Translations under genes and position numbers: made by a program | The notes under the pieces: generated by a model | The model's input: only the letters and a program-made list of their open reading frames with translations | Told to the model about the DNA's origin: nothing | Database searches by the model: none | NCBI RefSeq assembly: GCF_014202975.1 | Contig: NZ_JACHHZ010000002.1 | Span: 558,001-622,000 of the forward strand | Direction of reading: 5' to 3' | Length of the DNA: 64,000 nt | From: Povalibacter uvarum | GTDB lineage: Bacteria; Pseudomonadota; Gammaproteobacteria; Steroidobacterales; Steroidobacteraceae | In this document: one piece after another, positions 1 through 64,000 of the stretch | Layout of the letters: each line of letters begins with the position of its first letter | Numbering within the stretch: position 1 is the stretch's first letter

Positions 1-2
1 CG

Positions 3-212
3 GAGAACCGCTGGGGAACGCTCACGAGGGACGCCGGGGCACGGACGATCGAATCCGCGCGCGGCACGTGGGTACGGTTCTATGAACGGATGCGCAGCGC
101 AATCGAGAACAATGACCCCGAGCCGGTGACGGCGAGCGAGGCGGCGCTGATTCTGAGGGTGATCGAGGCGGCGCAGCGCAGCAGCAGCGAGGGACGACGC
201 GTCGATCTTTGA
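3..212 (+). CDS. Gfo/Idh/MocA-type oxidoreductase, C-terminal end (5' truncated by window edge)
   Basis: Only the last 69 codons are present; the frame is open from the left edge to TGA at 210-212. The translation reads [16 protein letters not shown], then a proline-valine, an alanine-rich helix ([14 protein letters not shown]) and the ending GRRVDL. This matches the usual C-terminus of NAD(P)-dependent Gfo/Idh/MocA sugar or inositol dehydrogenases: FY..L..AI.....PV....A....IIE.A..SS..G..V.L. The nucleotide-binding fold and catalytic lysine lie outside the window, so substrate and cofactor cannot be stated. Family assignment rests on the tail alone. Confidence 0.6.
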
Positions 213-294
213 AGCTCCGCCGGAGTCGATGACTTCACCGATCCCGGCGGGCGGTTTATTCTTGTTCGATTACCGGATCACCTGCGAACAAATC

Positions 295-777
295 ATGCCC
301 TCCTTCGACATCGTCTCCGAGCTGAACGCGCACGAAGTGTCCAACGCGCTCGACCAGGCCAGCCGTGAAGTTTCCACGCGGTTCGACTTCAAGGGGACCA
401 ACGCAAAATTCGAACTGAAGGAATTCGTCATCACGATGACGGCGCAGGCCGACTTCCAGCTGAAGCAGATGCTCGACATCCTGCGCCTCAAGCTCAGCAA
501 GCGCGGCATCGATGTGATGTGCATGAAGATCGACGATCCCGTCATGAGCGGCCAGACCGCCAAGCAGGTCGTCACCCTCCGAGAGGGCATCGACACGGAG
601 CTCGGCAAGAAGATCCAGCGCCTGATCAAGGACTCGAAACTGAAAGTACAGGCCGCGATCCAGGACAAGCAGGTCCGCGTCACGGGCAAGAGCCGTGATG
701 AGCTGCAGGAGACGATCGCGCTGATCCGGGGAGCGAAGCTGGAGTTGCCGTTTCAGTTCACGAACTTCAGGGATTGA
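295..777 (+). CDS. yajQ: YajQ family nucleotide-binding protein
   Basis: The protein has 160 aa, the normal length for YajQ, and begins with the family signature MPSFDIVSE. The open frame extends 22 codons upstream, but that stretch is unlike the family, so ATG at 295 is chosen. YajQ proteins are small cytoplasmic proteins with two ferredoxin-like folds; members bind nucleotides, and in some bacteria cyclic di-GMP. The family features seen are a [13 protein letters not shown] segment near residue 30, [16 protein letters not shown] mid-protein and a C-terminal [10 protein letters not shown] stretch. Its 3' end overlaps that of the convergent NADH dehydrogenase gene by 11 bases. A c-di-GMP riboswitch in the same window makes a signalling role worth testing. 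Confidence 0.93.
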
Positions 778-2032
778 CGTCCTTCGAGTACGCCCGCCAC
801 TCCTTTCCCACGATCAACCTCGCGCCCCGCGTGAAGGTCATATACGACCACGCCCACTGGACCAGCACGATCACGCGATTGCGGAAACCGCTGAGGCGGT
901 AGATGTGAACGAGCAGCCAGACCCACCAGGCCATCCAGCCTGAGAGCTTGAAGCCGAAGATTTCGCAGATGGCACGGCTGCGGCCGATCGTTGCCAGCTG
1001 GCCGAGGTTGCGATAGCGAAATGGAGTGCGCGCGCGGCCACGAAGATCGTTGTGAATCATGTCAGCGGCGTAGACGCCCTGCTGCATCGCTACGAGCGCG
1101 ACGCCGGGCAGCGGCTTGCCGTCTTCGCCCGCGCTGTGTGCGAGATCGCCGGTGATGAACACTTCGGGGTGGTCCGGCACGGTGAGGTCGGGATTGACGA
1201 CGACACGGCCGACCGAATCGAGCGGTACGCCGAGCGTTCGGCCGATGTCGGCCGCTCGCACGCCGGCGGCCCAAAGCACGGTCGATGCATTGATCTGTTC
1301 GTTGCCAATCACCACGCCTTCGCTGCTGACGTTCGTCACGCGCGCAGCAGTCCACACCTGCACACCTAGCGATTCGAGATCACGCATGGCGCGTGCGGCG
1401 AGTTTCGCATCGAAGGAAGGCAGAATCCTCGGACCGGCTTCGACGAGCATGACTCGGGTCTGCCGCGGATCGATGGCTCGAAAATCCCGCGCGAGCGTGT
1501 AGCGGCTCATCTCCCCGATCGCGCCTGCGAGTTCGACGCCGGTGGGCCCGCCGCCAACGACAACGAACGTCAGATGACGGCGACGGGTATCGGGGTTGCT
1601 TTCGCGTTCCGCCGCTTCGAAGGCCTCGAGAACGCGGCGACGGATTTCGGTCGCCTGCGGGAGATTCTTCAGGCCTGGCGCGTGCGCCTCCCATTCCTCG
1701 TGACCGAAGTACGCATGCTGGGCACCGCATGCGAGCAGCAGATAGTCATAGGGAAACTCGCCGCTGTCGGTGACAACACGCTTCGACGCGAGATCGATTC
1801 GTTCCGCGCTCGCCTTGATCACCCGCGCATTGCCGCGGGAAAGCAGACTGCGGATCGGCGCCGCGATCTCCGCCGGGCTGAGCGCAGCCATCGCAACCTG
1901 GTAGAGCAGCGGTTGAAAGAGATGATGGTTCTCACGATCGATGACCGTGATGTCGACATCCTTGAACTTGCGCATGCAACGCGCAGCGTTCAACCCGGCG
2001 AAACCTGCGCCGACGATGACGATCTTCTTCAA
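767..2032 (-). CDS. ndh: Type II NADH dehydrogenase (NDH-2), NAD(P)/FAD-dependent
   Basis: A 421-aa single-subunit, non-proton-pumping NADH:quinone oxidoreductase on the cytoplasmic face of the inner membrane. The N-terminal FAD-binding Rossmann motif is [14 protein letters not shown] second dinucleotide motif, [14 protein letters not shown] near residue 160, binds NADH. The C-terminal FAD contact VFITGDLAH lies near residue 290. The segment [16 protein letters not shown] near residue 375 is the hydrophobic, amphipathic membrane anchor typical of NDH-2. Length is normal. The gene starts four bases after the stop of the Nudix gene, so the two are probably co-transcribed leftward. Confidence 0.93.
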
Positions 2033-2036
2033 GGGA

Positions 2037-2474
2037 TCACCCCGCTTTGCTTTGAACGCCGTTCATCCGCGCTCGCGCCCATTCGAGCACCGGCTCGACG
2101 CGCGGCGACACCAGCTTCATGGCGCCATCGAAATCGACCCAGCGGTACTCGTTGTGCTCCGGTCGACCCAGCTCTTCGATCACGGGCAACGTGACATCGG
2201 TGGTACGGGTGCGAGCGACGTAATAACGGGCGACCTTGCCGCGGCTGTAAGGACCGGTCTCGGTGTGATCCTGGCCCCAGACGAATTCGAGGTCTTCGAT
2301 GAGCGATTCCTCGCGGACTTCGCGGATCGCGGCAGCAAGCGGCTCCTCACCGGATTCCACCATTCCTTTCGGAAAGTCCCAGTGATTGAAGGCACGCAAC
2401 AACAGGAAGCGCCAGCCGTCGGAGGTCTCTCGCGCGACCACCACGCCGGCAGACAATCTCGTGGTACGGGGCAT
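2037..2474 (-). CDS. Nudix hydrolase (bis(5'-nucleosyl)-tetraphosphatase-like)
   Basis: A 145-aa Nudix pyrophosphohydrolase. The Nudix box GMVESGEEPLAAAIREVREE follows the GX5EX7REUXEE pattern, but the last conserved Gly is Leu (REESLIED). The start MPRTTRLSAGVVVAR at 2474 is preferred over a 14-codon upstream extension, because Ap4A-type Nudix proteins begin just before SAGVVV. The segment FPKGMVE resembles Ap4A hydrolases and RppH relatives, so dinucleoside polyphosphates or a similar nucleotide substrate are likely; substrate is inferred only from family. It lies four bases upstream of ndh. Confidence 0.85.
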   Translation of the reverse strand: MPRTTRLSAGVVVARETSDGWRFLLLRAFNHWDFPKGMVESGEEPLAAAIREVREESLIEDLEFVWGQDHTETGPYSRGKVARYYVARTRTTDVTLPVIEELGRPEHNEYRWVDFDGAMKLVSPRVEPVLEWARARMNGVQSKAG

Positions 2475-2680
2475 GGACGCAGTATAGCGGAAGGTCTTCG
2501 CCGCTCGAATGCACAACTGCGCGATCGACCAGCTGCTGCGGCAATCACGGATGCATACAGGCCGCGCCGCCCGGCGGCGACTGCGTCAATCGTCCTGCGG
2601 ATTTCCATAGGGTGCGGCTATCGCTCATCCATGGCATGATGCCCTTGCCTCATACCCAGGAACTTGCCGCCGATTTCCCG

Positions 2681-3571
2681 ATGAATCTCCGCGATCTGAA
2701 GTACTTCGTGGCGCTGGCCGACACACGCCACTTCGGCAAGGCCGCCGAGCGCTCGTTCGTGAGCCAGCCGACGCTGTCGGCCCAGATCAAGAAGCTGGAG
2801 AACTATCTCGGTGTACAACTGATCGAGCGGCAGCCCCGCAAGGTGACGCTGACCGAGACGGGGATGAAGATCCTGCCGGTCGCGCGCCGCATCCTGCAGG
2901 AAAGCGAAGAGATCGTTTCGCTCGCACGGCACGAACACGACCCGCTCGCCGGCAAGCTCAAGATCGCGCTCATTCCGACCATCGGCCCGTACCTGCTGCC
3001 GCTGATCACGCGGAAGCTTCGCAAACAGCTGCCGCGACTCAAGCTCATGCTCTATGAGTACCAGACCAACCCGCTGCTCGATCGTTTGCGTGACGGCGAG
3101 ATCGAGCTCGGCATTCTCGCGCTGCCCGTGCCTCATGACGGGCTCGAAACGCGGCCATTGTACGAAGAGCCTTTCACGGTCGCCGTTCCGAACCAGCATG
3201 CTCTCGCCAAGCGCAACAACGTCAAGCTCGACGATCTCACGGGCGAGAATCTGCTGCTGCTCGAAGACGGCCACTGCCTGCGCGATCAGGCGCTCGACGT
3301 GTGCAGCAAGATCGATGTGAAGGAGAGCGAGGACTATCGGGCGACGAGCCTCGAAACGTTGCGTCAGATGGTCGCCGCCGGTCTCGGCATCACGTTGTTG
3401 CCAGAGCTCGCGACTCGCGGTCCGTTCGGCTCCGGACATGGGCTCACCGTCAAATCCTTCGCTCGACCCGTGCCGACGCGAACTGTCGGCGCGGTCTGGC
3501 GCAAGAGCAGTGCCCGCTCGGCGGCAATCGATGCGGTCTGCGAAATCATCCGCACGACGATGCAGGAGTGA
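2681..3571 (+). CDS. oxyR: LysR-type hydrogen peroxide sensor OxyR
   Basis: A 296-aa LysR-family transcription factor. Start MNLRDLKYFVALAD at 2681 is the canonical LysR start; 23 upstream codons are unlike the family. The N-terminal winged helix-turn-helix contains FGKAAERSFVSQPTLSAQI. The sensor segment LLLLEDGHCLRDQALDVC places cysteines exactly at residues 199 and 208, the positions of the redox pair in E. coli OxyR, so disulfide peroxide sensing is expected. Known family role: activation of catalase, AhpC and iron-protection genes. No peroxidase gene is adjacent; the large catalase lies 40 kb away. Four bases after its stop a periplasmic copper chaperone begins, suggesting co-transcription. 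Confidence 0.95.
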   Translation: MNLRDLKYFVALADTRHFGKAAERSFVSQPTLSAQIKKLENYLGVQLIERQPRKVTLTETGMKILPVARRILQESEEIVSLARHEHDPLAGKLKIALIPTIGPYLLPLITRKLRKQLPRLKLMLYEYQTNPLLDRLRDGEIELGILALPVPHDGLETRPLYEEPFTVAVPNQHALAKRNNVKLDDLTGENLLLLEDGHCLRDQALDVCSKIDVKESEDYRATSLETLRQMVAAGLGITLLPELATRGPFGSGHGLTVKSFARPVPTRTVGAVWRKSSARSAAIDAVCEIIRTTMQE

Positions 3572-3575
3572 TTCG

Positions 3576-4010
3576 ATGCGAAAGTGGCTAGCCGGCTTTG
3601 CGATGCTCGCCCTGGTGGCGTGTACCCAATCGCCGCAGTCCGGTATCGAAGTAAAGGATGCCTGGTCCCCGGCGGCACCACCGGGCGCCGCCGCCATCGC
3701 GGTGTACGCCAAGATCGTCGTGCACAAGGACGACACGCTGCTGAAAGTCTCCTCTTCGCGCGCTGCCGTTGCCGAAGTCCATAACACGTTCGAAGAAGGC
3801 GGCATGATGCGGATGCGTCCGGTCGGGCAACTCGACCTGAAGCGCGGCGAAGCCATAAGCCTCCAGCCCGGCGGCATGCACCTGATGCTGATGGGCGTGA
3901 GCGAGCCGCTTGCCCCTGGCGCCGCGCTGGATGTGACTTTTCATTTCGCGAACGCGGGCGACGTGACGGCAACCGCCGAAGTCACGGCTCCGGGCGAACC
4001 CGCGCATTAA
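3576..4010 (+). CDS. Periplasmic copper chaperone PCuAC, lipoprotein-type
   Basis: A 144-aa exported protein with signal MRKWLAGFAMLALVACTQ; the lipobox cysteine (LVAC) predicts lipid anchoring. It carries the full PCuAC copper-binding signature H-X10-M-X21-H-X-M: His in EVHN, Met in MRM eleven residues later, then HLM after exactly 21 residues. PCuAC proteins bind Cu(I) in the periplasm and help load the CuA centre of cytochrome oxidase. Start ATG 3576 is four bases after oxyR, whose last codons overlap the likely ribosome site (GCAGGAG). Partners normally found nearby (Sco, CopC) are absent. Confidence 0.9.
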   Translation: MRKWLAGFAMLALVACTQSPQSGIEVKDAWSPAAPPGAAAIAVYAKIVVHKDDTLLKVSSSRAAVAEVHNTFEEGGMMRMRPVGQLDLKRGEAISLQPGGMHLMLMGVSEPLAPGAALDVTFHFANAGDVTATAEVTAPGEPAH

Positions 4011-4229
4011 CCATTCCGTCATCCTTGTCGGCGAAGCGTGCCTTTCGGCATGACGTCCGGCTGAAGCCGGACCCACAGGAAGACTCGAACGCACTGGGCG
4101 TTTCTGTCATCCCCGCGGACGCGGGGATCCATCGGAGAAGACATGGATTCCCGCTTTCGCGGGAATGACATGGGCTTCCCTTTTCCTCCGAACCAACCGC
4201 CAACCGCTAACCGCCAACCGCTTCTCTCC
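4011..4229. repeat. Intergenic repeat cluster: GTCCGGC palindrome, CCCGC palindromes, AACCGC heptads
   Basis: No gene is seen. Three dispersed repeat kinds follow one another. A GTCCGGCTGAAGCCGGAC palindrome lies at 4055-4072. A pair of CCCGC inverted repeats at about 4106-4170 is separated by an ATGGATTC-type spacer. A heptad array of AACCGC plus T or C lies at about 4194-4223. Relatives of each occur elsewhere in the window. The palindromes could act as REP-like or terminator-like hairpins after the PCuAC gene. Confidence 0.8.
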
Positions 4230-4230
4230 G

Positions 4231-4257
4231 TGTCATCTATCCGTCATCGCTCCGTCA
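4231..4257 (+). promoter_or_regulatory. Candidate PhoB (Pho box) site
   Basis: Three GTCA cores recur at exact 11-base spacing: TGTCATCTATC at 4231, CGTCATCGCTC at 4242 and CGTCAC at 4253. This fits the PhoB pattern of 7-base half-sites with 4-base spacers; about 14 of 18 positions match the E. coli Pho box. It lies about 55-80 bases before the start codon of the exported choice-of-anchor I protein. Phosphate control is inferred from the sequence pattern only. Confidence 0.5.
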
Positions 4258-4310
4258 CACACCGCCCCTAGCGTGCCCTCGCTTGAAAAATCATTACGAG
4301 GGGCATCTCC

Positions 4311-5906
4311 ATGAAGGCTTTCCTGTCCGCACTGGCGCTCGGCGCCAGTGCGCTCCCTGCGGCTGCGTCTGGCGAACACGGACTGACGCTCAAGCCGCTC
4401 GATACCTATGAGTCCGGCATCTTTGCGGAGGGCGCTGCGGAAATCGTTGCCTGGGACGGCTACACACAGCGCATCTTCGTCGTGAACGCCGCGGCGGTGA
4501 CCGTCGACGTTCTCGATGGCTCGAAGCCGAATGATCTGCGCAAGATCGATGCGATCGACGCCTCGGCCTTCGGCGGCTTCGCCAACAGCGTTGCAGTTCA
4601 TGGAGATGTGCTGGCGGTCGCAATCGAATCCGCCGACAAGCAGGCCAACGGCCTCGTCGCCCTTTATCGAACGAAGGACCTCAAGCTGCTGAACACGGTT
4701 CCTGTCGGCGCGTTGCCCGACATGGTCACGTTCGATGAGACCGGCCGCTACATCCTGGTCGCCAACGAAGGCGAACCGAACGCCGACTACAGTGTCGATC
4801 CGGCGGGCTCGGTCAGCATCATCGACCTCAAGCGCGGCGCCAAGCACGCCACTGTCCGTCATGCGACGTTCGATGCATTCAACGACAAGGCGGATGAACT
4901 GCGTGCCGCGGGCGTTCGCCTCTACGGCCCGAACGCGACCGTAGCCCAGGACGTCGAGCCTGAATACATCACGACTTCCGGCGGCAAGGCATACGTGACG
5001 CTGCAGGAAGCGAATGCTGTCGCCGTCGTCGATATCGCCCGCGCAACCGTGACGAAGATCCTGCCGCTCGGCTACAAGGATCACAGCCTGCCCGGCAACG
5101 GCCTCGATCCGAGCGATCGCGACAGCGCCGTCGCCATCGCGAACTGGCCGGTGTTCGGCATCTATTCACCCGACGCCATCAACTCGTACAGCTATCGGGG
5201 CAAGACATATCTCGTCACCGCGAACGAAGGTGACACGCGCGCCTACGACACGTTCAACGAAGAAGTACGCGTTGGCGCGAGCGCGGTGAAGCTCGATGCG
5301 ACGGCATTCCCGAACGCATCGGCCCTCAAGGCGAATGCAGCGCTGGGCCGTCTCACCGTCACCAACACGCTGGGCGACACCGACGGCGATGGCGACTACG
5401 ACGCGCTCTACGTTCCTGGCGGCCGCTCCTTCTCGATCTGGAGCAGCGACGGCAAGCAGGTGTTCGACAGCGGCAGCGACTTCGAGTCGATCACCGCGAA
5501 CCTCCTGCCGGGCGCTTTCAACAGCAATCACGAGGAACAGCCGAGCGCGGACACGCGCAGCGACAACAAGGGTCCGGAACCCGAAGGCCTGGCGATCGGC
5601 GAATACCTGGGCCGCACGTACGCCTTCGTCGGACTCGAGCGGACCAGCGGCGTCATGATCTATGACATCACCAATCCGCGCGATGTCACGTTCGTCGACT
5701 ACGTCAATCGCCGCGACTTCACCGTGCCAGTGTGCATCACCGACGCCGAGGACGAATGCGCTGCCTCGAATCCGGCAGCCGGTGACCTGGGACCGGAAGG
5801 CCTGACGTTCGTGCCGTGGGACTGCAGCCCGACCGGCCGCCCGCTGCTGATCGTCGGCAATGAGATCAGCGGATCGACGACGGTTTACGAACTGGCGAGG
5901 AAGTAA
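4311..5906 (+). CDS. Exported choice-of-anchor I family protein (beta-propeller, alkaline-phosphatase-associated type)
   Basis: A 531-aa secreted protein with signal MKAFLSALALGASALPAAASG. The whole mature chain matches the choice-of-anchor I / mesenchyme-specific glycoprotein-like layout: LKPLDTYESGIF, then AAEIVAWDGYTQRIFVVN, repeated propeller blades with VTFDETGRYILVANEGEPN, a DGDYDALYVPGGRSFSIW block and the ending GPEGLTFVPWD. Homologues are often annotated as phosphatases or phytase-like, but the catalytic activity is not established. No C-terminal anchor (LPXTG, PEP-CTERM or long hydrophobic helix) is visible, so it is probably periplasmic or released. RBS GAGGGG lies upstream, and the Pho-box-like triplet suggests induction in phosphate starvation. 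Confidence 0.85.
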   Translation: MKAFLSALALGASALPAAASGEHGLTLKPLDTYESGIFAEGAAEIVAWDGYTQRIFVVNAAAVTVDVLDGSKPNDLRKIDAIDASAFGGFANSVAVHGDVLAVAIESADKQANGLVALYRTKDLKLLNTVPVGALPDMVTFDETGRYILVANEGEPNADYSVDPAGSVSIIDLKRGAKHATVRHATFDAFNDKADELRAAGVRLYGPNATVAQDVEPEYITTSGGKAYVTLQEANAVAVVDIARATVTKILPLGYKDHSLPGNGLDPSDRDSAVAIANWPVFGIYSPDAINSYSYRGKTYLVTANEGDTRAYDTFNEEVRVGASAVKLDATAFPNASALKANAALGRLTVTNTLGDTDGDGDYDALYVPGGRSFSIWSSDGKQVFDSGSDFESITANLLPGAFNSNHEEQPSADTRSDNKGPEPEGLAIGEYLGRTYAFVGLERTSGVMIYDITNPRDVTFVDYVNRRDFTVPVCITDAEDECAASNPAAGDLGPEGLTFVPWDCSPTGRPLLIVGNEISGSTTVYELARK

Positions 5907-6046
5907 GAGAAGCTGGCTAGCTGTTAGCCAGCCAGCCAGAGAGAGATTAAGGATCGACTCTGACTGTGGGTCCGGCTCAGCCGGACCCACAAGGCCGGCG
6001 TTCTGGCTAGTTGGCCAACGGCCGGCCGGCCAGCTGGCTTCCTTCC
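5907..6046. repeat. Repeat cluster with a perfect 27-base palindrome and GCTAGC/GGCCGGCC tracts
   Basis: A CTGGCTAGCTGTTAGCCAGC-like tract begins right after the stop codon. At 5965-5991 there is a perfect palindrome with 13-base arms (TGTGGGTCCGGCT and its complement) around a single central base. A second GCTAGTTGGCC / GGCCGGCC tract runs to about 6045. No gene is present. The strong symmetry suggests a hairpin at the 3' end of the preceding transcript. Confidence 0.8.
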
Positions 6047-6049
6047 GAT

Positions 6050-6104
6050 TTGCCGTGTCCCGCCTGACACCTATATATAGAGGGCTCTTCTCCGTCCGAG
6101 CCCT
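6050..6104 (+). promoter_or_regulatory. Candidate promoter and leader hairpin before the LCAT-like gene
   Basis: TTGCCG (6050-6055) and TATATA (6072-6077), spaced by 16 bases, resemble a sigma-70 promoter; the AT-rich TATATATAG is striking in this GC-rich DNA. It is followed by an inverted repeat (AGGGCTC 6081-6087, GAGCCCT 6098-6104) ending three bases before the start codon. No Shine-Dalgarno is visible, so the leader hairpin occupies the ribosome site. Confidence 0.4.
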
Positions 6105-6107
6105 GCG

Positions 6108-7358
6108 ATGCCGAACCCCGCCAATCCGCCCAGCATCGGCGACCTGCACGACGAACAGATCGTCGCCCTGCTGCGAACCGGGGCCCATGCGGCATTGCTG
6201 TCCGCATATTTCGGCGACATCGCCTATCGTGAGTTGAGCCAGCTGGCGCGGCTCGCGGCGATCCGGCGCAACGACAACGGCGATCCTGTCCTCATACTTC
6301 CCGGCGTGATGGGTTCGCGGCTGGAGGATTCGAGCGCATCGCCCGCCTCGCTGATCTGGCTGCATCCAGCAGCGATCGGCGAAGGCCTGCTGTCGCAACT
6401 CGCGCTGCCGGGTTCTCAATCGATGCGCGCGAGCGGCGTCATGTTGCCGGGATACCTCAAGCTGAAGTTGTCTCTCGAGAGCGCCGGCTTCAGGCCTCTC
6501 TTCCACCCGTTCGACTGGCGCAAGGATCTGCTCACGCTCGGTGATGAGCTTCTGGCGACCGTCGAGAAGCTCAAGGGCCCTGTGTCCGTCGTTGCCCACA
6601 GCATGGGTGGGGTCGTCGCGCGGGCTGCGCTGCGCAAGGACAAATCGCGGCGCATTGCGAAGCTGATCCAGCTCGGCGCACCGAACCGCGGATCGTTCGC
6701 ACCAGTGCAGGCACTTCGCGCCGTCTATCCGACCGTCCGCAAGATTGCCGCGCTGGATTTTCGTCACACTGCCGAAGAGCTGGCGCGCGATGTGTTTCAC
6801 ACGCTTGCTGGCCTGTATCACCTGCTGCCGGACGGCGATCAGGATTTCTTCGACGTCGCACGTTGGCCGCGCGATCAGTTGGCGCCGAACGCCCAGATGC
6901 TCGCCGATGCGCGCACCGCTCGCGCATTGCTCGCACCCGCGGATGATCGGTGCTATCTCATCGCTGGCGTGAATCAGGAAACAGTCGTTGCGGCGGACCT
7001 GCGCGATTCGCAGTTCGAGTACACGATCCGGCGGGATGGTGATGGCACAGTTCCTCTCGCTCTCGCGCAATGGCGGGGAGCGCAGACCTGGTACGTCGAG
7101 GAGAATCACGGCGGGCTGACCAACAACAATTCCGTCCTGGCCGCCGTGGATGATCTCCTTCGCTCCGGCAGCACCTCACGCCTGACGGATCGCGCGCCAG
7201 CCACGGATCGCGATTCCGGTCGCCGCGTCACCGACGCGGAACTGCGTCGCGAGGCAGTGACAAAGGTGCGATGGGACACGCTGTCCCTCGACAGTCGACG
7301 CCGCATTCTCGATCCGGTGATCACGCCGGAGTTCAAGAAGGAAGTGGATAGCGGATAG
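6108..7358 (+). CDS. Lecithin:cholesterol acyltransferase-like alpha/beta hydrolase
   Basis: A 416-aa protein of the LCAT/phospholipid-acyltransferase-like hydrolase family. ILPGVMGSRLED near residue 64 is the typical first strand and oxyanion turn. The nucleophile elbow is AHSMGG, with Ser165. Asp and His candidates lie towards the C-terminus (the GDGTVPLALAQW and VEENHGGL regions). There is no clear signal peptide, so it may be cytoplasmic, unlike many lipases. Start ATG 6108 follows a promoter-like TATATA and a leader hairpin. The final codons (VDSG then TAG) run into an AGCGGATAGCGG repeat. Substrate is unknown; an ester or lipid is likely. Confidence 0.8.
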   Translation: MPNPANPPSIGDLHDEQIVALLRTGAHAALLSAYFGDIAYRELSQLARLAAIRRNDNGDPVLILPGVMGSRLEDSSASPASLIWLHPAAIGEGLLSQLALPGSQSMRASGVMLPGYLKLKLSLESAGFRPLFHPFDWRKDLLTLGDELLATVEKLKGPVSVVAHSMGGVVARAALRKDKSRRIAKLIQLGAPNRGSFAPVQALRAVYPTVRKIAALDFRHTAEELARDVFHTLAGLYHLLPDGDQDFFDVARWPRDQLAPNAQMLADARTARALLAPADDRCYLIAGVNQETVVAADLRDSQFEYTIRRDGDGTVPLALAQWRGAQTWYVEENHGGLTNNNSVLAAVDDLLRSGSTSRLTDRAPATDRDSGRRVTDAELRREAVTKVRWDTLSLDSRRRILDPVITPEFKKEVDSG

Positions 7359-7644
7359 CGGATGGTGACTGGTCAGAGAAGGCCATGCCTGATGCGCAGG
7401 CTATTCACTCACTAAGAGCCCTCGCTCGATTAAGTAAAGCGGCATTACGAAGCCGCTCATTCCGCGCTCAAGCCTGGGGAGCCCCGGACGATATCTGGCT
7501 TAGCGCCTCGGGTTTTCCCCGTCAGCCTTGCGTGAGCGGGGCGCGCTGCCTTCTCGTCACTCCCGCGAAAGCGGGAGTCCATCCGAAGCCCGGCATGGAT
7601 TCCCGCGTGCGTGGGAATGACGGAATCGTTGCCAAGGAGAAATC
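7341..7644. repeat. Intergenic region with AGCGGAT repeat and CCCGC repeat pair
   Basis: The hydrolase stop codon lies inside a short AGCGGATAGCGGAT repeat (7344-7362). A CCCGCGAAAGCGGGA palindrome and its CCCGCGTGCGTGGG partner, separated by a GGCATGGATT-type spacer, occupy 7556-7627. Between them are small inverted repeats such as AGCGGC...GCCGCT near 7437-7457. No convincing coding sequence is seen. Confidence 0.65.
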
Positions 7645-8490
7645 GTGTCCTGGTCGCCCTCCACATCCCTGCTCCCGCACGCAGTCGCGCTCGCGACCAC
7701 AGTGCTATTGAGCAGTTGCGGTGGCGGAGGTGGCGACGCTGCACCTGCGAGTCCGGCAACTGTCACTCCGCCGCTCCGTGCGGTCGAGCAGTCTGACCTT
7801 CAGATCGCGCAGTTGCTTTACACAGGAACGCCGCGAACACCTGTCGGTTTCGAGGAAGACGCACCGGGCGCGGGTCATGTCTCCACTGCTCACCTGAAGA
7901 ACACCGATATCGATGCGTCGCTCGTCGCGTCGCAGCCGCAGTACGAGTTGTGTACTGATGACTGGAACGAAGCGCTCGCCTGGTCCGAGGCTCACGCGCA
8001 AAGCGCGTCGCAGTACGCGGACCTCGTGGTCACTGAAGACACATCGAAATACTTCGAGTTTGGGCGTTCGCGCGCCGGCGAGCCCGATCTCACCTTGCGG
8101 GAACGCGTCTTCAAGTGCACGTACGTGAACCGCACCAACGCTAACCTGCGCGTTGCGGAAGGCTCGGCCGGTCAACTCAATCATCGCCCGCTCACCGCGA
8201 ATGAGCTGCAGTCTCTGGGTGAGTATCTGTGGCAGTTCACGAGCTACAACAACTTCGGTCATGCGGTGCTCAAGAGCAGCACCTCGAACGCCACGACATC
8301 GCTCTCACACACGCTCATCATTGCGAGCCTGGTTCGCGACGGATATTCCACCAACTGCGATCGCGTTGACGTAGTCGCCTGGCGCCATTCAGCGAGTACC
8401 GCTACCGGCGAGTTGCTGCTCGATCTCGAAACGCTATGGAGCTTCGGCGCTCGCGAGACTGCGGGCACAGCGACGCTCTGCAATCAGTAG
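7645..8490 (+). CDS. Lipoprotein of unknown function
   Basis: A 281-aa protein with an N-terminal hydrophobic stretch and lipobox LLSSCGGGGG, so it is expected to be a lipid-anchored envelope protein. Start is GTG 7645, preceded by AAGGAGA at a good distance. The polyglycine after the lipid cysteine is a common outer-membrane linker. The mature part holds several cysteines (ELCTDDW, VFKCTYVN, TNCDRVD, TLCNQ) that could form disulfides, and a helical central region. I do not recognise a functional domain. It stands alone between a repeat cluster and the isochorismatase-like gene. Confidence 0.7.
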   Translation: MSWSPSTSLLPHAVALATTVLLSSCGGGGGDAAPASPATVTPPLRAVEQSDLQIAQLLYTGTPRTPVGFEEDAPGAGHVSTAHLKNTDIDASLVASQPQYELCTDDWNEALAWSEAHAQSASQYADLVVTEDTSKYFEFGRSRAGEPDLTLRERVFKCTYVNRTNANLRVAEGSAGQLNHRPLTANELQSLGEYLWQFTSYNNFGHAVLKSSTSNATTSLSHTLIIASLVRDGYSTNCDRVDVVAWRHSASTATGELLLDLETLWSFGARETAGTATLCNQ

Positions 8491-8606
8491 TCCTCAGCAG
8501 ATCCGCACGCGGATACCAGTCCGAGCACGCTCGCGCAATCCACGGCGGCTCCCCACAAGTAACGTTCCGCCGGTGCGGCATTCGCCGCCTCCCTTGAGGA
8601 ACGTTC

Positions 8607-9311
8607 ATGTCGCAGACCGCTGGCCGACCGAAACTAAGCGAGAAGGGCCTTCTGACTCCGGACAATTGCGTCGTTGCCATCATCGATCTGCAACCGCAGA
8701 TGCTGTTCGGCGTCGCCAACTTCGATCGCCAGACGGTGATCAATAACAATCTCGTGCTCGCGAAGTCTGCCCGCGTGTTCGATGTTCCCGTCGTCCTGTC
8801 GACGGTTGAGACGAAGAGTTTCAGCGGCCTGATGTGGCCTCAGGTCCAGGCGGTGTTTCCGGACCAGGCGCCGATCGAGCGCTCGACCATGAATGCCTGG
8901 GACCATCGCGGTTTCGTGAGTGCGATTGAAAACACGGGCCGCAAGAAGATCGTTCTCGCGGGGCTCTGGACTGAAACCTGTGTCGCCCTGCCGACGATTC
9001 AGGCACTACACGACGGCTATGAGGTTTACGTCGTCGAGGACTGCTGCGGCGATGTCAGCGTCCTTTCTCACGAGAATGCAATGAAGCGCATTGTTCAGGC
9101 AGGCGCGAAACCGGTCACCGCGCTCTCCGTGATGCTGGAATGGCAGCGCGACTGGGCCGCTCGCGGCACTTACGATGCCGTGATGGACATAGTGAAGAAT
9201 CATTGCGGCGCATACGGCGTCGGTGTCGAGTACGCGTACACGATGGTTCACGGCGCACCGGCAACCAAGTTCGCCGACTACATCGTCCCCATGCCCGCCG
9301 CTCACGAATAG
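8607..9311 (+). CDS. Isochorismatase-fold cysteine hydrolase (YcaC-like)
   Basis: A 234-aa hydrolase of the isochorismatase superfamily. The conserved first strand is VVAIIDLQPQM with the catalytic aspartate, and the catalytic cysteine is in LAGLWTETCVALP. The block STMNAWDHRGFV resembles YcaC-type enzymes of unknown substrate more than true isochorismatases. GAGGAACGTTC before ATG 8607 gives a good ribosome site. The stop lies 20 bases before the downstream amidohydrolase, so the pair may be one transcript, possibly for breakdown of an amide or formamide compound; this pathway idea is inference. Confidence 0.85.
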   Translation: MSQTAGRPKLSEKGLLTPDNCVVAIIDLQPQMLFGVANFDRQTVINNNLVLAKSARVFDVPVVLSTVETKSFSGLMWPQVQAVFPDQAPIERSTMNAWDHRGFVSAIENTGRKKIVLAGLWTETCVALPTIQALHDGYEVYVVEDCCGDVSVLSHENAMKRIVQAGAKPVTALSVMLEWQRDWAARGTYDAVMDIVKNHCGAYGVGVEYAYTMVHGAPATKFADYIVPMPAAHE

Positions 9312-9331
9312 ATCGATAACAGCAGTTGTCG

Positions 9332-11215
9332 ATGGGCCCTCGACTCAATCGGCGTGACTTGCTTGGCGGCGCGCTGGCCCTGGCGACAGTGCGCAGCGAA
9401 TCGGCAATCGATCCATCCATGAGCGACCTGATCCTCCATGGCGGACGCGTTACGACGCTGGACCCGGCGCGTCCGGAAGTCAGTGCTGTTGCCATTCGCG
9501 ATGGCCGCGTCGAGGCGATCGGCAGCGACAAGGACGTGCTCGCTCATCGAGGCCCGGCCACCCGGGTGATCGACCTGCGAGGGCGCCGGGCGATTCCCGG
9601 ACTGAATGACAGTCACACGCACCCCATTCGCGGGGGGCTCAACTACAACATGGAGTTGCGCTGGGATGGCGTTGCGTCGCTCGCCGACGCGCTGCGGATG
9701 CTTCGGGAACAGGCACGCCGTACTCCGGCTCCGCAATGGGTTCGGGTCGTCGGCGGCTGGTCGCAGTTCCAGTTTGCTGAACGGCGCATGCCGACGCTCG
9801 CCGAGATCAACGCGGCGGCGCCGGATACGCCTGTCTTCGTACTTCACCTTTACGATCGTGCGCTCCTGAATGCGGCGGCGCTTCGCGCAGTGGGCTATTC
9901 GAAGGACACGCCGGATCCGCCAGGCGCTTCGATCGAACGCGACAAGTCCGGGAATCCAACGGGGCTGCTCATCGCGAAACCCAATGCCGCGATTCTCTAC
10001 TCGACGCTGGCGAAGGGACCGAGGCTGGGCTTCGACGATCAGGTCAATTCCACTCGTCACTTCCTGCGGGAGTTGAATCGCCTCGGGATCACGAGCGTCA
10101 TCGATGCGGGCGGCGGCTTCCAGAGCTATCCGGACGACTATCGGGTCATCGATGCACTGAATGCGAACGATCAGCTCACGGTGCGCATCGCCTACAACCT
10201 GTTCACGCAGCATCCGCAACGCGAGCTGGAAGACTTCACGACCTGGTCGAAGATGATCAAGCCCGGTCAGGGCAGCGATCTCTACCGCTTCAACGGCGCC
10301 GGCGAGATGCTGGTGTTCTCGGCAGCCGATTTCGAGGATTTCCTCGAACCCCGACCCGATCCGCCGGCGTCGATGGAGCAGGACCTGGCACGCGTGGTGC
10401 GCTTTCTCGCGGAACAGCGATGGCCGTTTCGCATGCACGCAACGTACAACGAATCGATCACCCGCATCCTCGGCGTGTTCGAAGCAGTCAATCGCGAGGT
10501 GCCGCTGGCGGGCCTGAACTGGATCATCGATCACGCGGAGACCATCGACACCCGCAACATCGATCGGGTCAAGGCTCTAGGCGGCGGCATCGCCATTCAG
10601 CATCGCATGGCATTCCAGGGCGAGTCCTTCGTGCAGCGCTACGGCGCGGAGAAGGCAGCGCAATCTCCGCCAGTGCGACAGATGCTCGCAGCCGGTGTGC
10701 CGGTCGGTGCAGGTACCGACGCGACACGCGTGGCGAGTTATAACCCGTGGGTATCCCTGTACTGGCTGGTCACGGGGCGCACCGTCGGCGGCCTGGCGCT
10801 TTACGACGAACGCAACCGGCTCGATCGCGAAACTGCCCTGCGACTGTGGACCGAAGGCAGTGCCTGGTTCTCATCGGAATCCGGTCGCAAGGGTCGATTG
10901 GTGCCGGGGCAGTTCGCGGATCTCGCGGTGCTCTCCGACGACTACTTCACCGTGCCCGACGAGTCGATCAAGAGCATCAGCGCCGTGCTGACTGTCGTTG
11001 GCGGTCGCATCGTGCACGGTGACGGACCTTTCAGATCGCTTGCGCCCGGGCTGCCGCCCGCATCGCCGGATTGGTCGCCGAATCGGCATCGCGAAACGCT
11101 GGGAGCACCAGCCATTGCCAGCACCACGCAAATCTCTCATCGCTGTGCCTTCGATCAGGTGAATGGCTCGGCTGGATCGTGGGGACCGGCGGGTTGCGCC
11201 TGCTTCGTCTTCTGA
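9332..11215 (+). CDS. Tat-exported metal-dependent amidohydrolase (YtcJ/AepA family)
   Basis: A 627-aa amidohydrolase-fold protein. The N-terminus MGPRLNRRDLLGGALALA is a twin-arginine signal, so export of a folded metalloenzyme is likely. Metal-binding motifs in order: SHTHPI after GLND, MHATYNES mid-protein, IDHAETID, and GAGTDATR. The ending GPAGCACFVF is a cysteine-rich tail also common in this family. ATG 9332 is taken as the start; TTG at 9326 is in frame and only two codons earlier. Family members hydrolyse cyclic amides, N-substituted formamides and similar compounds. The substrate here is unknown. Confidence 0.85.
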   Translation: MGPRLNRRDLLGGALALATVRSESAIDPSMSDLILHGGRVTTLDPARPEVSAVAIRDGRVEAIGSDKDVLAHRGPATRVIDLRGRRAIPGLNDSHTHPIRGGLNYNMELRWDGVASLADALRMLREQARRTPAPQWVRVVGGWSQFQFAERRMPTLAEINAAAPDTPVFVLHLYDRALLNAAALRAVGYSKDTPDPPGASIERDKSGNPTGLLIAKPNAAILYSTLAKGPRLGFDDQVNSTRHFLRELNRLGITSVIDAGGGFQSYPDDYRVIDALNANDQLTVRIAYNLFTQHPQRELEDFTTWSKMIKPGQGSDLYRFNGAGEMLVFSAADFEDFLEPRPDPPASMEQDLARVVRFLAEQRWPFRMHATYNESITRILGVFEAVNREVPLAGLNWIIDHAETIDTRNIDRVKALGGGIAIQHRMAFQGESFVQRYGAEKAAQSPPVRQMLAAGVPVGAGTDATRVASYNPWVSLYWLVTGRTVGGLALYDERNRLDRETALRLWTEGSAWFSSESGRKGRLVPGQFADLAVLSDDYFTVPDESIKSISAVLTVVGGRIVHGDGPFRSLAPGLPPASPDWSPNRHRETLGAPAIASTTQISHRCAFDQVNGSAGSWGPAGCACFVF

Positions 11216-11227
11216 GGGCCAGGAACC

Positions 11228-11437
11228 ATGAAGATTCTCGCTGGATTCGTTCTCGCCTTCGCCATCGGCGTCGTATGCCGATTGACGGACGTGCCCCTGC
11301 CGGCGCCGCCCGTGCTGATTGGTGCAGCGCTCGTCGTTGCGATGAGCACCGGCTACGTTCTCGTCGATCGCCTGGTCGCACGGCGCGCCGCCAGTCACCG
11401 CGACCTATGTGGGGGCCCCACCGGTGAGCAGGCATGA
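11228..11437 (+). CDS. XapX domain (DUF1427) small membrane protein, copy 1
   Basis: A 69-aa protein with two hydrophobic segments, MKILAGFVLAFAIGVVCRL and VLIGAALVVAMSTGYVLVD, split by the DVPLPAPP turn that defines the XapX domain. It starts 12 bases after the amidohydrolase stop with GGGCCAGGAACC upstream. The C-terminal tail after the second helix (RRAASHRDLCGG) is not part of the domain. Its stop overlaps the start of a second XapX gene in an ATGA arrangement. Function is unknown; an inner-membrane location is likely. Confidence 0.8.
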   Translation: MKILAGFVLAFAIGVVCRLTDVPLPAPPVLIGAALVVAMSTGYVLVDRLVARRAASHRDLCGGPTGEQA

Positions 11438-11592
11438 GTGAGGCGATCGGGCTGATCATGGGTCTTGCTATCGGTGCCGCGTGCCGGTGGTTCGACATTC
11501 CCGCCCCCGCGCCACCCCGCATCCCCGGCGCGCTGCTTGTCGTCGCAATGAGTGCCGGCTTTCTCGTTTGCGACTGGCTGCTGACCCGATAG
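11434..11592 (+). CDS. XapX domain (DUF1427) small membrane protein, copy 2
   Basis: A 52-aa ORF starting at ATG 11434, overlapping the previous stop by four bases (ATGA), so it is probably translationally coupled. It repeats the XapX layout: GLIMGLAIGAACRWFD, then IPAPAPPRIPG, then ALLVVAMSAGFLVCDWLL. The close similarity to the preceding protein points to a tandem duplication followed by divergence. Its stop at 11590-11592 lies two bases from the convergent end of the giant barrel gene, leaving no room for a terminator. Confidence 0.78.
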   Translation: MSEAIGLIMGLAIGAACRWFDIPAPAPPRIPGALLVVAMSAGFLVCDWLLTR

Positions 11593-11594
11593 CG

Positions 11595-14500
11595 CTATTC
11601 GCTGCGACCCGATCGCAAGGCATCCAGCGACAGATCCTTGAAGGTGTCCTGATCCGCTTTCATGCGGAACTTGATGTACGGGCCCTGCGCCGTGTATCTG
11701 CTCGCTTCGAAGTCATCGTCGCGGAACCCGTCGAAATTGTAGCCAACCGAGATCCACACGTTGCGTGCGATCACGATGCCCACATCGACGCCCATCGACA
11801 CGTCGCTGACACCCGAGTCCATCGAGTTGAGCAGCGTCCCGTGGAAGCCAACATCCAGCCGGTCAGTCAGATCGCGCCGTGCGTCGATGCCATAAAGTCC
11901 CGACAGCCCGTCGTATCGCTCATCATCGAACGTGCTGCGCACGTATCTCGCGCCGAGCTGCAGGCCGAGTTGCGTCCGCGCATCGATCTGCCAGTTCGAA
12001 TTCAGATTATTGATCACGCGTGCCGATTCGAACTCACCCAGCAGATCGCTGCGCGAGTCATGCTTGAGGTCGAGACGATCGAGAACGATCCAGGCGCTCG
12101 TCGCGGGGCGATACGCCCAGGCGAGCTGAACTTCGCCGGCCAGCATGTCCATGCCCGTCGCGAAGCTGCTGTCGAACATGTTGGCCGACAGCGCGAACGC
12201 ATGGCCCGCGAGCGGCTCGCGATAGAAGCCACTCGACAGGACACGGCGATCCTCTTCGTCGGACCGCCGATTCTCGATCCGCGAGGTGAACGTCCAGAAC
12301 TCGCTGCGATACATGGCGCCGACGAACGTCGTGGTGAAGTCGTTCGCGAGCGTCCCTGATGCCATCGGCACGTTGACGTTGAACGGCTCCAACCCGGCGC
12401 CGCGAATCGTCTGGCTCTGGTCGATACCGAAGTCGAAGTCCCAGCGCTCATTCAGCTTCCAGCCTTGCATGATGCCGAAGTTGGCGAACACGCGCGGACC
12501 GTACTCTGTCGCCTGCTGGCTCATGCTCGACTGAATCTGTGCGCGCTGCCAGGGCCGTGTGCGCACACCGACACGCGTCATGTCGGATTCGAAATTCTCG
12601 CCGTTTGCGTGTTCGTACTCTGCAAAGAAAGTGGTGCTCGCGCGGAAGTGATAGTCCACTCCCACCAGCGAACGCGACGGGAAATCGACGCTGGAGTTGC
12701 TTCCGAGTGGCACATCCTGGGACGCACGGAGCGTGATCAGGTCGCGGAAGAGATCGACGCTGCCATTCACGAAGGCCTGCTGCGATTCCGTGTCGCCGTT
12801 GGTGAGCCCGGTATCGGCAACGTGCCGCGCACCGACGCCAAGTGTGTAGTCGTCCATCTCGCGGCGAACTTCGGCACTGACGAGTTCGCGCTGCGCGCCC
12901 GTTCCCAGCACTTCCTGTCGATAGGTTTCGCCTTCGAGCGCCATGTGCTCCGAAACGCGATAGCGCGCATCAGCGCCGATCTTCCGTGTCCCGTCTTCGG
13001 AGCGCATCTGTTGTCCGAGCCCGAAGCCGGCTTCCTGCTCGCGTATGTAAACACGCGCATCGACCCGCTCCGTCACATGCTCGAGCTGTGTGAGATAGGC
13101 AGTCGCCTCCGCCGTTCCGGCGGGATCGTCGGATTCGCTGCGAGCCAGTTCTGCCTTCAGCTCGGTCGCCTCGCCGATCCGCCACCGCAGATCCGTCCCA
13201 GCCAGACGCGTATCGCCGGCGGTCGCGCCTTCCTGCAGGTACGTCGTGCCGACTTCGACGCGATCACCGGCAAACTTGACGGACGCGCGCCCGCCGCCCG
13301 TGACTTGCGATTCGCCGCCGCTCAGGACTTCGTACTCCGCGATGACGTAGACCGGATTGAAGTTCGGGTCGCGGCTCGGGACAGGCTGCTTGAAGAACAG
13401 CGTGCCGTTGAGATAGTCGACGCTGTAGTCGATGTACGGCGTGAGCTCACGCGACTCGACGACCACTTCACTGCGGAAGCGATCGCGGACTTCGAGCCGG
13501 ATCTTGTCACTGTTCACGATCAACGGCCGGCGGGAGAGCCTGTACAGACCGGAGGTTCCGTCGCCCAGCAGCTCATCCCTGACGTAACCCTGCTCTGATT
13601 CGGCGGCGAAGGCCGTGTAGCCGAAGCGCTCGCCCGCATGCTCGGCCTTCAGACCGGTGAACGTACGGTTGTAGCGCGATAGCTCCGTCACGGTCATCGA
13701 CGTCGTGAAGTCGCCGAACAGAGCGGCGAACTGCCGTCGCTCGACCTTCAGAAACAGCTTCTGCGCGGTAGCGGCTTCGAAGCGCTGCTCAGTCGCATCT
13801 GCGTAGAGCGTGTAGAAGCGGTCCGGTTCTACCGTGCCGCGCAGGCGATCCTTGGACTCGTCGTGGTCGCGCTCCGAGTCATACGCCAGCGTCAACAGGT
13901 ACTCGCCCTTGATCGCTCCCTTGGCGAAGAATGCGATGCGATCCTGGTTGGCGTAGCCCTCCTCGAGCCCGGCATCGACCGCTGACTGCATGTTCTGACT
14001 GATCGTGTTGTACGCCGTCGTGCCTTCGGCGATGCCGACCAGGATCCAGTCGCGCGCACGCGGTTCGAGCCACACACGGATCTCCTGCTCCTGGCGCTCG
14101 TTCATTCGCAACCGGACGACCGCCGTTCCTGCTTGTGTCGTCGGCTCGAGCTCGAGTCTGACCAGGCCGTCCGCATCGACGTTGAAGGTCGGTTCGCGTG
14201 TGCCCACCGCGACCATCTTGTTGTCATCGCGCGATTCGACTTCCCACCACGAGCGGTAGGGCTCATCGATGCGCCAGCCGCCCAGCGTTCCAGGTCGCGC
14301 CGGCTTCCCATACGCATCGATCATTCGCAGCGCGATGACAGGCCGGGTGCGACCATCGGCGAGCAGTGTCGAAGCTTCACGGACAAGCTCCGCACGTACT
14401 GCGCCGCCGGCGTAGTGGACCGTGCGTTGGAGAGCGGCAACCTGTTCGTTCTGCTCATTCAGGACACGCGCGACCAGTCGATTGTCACCGTCCTTCAGAT

Positions 14501-17500
14501 CCACGCCGCGCCAGCGACTCAATGCGATCGTTCCTTCGCGATTCGTCGACACGCCGTCGAAGTTGAGTGAGCTGACCGCAGCGCCGTTCACGGACAGCTC
14601 GACGCGCTGCGCCGGTGCGTGGCGAATGGCGATCTGCAAGCTCGGGATCGCAGGAATTTCACCCTCGACCGGCCAGACCCAGTCCGTTCCCGACGGCAAC
14701 TGCTCGACGTCTATGTCACCGCGCTTCACTTCGACGGTCGCCTTCGGTTCGGCGGGCACCGTCACTCCTTCGATGACGCCAACCGTCGCGACCGGTGCCG
14801 ATGCGGCACTTGCAGTACGCACCGAGAGTCCACCCGCCGCAACCACGCGCAGGCCCTCGATCGCGATCTCGACACGCCGATTGAGTGCGAGGCTCTGCGC
14901 GTCGTGACCAGCCGCCAGAGGCTCGTCCGAGCCACGACCCTCGACGGCAACGCGCGAAGGATCGATACCGAGACGCGATGTGAGGTAGTCCGCTACCGCC
15001 CTGGCCCGTGCGAGCGAAAGGGCATGATTGTCCGGATAGTCGACACGGCTTCGGGCCGCGATCAGCATGGAATCCGTATGGCCGATGGTCGTCAGCCGGA
15101 GGTGACTCACTCCGCGCCATTCCCCGACGATGCGATCGAGCTGGTCGCGATCGCTGGCCAGAATCTGCGTATCCAGCACATCGAACCGCGGCGAGAAGCG
15201 GTATGAAGCCGACTCGTAGAGCATGTCGCCGCGCAACGCAATGTTCTCCACCGCCGCCGTCATCTGGCCTGCCTGCGATGGCGAATCGAAGCGCGCGAGC
15301 GCCTTCACCGTGAGTGCACCGCTCGTCGCGGCATTGGCTGTCGTGTCGAACACCAGAACGGACTGGGCGATGATCGGCGACGGCAAAGTGAATGTGAGCA
15401 CACCGTCGGTGACCGACGGATCGGCCGCCGGCGCGCCATTCACCTGGGCACTGCCAGGGAGGAAAGCGAGTCCCGAGGGCATCAGGATCATCGCGCGCGA
15501 ATTGGAGATTTCAGGACCTGTCGCCTGCAGTGCCGCCGTGTGCCTCAGCGTCGCGGGATCGATCACCGACGTCTGGAACCGCAGGATGACTTCGCCCTTA
15601 GCCGGTTGCTTGCGCTGAAGCAGGAAGTCGCTGCGCCACAAGGCTCCGCCGCGCACATCGACGAACTGCGAGTACGCCGAGCCCGCCTGTCGAACGTTGC
15701 CGCTGCAGACCTGCGTGAGATGCGTTGACGGCACCGTCACCGTATCGAGCTGAACTACGTGCGAGCCCGGCGCGACGTCTTCGAAGTGATACTTGCCATC
15801 CGCGTCCGTCACGGAGTAGCGACCGTCTTCGAGATAGACACGGACGCCCGCGACGCCGGGTTGCTGATGAATCGACGCGCCGCACGAGCCCTCGACGACG
15901 CGACCCATCAGGATCGCCCGTTCACGGAAGAGTTCTTCGCGAAGCTGGATCGTTGCCTGCGCATCGTTCGACGAGATGCCGTCGGGGCCGCTCGCGCGCG
16001 CCGTGTTCACGAACTGCTTGCCGTTCGCGCCGACTGTGACCTCTACGACGTAGCGAATCTCGACGCGCTGACCCGCACCGAGACGGCCGTGGCTGAACGT
16101 CAGCGTGCGGCCATCCGGTGAGATCAGCGGATCAGCACCCACAGCGTCGCCGATGCGAGTGGAGCCTGTCCGATAGCGAGCGCCGGCAGGCAGGCGGTCG
16201 ACAATGGTGACGCTGCCGATCGCTGCGTTGCTAGACGTGTTCTCGGCAACGAGCGTGTACTGGACGAAGTCACCCACGGCCGCGACTGTTGTCGTCGTGC
16301 TCTTGCGCATGAAGAGCTGAGTGGCAGCGGGATCGACAGGGACATCGATGGCTACCGTGGGACCCGCGTTCACGGTGAAGACGCGGCCGAACGAGCCATC
16401 CTGCAATCGATACGGCCCACCGGGCGTCCCGGCAAGGTCGGCAATGCTGAGTGCACTCGGGAAGGCATGGCCGGCAGGCGCATCGACTTCGATTCGATAG
16501 GTGCCAGGCGCAATCAACGGAAAGCGGAACGTTCCCGCGGGCATCGTGTACAGGGTGCCGCCGGCATCGGTCACGGCCTCGCCCGTCACCATCTCGGCGG
16601 GGTAGCGGCTGACTCCATCATCGCCATACACCGTCGCAAGCGTACCGCTCGATGCATCGACGAGTCGCACACGAGCACCGTCGATCGCTGCACCGGTGCT
16701 GGAGTCGAACACGAGACCGTAAGGATCGACCAGCGCGCTCGCGTTGCTCGTGTCTCGGGCATCGACAGGATCGACATAGATGGAGCGAATGGAGGTGTTG
16801 CGTGCGACTTCCAGAGAGCAATTGCCCGCAGTGGCCGTGCCCGTGCGAGTCTGAATGTAGCCGGCGAAGACGCCGGTGTTCGCGCCCGTTTCGGATAAGC
16901 GCAGGATTTCGGCGTCGCCGCCCGGGGTCGACACGCGCAGCTCCGCGATATCGACTGCGACAGCATCGCGATTCTGATCCGCGTCGGCGAGCTGCAGGAA
17001 GGCGGCTTCACCGCCGTGAAGCGACGACGTGCCGATCAACGCGATCGGTTGCGAAAGATCGATAGGATCGCCGGAAGAAGATTCCGGCGGTGCGAGCAAC
17101 TGCATGCCGCTCGAAGACTGACATTGCGTTGCATAAACCTGGGTGGCCGTGCCCGATCCCATCGTTCCGGCGCGAAGAATAGACAGAGCGGAGACGGACG
17201 CAGCTGGCGTGATGACGGCGCTCACCGCATTGCTCGCGATGGACGAGCGGTTCGCGGCATCGCCGTAGGTCACGGTGGCAATGTTCTGGATCGTAGTGCC
17301 GGCGGGTGTCTGGGCGAGGGCCTGCGGCAGCCAAAAGAGAAACGCAGCCGCGATCAGCGGCTCCAGCCAGAAGGAATCGAAATTCCTCGTCCGCTGTGGG
17401 TCCGGCTTCAGCCGGACGTTATCGCCGCAGGCGATGCTTCGCTGACGTCCGACTGAAGTCGGACCCACAGGAGAAGTCCCCGCAAACGCGCCGAGGGCGG

Positions 17501-17561
17501 GACGGCTATTCACCGTCCCGCCCGCGTCGTGTGTCGGAGCTTCGTATGACGAACTGCGCAT
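11595..17561 (-). CDS. Giant DUF11/OmpA-like/beta-barrel outer-membrane protein
   Basis: A protein of up to 1988 aa. Order: hydrophobic export segment about residues 67-83 (IAAAFLFWLPQALAQ); AGTTIQNIATVTY module 87-120; a SETGANTGVF region near 223; a DUF11 domain about 415-530; an SdrD_B/CNA_B-like fold 545-605 (VRVYLEDGRYSVTDADGKYHF); an OmpA-like peptidoglycan-binding domain about 785-900 (TTIGHTDS to LNRRVEIAIEG); further Ig-like segments to about 1190; then roughly 800 residues of alternating strands resembling a large outer-membrane barrel (IRLEVRDRFRSEVVVESREL, LNGTLFFKQPVPSRDP, ending PYIKFRMKAD plus a 19-residue tail). It is last in a leftward series with three DUF11 genes. The start is uncertain: ATG 17561, GTG 17513 and GTG 17468 are in frame, but a dispersed repeat covers 17395-17470. 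Function is inferred: surface assembly or anchoring. Confidence 0.8.
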   Translation of the reverse strand: MRSSSYEAPTHDAGGTVNSRPALGAFAGTSPVGPTSVGRQRSIACGDNVRLKPDPQRTRNFDSFWLEPLIAAAFLFWLPQALAQTPAGTTIQNIATVTYGDAANRSSIASNAVSAVITPAASVSALSILRAGTMGSGTATQVYATQCQSSSGMQLLAPPESSSGDPIDLSQPIALIGTSSLHGGEAAFLQLADADQNRDAVAVDIAELRVSTPGGDAEILRLSETGANTGVFAGYIQTRTGTATAGNCSLEVARNTSIRSIYVDPVDARDTSNASALVDPYGLVFDSSTGAAIDGARVRLVDASSGTLATVYGDDGVSRYPAEMVTGEAVTDAGGTLYTMPAGTFRFPLIAPGTYRIEVDAPAGHAFPSALSIADLAGTPGGPYRLQDGSFGRVFTVNAGPTVAIDVPVDPAATQLFMRKSTTTTVAAVGDFVQYTLVAENTSSNAAIGSVTIVDRLPAGARYRTGSTRIGDAVGADPLISPDGRTLTFSHGRLGAGQRVEIRYVVEVTVGANGKQFVNTARASGPDGISSNDAQATIQLREELFRERAILMGRVVEGSCGASIHQQPGVAGVRVYLEDGRYSVTDADGKYHFEDVAPGSHVVQLDTVTVPSTHLTQVCSGNVRQAGSAYSQFVDVRGGALWRSDFLLQRKQPAKGEVILRFQTSVIDPATLRHTAALQATGPEISNSRAMILMPSGLAFLPGSAQVNGAPAADPSVTDGVLTFTLPSPIIAQSVLVFDTTANAATSGALTVKALARFDSPSQAGQMTAAVENIALRGDMLYESASYRFSPRFDVLDTQILASDRDQLDRIVGEWRGVSHLRLTTIGHTDSMLIAARSRVDYPDNHALSLARARAVADYLTSRLGIDPSRVAVEGRGSDEPLAAGHDAQSLALNRRVEIAIEGLRVVAAGGLSVRTASAASAPVATVGVIEGVTVPAEPKATVEVKRGDIDVEQLPSGTDWVWPVEGEIPAIPSLQIAIRHAPAQRVELSVNGAAVSSLNFDGVSTNREGTIALSRWRGVDLKDGDNRLVARVLNEQNEQVAALQRTVHYAGGAVRAELVREASTLLADGRTRPVIALRMIDAYGKPARPGTLGGWRIDEPYRSWWEVESRDDNKMVAVGTREPTFNVDADGLVRLELEPTTQAGTAVVRLRMNERQEQEIRVWLEPRARDWILVGIAEGTTAYNTISQNMQSAVDAGLEEGYANQDRIAFFAKGAIKGEYLLTLAYDSERDHDESKDRLRGTVEPDRFYTLYADATEQRFEAATAQKLFLKVERRQFAALFGDFTTSMTVTELSRYNRTFTGLKAEHAGERFGYTAFAAESEQGYVRDELLGDGTSGLYRLSRRPLIVNSDKIRLEVRDRFRSEVVVESRELTPYIDYSVDYLNGTLFFKQPVPSRDPNFNPVYVIAEYEVLSGGESQVTGGGRASVKFAGDRVEVGTTYLQEGATAGDTRLAGTDLRWRIGEATELKAELARSESDDPAGTAEATAYLTQLEHVTERVDARVYIREQEAGFGLGQQMRSEDGTRKIGADARYRVSEHMALEGETYRQEVLGTGAQRELVSAEVRREMDDYTLGVGARHVADTGLTNGDTESQQAFVNGSVDLFRDLITLRASQDVPLGSNSSVDFPSRSLVGVDYHFRASTTFFAEYEHANGENFESDMTRVGVRTRPWQRAQIQSSMSQQATEYGPRVFANFGIMQGWKLNERWDFDFGIDQSQTIRGAGLEPFNVNVPMASGTLANDFTTTFVGAMYRSEFWTFTSRIENRRSDEEDRRVLSSGFYREPLAGHAFALSANMFDSSFATGMDMLAGEVQLAWAYRPATSAWIVLDRLDLKHDSRSDLLGEFESARVINNLNSNWQIDARTQLGLQLGARYVRSTFDDERYDGLSGLYGIDARRDLTDRLDVGFHGTLLNSMDSGVSDVSMGVDVGIVIARNVWISVGYNFDGFRDDDFEASRYTAQGPYIKFRMKADQDTFKDLSLDALRSGRSE
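17395..17470. repeat. GTCCGGC palindrome pair inside the 5' part of the barrel gene frame
   Basis: Two outward copies of the TGTGGGTCCGGCT-type palindrome flank an ATCGCC...GGCGAT centre, as in the copy at 23369-23446. Here the repeat lies inside the open frame of the giant protein, encoding residues around 31-56, just before the hydrophobic export segment. Elsewhere in the window this repeat is intergenic. Confidence 0.8.
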
Positions 17562-17623
17562 CAGCTCACGTTCCGGAGCTCGCTGCGCAGTGACGAAGGT
17601 TACGCATGTCGGCGCCAGCGTCC

Positions 17624-18664
17624 TTACTGCACCGTGACGCGGAACCGAACATTCGCGCTGCCGGCCGGCGCTACGCTCGGAATCGTCACAGCGATGCTGC
17701 TGACAGGCGTTCCCGTTGCCGATGCGTTGTCGCCATCACTCGACGAATCCGTCACGCCGGAGCCGTTGCGAAGCATCGAGCCTGCGACATATGCCGTATT
17801 CGCCGGGATCGAATCCGTCACCGCCACATCCGTCGCAGCCACGGTGCCGCCGTTGTTGACGGTGATCGTGTACTCGACGACCGCGCCCGGAATCGCTTTC
17901 GGATTCGTCGTGTTGTTGAACGGATCGGAGATGACGCTCACCGTCTTCGTGACGGTCAGCGACGCCGACTCGACCGTGTACTGGCTGTCGGCGAGTTCGG
18001 AAGCATCGCGACCCGCATCAGCGAACACGATGTCGACACCGGCTGTGTCAGCACCGCTCGTTTCCGTCAGCAGCGTGGCGCCGGCGCTACCAGCGGCAGC
18101 GGCCTGCACCTGCAATCGCACGCTCGCGAACTGGCCATTCGTCGCGCTGAGCGGGACCGTCGCGAGGACGAATACACGGACCGGCGTCGGCGAAGCGGCT
18201 GGCGCGATATCGCCGAGATTGCCGATGACGTCGGTTCCCGCCTCGTACGTGCCGTTGCCGTTGGCATCGACAGCTGTCGACAGCGTGAGTCCGTTCAGCG
18301 TGTCGTTGTTGCCGAAGACAGCGGTGGCGATGTCAGTCGCCGTGAGCCGGTAGCTCTGAATCGCGTTACCGGTGTTCGTGACTGTGAACGTGGTCACCAC
18401 CGCGGTCTGACCGGGATTCGCGATCACGGCTGCCGTGTTCGTCGTCGTCACCGTCAGGTCGACGCGGTTATCGACGACGAACGCGACAGGCGCACTCGTG
18501 ATCGCCGTCTGCGCCACGCCACCCACACTGTAGTTCACCGTCGCCGTGTTGCTGATCGACGTACCCGCGGTTGTTCCGACGGCATACGCGCTCTGCAGCA
18601 CGCCCAGCGATGACAGCATCAACAGTGCGAGGCTGGCCTGTTTCAGGTGCCTGGCAATCGTCAT
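17624..18664 (-). CDS. Exported DUF11-domain protein A
   Basis: A 346-aa secreted protein. ATG 18664 is preceded by GAGGAG at seven bases and gives the signal peptide MTIARHLKQASLALLML; the 27 codons upstream are rejected. After cleavage comes the module VGTTAGTSISNTATVNYS, closely like that of the giant barrel protein, then a DUF11-like domain with VTTFTVTNTGNAIQSYRL. A second DUF11 domain opens with DPFNNTTNPKAIPGAVVEYT and runs to the very last residues (VRFRVTVQ). It lies 62 bases upstream of the barrel gene and 99 bases after protein B. A role as a secreted or surface Ig-like protein is inferred. Confidence 0.85.
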   Translation of the reverse strand: MTIARHLKQASLALLMLSSLGVLQSAYAVGTTAGTSISNTATVNYSVGGVAQTAITSAPVAFVVDNRVDLTVTTTNTAAVIANPGQTAVVTTFTVTNTGNAIQSYRLTATDIATAVFGNNDTLNGLTLSTAVDANGNGTYEAGTDVIGNLGDIAPAASPTPVRVFVLATVPLSATNGQFASVRLQVQAAAAGSAGATLLTETSGADTAGVDIVFADAGRDASELADSQYTVESASLTVTKTVSVISDPFNNTTNPKAIPGAVVEYTITVNNGGTVAATDVAVTDSIPANTAYVAGSMLRNGSGVTDSSSDGDNASATGTPVSSIAVTIPSVAPAGSANVRFRVTVQ

Positions 18665-18763
18665 TGGAGATCTCCTCGTTGATGAAATACACACGATCGG
18701 CAAGTGGAAACCCGTGCGCGCACTGCATCCCTGCCCGATATGCACTGCGCGATTTCGAATCGA

Positions 18764-19279
18764 TCAGTCGACGCGCGCGCGATAGCGAACGAAGGCCGTC
18801 GAGCCCGGCGCGAATGACGCGGCGTAGCTCCAGCGAACCGCGCGGTACTCGTCAGGCTTCGCGGGTTGCACCGCGCCGTCGTGAGTCGACGTGAGCGCAG
18901 CGGCAGCCTTGAATTCCTTGCCGTCGACCGAGTAAGTGATATCGGTGCCCGTTCCCATCGCCGAGCTGGCGACATAGGTCATGTGCTCAGGCACGGGGTT
19001 CGCGATAACGACGTGCTCAACCGCTTTCGCGCACGTGTTCTTCGCCGTGATGGTCCAGACGACTTCACTGCCCGGCACCGGCTTGTCGAGCGGTACGAGA
19101 CGCGTCGCCTTCTTCCCCTGCTCGTTGACGTACTGCTGCTCGCTCTCCGCGGTCGTCGTGAGCTCGATGCAGTTCTGCGCCCTGGCCGACGCCGACAGAC
19201 ACAACCCCAGCGTGACGGCCGCCATCAGTCCCTTCTGGCTCACGGCTCGCCGTTCGTCGCTCGTAGCTCTGCTCTTCAT
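18764..19279 (-). CDS. Exported single-domain DUF11 protein B
   Basis: A 171-aa protein. A TTG at 19297 is in frame, but ATG 19279, preceded by GAGGAGAAACGAG, is the better start. The N-terminus has a basic stretch and then GLMAAVTLGLCLSASARAQ, a Sec signal. The mature chain is one DUF11 fold: PGSEVVWTITAKNTC, VVIANPVPEHMTYVASS, a SVDGKEF insert and the final strand FVRYRARVD at the C-terminus. Two cysteines (QNCIEL and NTCAKA) may pair. It begins 14 bases after the stop of protein C, so they are almost certainly co-transcribed. Confidence 0.82.
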   Translation of the reverse strand: MKSRATSDERRAVSQKGLMAAVTLGLCLSASARAQNCIELTTTAESEQQYVNEQGKKATRLVPLDKPVPGSEVVWTITAKNTCAKAVEHVVIANPVPEHMTYVASSAMGTGTDITYSVDGKEFKAAAALTSTHDGAVQPAKPDEYRAVRWSYAASFAPGSTAFVRYRARVD

Positions 19280-19293
19280 CTCGTTTCTCCTCT

Positions 19294-20283
19294 TCAATTG
19301 ATCGTCACGGCGAACCGAATCGTCTGCGGCCCAGACGCCTGGGTGAGATCGCCGAGGTGGATGCGCACCTGTGAATCCGGTGCCGAAACGAACTCACCGA
19401 CATCGCCGTCCGCGATGTCGCTGAGCACGGTACTGTTGAGTGCGAGCGTTCCCGGCACGTACGTCGTGTACGCGGGAATGGTGTCGCTGAAGATTGCGTC
19501 TGGCGCGGTGCCGCTGCCGTTCACGCTGACGACGATCTGGTAGTCGATGCGCGCCCCCGCTACTGGGCGCGAGCCTCCTGCCGGATCGACGATGGTCTGC
19601 GTCTTGACGGCGGCGACCTGCATTCTCGCGGCAACGTATTCGCCGAACACGATGCCTTGTGCCCCGCTCGTACCGACGAGTGCATCGACGCCGCCATCTC
19701 CTTGCGTCGCGAACAGCGATCCTGGTGTTCCCGTACCGGTACGCGCACGTGCAGTGAGCTGGCTTCGGCCGCGCGCTGTGTTCGCGACGTTTGCGGGAAT
19801 GTCGTTGATCACCAGCACGCGAACGGCGGTATCAGGCGCGAGTGCCGGGTCATTGCTGCCGGCGACGTAGAGCGTGTCGGGAGGCGACAGGTCGTTGCTC
19901 GCATCGGTATCGAAGTAGATGTCGACGAGCGTCGGATCGAAGTCGTCGCCCACGATGCCGGCGCTCATCGCACCGAGATCGAACGTCTCCGTGCCGTTGC
20001 CGGTGTTCGTGATCGTGAAGACCAGTCCCCGGCGGGTCTCCCCGGCGGACACCGGAGTCGTCCCGCTGACTGTCACGACGACATCGAGAATCTCAGCGAC
20101 GATCACCGTGACCGTGTTGGATGTCGCGGTCAGCGTCGGACCGCCAAACGTGTAGGTGGCCTGCGCTGTGCCCTGGATGCTGGTGCCGGCGTTGGTGCCA
20201 GCTGCGCGCACGGCAGCCGGAGCGGCGATGAACACCGCAACGAGCAGCCCAGCGAACAACCACGACCATCGCGAATGAACCAC
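19294..20283 (-). CDS. Exported DUF11-domain protein C
   Basis: A 329-aa secreted protein, first gene of the leftward series. GTG 20283 is chosen because GGGGAGGAT lies five bases upstream and it yields a clean signal peptide (WSWLFAGLLVAVFIAAPAAV ending in RA). The frame extends 34 codons further up, but those are highly basic and lack a ribosome site. The mature protein begins AGTNAGTSIQGTAQATYTFG, the shared module. It has a first DUF11-like domain (LVFTITNTGNGTETFDLG), a middle region, and a second domain opening at AGARIDYQIVVSVNG and ending IRFAVTIN. Probably the lead member of one operon with B, A and the barrel protein. Confidence 0.83.
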   Translation of the reverse strand: MVHSRWSWLFAGLLVAVFIAAPAAVRAAGTNAGTSIQGTAQATYTFGGPTLTATSNTVTVIVAEILDVVVTVSGTTPVSAGETRRGLVFTITNTGNGTETFDLGAMSAGIVGDDFDPTLVDIYFDTDASNDLSPPDTLYVAGSNDPALAPDTAVRVLVINDIPANVANTARGRSQLTARARTGTGTPGSLFATQGDGGVDALVGTSGAQGIVFGEYVAARMQVAAVKTQTIVDPAGGSRPVAGARIDYQIVVSVNGSGTAPDAIFSDTIPAYTTYVPGTLALNSTVLSDIADGDVGEFVSAPDSQVRIHLGDLTQASGPQTIRFAVTIN

Positions 20284-20779
20284 CAGAATCCTCCCCACTA
20301 GCCGGATCGGCCGGAGGCGACGATTCGATGGCTTCTTCCGTTCGCGTATGCGTCGGCTGCTACCCCTTGTGAATCGCCCCGGCAATCCCTGATGGCGCCG
20401 GATTCTGGTTAAGGGAATGACTGCCTTTGTGAGTGGGGTCGCACTTTGTCCGGCCCAGGCTCAAGTTTTGGAACGAACTGCCGAGCCCATCGCGCTTTAG
20501 GGCACGTTTCGAATGCGCTTACGCTCATCGCTCGAGCGGTTCTGAGAACTGGTTCGCGCTGCATTGTGTGTCGCATGCACGCCGATGCGCGTGATGCGCG
20601 CACACGAGACATAACATCGACGGTCTTCCGTCGCTTTCGCCATAACGGGCCGATTGGCGACGTGCATCGCGGACTCGGACGACGATCGACATAAGCGCGT
20701 CAATTTGTGAACGGTTCGGGGTGCGCCTGAGGGAAACGCTCAATAGGCTCCGCGCAATCCGGAATCTGCAGGATCATTC
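20284..20779. promoter_or_regulatory. Divergent intergenic region between the two DUF11 transcription units
   Basis: About 500 bases separate the leftward DUF11 series from the rightward beta-helix gene, so promoters for both probably lie here. I see no convincing gene; short frames on both strands lack ribosome sites and family features. Small inverted motifs such as GCATGC and GATGCGCGTGATGCGC occur near 20570-20600, and AGGA at 20770 serves the right-hand gene. No riboswitch consensus was recognised. Confidence 0.45.
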
Positions 20780-23338
20780 GTGCGCTCACCGTTCGCATCG
20801 CTTCTGATCTGTGTCCATTGCGCTGCCCTCGCCCTGCTGGGCTCGGCTGCGCATGCGGCAACGATCAGCGGGCGCGTGTTCGAGGACGTGAGTTATGGCG
20901 GCGGTGCCGGGCGTTCGCTCGCGGACGCCAGCGGTGTCGGCATCAACGGCGTTCGCGTCGAGCTGTACATACAGAGCGGCGCGAACTTCAACTACTCCAC
21001 CGCGGCGACGACAGCGACGATCGCTGCGAATCCCGGCAGCTATTCGTTCACGGGCCTTTCGGCGGGCACTTATCGCGTTCGTGTCGTGAACGGCACGATC
21101 GATTCCTCGCGCGGTGGTTGCACCGCGAACTGCGTACCGGTGCAGACGTATCGTACCGACGCCAGCACGGGTACGGCGGCACCGGTGACGAATCGCGTCG
21201 GCGGTGAGAATCCTCTTCTTAGCGACGCACCGAACCGGACATCCGGCAATCTCGGCGCGCAGACCTCTGGTACGCAGACACCCCAATCCCTCGCGCCGGT
21301 CGCGCTGAGCTCCAGCTCCGCCGCGCTCGTCGTCGGCAATGTCGACTTCGGTTTCAACTTCAGCACGATCGTCAACACGAACGATCTGGCGAACTGCACA
21401 CCTTCGGGGTCGTCGAGTTCCTTCTTCCCCTGCCAGGGAACGCTGCGCCAGTTTCTGATCAACTCCGATGTGCTCGGTGCGCTGGCTTCCCAGGCTGGCT
21501 CGGGGCAACTCGGCGGTGGCGCGACTTCATTGCCCGGGGGCAGCGAGTCGAGCATCTTCATGATTCCGTCGAGTCAGCTGACGAGCGGTGTCGCTGTCAT
21601 CGCTCTCGCGGCGGCCCTGCCTGTCATCGATCGATCGAATGTTCGTCTGGATGCGACGACGCAGACAGTCAACATCGGCAACACCAACTCTGGCGTGTCC
21701 GGCACCGGCGGTATGGTCGGTGCGCTGAGCACGGCTTTTCCGCAGTTCGTTCGTCCGGAAGTGCAGATCGCTGACGCCACCTTCACACTGACGGGCAGCA
21801 ACCAGGCGGTTCATGGCTTCGCGTTGCCGCGAGGCTCGATCGCCGTGTCCGGCGCGAACGCCATCGTTCGCGACAACTTCGTCGGTGTCGCGGCGAATGG
21901 CACAACGGACTCCGGCGACGCCATGGCGATCGTCTTCACCGGTGCGAATGCACAGATTCGCAGCAACTACGCAGCAGCCAACAATTCCGTGATCCGGGGC
22001 AACAGTCCCGGCGCGGGCTCGACTGTCAGTTTCAACGAAGTCATCCGCTCGTCTGTCACGCCCGGCAACACCTTCGACGGCATTCTTCTGATCGGCACCG
22101 CGACCGGCGTTCGCATCGAGAACAATCTCGCCCGCAACCAACCCGGTGCCGGCATCGAACTCGGCTTCGAAGGCGGCACGATGAGCAGCATCGTGATCAC
22201 CAACAACACGGTTCGTCAGAACGGCTTCTCCGGATCGGGAGCTACACCGACGACGACACCGAGCGCGGAGCCCATCGGCATCGCGGCCTGGAACTACGTC
22301 GGCAGCAACGTAGAAATCTCACTGAACGTCATCGAAGAGAACGCGGGTCCCGGACTTCTGCTGAGCGACGTATCGAACACGCGCATTACGCGCAATCGCT
22401 TCGGCAACAATCGCGGCCTCGCGATCGATCTCAACGCGAACGACGCCGATCCGAACAGCGTCGGCAGCGGCCCGGGGCCGACGCTCAACGACACGAACGA
22501 CTCCGACAGCGGCGCGAACGACCTGCTGAACTTCCCCGTAATCACCGCGGCGACGATCGCCAACGGCGAGTTCTCGCTCGCCGGCTTCGCTCAGCCCGGG
22601 GCAGCGATCGAGCTGTACGTCGCACAGCCCGACCCGACCGGCTTCGGCGAGGGACTCACCCATATAGGCACGTTCACCGAAGGCGTCGGCGATCTCGACA
22701 ACGGCACCGGCAGCTATTCAGGGGCGATCAACGGCGTGAACCAGGGAGGCGATACCACGAACCGGTTTCTCTTCCGCGGTTCAGTTCCGGCAGGTATGAC
22801 GGGCGGCCTCGTGCTGACGAGCACGGCGACACTGAGCGGGCGAACATCGGAGTTCGGCGGCAATGTCACAGTGACGACCGGCCCCAATCTCGTGACGCTG
22901 AAGACCGTGCAGGTCGATGCCGACCCGATCAACAACACAACCAATCCCAAGAGCATTCCAGGTGCGACCCAGCGCTACACGATCCGGCTGACCAACCAGG
23001 GCCCGGGAACCGTCGACAACAACACGGTGGAGATCGTCGACGCGATTCCGACGAATACGCTGTTCTGCAATCTCGCCGCGCCCGTCACGTTCACCAATGG
23101 CTCGCCCGTGAGCGGCCTGTCGTTCACATTCGCGACTCTCGGCAGCACGACGGACGACGTGGATTTCTCCAGCACCACGAGCGGCAATCCGGTCTGGAAC
23201 TACACACCGGTCGCAAATGCCAACGGCTGCGACGCTGCGGTTCGCTACGTCAGAATCCGCCCCCGGGGCACGATGGCGGGCAGCAGCGGTTCGGGAAATC
23301 CTTACTTTGAAGTGCAGTTCAGGGTGAGGGTGCAGTGA
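20780..23338 (+). CDS. Exported beta-helix/DUF11 surface protein
   Basis: An 852-aa secreted protein starting at GTG 20780 with AGGA six bases before it. Signal: FASLLICVHCAALALLGSAA. Residues about 28-110 form an SdrD_B-like fold (ISGRVFEDVSYGGG, GSYSFTGLSAGTYRVRVVNG). About 330-560 is a right-handed parallel beta-helix (repeats such as RDNFVGV, IRSNYAAANN, VRIENNLARNQ, ISLNVIEENAG, ITRNRFGNNRG). The C-terminal DUF11-type domain opens with DPINNTTNPKSIPGATQRYT and ends with the strand EVQFRVRVQ. The NNTTNPK stretch is almost the same as in protein A of the divergent operon, so the units are related. Likely a surface or secreted adhesin or matrix protein. Confidence 0.83.
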   Translation: MRSPFASLLICVHCAALALLGSAAHAATISGRVFEDVSYGGGAGRSLADASGVGINGVRVELYIQSGANFNYSTAATTATIAANPGSYSFTGLSAGTYRVRVVNGTIDSSRGGCTANCVPVQTYRTDASTGTAAPVTNRVGGENPLLSDAPNRTSGNLGAQTSGTQTPQSLAPVALSSSSAALVVGNVDFGFNFSTIVNTNDLANCTPSGSSSSFFPCQGTLRQFLINSDVLGALASQAGSGQLGGGATSLPGGSESSIFMIPSSQLTSGVAVIALAAALPVIDRSNVRLDATTQTVNIGNTNSGVSGTGGMVGALSTAFPQFVRPEVQIADATFTLTGSNQAVHGFALPRGSIAVSGANAIVRDNFVGVAANGTTDSGDAMAIVFTGANAQIRSNYAAANNSVIRGNSPGAGSTVSFNEVIRSSVTPGNTFDGILLIGTATGVRIENNLARNQPGAGIELGFEGGTMSSIVITNNTVRQNGFSGSGATPTTTPSAEPIGIAAWNYVGSNVEISLNVIEENAGPGLLLSDVSNTRITRNRFGNNRGLAIDLNANDADPNSVGSGPGPTLNDTNDSDSGANDLLNFPVITAATIANGEFSLAGFAQPGAAIELYVAQPDPTGFGEGLTHIGTFTEGVGDLDNGTGSYSGAINGVNQGGDTTNRFLFRGSVPAGMTGGLVLTSTATLSGRTSEFGGNVTVTTGPNLVTLKTVQVDADPINNTTNPKSIPGATQRYTIRLTNQGPGTVDNNTVEIVDAIPTNTLFCNLAAPVTFTNGSPVSGLSFTFATLGSTTDDVDFSSTTSGNPVWNYTPVANANGCDAAVRYVRIRPRGTMAGSSGSGNPYFEVQFRVRVQ

Positions 23339-23368
23339 CGGAGGGTCTGGTGTCGGGTCGGCTCTCGT

Positions 23369-23446
23369 TGTGGGTCCGGCTTTAGCCGGACGTAATCGCC
23401 GGCAGGCGATGCTTCGCATGACGTCCGGCTAAAGCCGGACCCACAG
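23369..23446. repeat. GTCCGGC composite palindrome
   Basis: Two inverted copies of the TGTGGGTCCGGCTTTAGCC unit, the second as its complement, flank an ATCGCC...GGCGATGCTTCGCATGACGT centre. Layout and sequence are nearly those of the copy at 17395-17470. It lies just after the stop of the beta-helix gene and may act as a 3'-end hairpin. Confidence 0.85.
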
Positions 23447-23519
23447 CCGGAGTCGGCCACTGCCTCGTCATTCTTCCCCTCCCCGCCCATCGGGTATAGG
23501 CTAGCCCTCATCGATCCAG

Positions 23520-25394
23520 ATGCGATGTCAACGAACATCGCACGATTGCGAGACGGGGGCGTGCGTAACGGTGGAACCGACCGATACCAGGAATCCTGAC
23601 TACTTTCATCGCGTCGTCGATTGCCAATGGGCCTGTCCGGCCCACACCGACGTTCCCGAATACATCCGGCTCATCGCATTGGGAAAATTCACGGAGGCCT
23701 ATATGGTCAACCGTGAGTCCAATGTTTTCCCCGGCATTCTCGGGCGGGTTTGCGACCGGCCCTGCGAACCGGCATGCCGGCGCGGACGCGTCGAGGAAAA
23801 GCCCGTCGCCATCTGCCGCCTGAAACGCGTTGCAGCGGATCACCGCGACGACGTCACGCAGTTCCTGCCTCGAGCCCCGCGACAGAAGAACGGCAAGCGC
23901 GTCGCCTGCATCGGTGCCGGTCCCGCGTCGCTCACCGTCGCGAACGACCTCATGCCGCTGGGCTATGACGTCACCATCTTCGAAAAGTGGGGAACGCCCG
24001 GCGGACTGATGCGCACGAACATTCCGTCGTTCCGCCTGCCCGCGAGCGTGCTGGCCGAAGAAATCGGCTACATCGTGGACATGGGCGTCGATCTTCGACT
24101 GGGGACACCGATCGAAAGTCTCAAAGCGCTGCTCGACTCGCGTGAGTTCGACGCCGTGTTCGTCGGCAGCGGTGCGCCAAAGGGCAAGGATCTGAGCCTC
24201 CCCGGCCGTCATGAAACCCAGGCAGTCGAAGACCATATCCACATCGGCATCGACTGGCTCGAATCCGTCGCCTTCGATCACATCAAGAGCATCGGCAAGC
24301 GGGTGTTGATCATCGGTGTCGGCAACACTGCCATGGACTGCTGCCGCTCTTCGCTGCGGCTCGGGGCCACCGAAGTGAAAGTGATGGCACGCAAGCCTCG
24401 CAACTTCTTCAAGGCTTCCGACTGGGAGCTCGAGGATGCGGAAGACGAGAACGTCGAGATCGTGATCAATCATGCGCCGAAGTCGTTCGTCGTCGAGAAC
24501 GGCAAGCTCACGGGCATGATGTTCGACCGGATGGAGTACCAGCTCGACGGCAACAAGATCCTCTCGGAGAAGGTCGCGGGTGAAGTCTTCTTCCCCTGCG
24601 ATGACGTGATTCTCGCGATCGGCCAGGAGAATGCCTTTCCCTGGATCGAGAACGATCTCGGCGTGGAGTTCGACAAGTGGCATGTGCCCAAAGTCGACAA
24701 GCTCACGTTCCAGTCATCGCGGCCCGATGTCTTCTTCGGTGGCGATGCGGCCTTCGGGCCGAAGAACATCATCTGGGCGGTCGAGCATGGTCACCAGGCG
24801 GCTATTTCGCTGCATCGATTCCTGCAGGGACAAAGCGTGCGCGAACGTCTGCCGGCGCTCCTCAATCTCTCCAGCCGCAAGATGGGCCTGCACGAGTGGT
24901 CGTACAAGAACGACTACAACCCGGTCGAGCGTCGGCTCATGCCGCACGTCGATCTCAAGGAGCGCTTCAAGAAGATCAACATCGAAGTGGAACTCGGCTT
25001 CAATGCCGAGCAGGCGGCTGCCGAAGTGCAGCGCTGCCTGAACTGCGACGTTCAAACGGTGTTCGACGCCAAGCTGTGCATCGAATGCGATGCGTGCATC
25101 GATATCTGCCCCGTCGATTGCCTGACGATGACTGCGAACCGGCCGGAAGAAGAACTGCGGCAGCACCTCAAGGCGCCGTCGCGCAACAAGACCCAGCCGC
25201 TGTTCGTGTCCTCTGCCTTGAAACATACAGCCCGCGTGATGGTCAAAGACGAAGACCTGTGCGTGCATTGCGGTCTATGCGCCGAGCGCTGCCCGACTGC
25301 CGCCTGGGACATGCAGAAGTCGACCATCAGTATCCCGCACGCGAGCGATGAGAGTCCTTCATGCACACCACCGCAAACGCTCAAGATCGCGTAA
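23520..25394 (+). CDS. FAD-dependent NAD(P)H oxidoreductase with ferredoxin-type 4Fe-4S domain (GltD-like partner of OFOR)
   Basis: A 624-aa flavoprotein. The N-terminal region has the GltD-type cysteine block (VCDRPCEPACRRGR) that binds an Fe-S cluster. An FAD Rossmann motif (CIGAGPASLTVANDL) lies near residue 131 and an NAD(P)H motif (IIGVGNTAMDCC) near 265. The C-terminus has two complete 4Fe-4S motifs, CIECDACIDICP from Cys520 and CVHCGLCAERCP from Cys581. It probably moves electrons between NAD(P)H and the 2-oxoacid oxidoreductase encoded next; the two genes overlap by 34 bases. ATG 23520 is annotated; GTG 23571 (VEPTDTRNPDYF) is an alternative closer to where family similarity begins. 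Confidence 0.85.
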   Translation: MRCQRTSHDCETGACVTVEPTDTRNPDYFHRVVDCQWACPAHTDVPEYIRLIALGKFTEAYMVNRESNVFPGILGRVCDRPCEPACRRGRVEEKPVAICRLKRVAADHRDDVTQFLPRAPRQKNGKRVACIGAGPASLTVANDLMPLGYDVTIFEKWGTPGGLMRTNIPSFRLPASVLAEEIGYIVDMGVDLRLGTPIESLKALLDSREFDAVFVGSGAPKGKDLSLPGRHETQAVEDHIHIGIDWLESVAFDHIKSIGKRVLIIGVGNTAMDCCRSSLRLGATEVKVMARKPRNFFKASDWELEDAEDENVEIVINHAPKSFVVENGKLTGMMFDRMEYQLDGNKILSEKVAGEVFFPCDDVILAIGQENAFPWIENDLGVEFDKWHVPKVDKLTFQSSRPDVFFGGDAAFGPKNIIWAVEHGHQAAISLHRFLQGQSVRERLPALLNLSSRKMGLHEWSYKNDYNPVERRLMPHVDLKERFKKINIEVELGFNAEQAAAEVQRCLNCDVQTVFDAKLCIECDACIDICPVDCLTMTANRPEEELRQHLKAPSRNKTQPLFVSSALKHTARVMVKDEDLCVHCGLCAERCPTAAWDMQKSTISIPHASDESPSCTPPQTLKIA

Positions 25395-27196
25395 ACGACT
25401 TCGTCCTCAAGCTCGCGAACGTCAATGGAACCGGCTCGGCCAGCGCGAATACGCTGCTGATGAAGTCCATGTTCCGGATGGGCATTCCGGTCATGGGCAA
25501 GAACTACTTCCCCTCGAACATCCAGGGCCTGCCGACCTGGTACGAGATCCGCGTCACCCGCGAGGCCTACGTCGCGCGATCCGGTCGCATCGACATCATG
25601 GTGGCGATGAATGCGGAGACGTATCAGCGCGACGTGCGCGAAGTGGATCCCGGCGGCTACCTGATCTACGACTCCAGCTGGCCGCGGCCGACGCTGCTGA
25701 AGCGGGACGACATCACAATTCTCGGCGTACCGCTCGCTCGCATGTGCAACGAGACGTTCAAGGGCGTGCGGGCCAGGATCTTGCTGAAGAACATCATGTA
25801 CTCCGGCGTGCTCGCCGCACTGCTGGAGATCGATCTGGACGTAATGCGCGCGTTGCTGGCTGAGAGTTACTCGAGCAAAAAGTCGCTGCTCGACTCCAAC
25901 ACGCAGGCGCTCGAAATCGGCTACAACTACGCGCGCGAGCACTTCCCCTGTCCACTGCCGACGCGTGTCGCGCGCATGGACAAGACAGCGAATCACATTC
26001 TGATAGACGGCAATACGGCTGCGGCCCTCGGGTGTCTGTACGCAGGCGCGACCGTCGGCGCCTGGTATCCGATTACGCCTTCCACGTCCGTGATGGATGC
26101 CTTCAAGAGTTTCTGCCAGAAATGGCGGGTCGATCCCGAGACGGGCAAGAACAACTATCTCATCGTCCAGGCCGAGGACGAGCTCGCCGCGATCGGCGCG
26201 GTGATCGGCGCTTCATGGAACGGGGCGCGTGCATTCACGCCAACGAGCGGTCCCGGCATTTCGCTGATGAACGAGTTCATCGGCCTCGCCTACTACGCCG
26301 AGATCCCCGCAGTGCTGTTCGACATCCAACGTGTCGGCCCCTCGACGGGCATGCCGACACGGACTCAACAGGGCGACATCATGCTTGCTGCCTACGCGTC
26401 GCACGGCGATACGCGTCATGTGCTGCTCTTCCCCGCGAATCCAGAGGAATGCTTCCACCAGGCCATCGATGCCTTCGATCTCGCCGAGCGCCTGCAGACT
26501 CCTGTGTTCGTGCTGTCGGATCTCGACATCGGCATGAACGACTGGATGTGCCCGGTGCTCGACTGGGACGAGTCCTACAAGCCCGATCGCGGCAAAGTGC
26601 TGACGAAAGCGCAGATCGAGAACCTGCCGACGAAGTTTCATCGCTATCTCGATCTCGATGAAGACGCGATTCCCTATCGCACCCTGCCCGGGGTCCATCC
26701 GAAGGGCGCGTACTTCACTCGCGGTTCCGGCCACAACCAGTACGGCGGTTACACCGAAGACGCAGCGGAGTATCAGATCGTCCTGGATCGACTCCGTCGC
26801 AAGTTCGAGCGTGCGAAGTCACTGGTTCCGAAAGCCCTCATCGACGCCAGCGGCAACCAGGCCGCGATCGTGTCGGTCGGCAGCAGCGACGGCGCCGTCC
26901 GCGAAGCGCTCGACATCCTCAAGTCCCGCGGCGTCACGCTCGACTACATGCGTATCCGGGCGTTCCCGTTCGGCCCGGACGTCGAGAAGTTCCTCGCGTC
27001 CCACTCGCTGCTCTTCATCGTCGAACAGAATCGCGACGCCCAGCTGCGCAGCCTGCTGACCCTGGAAACCCCGATCGAGAAGCACAAACTGCGATCGATC
27101 CTCCACTACAGCGGCCTGCCGATCTCATCGAGCTGCATCGTGGATGGAGTGCTCGCCGAGCTCGGGAATGAGAAGCGGCTGGTGAACAGCGGCTGA
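25361..27196 (+). CDS. 2-oxoacid:ferredoxin oxidoreductase, fused gamma-alpha subunit
   Basis: A 611-aa subunit. Residues about 15-190 are the gamma domain (VNGTGSASANTLLMKSMF, GKNYFPSNIQGLP). From about 215 the alpha domain follows (AGATVGAWYPITPSTSVMDA, AEDELAAIGAVIGASW, TPTSGPGISLMNE), with VEQNRDAQLRSLL near the C-terminus. With the beta subunit it would decarboxylate a 2-oxoacid, probably 2-oxoglutarate or pyruvate, with CoA, and pass electrons to ferredoxin; the substrate cannot be fixed from sequence. The start overlaps the flavoprotein gene by 34 bases. The last residues (KRLVNSG) come from sequence resembling the dispersed AGCGG repeats. Confidence 0.88.
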   Translation: MHTTANAQDRVNDFVLKLANVNGTGSASANTLLMKSMFRMGIPVMGKNYFPSNIQGLPTWYEIRVTREAYVARSGRIDIMVAMNAETYQRDVREVDPGGYLIYDSSWPRPTLLKRDDITILGVPLARMCNETFKGVRARILLKNIMYSGVLAALLEIDLDVMRALLAESYSSKKSLLDSNTQALEIGYNYAREHFPCPLPTRVARMDKTANHILIDGNTAAALGCLYAGATVGAWYPITPSTSVMDAFKSFCQKWRVDPETGKNNYLIVQAEDELAAIGAVIGASWNGARAFTPTSGPGISLMNEFIGLAYYAEIPAVLFDIQRVGPSTGMPTRTQQGDIMLAAYASHGDTRHVLLFPANPEECFHQAIDAFDLAERLQTPVFVLSDLDIGMNDWMCPVLDWDESYKPDRGKVLTKAQIENLPTKFHRYLDLDEDAIPYRTLPGVHPKGAYFTRGSGHNQYGGYTEDAAEYQIVLDRLRRKFERAKSLVPKALIDASGNQAAIVSVGSSDGAVREALDILKSRGVTLDYMRIRAFPFGPDVEKFLASHSLLFIVEQNRDAQLRSLLTLETPIEKHKLRSILHYSGLPISSSCIVDGVLAELGNEKRLVNSG

Positions 27197-27237
27197 GGAC
27201 TGTGATGTTCCGCCTCCGTCATTCCGTGACTACTTCT

Positions 27238-27328
27238 GTCATTCCCGCTTTCGCGGGGATGACGGAACTCGCCTTCCTGGTCTTCTCTCGCCAACCGCTA
27301 ACCGCCAACCGCTAACCGCTAACCGCTT
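27238..27328. repeat. CCCGC hairpin followed by AACCGC heptad array at a ribosome-binding position
   Basis: An ATTCCCGCTTTCGCGGGGAT palindrome at 27241-27260 is followed at about 27291-27326 by five tandem heptads of the type AACCGCT or AACCGCC. The array ends nine bases before the start codon of the beta subunit, with CTCTCCT between, so no Shine-Dalgarno sequence remains. A shorter heptad array lies at about 4194-4223. Confidence 0.85.
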
Positions 27329-27335
27329 CTCTCCT

Positions 27336-28391
27336 ATGTCCTTCATCACCAAACCCAAAATCACCCACCCCGGCCTGCCGAAAAACGACATCGGCCTGAC
27401 CCGGCGCGACTATGAAGGCGGCATGTCGACGTTGTGCGCCGGTTGTGGCCACGACTCCGTGACCGCAGCAGTCATCGAAGCGGTGTGGGGCCTGTCGATA
27501 CGACCGGAGCAGCTGGCAAAACTCTCAGGTATCGGCTGCTCGTCGAAGACCACGGCCTATTTCGACAGCGGCGGTCACGGCTTCAACGGCGTTCACGGGC
27601 GCATGCCATCGATCGCAACGGGCGCGGCAGCGGCGAATCGCGATCTGTACTACGTCGGCATCTCCGGCGATGGCGACACGCTCTCGATCGGCTTCGGGCA
27701 GTTCGCGCACGCGATCCGCCGCAATGTGAACATGCTTTATCTCATCGAGAACAACGGCGTGTACGGCCTCACGAAGGGTCAGTTCTCCGCATCCGCCGAC
27801 ATCGGCTCGAAAGCGAAGCGCGGCGAGGAGAACAAGCAGCCGCCCGTCGACCCGGTGATGACTGCGCTCATGCTCGGCGCGACTTTCGTTGCCCGCAGTT
27901 TCTCCGGCGACAAGGAACAGCTCGTGCCGCTGATCAAGGCGGGACTGCGGCACAACGGATTCGCGCTGATCGATGTGCTGTCACCCTGTGTCACGTTCAA
28001 CGATCACGAGGGATCGACGAAGAGCTACGAGTTCGTTCGCGACCACTACGATGAAGTCGTCCACGCCGACTTCGTTCCGCCCGCCACGGAGATTACGGCG
28101 CAGTATGCTGAAGGCCACGCGCTGCCGGTGACGTTGCACGACGGCAGCCGCATCCTCCTGCGCAAACTCGATCCTTCCTATGACCCGACCGACCGCACCC
28201 GTGCCATCGGCTATCTTCGCGAGAAGCTGCAGCAGGGAGAGCACGTCACAGGATTGATCTACGTCGACCAGAGCAGCAGCGATTTCCACGCCGTCAACAA
28301 CACCACCGCGACGCCGCTCAACCAGATGGCGTACGAGAAGCTGACGCCGGGAAGGAAGGGGATGGAGAAGATCATGGGGCGGTATCGCTGA
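27336..28391 (+). CDS. 2-oxoacid:ferredoxin oxidoreductase, beta subunit (TPP-binding)
   Basis: A 351-aa beta subunit. The Fe-S and active-site cysteines are visible as TLCAGCGHDSVT, GIGCSSKT and LSPCVTF. The thiamine diphosphate motif is GDGDTLSIGFGQFAHAIRRN with ENNGVYGLTKGQ downstream. It completes the oxidoreductase encoded by the two preceding genes, separated by 139 bases of repeats. ATG 27336 has no purine-rich ribosome site; the heptad array lies there instead, so translation may depend on structure or on coupling. The C-terminal 50 residues (VTGLIYVDQSSSDFHAVNN) match related beta subunits. Confidence 0.9.
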   Translation: MSFITKPKITHPGLPKNDIGLTRRDYEGGMSTLCAGCGHDSVTAAVIEAVWGLSIRPEQLAKLSGIGCSSKTTAYFDSGGHGFNGVHGRMPSIATGAAAANRDLYYVGISGDGDTLSIGFGQFAHAIRRNVNMLYLIENNGVYGLTKGQFSASADIGSKAKRGEENKQPPVDPVMTALMLGATFVARSFSGDKEQLVPLIKAGLRHNGFALIDVLSPCVTFNDHEGSTKSYEFVRDHYDEVVHADFVPPATEITAQYAEGHALPVTLHDGSRILLRKLDPSYDPTDRTRAIGYLREKLQQGEHVTGLIYVDQSSSDFHAVNNTTATPLNQMAYEKLTPGRKGMEKIMGRYR

Positions 28392-28442
28392 CGTCGATTC
28401 ACCGCCGCCGTACACTGTCCCCTCCGCCACACAGGACTGATC

Positions 28443-28835
28443 ATGGACCGCAGGACTTCTATCTCGCTGATGACTGTTGGACTGGCTGCGGCAGGGGTCA
28501 GTACAACAGCAACTGCCCACGACAGCGGCGGAGTAAAGCTGATGGTTCTCTATGGTCATCCACCGAACGCCGAGGAATTCGAGAAGTACTACCTCGGCGT
28601 CCACATGCCGCTGGTCGCTGCCATGAAGGGCGCGCGCAGAATGGAAGCGGCCAGGTGTCTGCCCCAAGCTGATGGTTCCCCGCCGGCGTTCTACCGGGTG
28701 TTCGAGGCGTGGTTTGACAGCCCTGAACAGATGGCGGCTGTGTTCGATACGCCCGAGGGAAAAAAGGTGCGCGCGGACGTCCCCAACTTCGCTTCGGGAA
28801 CCACCGTTACACGACTGGTCTGCAAGCTGGACTGA
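28443..28835 (+). CDS. EthD-domain protein with export signal
   Basis: A 130-aa protein. MDRRTSISLMTVGLAAAGVS resembles a Tat-type signal (arginine pair followed by a hydrophobic stretch). The mature region is an EthD / dimeric ferredoxin-like barrel: VKLMVLYGHPPNAEEFEKYY, then HMPLVAAMKG, and FEAWFDSPEQMAAVFDTPEG. EthD domains occur in ether-degradation operons and in many small stress proteins; the activity here is unknown. It is the first gene of the accessory stretch of small plus-strand genes. Confidence 0.8.
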   Translation: MDRRTSISLMTVGLAAAGVSTTATAHDSGGVKLMVLYGHPPNAEEFEKYYLGVHMPLVAAMKGARRMEAARCLPQADGSPPAFYRVFEAWFDSPEQMAAVFDTPEGKKVRADVPNFASGTTVTRLVCKLD

Positions 28836-28871
28836 GCTGGAGGGCGTGCGTCCTCGTTAGACCTCGCCGGT

Positions 28872-28958
28872 ATGTATCTCGCAGTCGTCACGGCACTGAT
28901 GCTGGTGCTCGCAGTAGGGTCAATTGGGTTAGAGTCCTTCGTTGTCCTGCTCCTTTGA
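28872..28958 (+). CDS. Possible 28-aa single-helix membrane peptide
   Basis: ATG 28872 opens a 28-codon frame, MYLAVVTALMLVLAVGSIGL followed by ESFVVLLL, hydrophobic from end to end and suited to one membrane helix. It lies ten bases after a GTTAGAC heptamer and ends six bases before the next gene's GTG. No strong ribosome site is seen (CTCGCCGGT). It could be a real microprotein or the remnant of a longer membrane gene. Confidence 0.25.
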   Translation: MYLAVVTALMLVLAVGSIGLESFVVLLL

Positions 28959-28963
28959 CTCCC

Positions 28964-29332
28964 GTGAGCAACACGAATCTGAGCGTCGGTGCACGAGCAG
29001 CGTCCGGTGAACACACCTGCCGGCTCCTGCTTCGTCCGATTGGCGACATTCCAGGTGGACTCTGGTCCTGGTGGGTCTATGTCGATGGAAATGTGCACTC
29101 GAGGGGGCCGGGATCGCTGCGAAAGGATCCCGCCCATTGGTACGCATCCTTGTGTCCGGGCCCTCATCGTCTGGTGATCCGGAATGCACCTGGGACGGCC
29201 AACAGGATGGAGTCGAACGTCCTTGAGTTCCTCATCGAGGATCAAACCGAGATTGTTGTTGACGTGCGCTTCACGACGGAAGGAATACGGCTGAACTTTG
29301 CACAGGAAGGGATGTTGTCATCCACGGAGTAG
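28964..29332 (+). CDS. Hypothetical protein
   Basis: A 122-aa predicted protein from GTG 28964 (MSNTNLSVGARAASGEH); an in-frame TTG three codons earlier is possible. It has no signal peptide. The middle is rich in tryptophan and beta-prone (GGLWSWWVYVDGNVHS, HWYASLCPGPHRLVIRN), and the ending TEIVVDVRFTTEGIRLNF suggests a small beta-sandwich. I do not recognise a family. Codon use and base composition are slightly less GC-rich than in the core genes, in line with the accessory stretch. Confidence 0.55.
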   Translation: MSNTNLSVGARAASGEHTCRLLLRPIGDIPGGLWSWWVYVDGNVHSRGPGSLRKDPAHWYASLCPGPHRLVIRNAPGTANRMESNVLEFLIEDQTEIVVDVRFTTEGIRLNFAQEGMLSSTE

Positions 29333-29423
29333 TTCCGGACACTGTGCGTGCTCGCGCAGCGAATACCAGTAGATCAGCGCAGGCGACGCGCGGAGTGCAG
29401 GCGCCTGAGCACAAACGTTGGAT

Positions 29424-29885
29424 ATGACCAGTATGGAACGCGATCCTTCATTCGCCCGAGAGCTGTTGCTTCATGCGGAGCTGTCCGAGACGCTCCAGAC
29501 TATCGAGATCGTCGTCTGGCTGATCTTTGCTCTGCTGCTGATCTCGAGAGTCCTTGCTTACATGGACGCGCGGAAGAAACAAGCGGAGAAAGAAAACACG
29601 GGTGTCGAATGGGGTACGCAGGTCGAGAGAGCCTACGACCGTGGGCGATATCAGGAGGCACTGGAGATCCTGGCCACCAGTGAACTGGTCTACCCAGGCT
29701 CCGCGCTCATCAAGTTCTGGCAGGGTCGGTGTCATTTTCGACTCGAAGCCTGGGAGAAGGCGGCGGAGAAGTTTCAGGAGTCCTGTCGCCTCGAGCCCTA
29801 CTACCGCAAATCCGTGAAGGACTATATGGCCTTCATCGAGCTGAACGAACTTGTGCCCGGCGTTGAAGGCTATCTGGACAAGTAG
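29424..29885 (+). CDS. Membrane-anchored TPR-like protein
   Basis: A 153-aa protein. An N-terminal transmembrane helix (IEIVVWLIFALLLISRVLAYM) is followed by a charged linker and two TPR-like helical pairs: VERAYDRGRYQEALEILATS and IKFWQGRCHFRLEAWEKAAE. It is probably anchored in the inner membrane with a soluble scaffold domain. ATG 29424 directly follows a GTTGGAT heptamer; ATG 29433 is an alternative. It has no obvious partner nearby. Confidence 0.7.
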   Translation: MTSMERDPSFARELLLHAELSETLQTIEIVVWLIFALLLISRVLAYMDARKKQAEKENTGVEWGTQVERAYDRGRYQEALEILATSELVYPGSALIKFWQGRCHFRLEAWEKAAEKFQESCRLEPYYRKSVKDYMAFIELNELVPGVEGYLDK

Positions 29886-30031
29886 CCGGAATGGACGCCA
29901 CAGCGACGGCGCTGTGCGTCCGCCGCTCTGATTCGCAAGCAGAGAGAACCGGCCGTCCGCCGCTCGAAGTAGAATCGCGGGCAATCCCTGACAAGCGGAC
30001 CAAGCCCGCACGCGGCGTGACGGAGGTGTAA

Positions 30032-30514
30032 GTGACGCATTCTCTCCTGGTGCCTGTCTTTGCCGCTTCGGTACTTCTCGCCTCGTGCAGCTCAACGAAC
30101 GTCGCGCCTTCGCCTGATCCACGAGCGGAGTTGCTCGCCCTCCATGAGGAGGCCATGCGGGCTCATCGCGAGTCGAGCGCTGATCTGCTTCTGCGAGCAG
30201 ACGCGCCTGACTATGTCTCCGCCAACCGGGGCCAGATCACGCAACCCAGTCTCGACGTGCGCCGGGAACGCTTCCGGCAGTACCTGGGAACGACTCGCTT
30301 CTCTGAGTACATCGATGTTGTTCCACCGATAGTGCGCGTATCCGACGATGGCAGCCTGGGCTGGGTCATCGTGCAAGTCCGGGCGACGGGAGTGCAAACC
30401 ACGCAGGAGGGCGGCTCCAAACCGCTGGCGTTTGAATCAGCCTGGATAGAATTGTATGAACGCCGTGAAGGCAGTTGGTATCGGATCGGCAATGTCTCCA
30501 ACTTCAGGCCCTAG
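30032..30514 (+). CDS. Lipoprotein with SnoaL/DUF4440-like (NTF2-fold) domain
   Basis: A 160-aa protein from GTG 30032, preceded by GGAGG at five bases. Signal MTHSLLVPVFAASVLLASCS has a lipobox (LASC). The mature chain resembles small NTF2-fold proteins: an initial helix (ELLALHEEAMRAHRESSADL), then VSANRGQI, and strands GWVIVQVRATGV and YERREGSWYRIGNVSNF. Such folds bind small ligands or serve as structural units; function is unknown. Confidence 0.7.
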   Translation: MTHSLLVPVFAASVLLASCSSTNVAPSPDPRAELLALHEEAMRAHRESSADLLLRADAPDYVSANRGQITQPSLDVRRERFRQYLGTTRFSEYIDVVPPIVRVSDDGSLGWVIVQVRATGVQTTQEGGSKPLAFESAWIELYERREGSWYRIGNVSNFRP

Positions 30515-30626
30515 ACCCTCGAGCGGGTAGCACCATCGATGAGGGTCGACATTCCAGCGATCTACGAGAGCCTTCGCCCGATCCTGGTCGGGGTCCTCGG
30601 CAAGCGCACGGGAAATTCATAGCGGT

Positions 30627-31169
30627 ATGTTCCCCGAACTCGACACTCCTCGGCTGCGGCTGACCCGCATCCACCCGGAAGATGCGAACGCCGTGTTCGA
30701 GTTGTTCTCGGACCCGAAAGTCGTGGAGTACTACGACCTCGAGCCTTTCTCCGCCATTGCCGAAGCAGAAAAGCTCATGGCGCTGTTTGAGTCCAGATAC
30801 AGCTCGGGCTCGGGTATCCGCTGGGCTATCCGCGAACGCGAATCAGCCGATCTCATCGGCACGTGCGGCTTCAATACCTGGAGCCAGAAGATGCGCAACG
30901 GCGTCATCGGCTACGACCTGAGACCGTCGCATTGGGGCCGTGGCATGGTCACTGAAGCCATCGCGGCGATGTTGCATGCGGCTTTCACAGGTACGCTTCC
31001 GTGCGGGCCGCTGCACCGCATTCAAGCGGACACGATTCTCGGCAATACTGCCTCGGAGAGAGTCTTGCTGAAGCTTGGCTTCCGGGAAGAAGGCATTCGC
31101 CGGCATGCGGCATTCCTTCACGGCGCATACAAGGATATGAAATGCTTTGGGCTGCTTGCAGAGACTTGA
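30627..31169 (+). CDS. GNAT family N-acetyltransferase (RimJ/RimL-like)
   Basis: A 180-aa acetyltransferase. It opens with the RimJ-type pattern LDTPRLRLTRIHPEDANAVF. The acetyl-CoA binding region is GYDLRPSHWGRGMVTEAIAA, and NTASERVLLKLGFREEGIRR is the conserved C-terminal strand-helix. The substrate may be a ribosomal protein N-terminus, another peptide or a small amine. It stands as a single gene within the accessory stretch and is preceded by AGCGGT rather than a strong ribosome site. Confidence 0.85.
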   Translation: MFPELDTPRLRLTRIHPEDANAVFELFSDPKVVEYYDLEPFSAIAEAEKLMALFESRYSSGSGIRWAIRERESADLIGTCGFNTWSQKMRNGVIGYDLRPSHWGRGMVTEAIAAMLHAAFTGTLPCGPLHRIQADTILGNTASERVLLKLGFREEGIRRHAAFLHGAYKDMKCFGLLAET

Positions 31170-31207
31170 CCTGACACCTGAATCAGAATCCGTCGAGGGG
31201 AGAACCC

Positions 31208-31609
31208 ATGTTCAATCATGTGATGATCGGATCGAACGACATCGAGCGTTCGAAGCGCTTCTATGATGCCGTGCTCGGCACGCTGGGAGCTGGCGAACCG
31301 CTGCGCAACACCGCGGCGTCGGGTCACGTGCGCATCTTCTATCGGCACGACGGAAGCACTTTCTGCGTGACTGAGCCCATCAATGGCGAAGAAGCGACGT
31401 ATGCGAACGGCGGTACGATTGCGTTCAAATGCAGTTCTCCGGAGCAGGTCCGCGCGTTTCATGACACGGCGATTGCACACGGCGGCGCATCGATCGAAGA
31501 CCCGCCGGGGCTGCGCGAAGGTGGTCTCGGCGCAATGCATCTCGCGTACGTGCGTGACCCGGACGGCAACAAGCTTTGCGCGATCTATCGCGTCAAGAAG
31601 GATCGCTGA
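31208..31609 (+). CDS. VOC-family (glyoxalase/bleomycin-resistance-like) protein
   Basis: A 133-aa vicinal-oxygen-chelate fold protein: MFNHVMIGSNDIERSKRFYD at the start and HLAYVRDPDGNKLCAIYRV at the end are the two halves of the paired beta-alpha-beta-beta-beta modules. The His near residue 4 and the Glu/Asp positions could bind a metal. GGGGAGAACCC upstream is a good ribosome site. Possible roles are glyoxalase-like chemistry or drug binding. The HAD gene starts 18 bases downstream. Confidence 0.85.
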   Translation: MFNHVMIGSNDIERSKRFYDAVLGTLGAGEPLRNTAASGHVRIFYRHDGSTFCVTEPINGEEATYANGGTIAFKCSSPEQVRAFHDTAIAHGGASIEDPPGLREGGLGAMHLAYVRDPDGNKLCAIYRVKKDR

Positions 31610-31627
31610 GCTACTGCCCATCGCCTC

Positions 31628-32293
31628 ATGACGAGCAAACACGACCTGATCCTGTTCGACCTCGACGGAACGCTGAGCGACCCGCTGGTCGGCTTTGCAC
31701 GTTCCATGAACTACGCGCTCTCGCACTTCGGGCATGCGTCACTCGAGCTGTCGGCCTGCTCCGCCTACATCGGGCCGCCCCTCGAGGCGTCGTTCACGGC
31801 GATTACAGGAGTCACCTCGTCGAACCGGATCAGGGAGCTGATCGACAAGTATCGCGAACGTTACTCTGATATTGGCTTCTCGGAGAACACTCTCTACCCA
31901 GGTATCCAGGAAGCGATAAGGGAACTCGCAGAGTCGAATGTTCCTCTTGCCGTGTGCACGAGCAAGAGAAAGGACTTCGCGGAACGCATCCTCACGATGT
32001 TCGGACTTCGCGAGTACTTCATCTTCGTGAGCGGTGGTGATGTCGGCATCGAGAAGTGGCAGCAGATCGAGGGCATGTTGAAGCAAGGATCCGCCAGCGC
32101 GTCGAGCGTCATGGTGGGCGATCGATCCGTCGATATCACGTCCGCTCGCAGGAATGGCCTCTACTCCGGAGGCGTTCTCTGGGGCCATGGGTCGCGCACC
32201 GAGCTGGAGGACGAGCGGCCGAACTACTTGTTCTCTTCTCCGGCCGAGTTAGTGTCGCTCGTGTCGACTGACATTTGTCACGTTGGACTCTGA
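31628..32293 (+). CDS. HAD-superfamily phosphatase (Gph/5'-nucleotidase-like)
   Basis: A 221-aa HAD hydrolase. Motif I is LILFDLDGTLSD with the nucleophile and acid/base aspartates, motif II is LAVCTSKRKDF, and motif IV is SVMVGDRSVDITSA. A helical cap lies between motifs I and II, as in phosphoglycolate phosphatase. The expected reaction is dephosphorylation of a small phosphate ester. Its TGA overlaps the ATG of the following 95-aa gene by one base (TGATG), so the two are coupled. Confidence 0.88.
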   Translation: MTSKHDLILFDLDGTLSDPLVGFARSMNYALSHFGHASLELSACSAYIGPPLEASFTAITGVTSSNRIRELIDKYRERYSDIGFSENTLYPGIQEAIRELAESNVPLAVCTSKRKDFAERILTMFGLREYFIFVSGGDVGIEKWQQIEGMLKQGSASASSVMVGDRSVDITSARRNGLYSGGVLWGHGSRTELEDERPNYLFSSPAELVSLVSTDICHVGL

Positions 32294-32580
32294 TGCCGCG
32301 AAAGCGAAACCCGGTAGGTGTTGCCGCGGGGAGGCTGATCCTCGCCATCCAGAAGGAGCTGGAAGAATCCGTGAGCGAAACTGATGCGCGCCTCGCTCGC
32401 CAGGCCATGGATCGCGCCCATGTCCTGCTTCAGGCTTCTCAAAGCGCAGTCGTGTTCAATCTCCTCGATGGACGATCGGTTGAGGAGTACCTCGACGCGG
32501 CCTGGGTGGCAGCGCATCCAGCGGTCAAACTTGGCATCGAGGCGTTCGTGTCCGCGTTGAACGCGCATGAGGGCGTGTGA
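32293..32580 (+). CDS. Hypothetical 95-aa helical protein
   Basis: A small, mainly helical protein beginning MPRKRNPVGVAAGRLILAIQ. It has no signal or membrane segment. The segment AMDRAHVLLQASQSAVVFNL and the ending HPAVKLGIEAFVSALNA suggest a four-helix unit. ATG 32293 shares its A with the stop of the HAD gene, indicating translational coupling and perhaps a partner role. I do not recognise the family. Confidence 0.6.
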   Translation: MPRKRNPVGVAAGRLILAIQKELEESVSETDARLARQAMDRAHVLLQASQSAVVFNLLDGRSVEEYLDAAWVAAHPAVKLGIEAFVSALNAHEGV

Positions 32581-32644
32581 ACAGCCGGCACGTTTGACCC
32601 CAGTGAGCTGACTAGAGCGTTAGCCACCATTTTGGGGAGGACTC

Positions 32645-32904
32645 ATGCGCATCGTCAGCCATCACACTCTGGGGACCTGGGCTCTCGCGTTGGCCGCCAC
32701 TTTCATCGCGGGCTGTGCCACCACCTATCAATCGCCGAGGCAACGGCTCTGGAAGAGCAGCGCGCCACTACCTGGTCAAGCCGGGCGGCCATGGATAGTG
32801 CGCGGTTGAAGACTGAAGCGGAGTCATTTCGTAAACTGCTTGCAGAGTTCGAGAAGCTGTGGAAAGGAGTCGTTGAGAATGAGGCTGGCAGGATCAGTAG
32901 CTGA
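32645..32904 (+). pseudogene. Probable frameshifted small lipoprotein
   Basis: ATG 32645 with GGGGAGGACTC upstream starts a lipoprotein signal, MRIVSHHTLGTWALALAATF then IAGCATT, with a clear lipobox. That frame then becomes low-quality and stops near 32809. In another frame a helical coding stretch runs to TGA 32904 (SIAEATALEEQ, then AESFRKLLAEFEKLWKGVV). A frame change near 32720-32740 would join the signal to the helical domain, giving a lipoprotein of about 86 residues. This is either a real mutation or a sequence error. Confidence 0.45.
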
Positions 32905-33439
32905 CGCTAGCTGGGCTGGACGGTCATCCGCTGCCGGCGCCGCGCTGCTGCTCGTGCTCCTGGGGTGCATCGCACAAGCTTCCGATGTCGATCTTGCTGC
33001 TTCAGCCATACCTGAAGAGGAATGCAACGCGTCCTCGCCTTGCCAACCGGCGAGCTTCCTGAAGTTCGGATCGTGGGTTCTCCAAAGCGCCAAGCTGATC
33101 GCCCGCTGCGACGGCTACCAGGCGATCGCCGTGCATGCGAATGGAACGGATATGCTGTTCCTGGATGAATCTGCCCGACCGGCGCCAGGCGCGACTCGCG
33201 CAGCTGAGCAGGGTATGCCGTTCGGTGAGTTCAACGAATATCACGCTGCCTATGACATCGAGTCAGTGTCCTGCGACGTGCTCGATCAGGGCAAAGTGAA
33301 GATCTCAGGAACGGCGTCGAACCATCATGACGACTCGAAGTTTCAGTTTCGTATCGTCGCCGACACGACGCGGCGCACTTACACGTATGAGGACACCACA
33401 GGACGAAGCAGCGCGGCGTATCGCTCGAACGAGCGGTGA
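32879..33439 (+). CDS. Hypothetical exported protein
   Basis: A 186-aa protein from ATG 32879, with AAAGGAG about ten bases upstream, overlapping the end of the broken lipoprotein frame. The segment AAGALLLVLLGCIAQA is a late signal peptide. The mature region has four cysteines (EECNASSPCQPA, IARCDGYQA, VSCDVLDQ) and strands WVLQSAKLIAR and KFQFRIVADTTRRTYTYED, suggesting a small disulfide-bonded beta fold in the periplasm. No family is recognised. Confidence 0.6.
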   Translation: MRLAGSVADASWAGRSSAAGAALLLVLLGCIAQASDVDLAASAIPEEECNASSPCQPASFLKFGSWVLQSAKLIARCDGYQAIAVHANGTDMLFLDESARPAPGATRAAEQGMPFGEFNEYHAAYDIESVSCDVLDQGKVKISGTASNHHDDSKFQFRIVADTTRRTYTYEDTTGRSSAAYRSNER

Positions 33440-33510
33440 TGCCTCATGCGTGAACGCGCGGGTCGGGAGCAGGCTCGCCAGCACTTCAACGAAAGGATCG
33501 AGGTTACCCG

Positions 33511-34008
33511 ATGCTCAAACGACTGCTGCTGATCATGACGATACTCATCTCGTGTGTCGGGTGCGATCAGGCCACCAAATCCATTGCGCGGACGCATTTG
33601 TCCGAAACACGGGCTGTGTCGCTCATGGGTGGCAGCGTCCGGCTTCAGCTCGCGAAGAACTACGGTGCATTTCTGAGCATTGGCGCGTCGATGCATGAAG
33701 ACACGCGAAGCGCGATCTTGTCCGCCGGCGTAGCGACGATGCTTGTCGTGATGTTCGTGTACTGCCTCATCTCGACGCCCGGCAATCCACTGGTCGTGCC
33801 GGCATTGGCGATGGTCATCGGCGGTGGAGTGAGCAACCTCATCGATCGGCTGCTCCACGGGGGTTACGTGGTGGACTTCCTGAATCTCGGCGTGGGCTCG
33901 ATCAGGACGGGCATATTCAACGTCGCTGATGTCTTCATCATGAGCGGCGTGTTGCTCCTGGTCGCGGGCGATTGGCTCACCAAGGGAATGCTGAAAAAGC
34001 ACGTATGA
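33511..34008 (+). CDS. lspA: Signal peptidase II (LspA) family protein, probably an extra copy
   Basis: A 165-aa polytopic membrane protein. All LspA hallmarks are visible: CVGCDQATKSIA in the first helix, QLAKNYGAFLSIG, VIGGGVSNLIDRL with the first catalytic aspartate, VVDFLNLG, and FNVADVFIMSG with the second. It should cleave prolipoproteins after lipid transfer at the inner membrane. The housekeeping lspA normally sits with ileS, which is not seen here, so this may be a second copy. Its stop overlaps the next ATG (ATGA), which is unusual for lspA. Several lipoproteins lie nearby. Confidence 0.88.
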   Translation: MLKRLLLIMTILISCVGCDQATKSIARTHLSETRAVSLMGGSVRLQLAKNYGAFLSIGASMHEDTRSAILSAGVATMLVVMFVYCLISTPGNPLVVPALAMVIGGGVSNLIDRLLHGGYVVDFLNLGVGSIRTGIFNVADVFIMSGVLLLVAGDWLTKGMLKKHV

Positions 34009-34256
34009 GGACAAGCCAGGCTTGCACCGACCGTCGCGGGCAAACAATCTCGGCTGGAGCCAACGCTCGCATTCTCGTCATCCCCGATTGGCTGACACAC
34101 GACGTTGCCACCGATGACGTTGCACGCCTGAAGGCGGCGGAAGGAACGGTCATGCGCATCCTCGAAATCGATACGCACGGCTATGTGTGGTTCGGGACGG
34201 ACAATCTGGGTCGCTGGTTCTGTCTTCGACCCGAGGAAGTAGAGGTCGTGGCGTGA
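34005..34256 (+). CDS. Hypothetical 83-aa protein coupled to lspA
   Basis: ATG 34005 overlaps the lspA stop by four bases. The product (MRTSQACTDRRGQTISAGAN, then ARILVIPDWLTHDVATDD, RILEIDTHGYVWFGT and the ending RPEEVEVVA) looks like a small SH3-type beta barrel. It has no signal, so it is probably cytoplasmic. The family is not recognised. Tight coupling suggests co-expression with LspA, though a direct link is unproven. Confidence 0.6.
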   Translation: MRTSQACTDRRGQTISAGANARILVIPDWLTHDVATDDVARLKAAEGTVMRILEIDTHGYVWFGTDNLGRWFCLRPEEVEVVA

Positions 34257-34312
34257 CGCGCTCGCCGAACCGCGCTGTACGCAGCACGGACTGCACCGCG
34301 CTGGCCTGAGCG

Positions 34313-34576
34313 ATGGGGCTCGATACTGTCGAACTGGTGATGGCAGTGGAGGATCATTTCCAGATCGAGATCCCTGACGACATCGCCACGACCCTCGATA
34401 CGGTCGGGCTATTACACAAGTTCTTGGTATCGCAACTTCAGCGCAGGAGCCTTCTGCCCGTCGATCGGGCCAGAGTGTTCTGCGAGCTGCGCGACATCAT
34501 CTGCCGTCAGTCTGGTGTCGAGCCCGAGAAAGTTGTGCCGGAAGCCTACTTCGTAAGAGATCTGCTTCTCGACTAG
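34313..34576 (+). CDS. Acyl-carrier-protein-like protein lacking the phosphopantetheine serine
   Basis: An 87-aa ACP-fold protein. [20 protein letters not shown] aligns with the helix-II region of ACPs (GLDSVELVM...E..F.I.IPD), but the serine that carries phosphopantetheine is Thr. The N-terminal helix before it is also missing, so the protein begins directly at the motif, and the second half ([20 protein letters not shown]) resembles the start of another ACP unit. It may be a circularly shifted or degenerate ACP that cannot be charged. No synthase or transferase is nearby. Confidence 0.7.
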
Positions 34577-34638
34577 ACGGCCTGAGAAAGACGAAACGTC
34601 GGACCGCGTGCAACTGCGAAAAAATGGGAGAGCAAGCC

Positions 34639-34968
34639 ATGAAACGCGACAAATGGTTTGAGGCGAAATGGCGATATCTGCGGCGGTTCGGGCCGCTGGC
34701 GATCGCGGGACTGGTTGTGGCTGTGATCGGGTTTGCCATCAGTGCCCAATGGTTGGTGGCGATCGGCTTCCTGCTCACTGTGCCGTGGTTCCTCTGGGTC
34801 GTGCTGATCCCTATCTATCACTGGAAGGATCGCTATATTGGCGAGCGGACGACGCTCTGGGGCGCGCTCCTGGTCATCGAAACGTCTGGCTGGATGAAGA
34901 TCGTGTACTGGTTTCGCCATGTGCTGCCGGACCGGAAGCGGGCCGGGAGATATGCGAATGTGGATTGA
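34639..34968 (+). CDS. Small membrane protein of unknown function
   Basis: A 109-aa protein from ATG 34639, with GGGAGAG six bases upstream; ATG 34624 is in frame but overlaps that ribosome site. A basic N-terminus (KRDKWFEAKWRYLRRFG) is followed by two transmembrane helices, LAIAGLVVAVIGFAIS and LVAIGFLLTVPWFLWVVLI. The C-terminal part is amphipathic (WGALLVIETSGWMKIVYWFR). No family is recognised; it is likely an inner-membrane protein. Confidence 0.6.
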   Translation: MKRDKWFEAKWRYLRRFGPLAIAGLVVAVIGFAISAQWLVAIGFLLTVPWFLWVVLIPIYHWKDRYIGERTTLWGALLVIETSGWMKIVYWFRHVLPDRKRAGRYANVD

Positions 34969-35001
34969 GCTCAGACGCCATGGATACCTTCGGAGATGGA
35001 C

Positions 35002-35334
35002 ATGGAATACGCATCGGCACTCGTGAAACTGAAGCCGGGATCGGATGACAAACTGGAGGAGTGGCGCCGCACGATCGCCTCACGACTCGAAGAGGCCGCA
35101 GCGACTTTGAAGGACGAGGACGTAAGCGTCGAGTCCTACTTCACTCTCGAGATCAACGGCGAGAAACACTTGCTCTGGTACCTGCGTGCGAAGTCGATCA
35201 GGCGCGTCTTCGAGCTGTCACGCCAGCTGAAGCACCCCATCGACAAATTCCACTACGAAATGATGGAGGCGATCACTGCTTCGGTGACCATGGCGAAGCC
35301 GCTGATCGACATTCCGCGTGACGCAGAGACATAG
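35002..35334 (+). CDS. DUF6176-like protein
   Basis: A 110-aa protein. GGAG at 34992 suits ATG 35002 better than the in-frame ATG at 34996. The chain has a ferredoxin-like pattern: EYASALVKLKPGSDDKLEEW, a helix to RLEEAAATLK, then VESYFTLEINGEKHLLWYLR and RVFELSRQLKHPIDKFH. This resembles DUF6176 / heme-degrading-monooxygenase-like dimeric barrels of unknown activity. It is cytoplasmic and stands alone. Confidence 0.65.
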   Translation: MEYASALVKLKPGSDDKLEEWRRTIASRLEEAAATLKDEDVSVESYFTLEINGEKHLLWYLRAKSIRRVFELSRQLKHPIDKFHYEMMEAITASVTMAKPLIDIPRDAET

Positions 35335-35411
35335 CGCGCGTGGGCGGACCGATAAATGCTGAAGCGTGGTATCGCTTGGCGTAAGGCATCCGATATTCGA
35401 GGAAAAGTCCG

Positions 35412-35801
35412 ATGAAACGCACCTGGACGATCATTGGCGTCGCGGATGTGGCTCGCAGCTTCCGTTGGTATCAATCGCTGTTCGGGCAACCGCTGACTGC
35501 ACCCGCGCATGATTTCTTCGGGCAGGTCCTGGATGCGGACGGGACGGTCCTGCTGTGCCTGCATCAATGGGGATCGCACGACCATCCGACCTTGAGCAGT
35601 CCTGATGTTGCCCAGCCGGGAAATGGTCTGCTGCTGTTCTTTCGCGTGGATGACTTCGCCGAAGCACTGAACAGGTCCCGGTCGCTTGCGGCGGCCCTCG
35701 AACTGGAACCGCAGCTGAATCCCAGCACTGGTACGAGAGAGTTCGCCCTGCGCGATCCGGACGGTTACTACGTCATGGTGAGTGCGCTGGCCGAGGGCTG
35801 A
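35412..35801 (+). CDS. VOC-family protein (second copy in the accessory stretch)
   Basis: A 129-aa glyoxalase-fold protein: TIIGVADVARSFRWYQSLFG at the start and EFALRDPDGYYVMVSA at the end. It differs clearly from the VOC protein at 31.2 kb and has the LLCLHQWGSHDHP centre typical of bleomycin-resistance-like members. GAGGAAAAGTCC precedes the ATG. Ligand unknown. The following DUF1801 gene starts 25 bases after its stop. Confidence 0.82.
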   Translation: MKRTWTIIGVADVARSFRWYQSLFGQPLTAPAHDFFGQVLDADGTVLLCLHQWGSHDHPTLSSPDVAQPGNGLLLFFRVDDFAEALNRSRSLAAALELEPQLNPSTGTREFALRDPDGYYVMVSALAEG

Positions 35802-35826
35802 TGTCGCCCAGCGTCATCGAGCGGTC

Positions 35827-36288
35827 ATGCCTGCACGCCGAGTTCCCCTTGATCTCCACGCACTGAGCGGCCACGTCGAGCTGTTCCGGATTTCCGGGTC
35901 GGCGAAACGCGATGCCTCTGTCGAACGCTGGCTCGTCGGAGAGCCGACCGAGTTGCGATCCCTCGCAAAGCAGTGGTTCACCAGGATGCGTCGTTGCGGT
36001 GACGATGTCCGGGAAGGCATGCATGATGGCTGCCCCGTCGCCTGTGTCGAAGACGCTCCGTTCTGCTACGTCGATTCATTCACGCGGCACGTCAACGTCG
36101 GCTTCTTCTACGGCGCGATGCTCGAAGACGCCTCGGACCTCCTGGAGGGCGCAGGCAAGCGCATGCGGCATGTGAAGCTCAAAGCCGATCGTGAAGTGGA
36201 TGTCGCAGCGCTGGGGAATCTGATCACGGCTGCGTATCTCGATCTCAAAGCGCGCCTGGCCGCGGAGCGCGATTCCACGACCGGGTAA
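35827..36288 (+). CDS. DUF1801 domain protein
   Basis: A 153-aa protein of the DUF1801 / YdhG-like fold. The diagnostic region is CYVDSFTRHVNVGFFYGAML followed by LLEGAGKRMRHVKLK. The start is set at ATG 35827 (MPARRVPLDLHAL); the frame runs further up but overlaps the VOC gene and lacks similarity. DUF1801 proteins are small cytoplasmic proteins of unknown biochemical role, often isolated genes in accessory regions, as here. Confidence 0.75.
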   Translation: MPARRVPLDLHALSGHVELFRISGSAKRDASVERWLVGEPTELRSLAKQWFTRMRRCGDDVREGMHDGCPVACVEDAPFCYVDSFTRHVNVGFFYGAMLEDASDLLEGAGKRMRHVKLKADREVDVAALGNLITAAYLDLKARLAAERDSTTG

Positions 36289-36361
36289 CATCAGCAGACG
36301 CCGAGATGGCCGCTTTGACCACGTGAGCCCGTCTCTAGAGTCGCGTACATGAGGAAACCAG

Positions 36362-36871
36362 ATGAGCAGTCAGCGTATCCAGTCGATCCTGTCGATCTTT
36401 ACGAGCCGCCTCGATACGTTGGGACACTTGCTTGTCAGAGCCGAGGAAACCTTCAAGGAGGCTTCATTCCTGCAACGTCGGCTCGCACCCGACATGGCGC
36501 CCTTCGGGACCCAGATCGCCTACACCTGCAACCAGCCCCGCAACTTCGCGCTCTGGGCACAAGGCAGGCCAGCAGACAACCTCGATCCCGACGTAGTGAG
36601 CATCGAGCAGGCGCGAATCTTCGTTCGCGAGACTCAGGCGCTGCTCGCGCAAGTTTCCTCGGAGGACTCGAAACTCGCTGAGCGGACGCGGATCGATCTC
36701 GCCCCGGGCCTCTACGCGCAGATGACGGGCCACGAATACGTCGACGATTTCCTGGTCCCGAACTTCTATTTCCACCTGGTCACCGCCTACGGCATTCTCA
36801 GAATGAGCGGAGTCGCGATCGGCAAGCGGGACTACATGCAGCACCTGCTGCCCTTGGTGAGGCAGGCCTAG
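36362..36871 (+). CDS. DUF1993 (DinB-like) family protein
   Basis: A 169-aa four-helix protein of the DUF1993 family. The N-terminus SILSIFTSRLDTLGHLLVRA starts the first helix, RLAPDMAPFGTQIAYTCNQP is the family signature, and the C-terminal NFYFHLVTAYGILRMSGVAI contains the His that could take part in metal binding in DinB-like folds. Activity is unknown. Five bases separate it from the next acetyltransferase gene. Confidence 0.78.
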   Translation: MSSQRIQSILSIFTSRLDTLGHLLVRAEETFKEASFLQRRLAPDMAPFGTQIAYTCNQPRNFALWAQGRPADNLDPDVVSIEQARIFVRETQALLAQVSSEDSKLAERTRIDLAPGLYAQMTGHEYVDDFLVPNFYFHLVTAYGILRMSGVAIGKRDYMQHLLPLVRQA

Positions 36872-36876
36872 GATCG

Positions 36877-37428
36877 ATGGCGGGAGTGAACTCTTCCTTC
36901 GACAGTCTGCCGCGCGACTTCCCCGGCGGACGCCTTCGCAGGCTGCGAACGACCGATCTCGCCGCTTTCCAGGGTTACCGACAGATTCCCGACCTCGGTC
37001 GGTATCAGGGCTGGTCAGTGATGACCGATGCGGAGGCAACCGCATTCCTTGCAGAGATGAGCGCGGCGCCGATATTCACACCGGGCGAGTGGCTGCAACT
37101 TGGCATCGCCGAGCCCGAATCCGATGTTCTCATCGGGGACATCGGCATCCATGTCTCCGCCGACGGATTCACGGGGGAAATCGGTTTCACTCTTCAGCCC
37201 TCCGCACAGGGCCACGGAATCGCAACGGCTGCAGTACACGCAGCGTTGCAGATAGTGTTTGCAGCAACACCCGTTCAACGCGTTCTGGGCATCACTGACA
37301 GCAGGAATTCCGCGAGCGCTCGCCTGCTGGAGCGCACGGGCTTCAAACTTCAGGAGAGTCGCGGCGCGATGTTCCGCGGCGAGTCCTGCATCGAACAAGT
37401 GTACGTGCTGGCACGTGGCCGTCACTGA
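36877..37428 (+). CDS. GNAT family N-acetyltransferase (RimJ-like), second copy
   Basis: A 183-aa acetyltransferase. GGRLRRLRTTDLAAFQGYRQ begins the fold, IGFTLQPSAQGHGIATAAVH holds the acetyl-CoA pyrophosphate loop (Q-G-H-G-I-A), and NSASARLLERTGFKLQES is the usual last helix and strand. It is only distantly like the acetyltransferase at 30.6 kb, so the two are not a recent duplication. Substrate unknown. Confidence 0.83.
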   Translation: MAGVNSSFDSLPRDFPGGRLRRLRTTDLAAFQGYRQIPDLGRYQGWSVMTDAEATAFLAEMSAAPIFTPGEWLQLGIAEPESDVLIGDIGIHVSADGFTGEIGFTLQPSAQGHGIATAAVHAALQIVFAATPVQRVLGITDSRNSASARLLERTGFKLQESRGAMFRGESCIEQVYVLARGRH

Positions 37429-37476
37429 CCACGGAACGGACTATCTACTCTATTCCTCGAACGAGCATTCATCCTC

Positions 37477-37818
37477 ATGTCAAAGCTTCCCGAACGCGTC
37501 TACTTCGCGCTTGCCATCGTCGGCCTTGGGCTGACCTGGTACTTCAATTTTCTTTTCTTCGCGGGTGGCGGGAGCATCGCTCCTGACTCGTTCCTGCCCA
37601 GCGCGTTCGCGAATCCGTTGACCGCGTCGATCACCCTCGACGTGTACTGGTCGGCGCTGGTGTTCTCGATCTGGATCGTTACCGAGCGAAGCGCGCCGCT
37701 GGCGCCGGCACCGTGGATCTTCGTCGTGTTGTGCTTCGGTATCGGGCTGGCGTTTGCGCTTCCGTTGTATCTGGGGCGTCACGCGCAGCTGCGGCGTGTT
37801 GGAGCCGTAGCGTCCTAG
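37477..37818 (+). CDS. DUF2834 membrane protein
   Basis: A 113-aa protein with three hydrophobic segments (VYFALAIVGLGLTWYFNFLF, WSALVFSIWIVTE, PWIFVVLCFGIGLAFALPLY), the layout and length of DUF2834 proteins, which occur in many Gram-negatives and cyanobacteria. Inner-membrane location is expected; function unknown. It is the last gene of the small-gene stretch; repeats follow its stop. Confidence 0.72.
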   Translation: MSKLPERVYFALAIVGLGLTWYFNFLFFAGGGSIAPDSFLPSAFANPLTASITLDVYWSALVFSIWIVTERSAPLAPAPWIFVVLCFGIGLAFALPLYLGRHAQLRRVGAVAS

Positions 37819-37842
37819 CCGCCCCGGAGGATTTCCTCTTGC

Positions 37843-37909
37843 TGTGGGTCCGGCTTTAGCCGGACGGGATCCAAGGCATGGACTCCCGAGTGCGCGGGAG
37901 TGACGGAAG
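37843..37909. repeat. GTCCGGC palindrome plus half of a CCCGC repeat
   Basis: A GTCCGGCTTTAGCCGGAC palindrome (37848-37865) is followed by a single CATGGACTCCCGAGTGCGCG hairpin unit. This is the same pair order as at 4055-4170 and 42158-42263, suggesting that the two repeat kinds tend to lie side by side. No gene lies in the 144-base gap. Confidence 0.75.
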
Positions 37910-37962
37910 CAGAAATATTCATGATGTACTCTCGTCGCCCTTCGTGAGCGGAGCAACGCAGA

Positions 37963-39303
37963 TTGAGCGCGGATATCACCGGGAGCGCAGAAGCAAGCGA
38001 GACGTCCGTCTCCTTCCGCGAGGCCCTGCGCTTCTGGGCCAAGCTCGGCTTCATCAGCTTCGGTGGACCCGCGGGCCAGATTGCGATCATGCATCGCGAA
38101 CTGGTGGAGCTGAAACACTGGATCAGTGAAGAGCGATTCCTGCACGCACTGAATTTCTGCATGCTGCTGCCGGGTCCGGAGGCACAGCAACTCGCGACGT
38201 ATATTGGCTGGCTGAAGCATGGGACGCGGGGCGGTATCGCGGCCGGTGTGCTCTTCGTGCTGCCCGGCTTCCTGTTGATCACGCTGATCAGCGTGCTGTA
38301 CGTGAAGTTCCATTCCGTCGGCCCGGTCGAAGGCATCCTGTTCGGCTTGAAGGCCGCGGTGCTGGCCGTCGTGATCGAAGCGGTTGTGCGCATCGGGAGA
38401 CGCGCTCTCAGGAATCGGTGCAGCTGGATCGTCGCTGGCCTGGCATTCCTTGGCATCTTTGTCTTTGCCGTCCCCTTCCCCGCCATCGTCTTCGCAGCTG
38501 CCATCGCCGGCTTTGCGCTGCATCGATGGCGACCGCAGTGGATCGCCGCTGATGCTTCCGCACCGGGGCCAACGATGCCAGTCGCACTCGCATCGCCCGG
38601 CCGAACGCTGCGCGTGCTGGTCGTGTGCATCACGCTGTGGGCAGCGCCTCTTCTCATCATTTACTCAGTGTTGGGAAGCTCCCACGTATTGATGCTCGAA
38701 GGACTCTTCTTCAGCAAGATGGCGGTCGTCACCTTCGGTGGCGCGTACGCGGTGCTTGCCTATGTGGCGCAGGAGGCCGTGACGGGTTATCGCTGGTTGT
38801 CGGCCGACGACATGCTGCAAGGCCTCGCGCTTGCAGAGACGACGCCTGGCCCATTGATTCTCGTGCTCACATTCGTCGGCTTTCTCGGCGCCTTCAATCA
38901 TGCCGCACCCTTCGATCCGATCGTCGCCGGACTGCTTGGCGCATTCCTGACGACCTGGGTGACGTTCGTTCCGTGCTTCCTGTGGATCTTCCTCGGCGCT
39001 CCTCACATCGAGGGATTGCGTCGACGCCGTGCATTGTCTTCCGCACTCGCGATGGTCACGGCGGCCGTCGTGGGCGTCATCCTGAATCTCGCGATCTGGT
39101 TCGGCCTGCATGCGCTGTTCGGCAGCGTGCGAACGTGGAAGGGCTTCGGCATGACGGTTGCCTTGCCCGATGCTGCGTCGGTCGATCTCGCGGCCGTTGC
39201 CATTGCGGCGGCATCGGCAGTTGCCTTGTTGCGTCTGAGAGCTCCGATGCTGCTCGTCCTTGCAGCCAGCGCGGGCACCGGACTCATTCTCAAAGGCGGA
39301 TAG
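37963..39303 (+). CDS. chrA: Chromate efflux transporter ChrA (long, two-domain CHR family)
   Basis: A 446-aa membrane protein with the internal duplication of long-chain ChrA. Each half shows the CHR motif: FISFGGPAGQIAIMHRELV with LLPGPEAQQLATYIG in the first, and VTFGGAYAVLAYVAQEAV with LAETTPGPLILVLTFVGF in the second. It expels chromate across the inner membrane. The start is TTG 37963 with GGAG nine bases upstream; no in-frame ATG occurs before residue 44, inside the first conserved block. No chrB regulator is visible. Confidence 0.9.
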   Translation: MSADITGSAEASETSVSFREALRFWAKLGFISFGGPAGQIAIMHRELVELKHWISEERFLHALNFCMLLPGPEAQQLATYIGWLKHGTRGGIAAGVLFVLPGFLLITLISVLYVKFHSVGPVEGILFGLKAAVLAVVIEAVVRIGRRALRNRCSWIVAGLAFLGIFVFAVPFPAIVFAAAIAGFALHRWRPQWIAADASAPGPTMPVALASPGRTLRVLVVCITLWAAPLLIIYSVLGSSHVLMLEGLFFSKMAVVTFGGAYAVLAYVAQEAVTGYRWLSADDMLQGLALAETTPGPLILVLTFVGFLGAFNHAAPFDPIVAGLLGAFLTTWVTFVPCFLWIFLGAPHIEGLRRRRALSSALAMVTAAVVGVILNLAIWFGLHALFGSVRTWKGFGMTVALPDAASVDLAAVAIAAASAVALLRLRAPMLLVLAASAGTGLILKGG

Positions 39304-39339
39304 GCACGCTCTCACGCGCGATGGCGTACACTCGATCGC

Positions 39340-39993
39340 ATGGACAGTCAGTTCTGGATCGATCGCTGGGCGCGAAAAGAAATCGGCTTTCATCAGCGCG
39401 ACTTCAATGGCTACCTGCGGAAGTACTGGCCATCACTGACCGTACCGCCCGCCGCGACGGTCTTCGTTCCTCTGTGCGGCAAGAGCCTCGACATGCACTG
39501 GCTGCATGAACGAGGTCATCCGGTCATCGGCATCGAGATCGCGAAGGAGGCCGTGGCGGATTTCTTCAAAGAATGGGGAGTCGACGCCCAGGTCACGCAA
39601 TCCGGTCGATTCGAAAGCTGGCAAGCCGGAAAGATCACGATCCTGTGCGGCGATTTCTTCGATCTCACAGCTGCCGAGCTCGGTGATGTCCGCGCTGTGT
39701 TCGATCGCGCAGCGCTGATCGCGCTGCCGCCGTCGCTTCGCGAGGCTTATGCAAAGAAGCTGTGCGAAGTTCTTCCTCCCGGCACCGAGACCCTCCTGGT
39801 CACGGCGGACTATCCGCAACAGCAGATGTCAGGCCCGCCCTTCGCAGTGAGCGATGCGGAAGTGAGGAAGCTCTTCGCGGAAAGCAATATCCAGCAGCTG
39901 GACGATGTCGACGTGACGGACCTGCCCGACAACGCACGCTTCCGTCAGCGCGGCCTGACACGGCTCGTCGAACGGATCTATCGACTCGATTGA
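39340..39993 (+). CDS. tpm: Thiopurine S-methyltransferase
   Basis: A 217-aa SAM-dependent methyltransferase of the bacterial TPMT type, also known for tellurite and selenite methylation. It shows FWIDRWARKEIGFHQRDFN at the start, the SAM motif VFVPLCGKSLDMHWLHERGH, and VFDRAALIALPPSLR, which are family markers. It follows chrA by 36 bases, so a joint oxyanion-resistance unit is possible, though that is inferred from position alone. Confidence 0.92.
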   Translation: MDSQFWIDRWARKEIGFHQRDFNGYLRKYWPSLTVPPAATVFVPLCGKSLDMHWLHERGHPVIGIEIAKEAVADFFKEWGVDAQVTQSGRFESWQAGKITILCGDFFDLTAAELGDVRAVFDRAALIALPPSLREAYAKKLCEVLPPGTETLLVTADYPQQQMSGPPFAVSDAEVRKLFAESNIQQLDDVDVTDLPDNARFRQRGLTRLVERIYRLD

Positions 39994-40096
39994 TCACGGA
40001 CAACAGCGCGACGCGAACCCATGAACGCGATCGCCGACGTTTGATGCGATAAGGGCGCCGTCCTGATCGGCGCAGAACAACAAGGGAGGATGATCC

Positions 40097-41704
40097 ATGT
40101 CCGCACTTCGCATGGTGGCCGCTTCGCTGATCGCAGTCGTCGCGATCCCCGCGTGGGCAGTCGATGTTCCGGTGACTGCGCGCATCGATGAGGTAAAGGT
40201 CTACAGTGAAGGCGCGTCCGTCACCCGCAGATCCCAGATCACCATCCCGGCGGGAACGAATCGCCTGGTCTTCACCGGCTTGCCGGCGAGCATCGATACC
40301 GACACATTGCGGATCGCAGTCGCGAACCGCGACGTACGCCTCGGCGCGATCGAGGTCGAGCGCATCACCGACAAGGAGTTCGTGAATGCGCAGGAGCGGG
40401 AAATGCGCGAGCGCCTGCAGAAGCTGAACGATCAGGTCGCGGCCCTCCAGGACGACATCGCGACGGCCGAAACGCAACTCAAACTGATCGATTCGCTGGC
40501 GACGACGCCTGCCGGCACAGGCTCGAAGGCGGCTGTCGATGCAACCGCCCTCTCTTCCGTGCTGACGACGATGTCGACTTCGGCGGCCGCAGCGCGCAGC
40601 AAAGTCCGAGAGGCAAAGCTGCGCCAGCGCGAGATCAACAAGGACATCGAGAAGACGAACGCGGACCTGCAGAAGATCGCGACAGCTCGCAAGCAGACGT
40701 ATGAGGTGCGCGCGTTCATCGAATCGCCGGCTGCTGTCGACGCTGCGGTCTCCGTCGAGTACGCAATGGAAGATGCTGAGTGGTCGTGGGTCTACGAGGC
40801 GAGACTCGACACCGTCGCGAAGCGAGTGACACTGTCGCGGCAGGCTTCCGTCGAGCAATCGAGCGGCGAGGACTGGAAGAATGCGACATTGACGCTGACT
40901 ACCGCACGGCCCTCCGAGGACGCGGCGACGCCAGAAGTAGCATCGCTGTTTCTCGACCTCGCGGAGAAGGAAGCAAATCGGCGTCGGGCAGCGGCGCCTG
41001 CATCCGATGAAATGCAGGAGATTGTCGTGACGGGCACTCACCAACTGCACCGCGCGCCCGTAACGATTATCCAGACCGACTATCTTGCCGAGTACCGCAT
41101 TCCCGGCCGCGTCACGCTCGATTCCGACGGCGAGCCGCGACTCTATCCCGTCGCGGAAGAGCAAGTGGATGTGACGCTTCGTGCCCGCATCGTCCCCACC
41201 GCAAGCCAGTCCGCGTTCCTGGAAGCTTTGTTCCGGTACGAAGGCAGTGCGCCGATCCAGGGCGGCGAATTGCAGCTCTATCGCGATGGCGCATTCGTCG
41301 GCAGAGCGTCCATCGAGTCGATGCTGCCGGGGGAGGACGTCCATCTTCCGTTCGGAGCCGACGAGCGCATCCAGGTCGTCGTGCGCGACGAGCCAAAGCA
41401 GTCGGGCGACCGCGGCCTCGTCAGCAAAACCCGTGTCGACGAACACAAACAGCGCTTCGAGATCACGAACTATCACTCGATGCCCATCGCCCTCGAAGTC
41501 GTCGATCGGATTCCGGTCGCGCAGAACAAGGACATTCGTGTCGAAGCGCTGAAAGGCGCAACAGACCCCACGACCCGCGATCTCGACGGGCAGTCCGGCG
41601 TGATGTTGTGGCAGATCACCGCGCAGCCGCGGCAGACGGCAACGATCCGGCACTACTATTCCGTCCGCTATCCGGCGGATCAGATCCTGTCGCGGCACGA
41701 ATGA
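40097..41704 (+). CDS. DUF4139/DUF4140 (MuiA-like) exported protein with TonB-box-like motif
   Basis: A 535-aa periplasmic protein with signal MSALRMVAASLIAVVAIPAW. The DUF4140 domain (RIDEVKVYSEGASVTRRSQI) is followed by a coiled coil about residues 95-205 and then the DUF4139 domain from about 225 to the end (WSWVYEARLDT, DWKNATLTLTTARPS, ALEVVDRIPVAQN). An insert near residue 312 reads DEMQEIVVTGTH, like the EEIVVTG stretch at the start of many TonB-dependent receptors. Homologues include the mucoidy inhibitor-like MuiA group of unknown action. AAGGGAGGA gives a strong ribosome site. Confidence 0.83.
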   Translation: MSALRMVAASLIAVVAIPAWAVDVPVTARIDEVKVYSEGASVTRRSQITIPAGTNRLVFTGLPASIDTDTLRIAVANRDVRLGAIEVERITDKEFVNAQEREMRERLQKLNDQVAALQDDIATAETQLKLIDSLATTPAGTGSKAAVDATALSSVLTTMSTSAAAARSKVREAKLRQREINKDIEKTNADLQKIATARKQTYEVRAFIESPAAVDAAVSVEYAMEDAEWSWVYEARLDTVAKRVTLSRQASVEQSSGEDWKNATLTLTTARPSEDAATPEVASLFLDLAEKEANRRRAAAPASDEMQEIVVTGTHQLHRAPVTIIQTDYLAEYRIPGRVTLDSDGEPRLYPVAEEQVDVTLRARIVPTASQSAFLEALFRYEGSAPIQGGELQLYRDGAFVGRASIESMLPGEDVHLPFGADERIQVVVRDEPKQSGDRGLVSKTRVDEHKQRFEITNYHSMPIALEVVDRIPVAQNKDIRVEALKGATDPTTRDLDGQSGVMLWQITAQPRQTATIRHYYSVRYPADQILSRHE

Positions 41705-41777
41705 CCGCATCGATTTTGTCGGCTGGCGTCACGTCCGATCGTCTTTGAGCGGCACCCCCAGCTCAAGAGGCCCTGCA

Positions 41778-42149
41778 ATGCTGTACTCGATACTGATCTA
41801 CGGCTCCGAGGATCGTGCCGCGGCCTGGACGGAGGCAGAGGAAAAGGAAGTCATGGATCGTCATGCCGCGCTGCGCGCTCAACTGCAATCGCAGGGGCGA
41901 TTGGGACCCGTGATGCGGCTGGTGCCGCAGAAGGCCCGCACGGTTCGGCGCGGGCGCCCCACCAGCGAGATCACCGACGGACCGTACACCGAGACCAAGG
42001 AACAGCTGATGGGCTTGTATGTGATCGAGTGCGCTTCTTTCGAGGAAGCGCTGGCTGCCGTGAAACAGCTGGATTTCGACACGGGCGTGTTTGAGATTAC
42101 ACCGCTCGTTTACATGGATCCGGGCGCGTTGCCTGCCGTCACGCCGTAG
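41778..42149 (+). CDS. YCII-related domain protein
   Basis: A 123-aa protein. The frame begins earlier, but MLYSILIYGSEDRAAAWTEA at ATG 41778 is the family start. YCII signatures are the middle TSEITDGPYTETKEQLMGLY and the ending TGVFEITPLVY. The domain is a ferredoxin-like fold with a His-Asp pair in some members; this subgroup is often encoded beside ECF sigma factors, though none is adjacent here. Cytoplasmic; activity unknown. Confidence 0.83.
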   Translation: MLYSILIYGSEDRAAAWTEAEEKEVMDRHAALRAQLQSQGRLGPVMRLVPQKARTVRRGRPTSEITDGPYTETKEQLMGLYVIECASFEEALAAVKQLDFDTGVFEITPLVYMDPGALPAVTP

Positions 42150-42157
42150 CGCACGTC

Positions 42158-42263
42158 TGTCACTCAGGCGGGAGTCCATGCTTTGGCCCAGATGGATCCC
42201 CGCCCGCGCGGGGATGACGGAATTTCCCTTTCGGGATCACGTCCGGCTAAAGCCGGACCCACG
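42158..42263. repeat. CCCGC repeat pair followed by GTCCGGC palindrome
   Basis: A degenerate CACTCAGGCGGGAGTCCATG unit and a GATCCCCGCCCGCGCGGGGA unit are followed by a GTCCGGCTAAAGCCGGAC palindrome at 42241-42258. It is the same association as at 4055-4170, and occupies the gap between the YCII and GH43 genes. Confidence 0.8.
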
Positions 42264-42318
42264 GTACCTCGCCACAAGTAATACCATTGGCGCGAAGTGG
42301 CTTTGTGGGTGGGGATCG

Positions 42319-43347
42319 ATGTCGATGAAGTCTGTCGCTCGTGCATGGCTGGCGTTCCTGTTGGTGTGGGTGCTCTCCTTCACCTCCTCTCAAACAGTAG
42401 CCGCCGCGTCTGCGAACACGCCTGCCCAAGCCATCCGCAACGACATCGACCTGTCGACCGAACGCATTCGCGATCCCTGCATCCTGGTCGATCGCGCATC
42501 GGGCACGTATTACATGGTCGCGACGAGCGATCGCGTCGGGCCGAACGGGCGCCCTGCGGTCGTGGCTTTCACCAGCAAGGATCTGAAGCGCTGGGCCGGC
42601 CCGCACGTCGTCTTCGAAATCCCTGAAGGGTTCTGGGCACAGAAAAGCATCTGGGCGCCCGAGCTTCACCACTACAACGGCAAGTACTATCTCTTCGCGA
42701 CGTTCAGCAGCGACGAGTTGCTCCCCGAGCAGTGGCGCGACTGGCTGCCTCGCGTGAAGCGCGGCACGCAAGTGCTCGTGGCGGATTCTCCGCTCGGTCC
42801 CTTCAAGCCGTTCGCGAATGAATCGACGCTGCCGGCGGACATGATGACGCTCGATGGAACGCTGTGGGAGGAGGACGGCGTTCCCTACATGGTGTTCGCT
42901 CACGAATGGGTTCAGGTGAAGGACGGCACCATCGAATACGTGCCGATGAGAAAGGATCTGTCCGCGATCGCTGGCGAACCGAAGCGGCTCTTTCACGGCT
43001 CCGACGCACCGTGGGTAAGGAAGAACCTGGAGTTCGGATCGACGGTCACTGATGCGCCGTGGCTGTATCGCACGCGCACGGGCAAGCTGCTGATGCTCTG
43101 GTCGAGCTTCGGCACGGGGAACTACACGGTCGGTATCGCGACTTCGCAGTCAGGCAAGCTCGCTGGACCGTGGGTGCAGCAGGCGGAGCCGCTGTACTCG
43201 AAAGACGGCGGACATCCGATGCTTTTTCAGCGGCTTGATGGCCAGCTGATGATGATCCTGCACAGTCCGAACAAGCTGCGAGAGCGCGCATTGTTGTTCG
43301 AGGTCGCGGACCTCGGTGACACGCTGCGCCTCGAATCCTCGAAGTAG
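42319..43347 (+). CDS. Exported glycoside hydrolase family 43 protein
   Basis: A 342-aa secreted protein with signal (WLAFLLVWVLSFTSSQTVAA). The five-bladed propeller fold is marked by IRDPCILVDRASGTYYMVAT with the base aspartate, IWAPELHHYNGKYYLFATF, TLDGTLWEEDGVPYMVF with the second aspartate, and VTDAPWLYRTRTGKLLMLWS. In many GH43 enzymes the last block has EGP with the acid glutamate; here it is DAP. Likely targets are arabinose- or xylose-containing glycans; this is family-level inference. ATG 42319 and 42325 are both possible starts. It follows a repeat cluster. Confidence 0.82.
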   Translation: MSMKSVARAWLAFLLVWVLSFTSSQTVAAASANTPAQAIRNDIDLSTERIRDPCILVDRASGTYYMVATSDRVGPNGRPAVVAFTSKDLKRWAGPHVVFEIPEGFWAQKSIWAPELHHYNGKYYLFATFSSDELLPEQWRDWLPRVKRGTQVLVADSPLGPFKPFANESTLPADMMTLDGTLWEEDGVPYMVFAHEWVQVKDGTIEYVPMRKDLSAIAGEPKRLFHGSDAPWVRKNLEFGSTVTDAPWLYRTRTGKLLMLWSSFGTGNYTVGIATSQSGKLAGPWVQQAEPLYSKDGGHPMLFQRLDGQLMMILHSPNKLRERALLFEVADLGDTLRLESSK

Positions 43348-43472
43348 CACCACGAGCCTTAATACGATTCACGACGCCCGCGTTGATTCCGTGCGAATGA
43401 CGAACTCTCTTAGGTGATCGCGCGTTGGGATACGTGCCGTGTCGCGGCACTTGGCCAATCACCGGAGGCGCT

Positions 43473-43679
43473 ATGAACAAAGACACTCTTCAAGGCAACT
43501 TCACCCAGTTGAAGGGCAAGATCAAACAGCAGTGGGGCAAGCTCACTGACGATGAGATCGATCAGATGGAAGGTCACGCTGAAATCCTCGCCGGCAAGCT
43601 CCAGGAGCGCTACGGACTGGAACGCGAGGAAGCTGAGAAGCAGGCTAAGGAATTCCGCAAGACCAACAACTGGAACTGA
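43473..43679 (+). CDS. CsbD family stress-response protein
   Basis: A 68-aa hydrophilic protein beginning MNKDTLQGNFTQLKGKIKQQ with WGKLTDDEIDQMEGHAEILA, the classic CsbD/YjbJ pattern. GGAGG lies four bases before ATG 43473. CsbD proteins accumulate in general stress and stationary phase; the mechanism is unknown. It lies 173 bases upstream of a large catalase, with a hairpin between, which fits a shared stress response. Confidence 0.88.
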   Translation: MNKDTLQGNFTQLKGKIKQQWGKLTDDEIDQMEGHAEILAGKLQERYGLEREEAEKQAKEFRKTNNWN

Positions 43680-43715
43680 GGCCGGCGCCCGAGTGGCGCT
43701 GCCTCAGGCGCGAGA

Positions 43716-43735
43716 GACACCCACGGATGGGTGTC
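43716..43735 (+). terminator. Hairpin between csbD-like gene and catalase
   Basis: A perfect 8-base inverted repeat (GACACCCA / TGGGTGTC) with the loop CGGA lies 36 bases after the CsbD stop. No T-tract follows (CGCGCTTTGC), so it may be a weak terminator, an RNA-stability element or an attenuator between the two stress genes. Confidence 0.4.
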
Positions 43736-43852
43736 CGCGCTTTGCACAACGATCGCATCGAGCATAGCCGAGCTGTTTGCGCATCCGATCCATCGAATCT
43801 TCTGGGTCGGCGTTCAACCGACTCCCCCGAGTGAAAGTGCCAGGAGATCGCC

Positions 43853-45949
<2,097 letters not shown>

Positions 45950-45967
45950 GCAGGAATCCCGAAGCGC

Positions 45968-46708
45968 TCAGTGCATGTGCAATCCGCCGTTCACCGAGAA
46001 GTCGGCGCCCGTTGCGAAGCCTGACTCATCTGACGCCAGCCACGCGACCATCGATGCGATCTCATCGGGCTCGCCGAGACGCTTCACTGGGATCGTACTG
46101 ACGATCTTATCGAGCACTTCGGGGCGGATGGCGCGAACCATCGATGTGCCGATGTAGCCGGGCGATACGGTGTTCACCGTCACGCCCTTGCCCGCGACTT
46201 CCTGCGCGAGCGCCATCGTGAAGCCGTGAATGCCCGCTTTCGCGGTCGAGTAATTGGTCTGTCCGAACTGACCCTTCTGGCCGTTCACCGACGAGATGTT
46301 GATGATGCGGCCCCAGCGCCGCTCGAGCATGCCTTCGATGACCTGCTTAGTGACGTTGAACATGCTGTTGAGATTGGTGCCGATGACGTTCTCCCAATCC
46401 GCGCGCGACATCCTGTGGAACACAGAATCGCGCGTGATGCCGGCGTTGTTCACCAGCACATCGACGTGACCCACCTCGGCTTTCACTTTATCGAATGCCG
46501 CCTGTGTCGAATCCCAATCGGCGACGTTGCCCTCGGAGGCCACGATGTCATGGCCCTGCGCGCGCATTTCGGCGAGCCAGCTTTCTTTGCGCGCTGAATT
46601 GGGACCGCAGCCTGCGACTACGCGATAACCATCGCTCGCGAGACGTCTGCAGATTGCCGTGCCGATGCCGCCCATGCCCCCGGTGACGTATGCGATGCGC
46701 TGAACCAT
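45968..46708 (-). CDS. phaB: Acetoacetyl-CoA reductase (PhaB)
   Basis: A 246-aa short-chain dehydrogenase. The cofactor loop is YVTGGMGGIGTAICRRL, the structural NNAG is in VLVNNAGITRDSVFH, and the catalytic Ser-Tyr-Lys are in INISSVNGQKGQFGQTNYST and AK. The FGQTNYSTAKAG segment and the ending GADFSVNGGLHMH are characteristic of PhaB, which makes (R)-3-hydroxybutyryl-CoA for polyhydroxyalkanoate. No phaA or phaC is adjacent. It converges with the catalase gene, with an 18-base gap. Confidence 0.92.
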   Translation of the reverse strand: MVQRIAYVTGGMGGIGTAICRRLASDGYRVVAGCGPNSARKESWLAEMRAQGHDIVASEGNVADWDSTQAAFDKVKAEVGHVDVLVNNAGITRDSVFHRMSRADWENVIGTNLNSMFNVTKQVIEGMLERRWGRIINISSVNGQKGQFGQTNYSTAKAGIHGFTMALAQEVAGKGVTVNTVSPGYIGTSMVRAIRPEVLDKIVSTIPVKRLGEPDEIASMVAWLASDESGFATGADFSVNGGLHMH

Positions 46709-46876
46709 GCCGATGAACTCCGCGTGCGATTCCAGACCCCATGCGGAAGCTGCGACTCGCTCGCGTCCGTACCTTCCAGGGAGAGGGGATGGCCGCGGAT
46801 TCGCGGCCGGCGCGCATCATACTTCGGTCGGGGACGCGGGTCGTGACGATCTGCTATTGCAATGCAGCGCGGTCCG

Positions 46877-47218
46877 TCATCCACCCTGAAGCAATCGCCG
46901 GAGTTTCAACAGAACGGCATCGGGCCGGTGGTACAGCTCGCGCCGGCTTACGATGACGATCCGATAGCCGAGCGATTCGAGAAACTTCGCCCTCGCCTGC
47001 GCCTCGGTCGCCGGCCGCGTCAGATCGACGACCAGCGCGTGCTCCGCGCAGACGTGATCGACAACGAAGGGACCGATCTCGCACTGGTTAGCGAAGCGGT
47101 AACTTCGCAGGCTTCGTGCCCGCAACAGTTGGGTGAGAGCCTCCTCGGAAGAATGGGCCGCGCGTTCGCGGACGAGGAGTTCAGTTCTGGGTCGATGTCG
47201 CAGTACGCCGGTGAGCAT
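46877..47218 (-). CDS. DUF559 (Vsr-like endonuclease fold) protein, divergent
   Basis: A 113-aa protein resembling DUF559: LRSYRFANQCEIGPFVVDHV followed by CAEHALVVDLTRP, then AKFLESLGYRIVIVSRRELY and the last helix AVLLKLRRLL. The fold is that of very-short-patch-repair endonucleases. The usual ELDG-H motif after the VVDL strand is poorly kept (VVDLTRPATEAQ), so nuclease activity is doubtful. It stands alone between phaB and the sigma-factor region. Confidence 0.6.
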   Translation of the reverse strand: MLTGVLRHRPRTELLVRERAAHSSEEALTQLLRARSLRSYRFANQCEIGPFVVDHVCAEHALVVDLTRPATEAQARAKFLESLGYRIVIVSRRELYHRPDAVLLKLRRLLQGG

Positions 47219-47866
47219 GCGGGGGAGAGTAGCCCCGTCGACGCGGCTGGGGATGCGGGAAAACTGGGATCAAACTAGAGAAAAGGACGCGAGTTTCACA
47301 CGGAGTTCACGGAGTGCACGGAGGAACTCATTCTCGATCGTTCTTTTCTCTCCGTGAACTGCGTGATCTCCGTGTGAAATTCCGGAATCCGGCCGGCGCT
47401 TCTGTCACTCCCACGCGCGCCGGGTAGCGCCAGCCCACAATGCACACACCGGAGAAGAGCCCAGGCTCATCACGCGCCCTACGCGCCGATGACCCGAACC
47501 GTTCTGAATGCATCGCGGGTCGCGCGCCCACCGCAGCGCGTAGACGACCGGATCCATGCTCGATCCCATCAGGTTGTTCAGATGCTGCTGCCAGCGCTTC
47601 TTCGTGGTCATGATCGACTCCACAAGCCCAATCCTGTTCACCTTCGCAACGCCGTTCGGGCGAAGACGGTTCCTTCGTCCCTTGGTCAATCCATCGGCCT
47701 GACGAAGGGAGGGTTGAGGACAGCCCCCGATTCGTCTGGATTCGACGACAGAATCTGCGACCCACGTCGCACGGGGCGGCGCGGAACTTCAGAGAACCGC
47801 TGCCACTGGGGATGGGACCGCGGTTTGAGACGCAGGTTCAGCGATTGCTTGTCTGCTCTTACCGAC
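47219..47866. repeat. Gene-poor region with an 86-base inverted repeat of CACGGAG units
   Basis: At 47294-47379 the 12-base ends TTTCACACGGAG and CTCCGTGTGAAA are perfect complements, and the interior repeats TTCACGGAG / CTCCGTGAA. The whole could form a long hairpin downstream of no clear gene. The rest of the 648 bases holds only weak short frames, one of which (47405-47611, minus) is listed separately, and the unmapped promoter of the sigma-factor gene. Confidence 0.65.
47405..47611 (-). CDS. Possible 68-aa small protein divergent from the sigma factor
   Basis: ATG 47611 is preceded by GTGGAGTCGATC, a fair ribosome site. The product starts MTTKKRWQQHLNNLMGSSMD and PVVYALRWARDPRCIQN, basic and helical, then becomes arginine- and tryptophan-rich. 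No family is recognised, and the C-terminal half may be non-coding. It reads leftward into the inverted-repeat region. Low confidence. Confidence 0.25.
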   Translation of the reverse strand: MTTKKRWQQHLNNLMGSSMDPVVYALRWARDPRCIQNGSGHRRVGRVMSLGSSPVCALWAGATRRAWE

Positions 47867-48475
47867 GTGCTTAATCTAGCCGCAGAACAAGCACAATTTC
47901 AGCGGGTCGCACGATTGAACCAGGACGCAATCGCAGCGCTTATCGAGAAGCAATATGCAGGACTCCTTTCGTTGCTGCGCCGGAAACTCCGGGACGAGCA
48001 GCTGGCGCAGGATGCCCTGAATCAGGCCCTTGTGACCTCGCTCGAGCATGTGCAGGCGGGGCGAGTCGCCGACCCCTCGCTCATTGCCGGCTACGTGTTC
48101 CAGGTCGCCATGAACCAGATGCGCAACCATCGCCGCAAGATGGTCGAGCGCGCGGAGCGGCGGGCCGATCCGGAGATCGTCGATACCCTCCCCGACCTGC
48201 ACACTTCGGCGGATAGCGAGATCGAGCCGGCCATGGCGGGCAAGGTACGGTCGGTGATCCAGTCGCTCCCGACCGCTCGCGACCGGGAGATCGTCAAGCG
48301 CTTCTATCTGGACGAGGAAGATAAGGACTCGATCTGCCGCGATCTGGGTCTGTCCGCGCTGCATTTCGACAAGGTGGTGTTCCGCGCCCGCCAGCGCATG
48401 CGAGCGCTGCTCGAGGCGGGCGGCATCCGGAAGCTGGATGTCTTTCCCAAGATTCTGCTGTGCCTGGCCGGATGA
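47867..48475 (+). CDS. Sigma-70 family (ECF-like) RNA polymerase sigma factor
   Basis: A protein of about 202 aa. Region 2 features: AIAALIEKQYAGLLSLLRRK, ALNQALVTSLEHVQAGRV and IAGYVFQVAMNQMRNHRRK. Region 4: SLPTARDREIVKRFYLDEED with the helix-turn-helix ICRDLGLSALHFDKVVFRAR. It would direct RNA polymerase to a stress or envelope regulon. The start is uncertain: GTG 47867 is chosen, with TTG 47849 as the alternative; the longer frame upstream is arginine-rich and unlike the family. Its TGA overlaps the ATG of a 40-codon ORF, which in turn overlaps the membrane protein gene. Confidence 0.78.
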   Translation: MLNLAAEQAQFQRVARLNQDAIAALIEKQYAGLLSLLRRKLRDEQLAQDALNQALVTSLEHVQAGRVADPSLIAGYVFQVAMNQMRNHRRKMVERAERRADPEIVDTLPDLHTSADSEIEPAMAGKVRSVIQSLPTARDREIVKRFYLDEEDKDSICRDLGLSALHFDKVVFRARQRMRALLEAGGIRKLDVFPKILLCLAG

Positions 48476-48594
48476 CACTGGAGCGAAAGACCGGTGCGAC
48501 GTCGGAGTCCTTTACAACAGATACCTTGCGGGGATGGGCAGCTTCCGAGGTGGTACACGAAGAGACAGGCGTACTGAAAGCTGATGGACCGTAA
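48472..48594 (+). CDS. Hidden 40-aa ORF bridging sigma factor and membrane protein
   Basis: ATG 48472 overlaps the sigma-factor stop (ATGA); the frame runs 40 codons to TAA 48592-48594, and the next gene starts inside it at 48584. The product begins MTLERKTGATSESFTTDTLR and ends in an acidic stretch (ASEVVHEETGVLKADGP). It is hydrophilic with no signal. The double overlap would couple translation of all three frames. It may be a real microprotein or only a reading-through device. Confidence 0.4.
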   Translation: MTLERKTGATSESFTTDTLRGWAASEVVHEETGVLKADGP

Positions 48595-49300
48595 ATACAT
48601 CGATGATCATCACGTCGTGGCCCGGTACCTCGCCGACCAGCTGCCAGACGACGAACGCGCAGCCTTCGAGACGTACTATCTCGCGCACCCGGAAATCGTC
48701 CGGGAACTCGAGGCGACGGCCCGCTTCAAGGTCGGCCTCGGCCAGCTGCGGGAATCCGGCGAGCTGACCACCCTGCTGCAACACAAGCCCTGGTTTCGGC
48801 AGGAACGCTATCAGGCGCTCGCGGCATCCGTCGCCCTCGTTGCGATCGCGCTTTTTCTGTTCATCGGCCGCGCCCCTTCGCTTCAGCCGGTGCTCGTTGC
48901 TTCCGCAACGGCCCTGACGGACCGCCTGGGCGATCCGCTCGCGGTTGCGGCCAGCTACGACGTCATCCGTATGCGCAGCGCTTCCTCCGATCCCGACACC
49001 TATATCGAACTGCCCGCGTCCGCGCAGGTGATCCCGTTGCGCGTCGAGCCTCAGTTCGAAGCGCGGCCGGCCAGATATCGAATCAGGCTGCTCTCCGTCG
49101 GCAATCACGACTCGCTGTATGACGTCGGAACGATCGCGGGACTGACACCAGATCCATCCGATGGCTATATCTCCGTGTATCTGAACTCCGCGAGACTCGT
49201 GCACGGGCGCTACGCACTGATCCTTGCGGGCGATGCCGGCACCAGCGCGGAGAACGACGAGAGCTCGTTCCTCATTCAAGTCATCGATGGCACGCCATGA
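48584..49300 (+). CDS. Single-pass membrane protein, probable anti-sigma-like partner
   Basis: A 238-aa protein. The cytoplasmic N-terminus DDHHVVARYLADQLPDDERA with FETYYLAHPEIVRELEATAR resembles the anti-sigma (zf-HC2-like) helix bundle but lacks the zinc-binding H-X3-C-X2-C set. One transmembrane helix (YQALAASVALVAIALFLFIG) lies near residues 87-105. The rest is a periplasmic beta-rich sensor-like domain (YIELPASAQVIPLRVEPQFE, RLVHGRYALILAG). Gene order after a sigma factor supports an anti-sigma role; this is inference. Confidence 0.65.
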   Translation: MDRKYIDDHHVVARYLADQLPDDERAAFETYYLAHPEIVRELEATARFKVGLGQLRESGELTTLLQHKPWFRQERYQALAASVALVAIALFLFIGRAPSLQPVLVASATALTDRLGDPLAVAASYDVIRMRSASSDPDTYIELPASAQVIPLRVEPQFEARPARYRIRLLSVGNHDSLYDVGTIAGLTPDPSDGYISVYLNSARLVHGRYALILAGDAGTSAENDESSFLIQVIDGTP

Positions 49301-49512
49301 ATGCCGCTCATGACCTGGTGCGCGCTGCTCCACGATCGGGCGAATAGAACGCGTCGAATCGTTTTCACGCTCGCTTCCTTCGACCTTCGTCGTGCACGTG
49401 ACTGCATCGCAGCACGTCGCGCTCGCTTGCTCATTCTTTCGTGCGCGCCGCGAAGGGCTGCGGCTATGATCCGTGCCCCGCGTTCCGGCGAAATCACACA
49501 CAGGGCATTTCC

Positions 49513-50736
49513 ATGCAGTTCGAACACACAGAGAAAGTGAAGACGCTGATCGCGCGTCTCGAAGCGTTCTTCGAAGAACACATCTATCCGAACGAGCAGG
49601 CGGTTTCCGAATTCGTGAGGGGCCGCGAAGGCAAGGCGCGCTGGGAGCCGATTCCGATCGTCGAGAGCCTGAAGCCGAAGGCACGCGCCGCCGGCCTGTG
49701 GAACATGTTCCTGCCGCACTCCGACAGCGGTGCGGGTCTGACGAATCTCGAGTACTCGCCTCTGTGCGAGATCATGGGCCGTGTCGGCTGGTCGGGCGAA
49801 GTGTTCAACTGCTCCGCGCCCGACACCGGAAACATGGAGATTCTCGATCGCTTCGCCAGCGCCGCAAACAAGGAACGCTGGCTGAAGCCGCTGCTCAACG
49901 GTGAGATCCGTTCTGCGTTCTGCATGACCGAGCCGGCCGTCGCATCCTCCGACGCAACGAACATTTCCACGCGAATCGAACGCGACGGCGACTCCTATGT
50001 GATCAACGGCCGCAAGTGGTGGTCGTCGGGTGCGGGCGATACGCGCTGCGAAATCCTCGTCGTCATGGGCAAGAGCAATCCCGATGCGCCGAAGCACCAG
50101 CAGCAGTCGCAGATCCTCGTTCCAATGAAGACGCCTGGTGTGAAGGTGTTGCGCCAGTTGCCGGTGTTCGGCTTCGACGATGCTCCGCACGGCCATTCGG
50201 AGATCGTGTTCGAGAACGTGCGCGTCCCCGCGGACAACATCCTGCTCGGCGAAGGCCGCGGCTTCGAGATCGCACAGGCGCGCCTCGGGCCGGGCCGCAT
50301 CCACCACTGCATGCGCAACATCGGTGTCGCTGAGCGTGTTCTGGAGAAAACGTGCAAGCGCCTGCTGTCGCGTGTCGCGTTCGGCAAGCCGATCGCGGAT
50401 CAGTCGATCTGGCTCGAGCGCATCGCGAACTGCCGTGTCCAGATCGATCAGGCGCGCCTGCTCGTGCTGAATGCCGCCGACAAGATGGATCGACTCGGCA
50501 ACAAGGCCGCGCGTCGCGAGATCGCGATGATCAAGGTTGCTGCACCGGCAATGCTGAACTTCGTCGTCGACTGGGCGATCCAGGCGCATGGTGCTGCCGG
50601 CGTAACGACGGACTTCGGCCTGGGTCACGTCGCGGCGAGCGCTCGCACAATGCGCATCGTCGACGGCCCGGATGAAGTCCATCGCAACCAGATCGGCAAG
50701 ATGGAACTGGAAAAGTACAAACCCGCGAAGCAATAA
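49513..50736 (+). CDS. Acyl-CoA dehydrogenase (long-chain/ACAD10-11-type)
   Basis: A 407-aa flavoprotein from ATG 49513 ([20 protein letters not shown]). Conserved parts: [17 protein letters not shown] and [20 protein letters not shown], which bind FAD and substrate, [20 protein letters not shown], and [20 protein letters not shown]. The C-terminal [20 protein letters not shown] is typical of the group associated with aminoglycoside-phosphotransferase-like proteins. It probably starts beta-oxidation of an unusual acyl-CoA. First gene of a three-gene operon with an SDR 20 bases downstream. Confidence 0.9.
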
Positions 50737-50756
50737 GAGCCGAGAAAGGAGCCATC

Positions 50757-51533
50757 ATGGCCGTTTCATCTTTGTTTGATCTGAAGGGCAAAGTCGCTGT
50801 CGTCACCGGCGCAACGCGCGGGATCGGGCTCGCGATTGCCGAACGAATGGCGGAGCACGGCGCGAAAGTCGTGGTCAGCAGCCGCAAGCTCGATGTCTGC
50901 GAGGAAGTCGTCAAAGGCATCAAGGCCAAGGGCGGCGAAGCGTTCGCGCACGCGTGCAACATCGGACGTAAGGAGGATCTGCAGGGTCTGGTGAATGCGA
51001 CGATCCAGAAATGGGGCGGCATCGATGTGCTGGTCTGCAACGCCGCGGTGAATCCCTACTTCGGCCCGTCCATCGACATGCCGGATGACGCGTACGACAA
51101 GGTCATGAACTCCAACGTCCGCAGCAACTTCTGGCTGTGCAACATGGTGCTGCCGCAGATGGCGCAGCGCGGCGGCGGCTCGATCATCGTGATCTCGTCG
51201 ATCGCAGGCTTGCTCGGCTCGCCGGCGCTCGGCGTCTACGGCATCTCAAAGGCGGCTGACATGGCGCTCGTGCGCAACCTCGCCGTCGAATGGGGTCCGA
51301 AGAACGTTCGCGCGAACTGCATCGCGCCGGGATTGGTGCGCACCGACTTTGCGAAGGCACTCTGGGAGAACCCGGAAACGTACGCGCACACCGTCAAGGC
51401 TTACCCGCTGCGTCGCATCGGTGAACCGGATGAAATCGCGGGCGCCGCGCTGTTCCTCGCGGGCCCGAGCGGGTCGTTCATGACGGGGCAGACGATCGTG
51501 ATCGATGGCGGTGGAGTGATCGGGCGGGGATGA
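50757..51533 (+). CDS. Short-chain dehydrogenase/reductase (FabG-like)
   Basis: A 258-aa SDR. Cofactor loop VVTGATRGIGLAIAERM, structural CNAAVNPYFG, catalytic residues in IIVISSIAGLLGSPALGVYG and ISKAADMALVRNL, and the C-terminal SGSFMTGQTIVIDGGGVIGR. GAAAGGAGCC lies before the ATG. In this operon it may oxidise or reduce a 3-hydroxyacyl-CoA or ketone formed from the dehydrogenase product; the substrate is not known. Confidence 0.9.
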   Translation: MAVSSLFDLKGKVAVVTGATRGIGLAIAERMAEHGAKVVVSSRKLDVCEEVVKGIKAKGGEAFAHACNIGRKEDLQGLVNATIQKWGGIDVLVCNAAVNPYFGPSIDMPDDAYDKVMNSNVRSNFWLCNMVLPQMAQRGGGSIIVISSIAGLLGSPALGVYGISKAADMALVRNLAVEWGPKNVRANCIAPGLVRTDFAKALWENPETYAHTVKAYPLRRIGEPDEIAGAALFLAGPSGSFMTGQTIVIDGGGVIGRG

Positions 51534-51539
51534 GAATCC

Positions 51540-51623
51540 GTCACTCCCGCGCACGCGGGAGTCCATGGCTTTGACGCTGATCGATGCAGATGGATTCCCG
51601 CGTGCGCGGGAATGACGGAATCC
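51540..51623. repeat. CCCGC repeat pair
   Basis: A CACTCCCGCGCACGCGGGAG hairpin and a GATTCCCGCGTGCGCGGGAA hairpin face each other across a TCCATGGCTTTGACGCTGAT-like spacer, filling the 94-base gap between the SDR and phosphotransferase genes and ending five bases before the latter's ATG. As at 27.3 kb, a repeat occupies the ribosome-binding zone. Confidence 0.85.
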
Positions 51624-51627
51624 TCCC

Positions 51628-52692
51628 ATGACCGACCCCACCCCAACTGGCGGCAGCGCCGTCCTCGTCCCCGTCCTCGAGAACAACCGCTTCGACGAGG
51701 ACCTGTTGACGCGCTACCTCTCCCAGCGCGTCGACGGCTTCCGCGGCGAATGTCTCATTCGCCAGTTTCAGGGCGGCTTCTCCAATCCGACGTTTCATCT
51801 GCAGACCTCAGATCGTGCGTTCGTTCTTCGCAAGAAGCCGCCGGGGCAGCTGTTGCCATCGGCGCACGCCGTCGATCGCGAGTACAAGGTGATGAAGGCG
51901 TTGCAGGATACGGACGTGCCTGTGCCTCGTGTGCATCTGCTCTGCGAGGACGAGAGTGTCATCGGCACGATGTTTTACGTGATGGACTACGTCGAAGGAC
52001 GCGTCTACACCGATCGCTTGCTGCCGGGCTGCTCCGCTGAGCAGCGAACGCAGATGTACGACGCGATGAACGATGTGCTCGCGAAACTGCATCGCGTGGA
52101 CTATCGCGCGGTCGGACTCGATGACTTCGGCAAACCCAGCGGCTACGTGGCGCGCCAGGTCGCGCGCTGGTCGAAACAGTATCTGGCCTCGGCGATCGAT
52201 GACACGCCGGCGATGAATCACCTGATGGAGTGGCTGCCCAAGCACTTGCCTTCGCAGGATGAGGCGACGATCGCGCACGGCGACTACCGTATCGGCAACC
52301 TGCTGTTTCATCCCACGCAGCCGCGCGTCGTCGCCGTGCTCGACTGGGAGCTGTCGACGATCGGCCATCCGCTCGGCGACCTGGCGTACTGCTGCAGCGC
52401 CTATCACCTTCCGGCAAGCAGTGGCCGCGGATTCGATGGCAATGACATCCAGGCGCTCGGCATTCCGACGGAAGCCCAGTTCCTGGAGGACTATCGTCGT
52501 CGCAGTGGCCGCGCCAACATCCCCGACTGGACGTTCTTCATCGTGTTCTCGCTGTTCCGCTCCGCCGGCATTCTCGCCGGCGTTTATCGGCGCAGCGTCG
52601 ACGGCCAGGGTGTGGATGCACGCATGGCGCAGGCGAAAGCGGCGTATCAGGACATTGCAGCGAGGGCGTGGGAGATAGCGGAAGGAAGCTAG
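51628..52692 (+). CDS. Phosphotransferase (APH) family protein, ACAD10/11 N-terminal kinase type
   Basis: A 354-aa aminoglycoside-phosphotransferase-fold protein. The ATP-binding region has FVLRKKPPGQLLPSAHAVDR with the lysine, the catalytic loop is TIAHGDYRIGNLLFH, and the metal aspartate is in VAVLDWELSTIGHPLGDLAY. In vertebrates this kinase domain is fused to the dehydrogenase in ACAD10/11, where it phosphorylates hydroxyacyl-CoAs; here it is a separate gene in the same operon, suggesting a 4-hydroxyacid breakdown route. That pathway is inference from gene order. It ends in a GCTAGC repeat. Confidence 0.88.
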   Translation: MTDPTPTGGSAVLVPVLENNRFDEDLLTRYLSQRVDGFRGECLIRQFQGGFSNPTFHLQTSDRAFVLRKKPPGQLLPSAHAVDREYKVMKALQDTDVPVPRVHLLCEDESVIGTMFYVMDYVEGRVYTDRLLPGCSAEQRTQMYDAMNDVLAKLHRVDYRAVGLDDFGKPSGYVARQVARWSKQYLASAIDDTPAMNHLMEWLPKHLPSQDEATIAHGDYRIGNLLFHPTQPRVVAVLDWELSTIGHPLGDLAYCCSAYHLPASSGRGFDGNDIQALGIPTEAQFLEDYRRRSGRANIPDWTFFIVFSLFRSAGILAGVYRRSVDGQGVDARMAQAKAAYQDIAARAWEIAEGS

Positions 52693-52845
52693 CTGGCCGG
52701 ATGGCTGTTAGCCGGTGGCCAGAGATTCCGTCACTCCCGCGAGCGGGAGTCCACCTGAAGCAAAGGCATGGATTCCCGCCTTCGCGGGAATGACGTGTCA
52801 GGATGCTTCGCATGACGTCCGACTGAAGTCGGACCCACAGCAAGA
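52690..52845. repeat. Cluster of GCTAGC, CCCGC and GTCCGGC repeats
   Basis: Right at the phosphotransferase stop there is an AAGCTAGCTGGCCGGATGGC tract, then a CCCGCGAGCGGGAGT and CCCGCCTTCGCGGGAAT pair (52729-52798), then GACGTCCGACTGAAGTCGGA (52814-52833). All three repeat families lie within 160 bases, after a plus-strand gene and before the end of a minus-strand gene; a two-way transcription end is plausible. Confidence 0.8.
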
Positions 52846-52906
52846 TGCGCCAGGCAGGCTCGCTCTGCGTCTGGCCAGTGACCAGCAGCCAGTCGCCAGC
52901 GGCCGC

Positions 52907-54547
52907 CTAGCCCTTGCTTCTTGGCACGAAGAAGAAGTCGCCCACTTCATGCCCAGCACCCTTGATCGATTTGAACTCGGGCTTCTGCACGAACTTGTTG
53001 GTTGCTGCAGCGACTTCCACGCGCTTGCTCAGACGGCTGAAGAGTTCGGGGCTCGAGAGAATGCCCGTGTTCGCTTCCAGCTCGTCGATGAATGCGCGAG
53101 CGAATACTGAGTTGCCACCGCCGCCGACATCGAGCACGGGAGCATCGCCGCCGGAAGTCAGCAGCAATCGCGCACGCTTCGGCAACTTGTAGGCGACGTA
53201 GTCCTTCGAGTAGCTGACCTTGTCGTTCATGAACAGATAACTCGGATCGGTCGAGAGCAATCCGGCATAGCAGGAGTCCGCAACCACCAGCACGCGCTTC
53301 GCCGGCAGACGACCGAGGTGGCCCGTGATCTGCTCATTCGGCACCCAGAAAGTGTCTTTCGGCGGAGCGTCCGCATTGACGGGCAGCCAGTAGCCGGCTT
53401 GTGCCTTGCCGCTGCCGCCGGCCAGTCTCTCGCCGTGACCTGCGTAGTAGATCAGCAGGTTGTCTTCGGGCTTCAGCACGGAGTTCAGGTCGTTGAGCGC
53501 CTTGAGCATCTGCACGTCGTCGGCGTCCTCGAGGATCTGCACATTGAAGCCGTATTTCTCCGCGAGGACGCGCGCGGCGCGCTGCACGTCCTGCTTCGGG
53601 GTCTGCAGACTCTCGACGGCCTGGTAGTTCTGGTTGCCGATGACGATTGCATAGTAGCGACCGAACTTCATGCCCGAAAGCGTGCGCTCATCGGCCACTG
53701 CCGGCAGCGGGGTGAGCTGCGTGCGCGTCTGCGGCGAACGCGTCGTCGGAATGCCTGCGAGGCGCTCCGCGCTCTTCTTCTTTTCAGCTTCGAGCTGCGC
53801 GATCCACTTCTTCAGTGCCTCGACTTCCTTGCTGTTGTCGGCCGTCTGTTGTGCAACGGGCTTCTTCGCGAGCTGCTCCTGGAGATCCTTCAGCTGCTTC
53901 TGCAGCAGCCCGAGCTGCGAGTCGCGCTCGCCGATCGCGGTTTCGAGTTCTTTGCGAAGCTCGTCCTGCTCGCGCTGCGCGGCGGACGTATAGATGAGAC
54001 TGTCTTCGGACAGGCCCGATGCCTGCCGATACAGGTTGAGCGCCTTGAGCTGATCCTGCTGCACGCCCAAACCCTGCTCGTAAAGCGTGCCGAGATTGAA
54101 GATCGCGCGCGAGTAACCTTTGTCCGCAGCCTTCTGATACCACTCGGCGGCCTTCACGTAGTCCGGCTCGACGCCCATGCCGCGCTCGTAGATTTCACCG
54201 ACGTTCGTCATCGCCTCGACGTCGCCGGTTTGCGCGGTGTCCATCCAGATGCGCAAGGCGGACTTGATGTCTGCGCGATCGTAAGCAACGTACTCGCCGC
54301 CGCGAATCGAACACTCCGATGCCGTGGTGCGGATGGGACGACGCTGAGTGAGGTATGTGGAGTTGCCGAGCTGGCGCACCTGGCCCGGCAGCAGGCAATC
54401 GACGATCTCGAGATCCGAGCGCTTGACCATGCCTTTGGTGGCCGCCGCTTTGTCCGAGGGCGTCGCCGCAGAGGCGACGACGAGAACGGCGGGCGCGAGC
54501 GTTACCACCGCGCGGAGCAGGAAATTCGTGAAGCGAGTCGGTCTCAT
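52907..54547 (-). CDS. Exported Sel1-repeat caspase-family (metacaspase-like) peptidase
   Basis: A 546-aa protein with an N-terminal signal or anchor (FLLRAVVTLAPAVLVVASAA). Two Sel1-like repeats lie at about residues 108-175 (DVEAMTNVGEIYERGMGVEP, SRAIFNLGTLYEQGLGV). A coiled coil follows at about 190-262. The C14 caspase domain runs from about 294 to the end, with the catalytic pair His371 (IYYAGHGE) and Cys426 (VVADSCYAG). It is therefore expected to be a cysteine peptidase in the periplasm or envelope. Substrate and trigger are unknown. It reads towards the repeat cluster at 52.7-52.8 kb. A sigma/anti-sigma-like pair lies 3.6 kb away. Confidence 0.85.
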   Translation of the reverse strand: MRPTRFTNFLLRAVVTLAPAVLVVASAATPSDKAAATKGMVKRSDLEIVDCLLPGQVRQLGNSTYLTQRRPIRTTASECSIRGGEYVAYDRADIKSALRIWMDTAQTGDVEAMTNVGEIYERGMGVEPDYVKAAEWYQKAADKGYSRAIFNLGTLYEQGLGVQQDQLKALNLYRQASGLSEDSLIYTSAAQREQDELRKELETAIGERDSQLGLLQKQLKDLQEQLAKKPVAQQTADNSKEVEALKKWIAQLEAEKKKSAERLAGIPTTRSPQTRTQLTPLPAVADERTLSGMKFGRYYAIVIGNQNYQAVESLQTPKQDVQRAARVLAEKYGFNVQILEDADDVQMLKALNDLNSVLKPEDNLLIYYAGHGERLAGGSGKAQAGYWLPVNADAPPKDTFWVPNEQITGHLGRLPAKRVLVVADSCYAGLLSTDPSYLFMNDKVSYSKDYVAYKLPKRARLLLTSGGDAPVLDVGGGGNSVFARAFIDELEANTGILSSPELFSRLSKRVEVAAATNKFVQKPEFKSIKGAGHEVGDFFFVPRSKG

Positions 54548-54712
54548 CGAAGCCTCGTTCCCGTATGAGGATTACGTAAACCGGATGGCCCGGACTGGGC
54601 GCGGAGCCAGGTCCGTGACTGTCGACGTATTCGACGCCGATTGGCCAGCGATTTCAATGGAGACTGTGATCCAGGTCGCGCGTCATTGTCCTTTGGGACA
54701 GGCTGGCGATGA

Positions 54713-54778
54713 GCTGTGAGCGATGAGCAACGAGCCAGAACCAGAATGCAATTGGCTCATCGCTCGCAGCTCACAGCC
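54713..54778. repeat. Inverted repeat of GCTGTGAGCGATGAGC units
   Basis: GCTGTGAGCGATGAGC on the left is matched by a complement (GGCTCATCGCTCGCAGCTCA and CAGC) on the right, with about 20 bases between. The arms differ by a short internal shift, as if repeat units had been duplicated. It lies between the start of the caspase gene and the lipoprotein hydrolase gene, where both promoters should be. Confidence 0.65.
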
Positions 54779-54826
54779 AGCACGCCGCTGATTGACTTTG
54801 ACCCCGCCGCAGGCGGCAATGGCAGG

Positions 54827-55630
54827 ATGCTTCATCGACTTCTCCTCATTCCGATCGCACTGCTCCTTCATGCATGTGCGAGCCCCTCGCAACTCGTCGA
54901 CCGCATCGCCAGCAAAGCCGAGCTTTCCCGCAGCGTAGTGATCGGTACCGGCTACCGGCACGTCGTGTACGCGAACGCGATCGCGACGACCGCAAGCGAA
55001 ACAGTCTTCGTCTATATCGAAGGCGACGGTCGTCCCTGGAGGGGCACGCGGCCGGCGGCGGATCCGACGACTCGCAAACCTGTCGCACTGCAGCTGCTCG
55101 CGGAGACCCGCTTTCCGGGAATCTATGTGAGTCGTCCGTGCTACCAGGAAATGAACGACCCGGGATGCACGCCTTCCTCCTGGACCGACGCGCGCTACTC
55201 GGAGGCCATCGTGAGCAGCATGGCCAGCGCAATCGGCAAGGCATCCGGCGGCCGGAAACTCGTTCTGGTGGGCTACAGCGGCGGGGGCACACTCGCTCTG
55301 CTGCTCGCCGAACGGCTCGCTGACGTGCAGGGCGTGATCACGATCGGCGCCAACCTGGATACCGATGCGTGGACGACCAAACGCAACTTCCTGCCGCTCG
55401 CCGGTTCGATCAATCCCGCGATGAGCCAGCAGGCTCATCCGTGGCCGGAGATCCACCTGCAGGGTCAGCACGACATCATCGTTCCGCCTTCAACGACCGA
55501 ACGCTACTTCGAAAGTTACCCCAGGGCCCAGCGCGAGCAGGTCGATGGGTTCGATCATGTGTGTTGTTGGGTGGAGGAATGGCGGCGGATGATCGAGGAA
55601 GCTGTTAGCCGGCTAGCCGCCAGCGGGTAG
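54827..55630 (+). CDS. Lipoprotein alpha/beta hydrolase
   Basis: A 267-aa protein. ATG 54827 gives signal MLHRLLLIPIALLLHACASP with the lipobox LHAC; upstream codons belong to an inverted repeat. It has an alpha/beta-hydrolase fold: ETVFVYIEGDGRPWRG as the first strands, nucleophile elbow LVGYSGGGTLALLLAERL, and a late His in VDGFDHVCCWVEEW. The pattern ISRPCYQEMNDPGCTPSSWT-like (here VSRPCYQ) is seen in a group of bacterial lipoprotein esterases. The last residues VSRLAASG and the stop come from a GCTAGC repeat. Outer-membrane or periplasmic esterase is likely. Confidence 0.75.
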   Translation: MLHRLLLIPIALLLHACASPSQLVDRIASKAELSRSVVIGTGYRHVVYANAIATTASETVFVYIEGDGRPWRGTRPAADPTTRKPVALQLLAETRFPGIYVSRPCYQEMNDPGCTPSSWTDARYSEAIVSSMASAIGKASGGRKLVLVGYSGGGTLALLLAERLADVQGVITIGANLDTDAWTTKRNFLPLAGSINPAMSQQAHPWPEIHLQGQHDIIVPPSTTERYFESYPRAQREQVDGFDHVCCWVEEWRRMIEEAVSRLAASG

Positions 55631-55815
55631 CCAGAGAACAGCGCAGCGATGCTGCTCGTCTTCATGTGGGTCCGGCTTCAGCCGGACGTCATGCCGAAGG
55701 CATGTCTCGTTGCCCGCCAGGGCAAGATCCGCAAACCAAGATCGCTGTCGCGATGACGTCCGGCTGAAGCCGGACCCACAGCCTGAGCCTCTGGCTAGCT
55801 AGCGGGCTAGCCGGC
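55600..55815. repeat. GCTAGC and GTCCGGC repeat cluster between convergent genes
   Basis: GCTGTTAGCCGGCTAGCCGC spans the end of the hydrolase gene. At 55665-55781 a GTCCGGCTTCAGCCGGAC palindrome and its inverted partner enclose about 75 bases. GGCTAGCTAGCGGGCTAGCC at about 55792-55811 holds the stop of the convergent GDPD gene. Both genes thus end inside the same repeat family. Confidence 0.82.
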
Positions 55816-56878
55816 TTCTTGCTCCCACCGCCACATCGGGAAAATCCGAGAACACCGCATCGATCCCGAGTGCATAGAACTGCTGGTATTCATTCACCGG
55901 ATCGTTGGCGTACTGCTTCGCGAGCGTCGCGGGCTCGCTGCGGAATGTGTAGGTGTGGACCTTGAGCCCCGCCTCGTGCGCCTGCTCGATGACGGTCGTC
56001 TGCAGCAGCGTGTCCTGCTGCACGTCGCGAAGGATCTGGCGTTTCCATGGCCCGATGGCAGTCGCATATTCCGCTACATCGCTGAACTGGCGCGGGACAG
56101 TGCCGCCTCGATCGTCCCGGTACTGCGGGATCTTCACTTCGATGACGCGCGTACCTGCAGTGTCGTAAACGAGCGCTCCATCATCCAGGAGCTGCACGAG
56201 CGGCAGTTTCGTCTTCGGCCGCAGGTACTGCAGGTTCGCGCTCTCGAAGGATTGAATGAACACCGGCCCGCCGGCGCGATCGAGCCCATGGCGGCGCAAT
56301 GCGTCGAGGAGGCGGTCTTCGAGCGGTAGCTCCAGTGCGAGGTGATACGCGGGATGCTTCGTTTCCGGATAGACGCCGATGATTCTTCCGCGAGCCACGC
56401 TCTCCCGCTTTGCCAGCTCCAGAATTTCGTCGAACGTCGGAATCTGGAAGCGGCCATCGTATTCCTTCGATCGTGCGGGGTTCGACTGCACGGCCCGCAG
56501 CGACTTGATCTCCGCCAGCGTGAAATCGCTCGCGAAGAAAGCCGTCACCTGTGTGCCATCGAGATCGCGGGTCGAACGGCGCGCGGCGAACGCCGGTCGC
56601 GAACCAACGTCGGTCGTCGTGTCGAGCATCGGCTCGTGCCGCGCGATCAGATGTCCGTCTTTCGTTGCAACGAGATCCGGCTCGATGAAATCCGCCCCCT
56701 GCTCGATCGCGAGCAGGTACGACTCGAGCGTGTGCTCAGGCCGGTAACCCGACGCACCGCGATGTGCGATCACGAGCGGCGGCGCGCCATCCAGTGTTCG
56801 CCACTTCACGGGAGATTCACTCATGGCGACGGCGCTGAAGAGCCAGAGGCCGATCGCGATGCAGAGGCATGCTCGCAT
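55799..56878 (-). CDS. glpQ: Glycerophosphodiester phosphodiesterase, periplasmic type
   Basis: A 359-aa protein with signal MRACLCIAIGLWLFSAVAMS. GDPD motifs: PLVIAHRGASGYRPEHTLES with the catalytic His, then ADFIEPDLVATKDGHLIARH with metal ligands and the second His, and VFIQSFESANLQYL. Length and the GRIIGVYPETKHPAYH block fit the GlpQ group, which releases glycerol-3-phosphate from glycerophosphodiesters. The last codons (ARSRLAR) are encoded by a GCTAGC repeat. Possibly linked to phosphate supply, but no Pho box was recognised upstream. Confidence 0.9.
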   Translation of the reverse strand: MRACLCIAIGLWLFSAVAMSESPVKWRTLDGAPPLVIAHRGASGYRPEHTLESYLLAIEQGADFIEPDLVATKDGHLIARHEPMLDTTTDVGSRPAFAARRSTRDLDGTQVTAFFASDFTLAEIKSLRAVQSNPARSKEYDGRFQIPTFDEILELAKRESVARGRIIGVYPETKHPAYHLALELPLEDRLLDALRRHGLDRAGGPVFIQSFESANLQYLRPKTKLPLVQLLDDGALVYDTAGTRVIEVKIPQYRDDRGGTVPRQFSDVAEYATAIGPWKRQILRDVQQDTLLQTTVIEQAHEAGLKVHTYTFRSEPATLAKQYANDPVNEYQQFYALGIDAVFSDFPDVAVGARSRLAR

Positions 56879-56920
56879 GCATGGGATATACAGAGAATCG
56901 GTGAAGGATTGGTTACGCGA

Positions 56921-57742
56921 TCAGTCCACGAAAAAGTCCGGCAGGAACTCCTTGTTGCCCGGCGTCATCGCGTACTGATCGAGATTCGTTCCCGCCAGCA
57001 CTTCATCGTCGATGAAGAAATTGCCGGTGGTTTCGCGCGCATCGCGCGTGAGCACCGCGTGCGCGGCATCCGCCATGATCTCCGGTTTGCGGCCGAGCTT
57101 GGGATTGGCCATGGGGATCACGTTGAGCGCGGCGGTTGCGATGACAGTGCGGGGCCAGAGCGCGTTCACGCCGATGCCGAACTGCTTCAGCTCGCCGGCC
57201 ATGCCGAGCACGCACATGCTCATGCCGAACTTCGCCATCGTGTAAGCGACATGCGGCGCAAACCACCGCGTCTTCATGCTCAGCGGCGGTGAGAGATTCA
57301 GGATGTGCGGATTTCGGCCCGCCTGCGCGGACTGCTTCAGATACGGAATGCAGGCCTGCGAACACGCGAAGGTTCCGCGCACATTCACACCGAACATGAG
57401 ATCGAAGCGCTTCATCGCCGTTTCCATCGTACCGGTCAGTTGGATGGCGCTGGCGTTGTTGACGAGGATGTCCACGCCGCCGAAATGCTCGGCGGTCTTC
57501 TTCACCGCTTCCGCGACTGCGTTCTCATCGCGGATGTCGACCTGCATGGGCAGTGCTTTGCCGCCCGCGGCTTCGATCTCCGCGGCTGCTGTGTGAATGG
57601 TGCCCGGCAGCTTCGGGTTCGGCTGATCCGTCTTGGAGGCAATGGCGATGTTGGCCCCGTCGCGGGCTGCGCGCAGAGCAATGGCGAGGCCGATGCCTCG
57701 GGAGGCGCCGGTGATGAAGAGAGTCTTTCCTTTGAGGGACAT
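56921..57742 (-). CDS. HSDL2-like short-chain dehydrogenase
   Basis: A 273-aa SDR. LFITGASRGIGLAIALRAAR binds the cofactor, VDILVNNASAIQLTGT is the structural motif, and NLSPPLSMKTRWFAPHVAYT with MAK has the catalytic Ser-Tyr-Lys. The NIAIASKTDQPNPKLPGTIH segment and the tail VLAGTNLDQYAMTPGNKEFL identify the HSDL2 group, which acts in fatty-acid or steroid metabolism. The next gene in the leftward direction, GDPD, starts 43 bases after its stop. Confidence 0.88.
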   Translation of the reverse strand: MSLKGKTLFITGASRGIGLAIALRAARDGANIAIASKTDQPNPKLPGTIHTAAAEIEAAGGKALPMQVDIRDENAVAEAVKKTAEHFGGVDILVNNASAIQLTGTMETAMKRFDLMFGVNVRGTFACSQACIPYLKQSAQAGRNPHILNLSPPLSMKTRWFAPHVAYTMAKFGMSMCVLGMAGELKQFGIGVNALWPRTVIATAALNVIPMANPKLGRKPEIMADAAHAVLTRDARETTGNFFIDDEVLAGTNLDQYAMTPGNKEFLPDFFVD

Positions 57743-57833
57743 GGTCGCTCCGAAGGCCCTGCGGCTCGAGATGGGAAAGCTCGCAACCTACGCGCTTTCG
57801 TTTGGCATCGGCAATAGGGGCCGTTGCTTCCCG

Positions 57834-58625
57834 TCAGGGCCCGGCGAAGGCGGTCCAGGCGGTTCGCAGGATCAGCGCACTGACGACCACGATAAAGATC
57901 TTCCGCACCAGGACGCTGCCTCCGCGCAGCGCGAGCCGGGTTCCGGCCAGCGAACCGGCCACGTTGCAGATCGCCATGCCGAGCCCGACGTGCCAAAGCA
58001 CATAACCGCGCGATGCGAAGTACGTGAGGGCCGCGGCGTTGGTCGCTACGTTCAGGACTCGGGCACACGCGGCTGCATTCAGAAAGTCAAATCCGTACAG
58101 GCGCACGAACACGAACATGAGGAAGCTGCCGGTGCCGGGTCCGAAGAATCCGTCATAGAAGCCGATTCCGGCGATCAGCAGTGCGCCGTGGAAATGATGG
58201 CGTCCTTCGAACGCCCGCGGTGCGTGATCGGCGCCGAGGTCCTTGCGTCGAATCAGGTAGATGAGAACGGCCACCAGCATGAGTGGGACCAGCGGCCGGA
58301 AGATCTCCGGCGCGACCCGAGTGGCAACCCACGCACCGAATAGCGAGGTGACGAGCACAGCCGCTGCAAGCGGAAGCAATGCGCGCCAGGGAATCGTGAT
58401 CCGGCGGGCAAACCGCGCTACCGCGCTGGCCGTCCCGAAAATGCCGGAGAACTTGCTCGTGCCGAGCAGGTAAGGCGGCGGGACGTTGGGATAGACACCG
58501 AACAGCGCCGGCAACTGGATCAGACCACCGCCGCCCACCATCGAATCGATGAGTCCGGCACCGAAAGCGGCCACGAGCACGAGGGCCAGATCGGGGAAGG
58601 CGGACAGGTCGCTGATGGCGATCAC
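57834..58625 (-). CDS. TauE/SafE family membrane transporter
   Basis: A 263-aa protein with about eight hydrophobic helices. [20 protein letters not shown] is the conserved first-half motif and [20 protein letters not shown] the second. This family exports sulfite, sulfoacetate or similar organosulfur anions. The upstream frame is long but arginine- and proline-rich, so GTG 58625 ([18 protein letters not shown]) is preferred; no strong ribosome site is seen. It is divergent from the epoxide-hydrolase-like gene, sharing a 170-base promoter region. Confidence 0.83.
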
Positions 58626-58795
58626 ATCGAAAAGCCGTGGGAGCAGGATTGTTCCGCTTCGCGAAAGCAATGGAAAGGTACAGTTGCGACGCAGGATCAA
58701 CGACACGTCGGCTTCGATACCGCGTGTATCATCCGGACGCGAACGACACTCGCGCGAATCAAGCGCGACCATCCAGAAACGCGAAGGGGGATCCC

Positions 58796-59758
58796 ATGCG
58801 AATCGCTCGATGCCACTGGCTCGCGGGCTTGCTGCTCGGTGCATTGCTGCCGGCAGCAGTTGCGATGGCGGCCGATACGCCCAAGGACATCTGGAACGAC
58901 GTCGAACATCGCTACGCCGACTCCAGCGGTGTGCGCATCCACTACGCCGCTCTCGGCCAGGGACCCTTGGTGGTGATGATCCACGGCTTTCCGGACTTCT
59001 GGTATTCGTGGCGCGACCAGATGCAGGCGCTGGCGGCGAGCCAGTTCCGCGTTGTTGCAATCGACCAGCGCGGTTACAACCTCTCCGATAAACCGAAAGG
59101 TGTCGAAAGCTATCTGATGCCCAGGCTCGTCGACGATGTCGCTGCCGTCATCAAGGCAGAGCAGCAACCGAATGCAATCGTCGTTGGCCACGACTGGGGC
59201 GGCGCCGTCGCATGGAATGTCGCGATGAGCAAACCGGAGATCGTGCGACTGCTGGTGATTCTGAACCTGCCGCATCCCGCCGGTATCGGCCGCGAGATCG
59301 CAACGAACCCGGAACAGAAGAAGAACAGCGCATACGCTTTCAATTTCCAGAAGCCCGATGCGCACAAGCAGCTCACCGCGGAAGGACTCGCGCAGTGGGT
59401 GAAGAACCCGGCGGCACGCGTTCGCTATGTCGAAGCGTTCAAGCTCTCGGACTTCGAATCGATGCTCAACTACTACAAGGCCAACTATCCGCGACCCGAC
59501 GCACCACCCGCGGCCACACCGCCCTCCTTTCCAAAAGTGAAGGCGCCGGTGCTCATGGTCCATGGCCTCGACGACAAGGCGCTCCTGCCCGGAGCATTGA
59601 GCGGCACATGGAACTGGGTCGAGAAGGATCTGACGCTGGTGACGATCCCGGGAGCGGGGCACTTCGTGCAGCAGGATGCAGCAGGAATGGTGAGCGAGAC
59701 GATGGTGGATTGGCTGAGAAGAAGAGAGCCTGCTAGCCGGCTAGCTACTAGCCGGTAG
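58796..59758 (+). CDS. Exported epoxide-hydrolase-like alpha/beta hydrolase
   Basis: A 320-aa protein from ATG 58796 (GAAGGGGGATCCC upstream) with signal [20 protein letters not shown]. It has the epoxide-hydrolase/haloalkane-dehalogenase fold: oxyanion [14 protein letters not shown], nucleophile Asp in [13 protein letters not shown], acid near [14 protein letters not shown] and final His in [14 protein letters not shown]. Export is unusual for this family. The ending [11 protein letters not shown] and the stop are made by a GCTAGC repeat. Substrate unknown. Confidence 0.85.
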
Positions 59759-59803
59759 CCAGAGGAGAGAGGAAGGAAACGGCTTCGTTGGCACCAAATG
59801 AAA

Positions 59804-59840
59804 AACGGCGCCGCAGTCACCCGCGGCGCCGTTCCTATTT
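59804..59840 (+). terminator. Strong hairpin after the epoxide-hydrolase-like gene
   Basis: Perfect 11-base arms (AACGGCGCCGC 59804-59814 and its complement 59823-59833) around an eight-base loop, followed by CCTATTT on the plus strand and preceded by AAAA, which reads as U-rich on the minus strand. It could stop transcription in both directions between the convergent genes. Confidence 0.7.
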
Positions 59841-59887
59841 CTGGCTAGCCGGCTAGCTGGCTACCAGCTAGCTGACTTCCTCAAAGC

Positions 59888-59917
59888 AATCCCGTGCGCC
59901 TCACGGCGCACGGGATT
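59888..59917 (-). terminator. Terminator hairpin after the Ig-repeat gene
   Basis: Perfect 13-base arms (AATCCCGTGCGCC and GGCGCACGGGATT) with a four-base loop TCAC. Read leftward, the hairpin follows the stop of the Ig-repeat gene by 25 bases and is followed by GCTTTGAGG. It matches an intrinsic terminator with a short U-tract. Confidence 0.7.
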
Positions 59918-59942
59918 CTTCTCCCAACGATCAACTGGCCTA

Positions 59943-61145
59943 TTAGTTGACCGTCTTGCTTGCAACGTTCGAGAGCGAGCTCTCGGCACCGCCCGACGTC
60001 AACGACTTCACTGCGAAGTAGTACGTCGCCGGCGACAGGTTCTCGATCACGTACGTCGACACGCTCGGGTTGTTGACCTGCACGGTCTGGTTCAACGAGT
60101 TCGAGCTCGTGCCGTAGTAGATACGGTAGCCGCTCAGATTGGTGAGCGACGAGCCGTCCGTGTTACGGGTCGGCGGCGTCCACGAGAGCGACGCAGTGCC
60201 GTTCGCCGTTGCGGTCACACTGATCGAGAAGGCCGACAGCGAAGCGGATGCTTTGCCATCGCTCACCTTGATCACGATGTTCGAGTACGTTCCGACCTGA
60301 GCGGCCGTCGGCGTGCCCGAGAGGCGACCGGTCGAAGCGCTGAACGTGGCCCACGACGGCTTGTTCGTGATGGTGAAGGTCAGCGAGTCGCCGTTGGCGT
60401 CGCTCGCGCTCGGCGTGAACGAATAGGCGCTGCCTGCCTTGATCGACGTCGTCGGCGTGCCGCTGATGCGCGGTGCCGTGTTAGACGAACCGGAGGACTT
60501 CACCTGGATCGTGAATGCCGGCAGCGATGCCGTCACCTTGCCGTCGCTCACCTTGATGACGATGTTCGAATACGTGCCCACGTGGCTGCTCGTCGGCGAA
60601 CCCGACAGCTGGCCGGTGGACGTGCTGAAAGTCGCCCACGACGGACGGTTCGTGATCGTGAAGCCGAGCGAGTTGCCGTCCGGATCGGAAGCGGTCGGCC
60701 GGAAGCTGTAGGAACTGCCCACCGTCACCGACGTCGCCGGAGAACCTGAGATCGTCGGCGCACGATTCGAGCCGGACGACGACTTCACGGCGATCGAGAA
60801 GCGCGGCAGCGCTTTGGCATTCACGCCGTCCCACGCATAGATCTCGATGCTGGAGGAAGTACCCGCGCTCCTCGGCGTGCCGCTCAGCTTGCCGGTCGTG
60901 CGACTGAAAGTCGCCCACGACGGCTGGTTGCGGATACCGAAGCTCACGTACTTGCCTTCCGGATCGCGAGCCGAAGGCGTGAACGAATAAGCCTGACCGA
61001 CGGTTGCTGTCGTCGACGGCGTGCCCGAGATCACGGGAGGTTTGTTGATTGCGGCATTGGCCAGGGGCATGAAGCCAGCGGCAGCGATGAACGCAAGAAG
61101 GAACCGTTGCACGCTGCCCGGTACGGTGCGCTGTGCGATAGACAT
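59943..61145 (-). CDS. Exported putative-Ig (He_PIG) repeat protein with fibronectin-III domain
   Basis: A 400-aa secreted protein with signal VQRFLLAFIAAAGFMPLANA. Three tandem He_PIG-type domains follow (each about 90 residues, with APTISGSPATSVTVGSSYSF-type starts and PSWATFSTSTGQLSGSPT-type ends), joined by serine-rich KSSGS linkers. The second and third are very alike. A C-terminal FN3 domain (ASLSWTPPTRNTDGSSLTNL, YYFAVKSLTSGGAESSL) ends at VASKTVN. No anchor is visible. Its long leader contains a c-di-GMP riboswitch, which points to a biofilm matrix or adhesion role; that role is inference. Confidence 0.88.
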   Translation of the reverse strand: MSIAQRTVPGSVQRFLLAFIAAAGFMPLANAAINKPPVISGTPSTTATVGQAYSFTPSARDPEGKYVSFGIRNQPSWATFSRTTGKLSGTPRSAGTSSSIEIYAWDGVNAKALPRFSIAVKSSSGSNRAPTISGSPATSVTVGSSYSFRPTASDPDGNSLGFTITNRPSWATFSTSTGQLSGSPTSSHVGTYSNIVIKVSDGKVTASLPAFTIQVKSSGSSNTAPRISGTPTTSIKAGSAYSFTPSASDANGDSLTFTITNKPSWATFSASTGRLSGTPTAAQVGTYSNIVIKVSDGKASASLSAFSISVTATANGTASLSWTPPTRNTDGSSLTNLSGYRIYYGTSSNSLNQTVQVNNPSVSTYVIENLSPATYYFAVKSLTSGGAESSLSNVASKTVN

Positions 61146-61201
61146 GGAAGCGACCTCATCGTCTCAAGGACGCAGCCAGTCGCGGTGATCGGCTCCTGAA
61201 G

Positions 61202-61223
61202 GCTGCTGCGGAACTGCAGCAGC
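61202..61223 (-). promoter_or_regulatory. Candidate expression-platform hairpin downstream of the riboswitch
   Basis: GCTGCTGCGGAACTGCAGCA plus GC forms an 8-base stem with a short loop in the leader, between the riboswitch aptamer and the start codon. Read leftward it is followed by CTTC rather than a clear U-run, so it may control translation or act as a weak terminator. About 60 bases separate the aptamer from it. Confidence 0.4.
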
Positions 61224-61282
61224 GGTTCGGGAGTTGCAGGGGACGTGATCGATACCGCAGCAGCGTGCACGCGCACGCCGAT

Positions 61283-61375
61283 GGTGTTTCGGTAGCCCCG
61301 CCATCCTGCGCAACACTGCGCTGGACCGGTGGCTTTGCGTCCCCATCTCACGACGGGTTTGCCCTTTTCAAAACA
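61283..61375 (-). ncRNA. Cyclic-di-GMP-I (GEMM-I) riboswitch
   Basis: On the minus strand the conserved GEMM-I blocks appear in order: AAGGGCAAACC, GGGGACGCAAAGCCACCGG, then a GCGCAGTGTTGCGC stem and GATGGCGGGGCTACCG. Pairing segment P1 is visible as GTGTTTTG (5' end, 61375-61368) with CGAAACAC (3' end, 61290-61283). This aptamer binds cyclic di-GMP. It lies about 140 bases upstream of the Ig-repeat gene, in the same direction. Confidence 0.92.
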
Positions 61376-61887
61376 CGAAAGCTTCGCCAACCAACGAAGC
61401 ACTCTTTGGTCCATGCAGGCGATTTGCGGCGAAGGTCCAGTGTTCCTTCGCGCCCGTGCAACCCGCTTGGTTGCGACGGCCGTCGTCTTTACCCCATCAC
61501 TCCTGCATCTTCGTGAGATGCGCGCTGAACGTAGTGACGATCGGTTGCCTGCTTGGCGAGCGCGAGTAGACAAAGAAAAGCGTTATGTCGCAAATGTCTG
61601 AGTAGCCCGACAGACGGCTGAATTTTTTTCCGTCGCGTGCAGGACGCTTGACGGTGAATCGCGACAAGGTGTCTGAATCAGCAGGAATATCGATGTTCGG
61701 CAATTTCGCGCGTGCAGCGTCGTGCATGAAATCGATGCGCACTCAGGGAGTGTCTGATAAAAATTGCCGCGTGCAACTGAAGAAAAGATCACACGGCATG
61801 AATGTTCGCCGCGGGTGCGGTTACGAATCGGTCTGAAGGGATTCGTTGTATCGCGCGCAACTTCCTGCACGCGAGTCATCGCATTCG
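61376..61887. other. 512-base region without a recognised gene
   Basis: Between the riboswitch and the ABC permease gene I find no convincing coding sequence. Several AT-richer patches (for example GATAAAAATTGCC near 61755 and GAATTTTTTTCCG near 61620) stand out against the surrounding GC-rich DNA and may hold the promoter of the riboswitch transcript. Short frames present have no ribosome sites or family features. Confidence 0.5.
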
Positions 61888-63066
61888 TCAGCCGAGAATC
61901 GCCTCGCGTCGATACAGACGGGTCGCGATCCAGATCAGGATGAGCCCCAGACCCAGAGTCGTTGCCACTGAGATCGCGACGTGAAGGGGATCGATGCCGT
62001 CGCCGCGCATCAGATCGGTCGCCAGCAGATGCTGGCTGAGACTCGGGATCGCCATGAGATTCGCGGTGGGCCGCGTGCCGTTCATCACGGCGAACATGAT
62101 CGGCGCGAGCGGCACCATGAGCACGACGGACAACCATGTCTGCGCTTCGCGATTGCTGCGCGTAAACGACGCGACAACGGTCATGAGCCCAGCACCGAGC
62201 GGCACGAACGCGACCATCACGCCGAAGATCGCCAGCACGATCTTCGGGCCGAAGTTCGCCGACATGCCCAGCGCCTCCAGGGGCACGAACGACAGCGCGA
62301 TGGCGGTCGCGACCAACGTCAGCAACAGCGACACGGCCATGAAGGCGCAGGTCGCCAGAATCTTCCCGACGATGAGCTGCGCGCGAGTGACCGGCAGTGA
62401 CAGCAACGGCTCGAGCGAACCTCGTTCGCGTTCGCCGGCCGTGGTATCGATCGCCAGATAGAAGCCGCCTACCAGCATCGACATCAGGCAGAAGTAGGTC
62501 ATCATGCCGAGGATCAGCACCGAGCGACCCGCCGGCGTCGCAACGTCGATGCCGCGCACTTCCACAGGCGTCATGACTTCCGGACCGATGCCACGCGCCA
62601 GCAGTCGCAGTGCCGCTGATTGCCGCCCATAGGCATCGAGGAGCCTTCTCGCACGTTCCGTCGTTCCGCCGGCCCGTGTATTCGCCGTATCCAGGACAAG
62701 ATTCAGGGGCGCCGGTTCGCCGCGAGCGAGTTTCTCGCCATATGCGTCGGGCACGATGAGCACGAAGTTGTAGTCGCCGGAGCGCACTTTGGCGACTGCG
62801 TCGTCCGGGCCAAACGCCACGGATTCGATCTCGGCCCCGTGCTCGACGAGGAACTGCATCAGATTCGGTGCGCGCTCGGCACCGATCACCGGCAGCTTCA
62901 GCGGTTGCTCCTGATCGCGAACGGCGCGATTCGACGCGATGGTCGTCGTGAGCGCAAACAGCGCGGGGGCCAGCAGCACGCCGAAGAAGAAAGCGGAAAG
63001 CACCACGCGTCGGTCGCGCAGGTTCTCGAGCACTTCCTTGAGGAACACGGTGCCGAGGATGCTCAT
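61888..63066 (-). CDS. ABC-2 type transporter permease (NatB-like)
   Basis: A 392-aa membrane protein from ATG 63066. The N-terminal helix (VVLSAFFFGVLLAPALFAL) is followed by a large extracytoplasmic domain (residues about 40-175), then six helices, including ILGMMTYFCLMSMLVGGFYL and FMAVSLLLTLVATAIALSFV. The cytoplasmic coupling segment ERERGSLEPLLSLPVTRAQL is the conserved ABC-2 mark. This layout fits NatB-type sodium or peptide/antibiotic exporters. The start overlaps the ATPase stop by four bases. Confidence 0.9.
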   Translation of the reverse strand: MSILGTVFLKEVLENLRDRRVVLSAFFFGVLLAPALFALTTTIASNRAVRDQEQPLKLPVIGAERAPNLMQFLVEHGAEIESVAFGPDDAVAKVRSGDYNFVLIVPDAYGEKLARGEPAPLNLVLDTANTRAGGTTERARRLLDAYGRQSAALRLLARGIGPEVMTPVEVRGIDVATPAGRSVLILGMMTYFCLMSMLVGGFYLAIDTTAGERERGSLEPLLSLPVTRAQLIVGKILATCAFMAVSLLLTLVATAIALSFVPLEALGMSANFGPKIVLAIFGVMVAFVPLGAGLMTVVASFTRSNREAQTWLSVVLMVPLAPIMFAVMNGTRPTANLMAIPSLSQHLLATDLMRGDGIDPLHVAISVATTLGLGLILIWIATRLYRREAILG

Positions 63067-63794
63067 GCCGCATCCTCGGCAGCAGCCGCTGCCCGCACGA
63101 AGGCTTCCTCGAGATCGTTGGTTCCGAGTGCGGCGAGAATCTGCTCCGGTGTTCCCTGAGCTACGACACGCCCGCGCGCGATGATCACGATGTCGTCGCA
63201 CAACGCGGCGACTTCCTGCATGACGTGACTGGAGAACAGCACACAACAACCGCTTTGCTTCAGTTCACGGATCATTTCGCGAAGCATGCGCACCGCGTTG
63301 ACGTCGAGTCCGTTCGTCGGCTCATCGAGGATGACCGTCTTCGGCCGATGGATCAGTGCGCGGGCGAGAGCGACTTTCAATCGCTCACCCTGCGAGTAGC
63401 CCTTCGCGCGCCGGGAAGCGACGGCACTGATCCCCAACCGCTCGATCATCGCGTCGCACGCGTTCCTGAGCTCACTGCCTCTCAGGCCATGGAGTTTGCC
63501 GTAGTACTCGATGTTCTCGCGCCCGGTGAGCTGCACATAGAGTCCGCTCGAATGCGGCAGAACGCCAAGCGACTGCCGCACTGACAACGATTGCGTGGTG
63601 CAGTCATGTCCGTTCACGGTGGCTGAGCCGCTGTCGGCACGCATCACGGTGCTCAGAATGCGCAACGTCGTGGACTTGCCCGCTCCGTTGTGACCGAGCA
63701 GTCCCGTGATCCGACCGTCAGCCGCCGTGAAGGAAACATCATCGAGCGCCTGCACGGCACCGAAGTGTTTGCGGAGATTGGAGACGCGGATCAT
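63063..63794 (-). CDS. ABC transporter ATP-binding protein (NatA-like)
   Basis: A 243-aa ATPase from ATG 63794 (MIRVSNLRKHFGAVQALDDV); the longer frame overlaps the upstream hydrolase gene. Walker A GLLGHNGAGKSTTLRILS, signature KGYSQGERLKVALARAL (S-Q-G-E in place of SGGQ), Walker B TVILDEPTNGLDVNAV and the switch histidine in VLFSSHVMQEV. It pairs with the permease next to it. Both junctions are ATGA overlaps, so the three genes form one tightly coupled operon. Confidence 0.92.
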   Translation of the reverse strand: MIRVSNLRKHFGAVQALDDVSFTAADGRITGLLGHNGAGKSTTLRILSTVMRADSGSATVNGHDCTTQSLSVRQSLGVLPHSSGLYVQLTGRENIEYYGKLHGLRGSELRNACDAMIERLGISAVASRRAKGYSQGERLKVALARALIHRPKTVILDEPTNGLDVNAVRMLREMIRELKQSGCCVLFSSHVMQEVAALCDDIVIIARGRVVAQGTPEQILAALGTNDLEEAFVRAAAAAEDAA

Positions 63795-64000
63795 GGCCCC
63801 GCCCCCGTGAACGACAGCATGAACGGCGCAGGCTTCACACCGTCCAGGCACTTGGTCTCCACTGCCGTTGTGCCGCCACGTACGAATGCCGCCAACACGC
63901 GCGGCATGCACCCCGTGGCGAACTGGCCATGGCCCTGCCCCGCCAGCACAAGGTGCCGGCCGTTGGGATACGACGCGAGTGCACGCTGGCCGTACTCAGC
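63791..64000 (-). CDS. Alpha/beta hydrolase, TAP-like C-terminal region (cut by window edge)
   Basis: The last 69 codons of a leftward gene are present. The translation AEYGQRALASYPNGRHLVLA is followed by GQGHGQFATGCMPRVLAAFV and CLDGVKPAPFMLSFTGAGP. This is the C-terminal TAP-like domain of proline-iminopeptidase or secreted tripeptidyl-aminopeptidase relatives; the His in GQGHG is probably catalytic. Its TGA overlaps the ATPase ATG by four bases, so a peptide-related ABC export system is possible. Confidence 0.75.
   Translation of the reverse strand, partial: AEYGQRALASYPNGRHLVLAGQGHGQFATGCMPRVLAAFVRGGTTAVETKCLDGVKPAPFMLSFTGAGP

Follow-up and report, generated by a model that had tools for sequence, protein, structure and literature searches.

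The window, a stretch of 64,000 nucleotides from Povalibacter uvarum, encodes at 11595-23338 five proteins, which we call D, C, B, G and H. D, C, B and G lie head to tail in this order on the minus strand, and H is read in the opposite direction. The positions and sizes given for the five genes in a preliminary description were confirmed from the open reading frames and their coordinates. The features are the following, where donor and acceptor denote putative roles and an asterisk marks the stop.

11595-17561, minus strand: giant protein G, open reading frame of 1988 aa; from N- to C-terminus a donor hairpin, a conserved N domain, a complete DUF11, SdrD_B-like, OmpA-like and Ig-like parts and a large barrel.
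11661-13934, minus strand: predicted outer-membrane barrel of G, ~36 strands (residues ~1210-1967).
14886-15185, minus strand: OmpA-like peptidoglycan-binding domain of G (residues 793-892; PF00691, E 6.4e-12).
15939-16322, minus strand: complete internal DUF11 of G (residues 414-541), with the intact triad Lys420-Asp455-Asn519.
17205-17309, minus strand: donor hairpin of G (residues 85-119, Asn93 in I-x-N-x-A), immediately behind the signal peptide.
17624-18664, minus strand: B, 346 aa; donor hairpin (Asn39), middle domain and C-terminal truncated DUF11 with acceptor residues Lys240 and Asp284; C-terminus FRVTVQ*.
18455-18574, minus strand: donor hairpin of B.
18764-19279, minus strand: C, 171 aa; one truncated DUF11 with Lys and Asp substituted, without donor hairpin.
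19294-20283, minus strand: D, 329 aa; donor hairpin, middle domain and truncated DUF11 with acceptor residues Lys227 and Asp267; C-terminus FAVTIN*.
20071-20190, minus strand: donor hairpin of D, with Gly38 in place of Asn in Povalibacter uvarum.
20284-20779, no strand: divergent intergenic region between D and H.
20780-23338, plus strand: H, 852 aa; SdrD_B-like part, beta-helix and truncated C-terminal DUF11 with acceptor residues Lys708 and Asp754; C-terminus FRVRVQ*; no donor hairpin seen.

Pfam and NCBIfam confirmed in the main the DUF11, OmpA, SdrD_B and beta-helix parts that had been proposed for these proteins. DUF11 scored above the Pfam cut-off in G, B and C and was weak in the other two. 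D reached E 0.01 in Pfam, below the cut-off, and was above the cut-off with TIGR01451. H matched Beta_helix and SdrD_B in Pfam, while its DUF11 stayed below the cut-off both in Pfam and with TIGR01451 (E 0.005). Further Pfam matches in G were to SdrD_B/CarboxypepD_reg. The signal peptides, read by eye, have AxA-like ends. Note that the 1988-aa frame leaves about 60 residues ahead of the G signal peptide and that the true start of G is uncertain. The stretch at 17468-17561 (minus strand), upstream of the signal peptide (GGTVNSRPALG), has a counterpart in two other loci (L036 and L038) and is either an extended signal region or a misplaced start. No match to the sigma-70 consensus was found in 17450-20900. 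A 281-aa protein is encoded at 7645-8490 (plus strand), separated from G by other genes; its relatives lie directly past the 3' end of G, in convergent orientation, in L037, L039, L040, L042 and L043.

D-C-B-G is a conserved operon, present in several phyla, and its arrangement is not due to chance. In a first set, 17 loci other than the window's own were searched, 13 of which had a G covering both ends. C-B-G was found in all 13, its order and orientation being kept down to ~43% G identity, and D lay ahead of C in 12 of the 13; L039 gave no D match. Two short contigs (L021 and L023) held part of G only, with no D, C or B, and these three genes were likewise not found in L049, which is cut at the contig start, or in L050, a distant relative, where G itself was distant or partial. 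A scan of GTDB species genomes yielded 281 stretches encoding relatives, and the best 80 of the 281 were kept as a second set. Gene order was counted in the 62 of these loci in which 2.7 kb or more of sequence precedes the G frame. C and then B lay upstream of G in 61 of the 62, and an additional D-, B- or H-type gene stood directly ahead of C in 55. The exception, L094, has masked sequence within G, and no relatives were found upstream of it; in L128 a D-type gene is inserted between B and G. D, C, B and G, for which the preliminary description had suggested a survey of gene order, do not occur independently of one another (13/13 and 61/62 loci), and its view of the small DUF11 proteins as partners of the giant is supported.

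The owners of the operon include Steroidobacter, Woeseiaceae, Nitrospirota, Geobacter, Geomonas silvestris, Desulfobacterales, Ghiorsea and Moraxellaceae. By eye, D, C, B, G and an H-like gene were recognized on a plasmid of the alphaproteobacterial Novosphingobium sp. THN1, with the B and G frames broken, and D-like, C-like and H-like genes with a G split in two genes on a plasmid of the cyanobacterial [Synechococcus] NIES-970. Among sampled genomes, those with G numbered 81 of 396 in the order (E 1e-150) and 35 of 299 in the phylum (E 1e-50; an uneven sample).

The C-terminal DUF11 domains of the small proteins and of H are mostly truncated in the same way. In these the chain stops right at the end of one beta-strand, with the pattern '..F.V.I[ND]*'. 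The stop lay right behind this strand pattern in 52/54 D, 63/66 C, 59/76 B and 9/10 H proteins, where only H on the operon strand, upstream of G, was counted. The exceptions among B were mostly a few residues longer; B of L090 and L109 and C of L086, L107 and L113 were misfits altogether. The complete DUF11 inside G continues into a hairpin, N.A.A.....SN, and in G, B and D the signal peptide is directly followed by I-x-N-x-A....SN. The latter element corresponds to a module that had been described as shared, behind the signal peptide, by two small proteins and the giant. We confirmed it for D, B and G, all of which have AGT(S/T)I..(T/A) at this place in the window. The module, AGT(S/T)I..N.A, does not look like a sorting tag. 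Judged by sequence, it has the motif of the two final DUF11 strands, which D, C, B and H lack in their C-terminal DUF11.

Several counts bear on this identification. A loose pattern of the module was found in the first set in 14/14 G, 14/14 B, 13/13 D, 0/13 C and 1/7 H, and at the N-terminus in the second set in 59/76 G, 54/63 B, 43/51 D, 1/64 C and 4/23 H; the matches in C and H look unrelated by eye. The motif N.A...SN occurred in 46/54 donors of G, 38/49 of D and 20/64 of B and in 54/54 complete DUF11 tails, and in 24/10208 and 81/5850 background windows of the same proteins. When a PSSM was built from complete DUF11 tails, 37/54 G donors, 39/49 D donors and only 15/64 B donors exceeded the 99th percentile of windows from real proteins, and only 15 G, 8 D and 5 B donors exceeded that of shuffled donors. 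The 40-residue hairpin alone gave no significant HMM or hhalign match to DUF11 and no DUF11 match in Pfam or NCBIfam. The reading of the hairpin as a DUF11 end draws on the motif count and the triad columns described below, not on profile searches. The acceptor domain of B matches AbpX (E 6.5e-4), and ABPx is listed among donor-strand exchanged fibres (excerpt of PMC11952670); AbpX and ABPx are presumably the same protein.

Other DUF11-matching proteins of the same genome, four in number, served as a thin control outside the operon. Those of 710 aa and 1186 aa have a complete DUF11 at the end plus another tail, and one of 1358 aa ends otherwise. A second DUF11 locus of this genome (L051, 3843-16728) holds a 1358-aa DUF11 protein and a 1855-aa barrel paralogue of G, with ExbB/ExbD-like and TPR genes as neighbours (named by eye). 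This locus, whose termini break the donor/acceptor rule, and Eleftheria, which breaks it as well, were set apart. The fourth protein, an orphan paralogue of C (L052, 5988-6515), is truncated too, ends ARFRAVFR* and overlaps the beginning of a helicase-like frame; a search of its 14-kb stretch gave no G relative.

DUF11 has been renamed CLIPPER, an isopeptide domain with a Lys-Asp-Asn triad, which is Lys715-Asp748-Asn806 in crystal structure 9IFR (excerpt of PMC12617251). The profile of the internal DUF11 of G aligned with residues 8-108 of the 123 in the 9ifr chain, a stretch that begins ahead of the Lys and ends beyond the Asn, with an E value of 8.4e-7. The Lys and Asn columns of this alignment match the reported spacing of 91, and the Asp column deviates by one residue from the reported 33 (excerpt of PMC12617251). 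The triad of the internal DUF11 of G is intact, with Lys in 54/55, Asp in 54/55 and Asn in 55/55 rows. Triad residues of the truncated domains and of the donors were counted in the window plus L058-L137 without L132, with identical rows removed and score and length filters applied. At the acceptor positions of the C-terminal domains, Lys was found in 61/64 rows of B (3 gaps), 52/52 of D and 22/23 of H, and Asp in 63/64, 52/52 and 22/23 rows, respectively. Asn was found in the donor hairpin of G in 54/55 rows, of B in 62/62 and of D in 44/50; the 6 D donors without Asn include that of the window, which has Gly. Downstream of the Asp within their own chain, B and H had no column with at least 60% Asn. 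D has one conserved Asn past its Asp (58/64 rows), at another position than the triad Asn, so an intramolecular bond may form in D. At the Asp column C has Asn in 52/64 rows and Asp in 10/64, and Lys is present in 14/64.

On these sequence columns the CLIPPER triad is split. B, D and H retain Lys and Asp in their C-terminal DUF11, and Asn lies in the hairpins of G and B and in most of those of D. In C both Lys and Asp are largely gone. A Lys-Asp-Asn triad on one chain was found in the internal copy of G only, and not in B, H, D or C. Because the module resembles the missing DUF11 end, the small proteins look like donor-hairpin chain subunits with a split triad.

We next consider G. AlphaFold2 on residues 1050-1988 (55 rows) predicted a barrel of about 36 long strands (pLDDT 79, pTM 0.74), in agreement with the barrel-like part proposed earlier. 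Of the two outcomes that would have refuted the preliminary description, a prediction without a barrel and independent occurrence of the genes, neither was seen. Pfam matched nothing in the C-terminal 800 residues up to E 0.1. The top barrel matches in Foldseek were very large or TonB-type barrels, along with some lipoprotein B entries, with low TM scores (at most 0.27 among the matches listed). The best match was SlpA (8ae1; E 7.8e-8, TM 0.25). As to membership in established families, SprA of the type IX translocon was unmatched in fold (6h3i, TM 0.24), and the G barrel had no Pfam match. The 12-strand C-terminal domain of autotransporters was not found in G, for which ~36 strands are predicted. 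The usher family (PF00577) had no match in G at E 0.1 in Pfam. From the OmpA family, PF00691 is present as one domain of G, and among the NCBIfam matches listed (25 of 34) none reached an OmpA-type equivalog cut-off. Of the two roles that the preliminary description had offered for the giant, outer-membrane base or exporter, that of a barrel-bearing base is likely, and export through the barrel would be a further, conjectural step.

Two variants of G were seen. Short G proteins with open frames of 1677-1763 aa, in G026, G528, G556, G606, G671, G680, G512 and G526, match alignment positions 1-571 and ~866-1904 only, so that by coordinates the OmpA region is missing. In the cyanobacterium (L056, 7941-14098), where the giant is split, one gene encodes a 509-aa protein with the donor hairpin and the other a 1543-aa protein matching the barrel part of G.

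The divergent H is one of several partners with differing heads. A domain scan of 7 H proteins found a legume lectin in L137 (PF18483, E 2.7e-41), SpaA_4 in L130, DUF7933 arrays in L088, L093 and L135, and only DUF11-type domains in L131 and L056. This variety of heads, together with the beta-helix in the window, would look like what is expected of tip adhesins, and H is a candidate tip protein. Of 25 loci scanned, 4 (L111, L135 with two, L104 and L088) have c-di-GMP-I riboswitches shortly before the operon, at a distance of 59-199 bases from a plausible start of its first gene. None was found at the operon in 21 of the 25 loci, the window included, some loci being cut inside the operon. Elsewhere in the window, a c-di-GMP-I-GGC riboswitch (61287-61372, minus strand, 70 bits) has downstream of it a gene for a 400-aa exported protein (59943-61145, minus strand) with Ig/cadherin-like and FN3-like domains (by eye).

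A chain of C, B and residues 1-460 of G from L126, read through the stops, was modelled with alignment A4 (27 in-frame rows); alignment A3, in which 88 of the 92 rows were unfused C, B or G, was misaligned and was dropped. The model had a pLDDT of 83 and a pTM of 0.48. The hairpins were ordered (pLDDT per blocks of ten 81-95 in B and 72-90 in G), and most of the linker sequence was below 50. Foldseek matched the model to Ig-sandwich arrays of other proteins, among the 50 matches listed. Distance correlations link the G donor with the acceptor of C (0.64) or D (0.60), not B (-0.24). Pairing of G with B was not favoured by a partial Mantel test of partner identity over 44 loci, a test confounded by phylogeny.

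We think it reasonably probable that the locus specifies a donor-hairpin fibre, probably self-ligated in trans by isopeptide bonds, that is anchored to and threaded through the G barrel of ~36 strands. The surface assembly system of the preliminary description stands insofar as there is one conserved surface system; its small proteins look like chain subunits and not merely exported cargo. In the proposed mechanism, D, B and H (and C) would be exported carrying at the C-terminus a DUF11 Ig domain that ends before the last two strands. The N-terminal hairpins of mature G, B and D would each enter a partner's C-terminal domain, and the subunits would thereby be chained head to tail. The acceptor Lys and Asp plus the Asn of the inserted hairpin would reform the CLIPPER triad, so that joints with an Asn-bearing donor could close an isopeptide bond without an enzyme. 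H, which is acceptor-only, would sit at the distal end as a tip whose head varies.

G would be the base, with its N-terminal hairpin as the last donor, its OmpA domain holding peptidoglycan and its C-terminal barrel as the route of the fibre across the outer membrane. Since the OmpA domain, the donor hairpin and the internal DUF11 all lie ahead of the barrel, the base would most simply be periplasmic and the fibre would pass through the barrel, usher-like; alternatively, the N-terminus of G may be translocated. C, as an acceptor without Lys and Asp, may bind free donors reversibly, as a cap or chaperone, and the loss of the two residues fits reversible binding. No chaperone was found among the five proteins. 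We count against the mechanism that the donor/acceptor tally leaves C without explanation.

More tentatively, and at somewhat less than even chances, the system may be a natural split-isopeptide pilus in which each joint with an Asn-bearing donor is a CLIPPER domain that two chains have in common, these joints self-ligate in an order such as G-B-D-H, G is at once usher-like barrel (~36 strands), peptidoglycan anchor and covalent terminator, and C is a reversible donor cap. This would be a widespread pathway of Gram-negatives and cyanobacteria, with c-di-GMP riboswitches in some lineages.

The main alternative keeps the fibre and makes its joints non-covalent only, with Lys, Asp and Asn retained for folding or hydrogen bonding. 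We regard this as unlikely. Lys and Asp are among the columns of at least 90% conservation in B (7 in the last 150 residues) and H (14 in the last 190); both are kept in B and H in spite of the lack of a conserved Asn further along the chain, and in G and B the Asn of the donor hardly varies. Purely non-covalent joints would nevertheless accommodate C, most rows of which are without Lys and Asp and which is yet conserved, the D donors without Asn (6/50 rows), and the DUF11 domains that appear without the bond (excerpt of PMC12617251).

A further reading is that each N-terminal hairpin folds onto the C-terminal DUF11 of its own chain; the small proteins would then each be secreted or surface-bound on their own, with the giant as their exporter. 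Auto-complementation occurs in some archaeal-thread models and in the TasA monomer (excerpt of the archaeal-thread paper), and the partial correlations dB-aB (0.22) and dD-aD (0.33) are weakly positive. G is a donor without a truncated C-terminal domain, and C and H are acceptors without a donor, so at least G, C and H need a partner; as the operon is also strictly kept, we consider self-closure improbable. It is very improbable that G is an outer-membrane stabiliser or S-layer-like porin tied to peptidoglycan and decorated by DUF11 proteins, with no conduit: its OmpA domain and best barrel match, Deinococcus SlpA, would suit such a role, but a TM of 0.25 is no fold match, one group of G proteins is without the OmpA region, and the donors and acceptors would be left without explanation.

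Among the matches listed from the PMC open-access literature, no description of the gene set or of split DUF11 domains was found. Donor-strand fibres and isopeptide domains are already known; we found no account there of an isopeptide domain that is naturally shared out over two subunits and comes with a dedicated giant barrel of an unrelated kind. If the threaded donor-hairpin fibre is real, DUF11, known as a stalk unit in single polypeptides, would also be the joint of a multi-protein fibre, and natural split isopeptide couplers would exist. A function would be assigned to a gene set whose giant occurs in about a fifth (81/396) of the sampled genomes of the order, and the fibre would be tied to c-di-GMP signalling in some Geobacter relatives. 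Exact testable residues are predicted, and new protein-ligation pairs would be on offer.

The proposed fibre would share with chaperone-usher pili the incomplete Ig-like subunits with an N-terminal donor, an acceptor-only tip candidate, in one case lectin-bearing, and an outer-membrane barrel adjoining the subunit genes. The sequence supports the view that a neighbour's donor may complete such a subunit. In contrast to these pili, no usher or PapD-type chaperone match was found among the five proteins here, the donor is a two-strand hairpin, the base donor is fused to the barrel, and the isopeptide triad is divided over the putative joint. SpyTag/SpyCatcher is an engineered split CnaB2 whose halves ligate on meeting. 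It is likewise a split isopeptide domain, of which the present system is the proposed natural counterpart; unlike the engineered pair, this one would be natural, CnaA-like and part of an assembly line. SprA, LptD and SlpA resemble G in being very large beta-barrels with weak Foldseek matches to the G barrel, but TM is at most 0.27 among the matches listed and no Pfam family was found in the G barrel.

Archaeal threads (Saci_0406), TasA and ABP/AbpX fibres also consist of exported subunits joined through donor strands, and the acceptor domain of B resembles AbpX. An intermolecular isopeptide bond is present in archaeal threads as well (excerpts of PMC9715654 and PMC11607397). In contrast to the joint proposed here, the thread bond runs from the N-terminal Asp24 to Asn57 two subunits away and involves no split Lys-Asp-Asn domain, and the thread, TasA and ABP fibres are without an outer-membrane base. 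DUF11/CLIPPER fibrillar adhesins and the GhlA grappling hooks, GhlA being a chain of 49 DUF11 domains (excerpt of PMC13319060), are built from the same domain family. Their domains lie within one polypeptide, whereas at the present locus the domain would be cut and shared between polypeptides.
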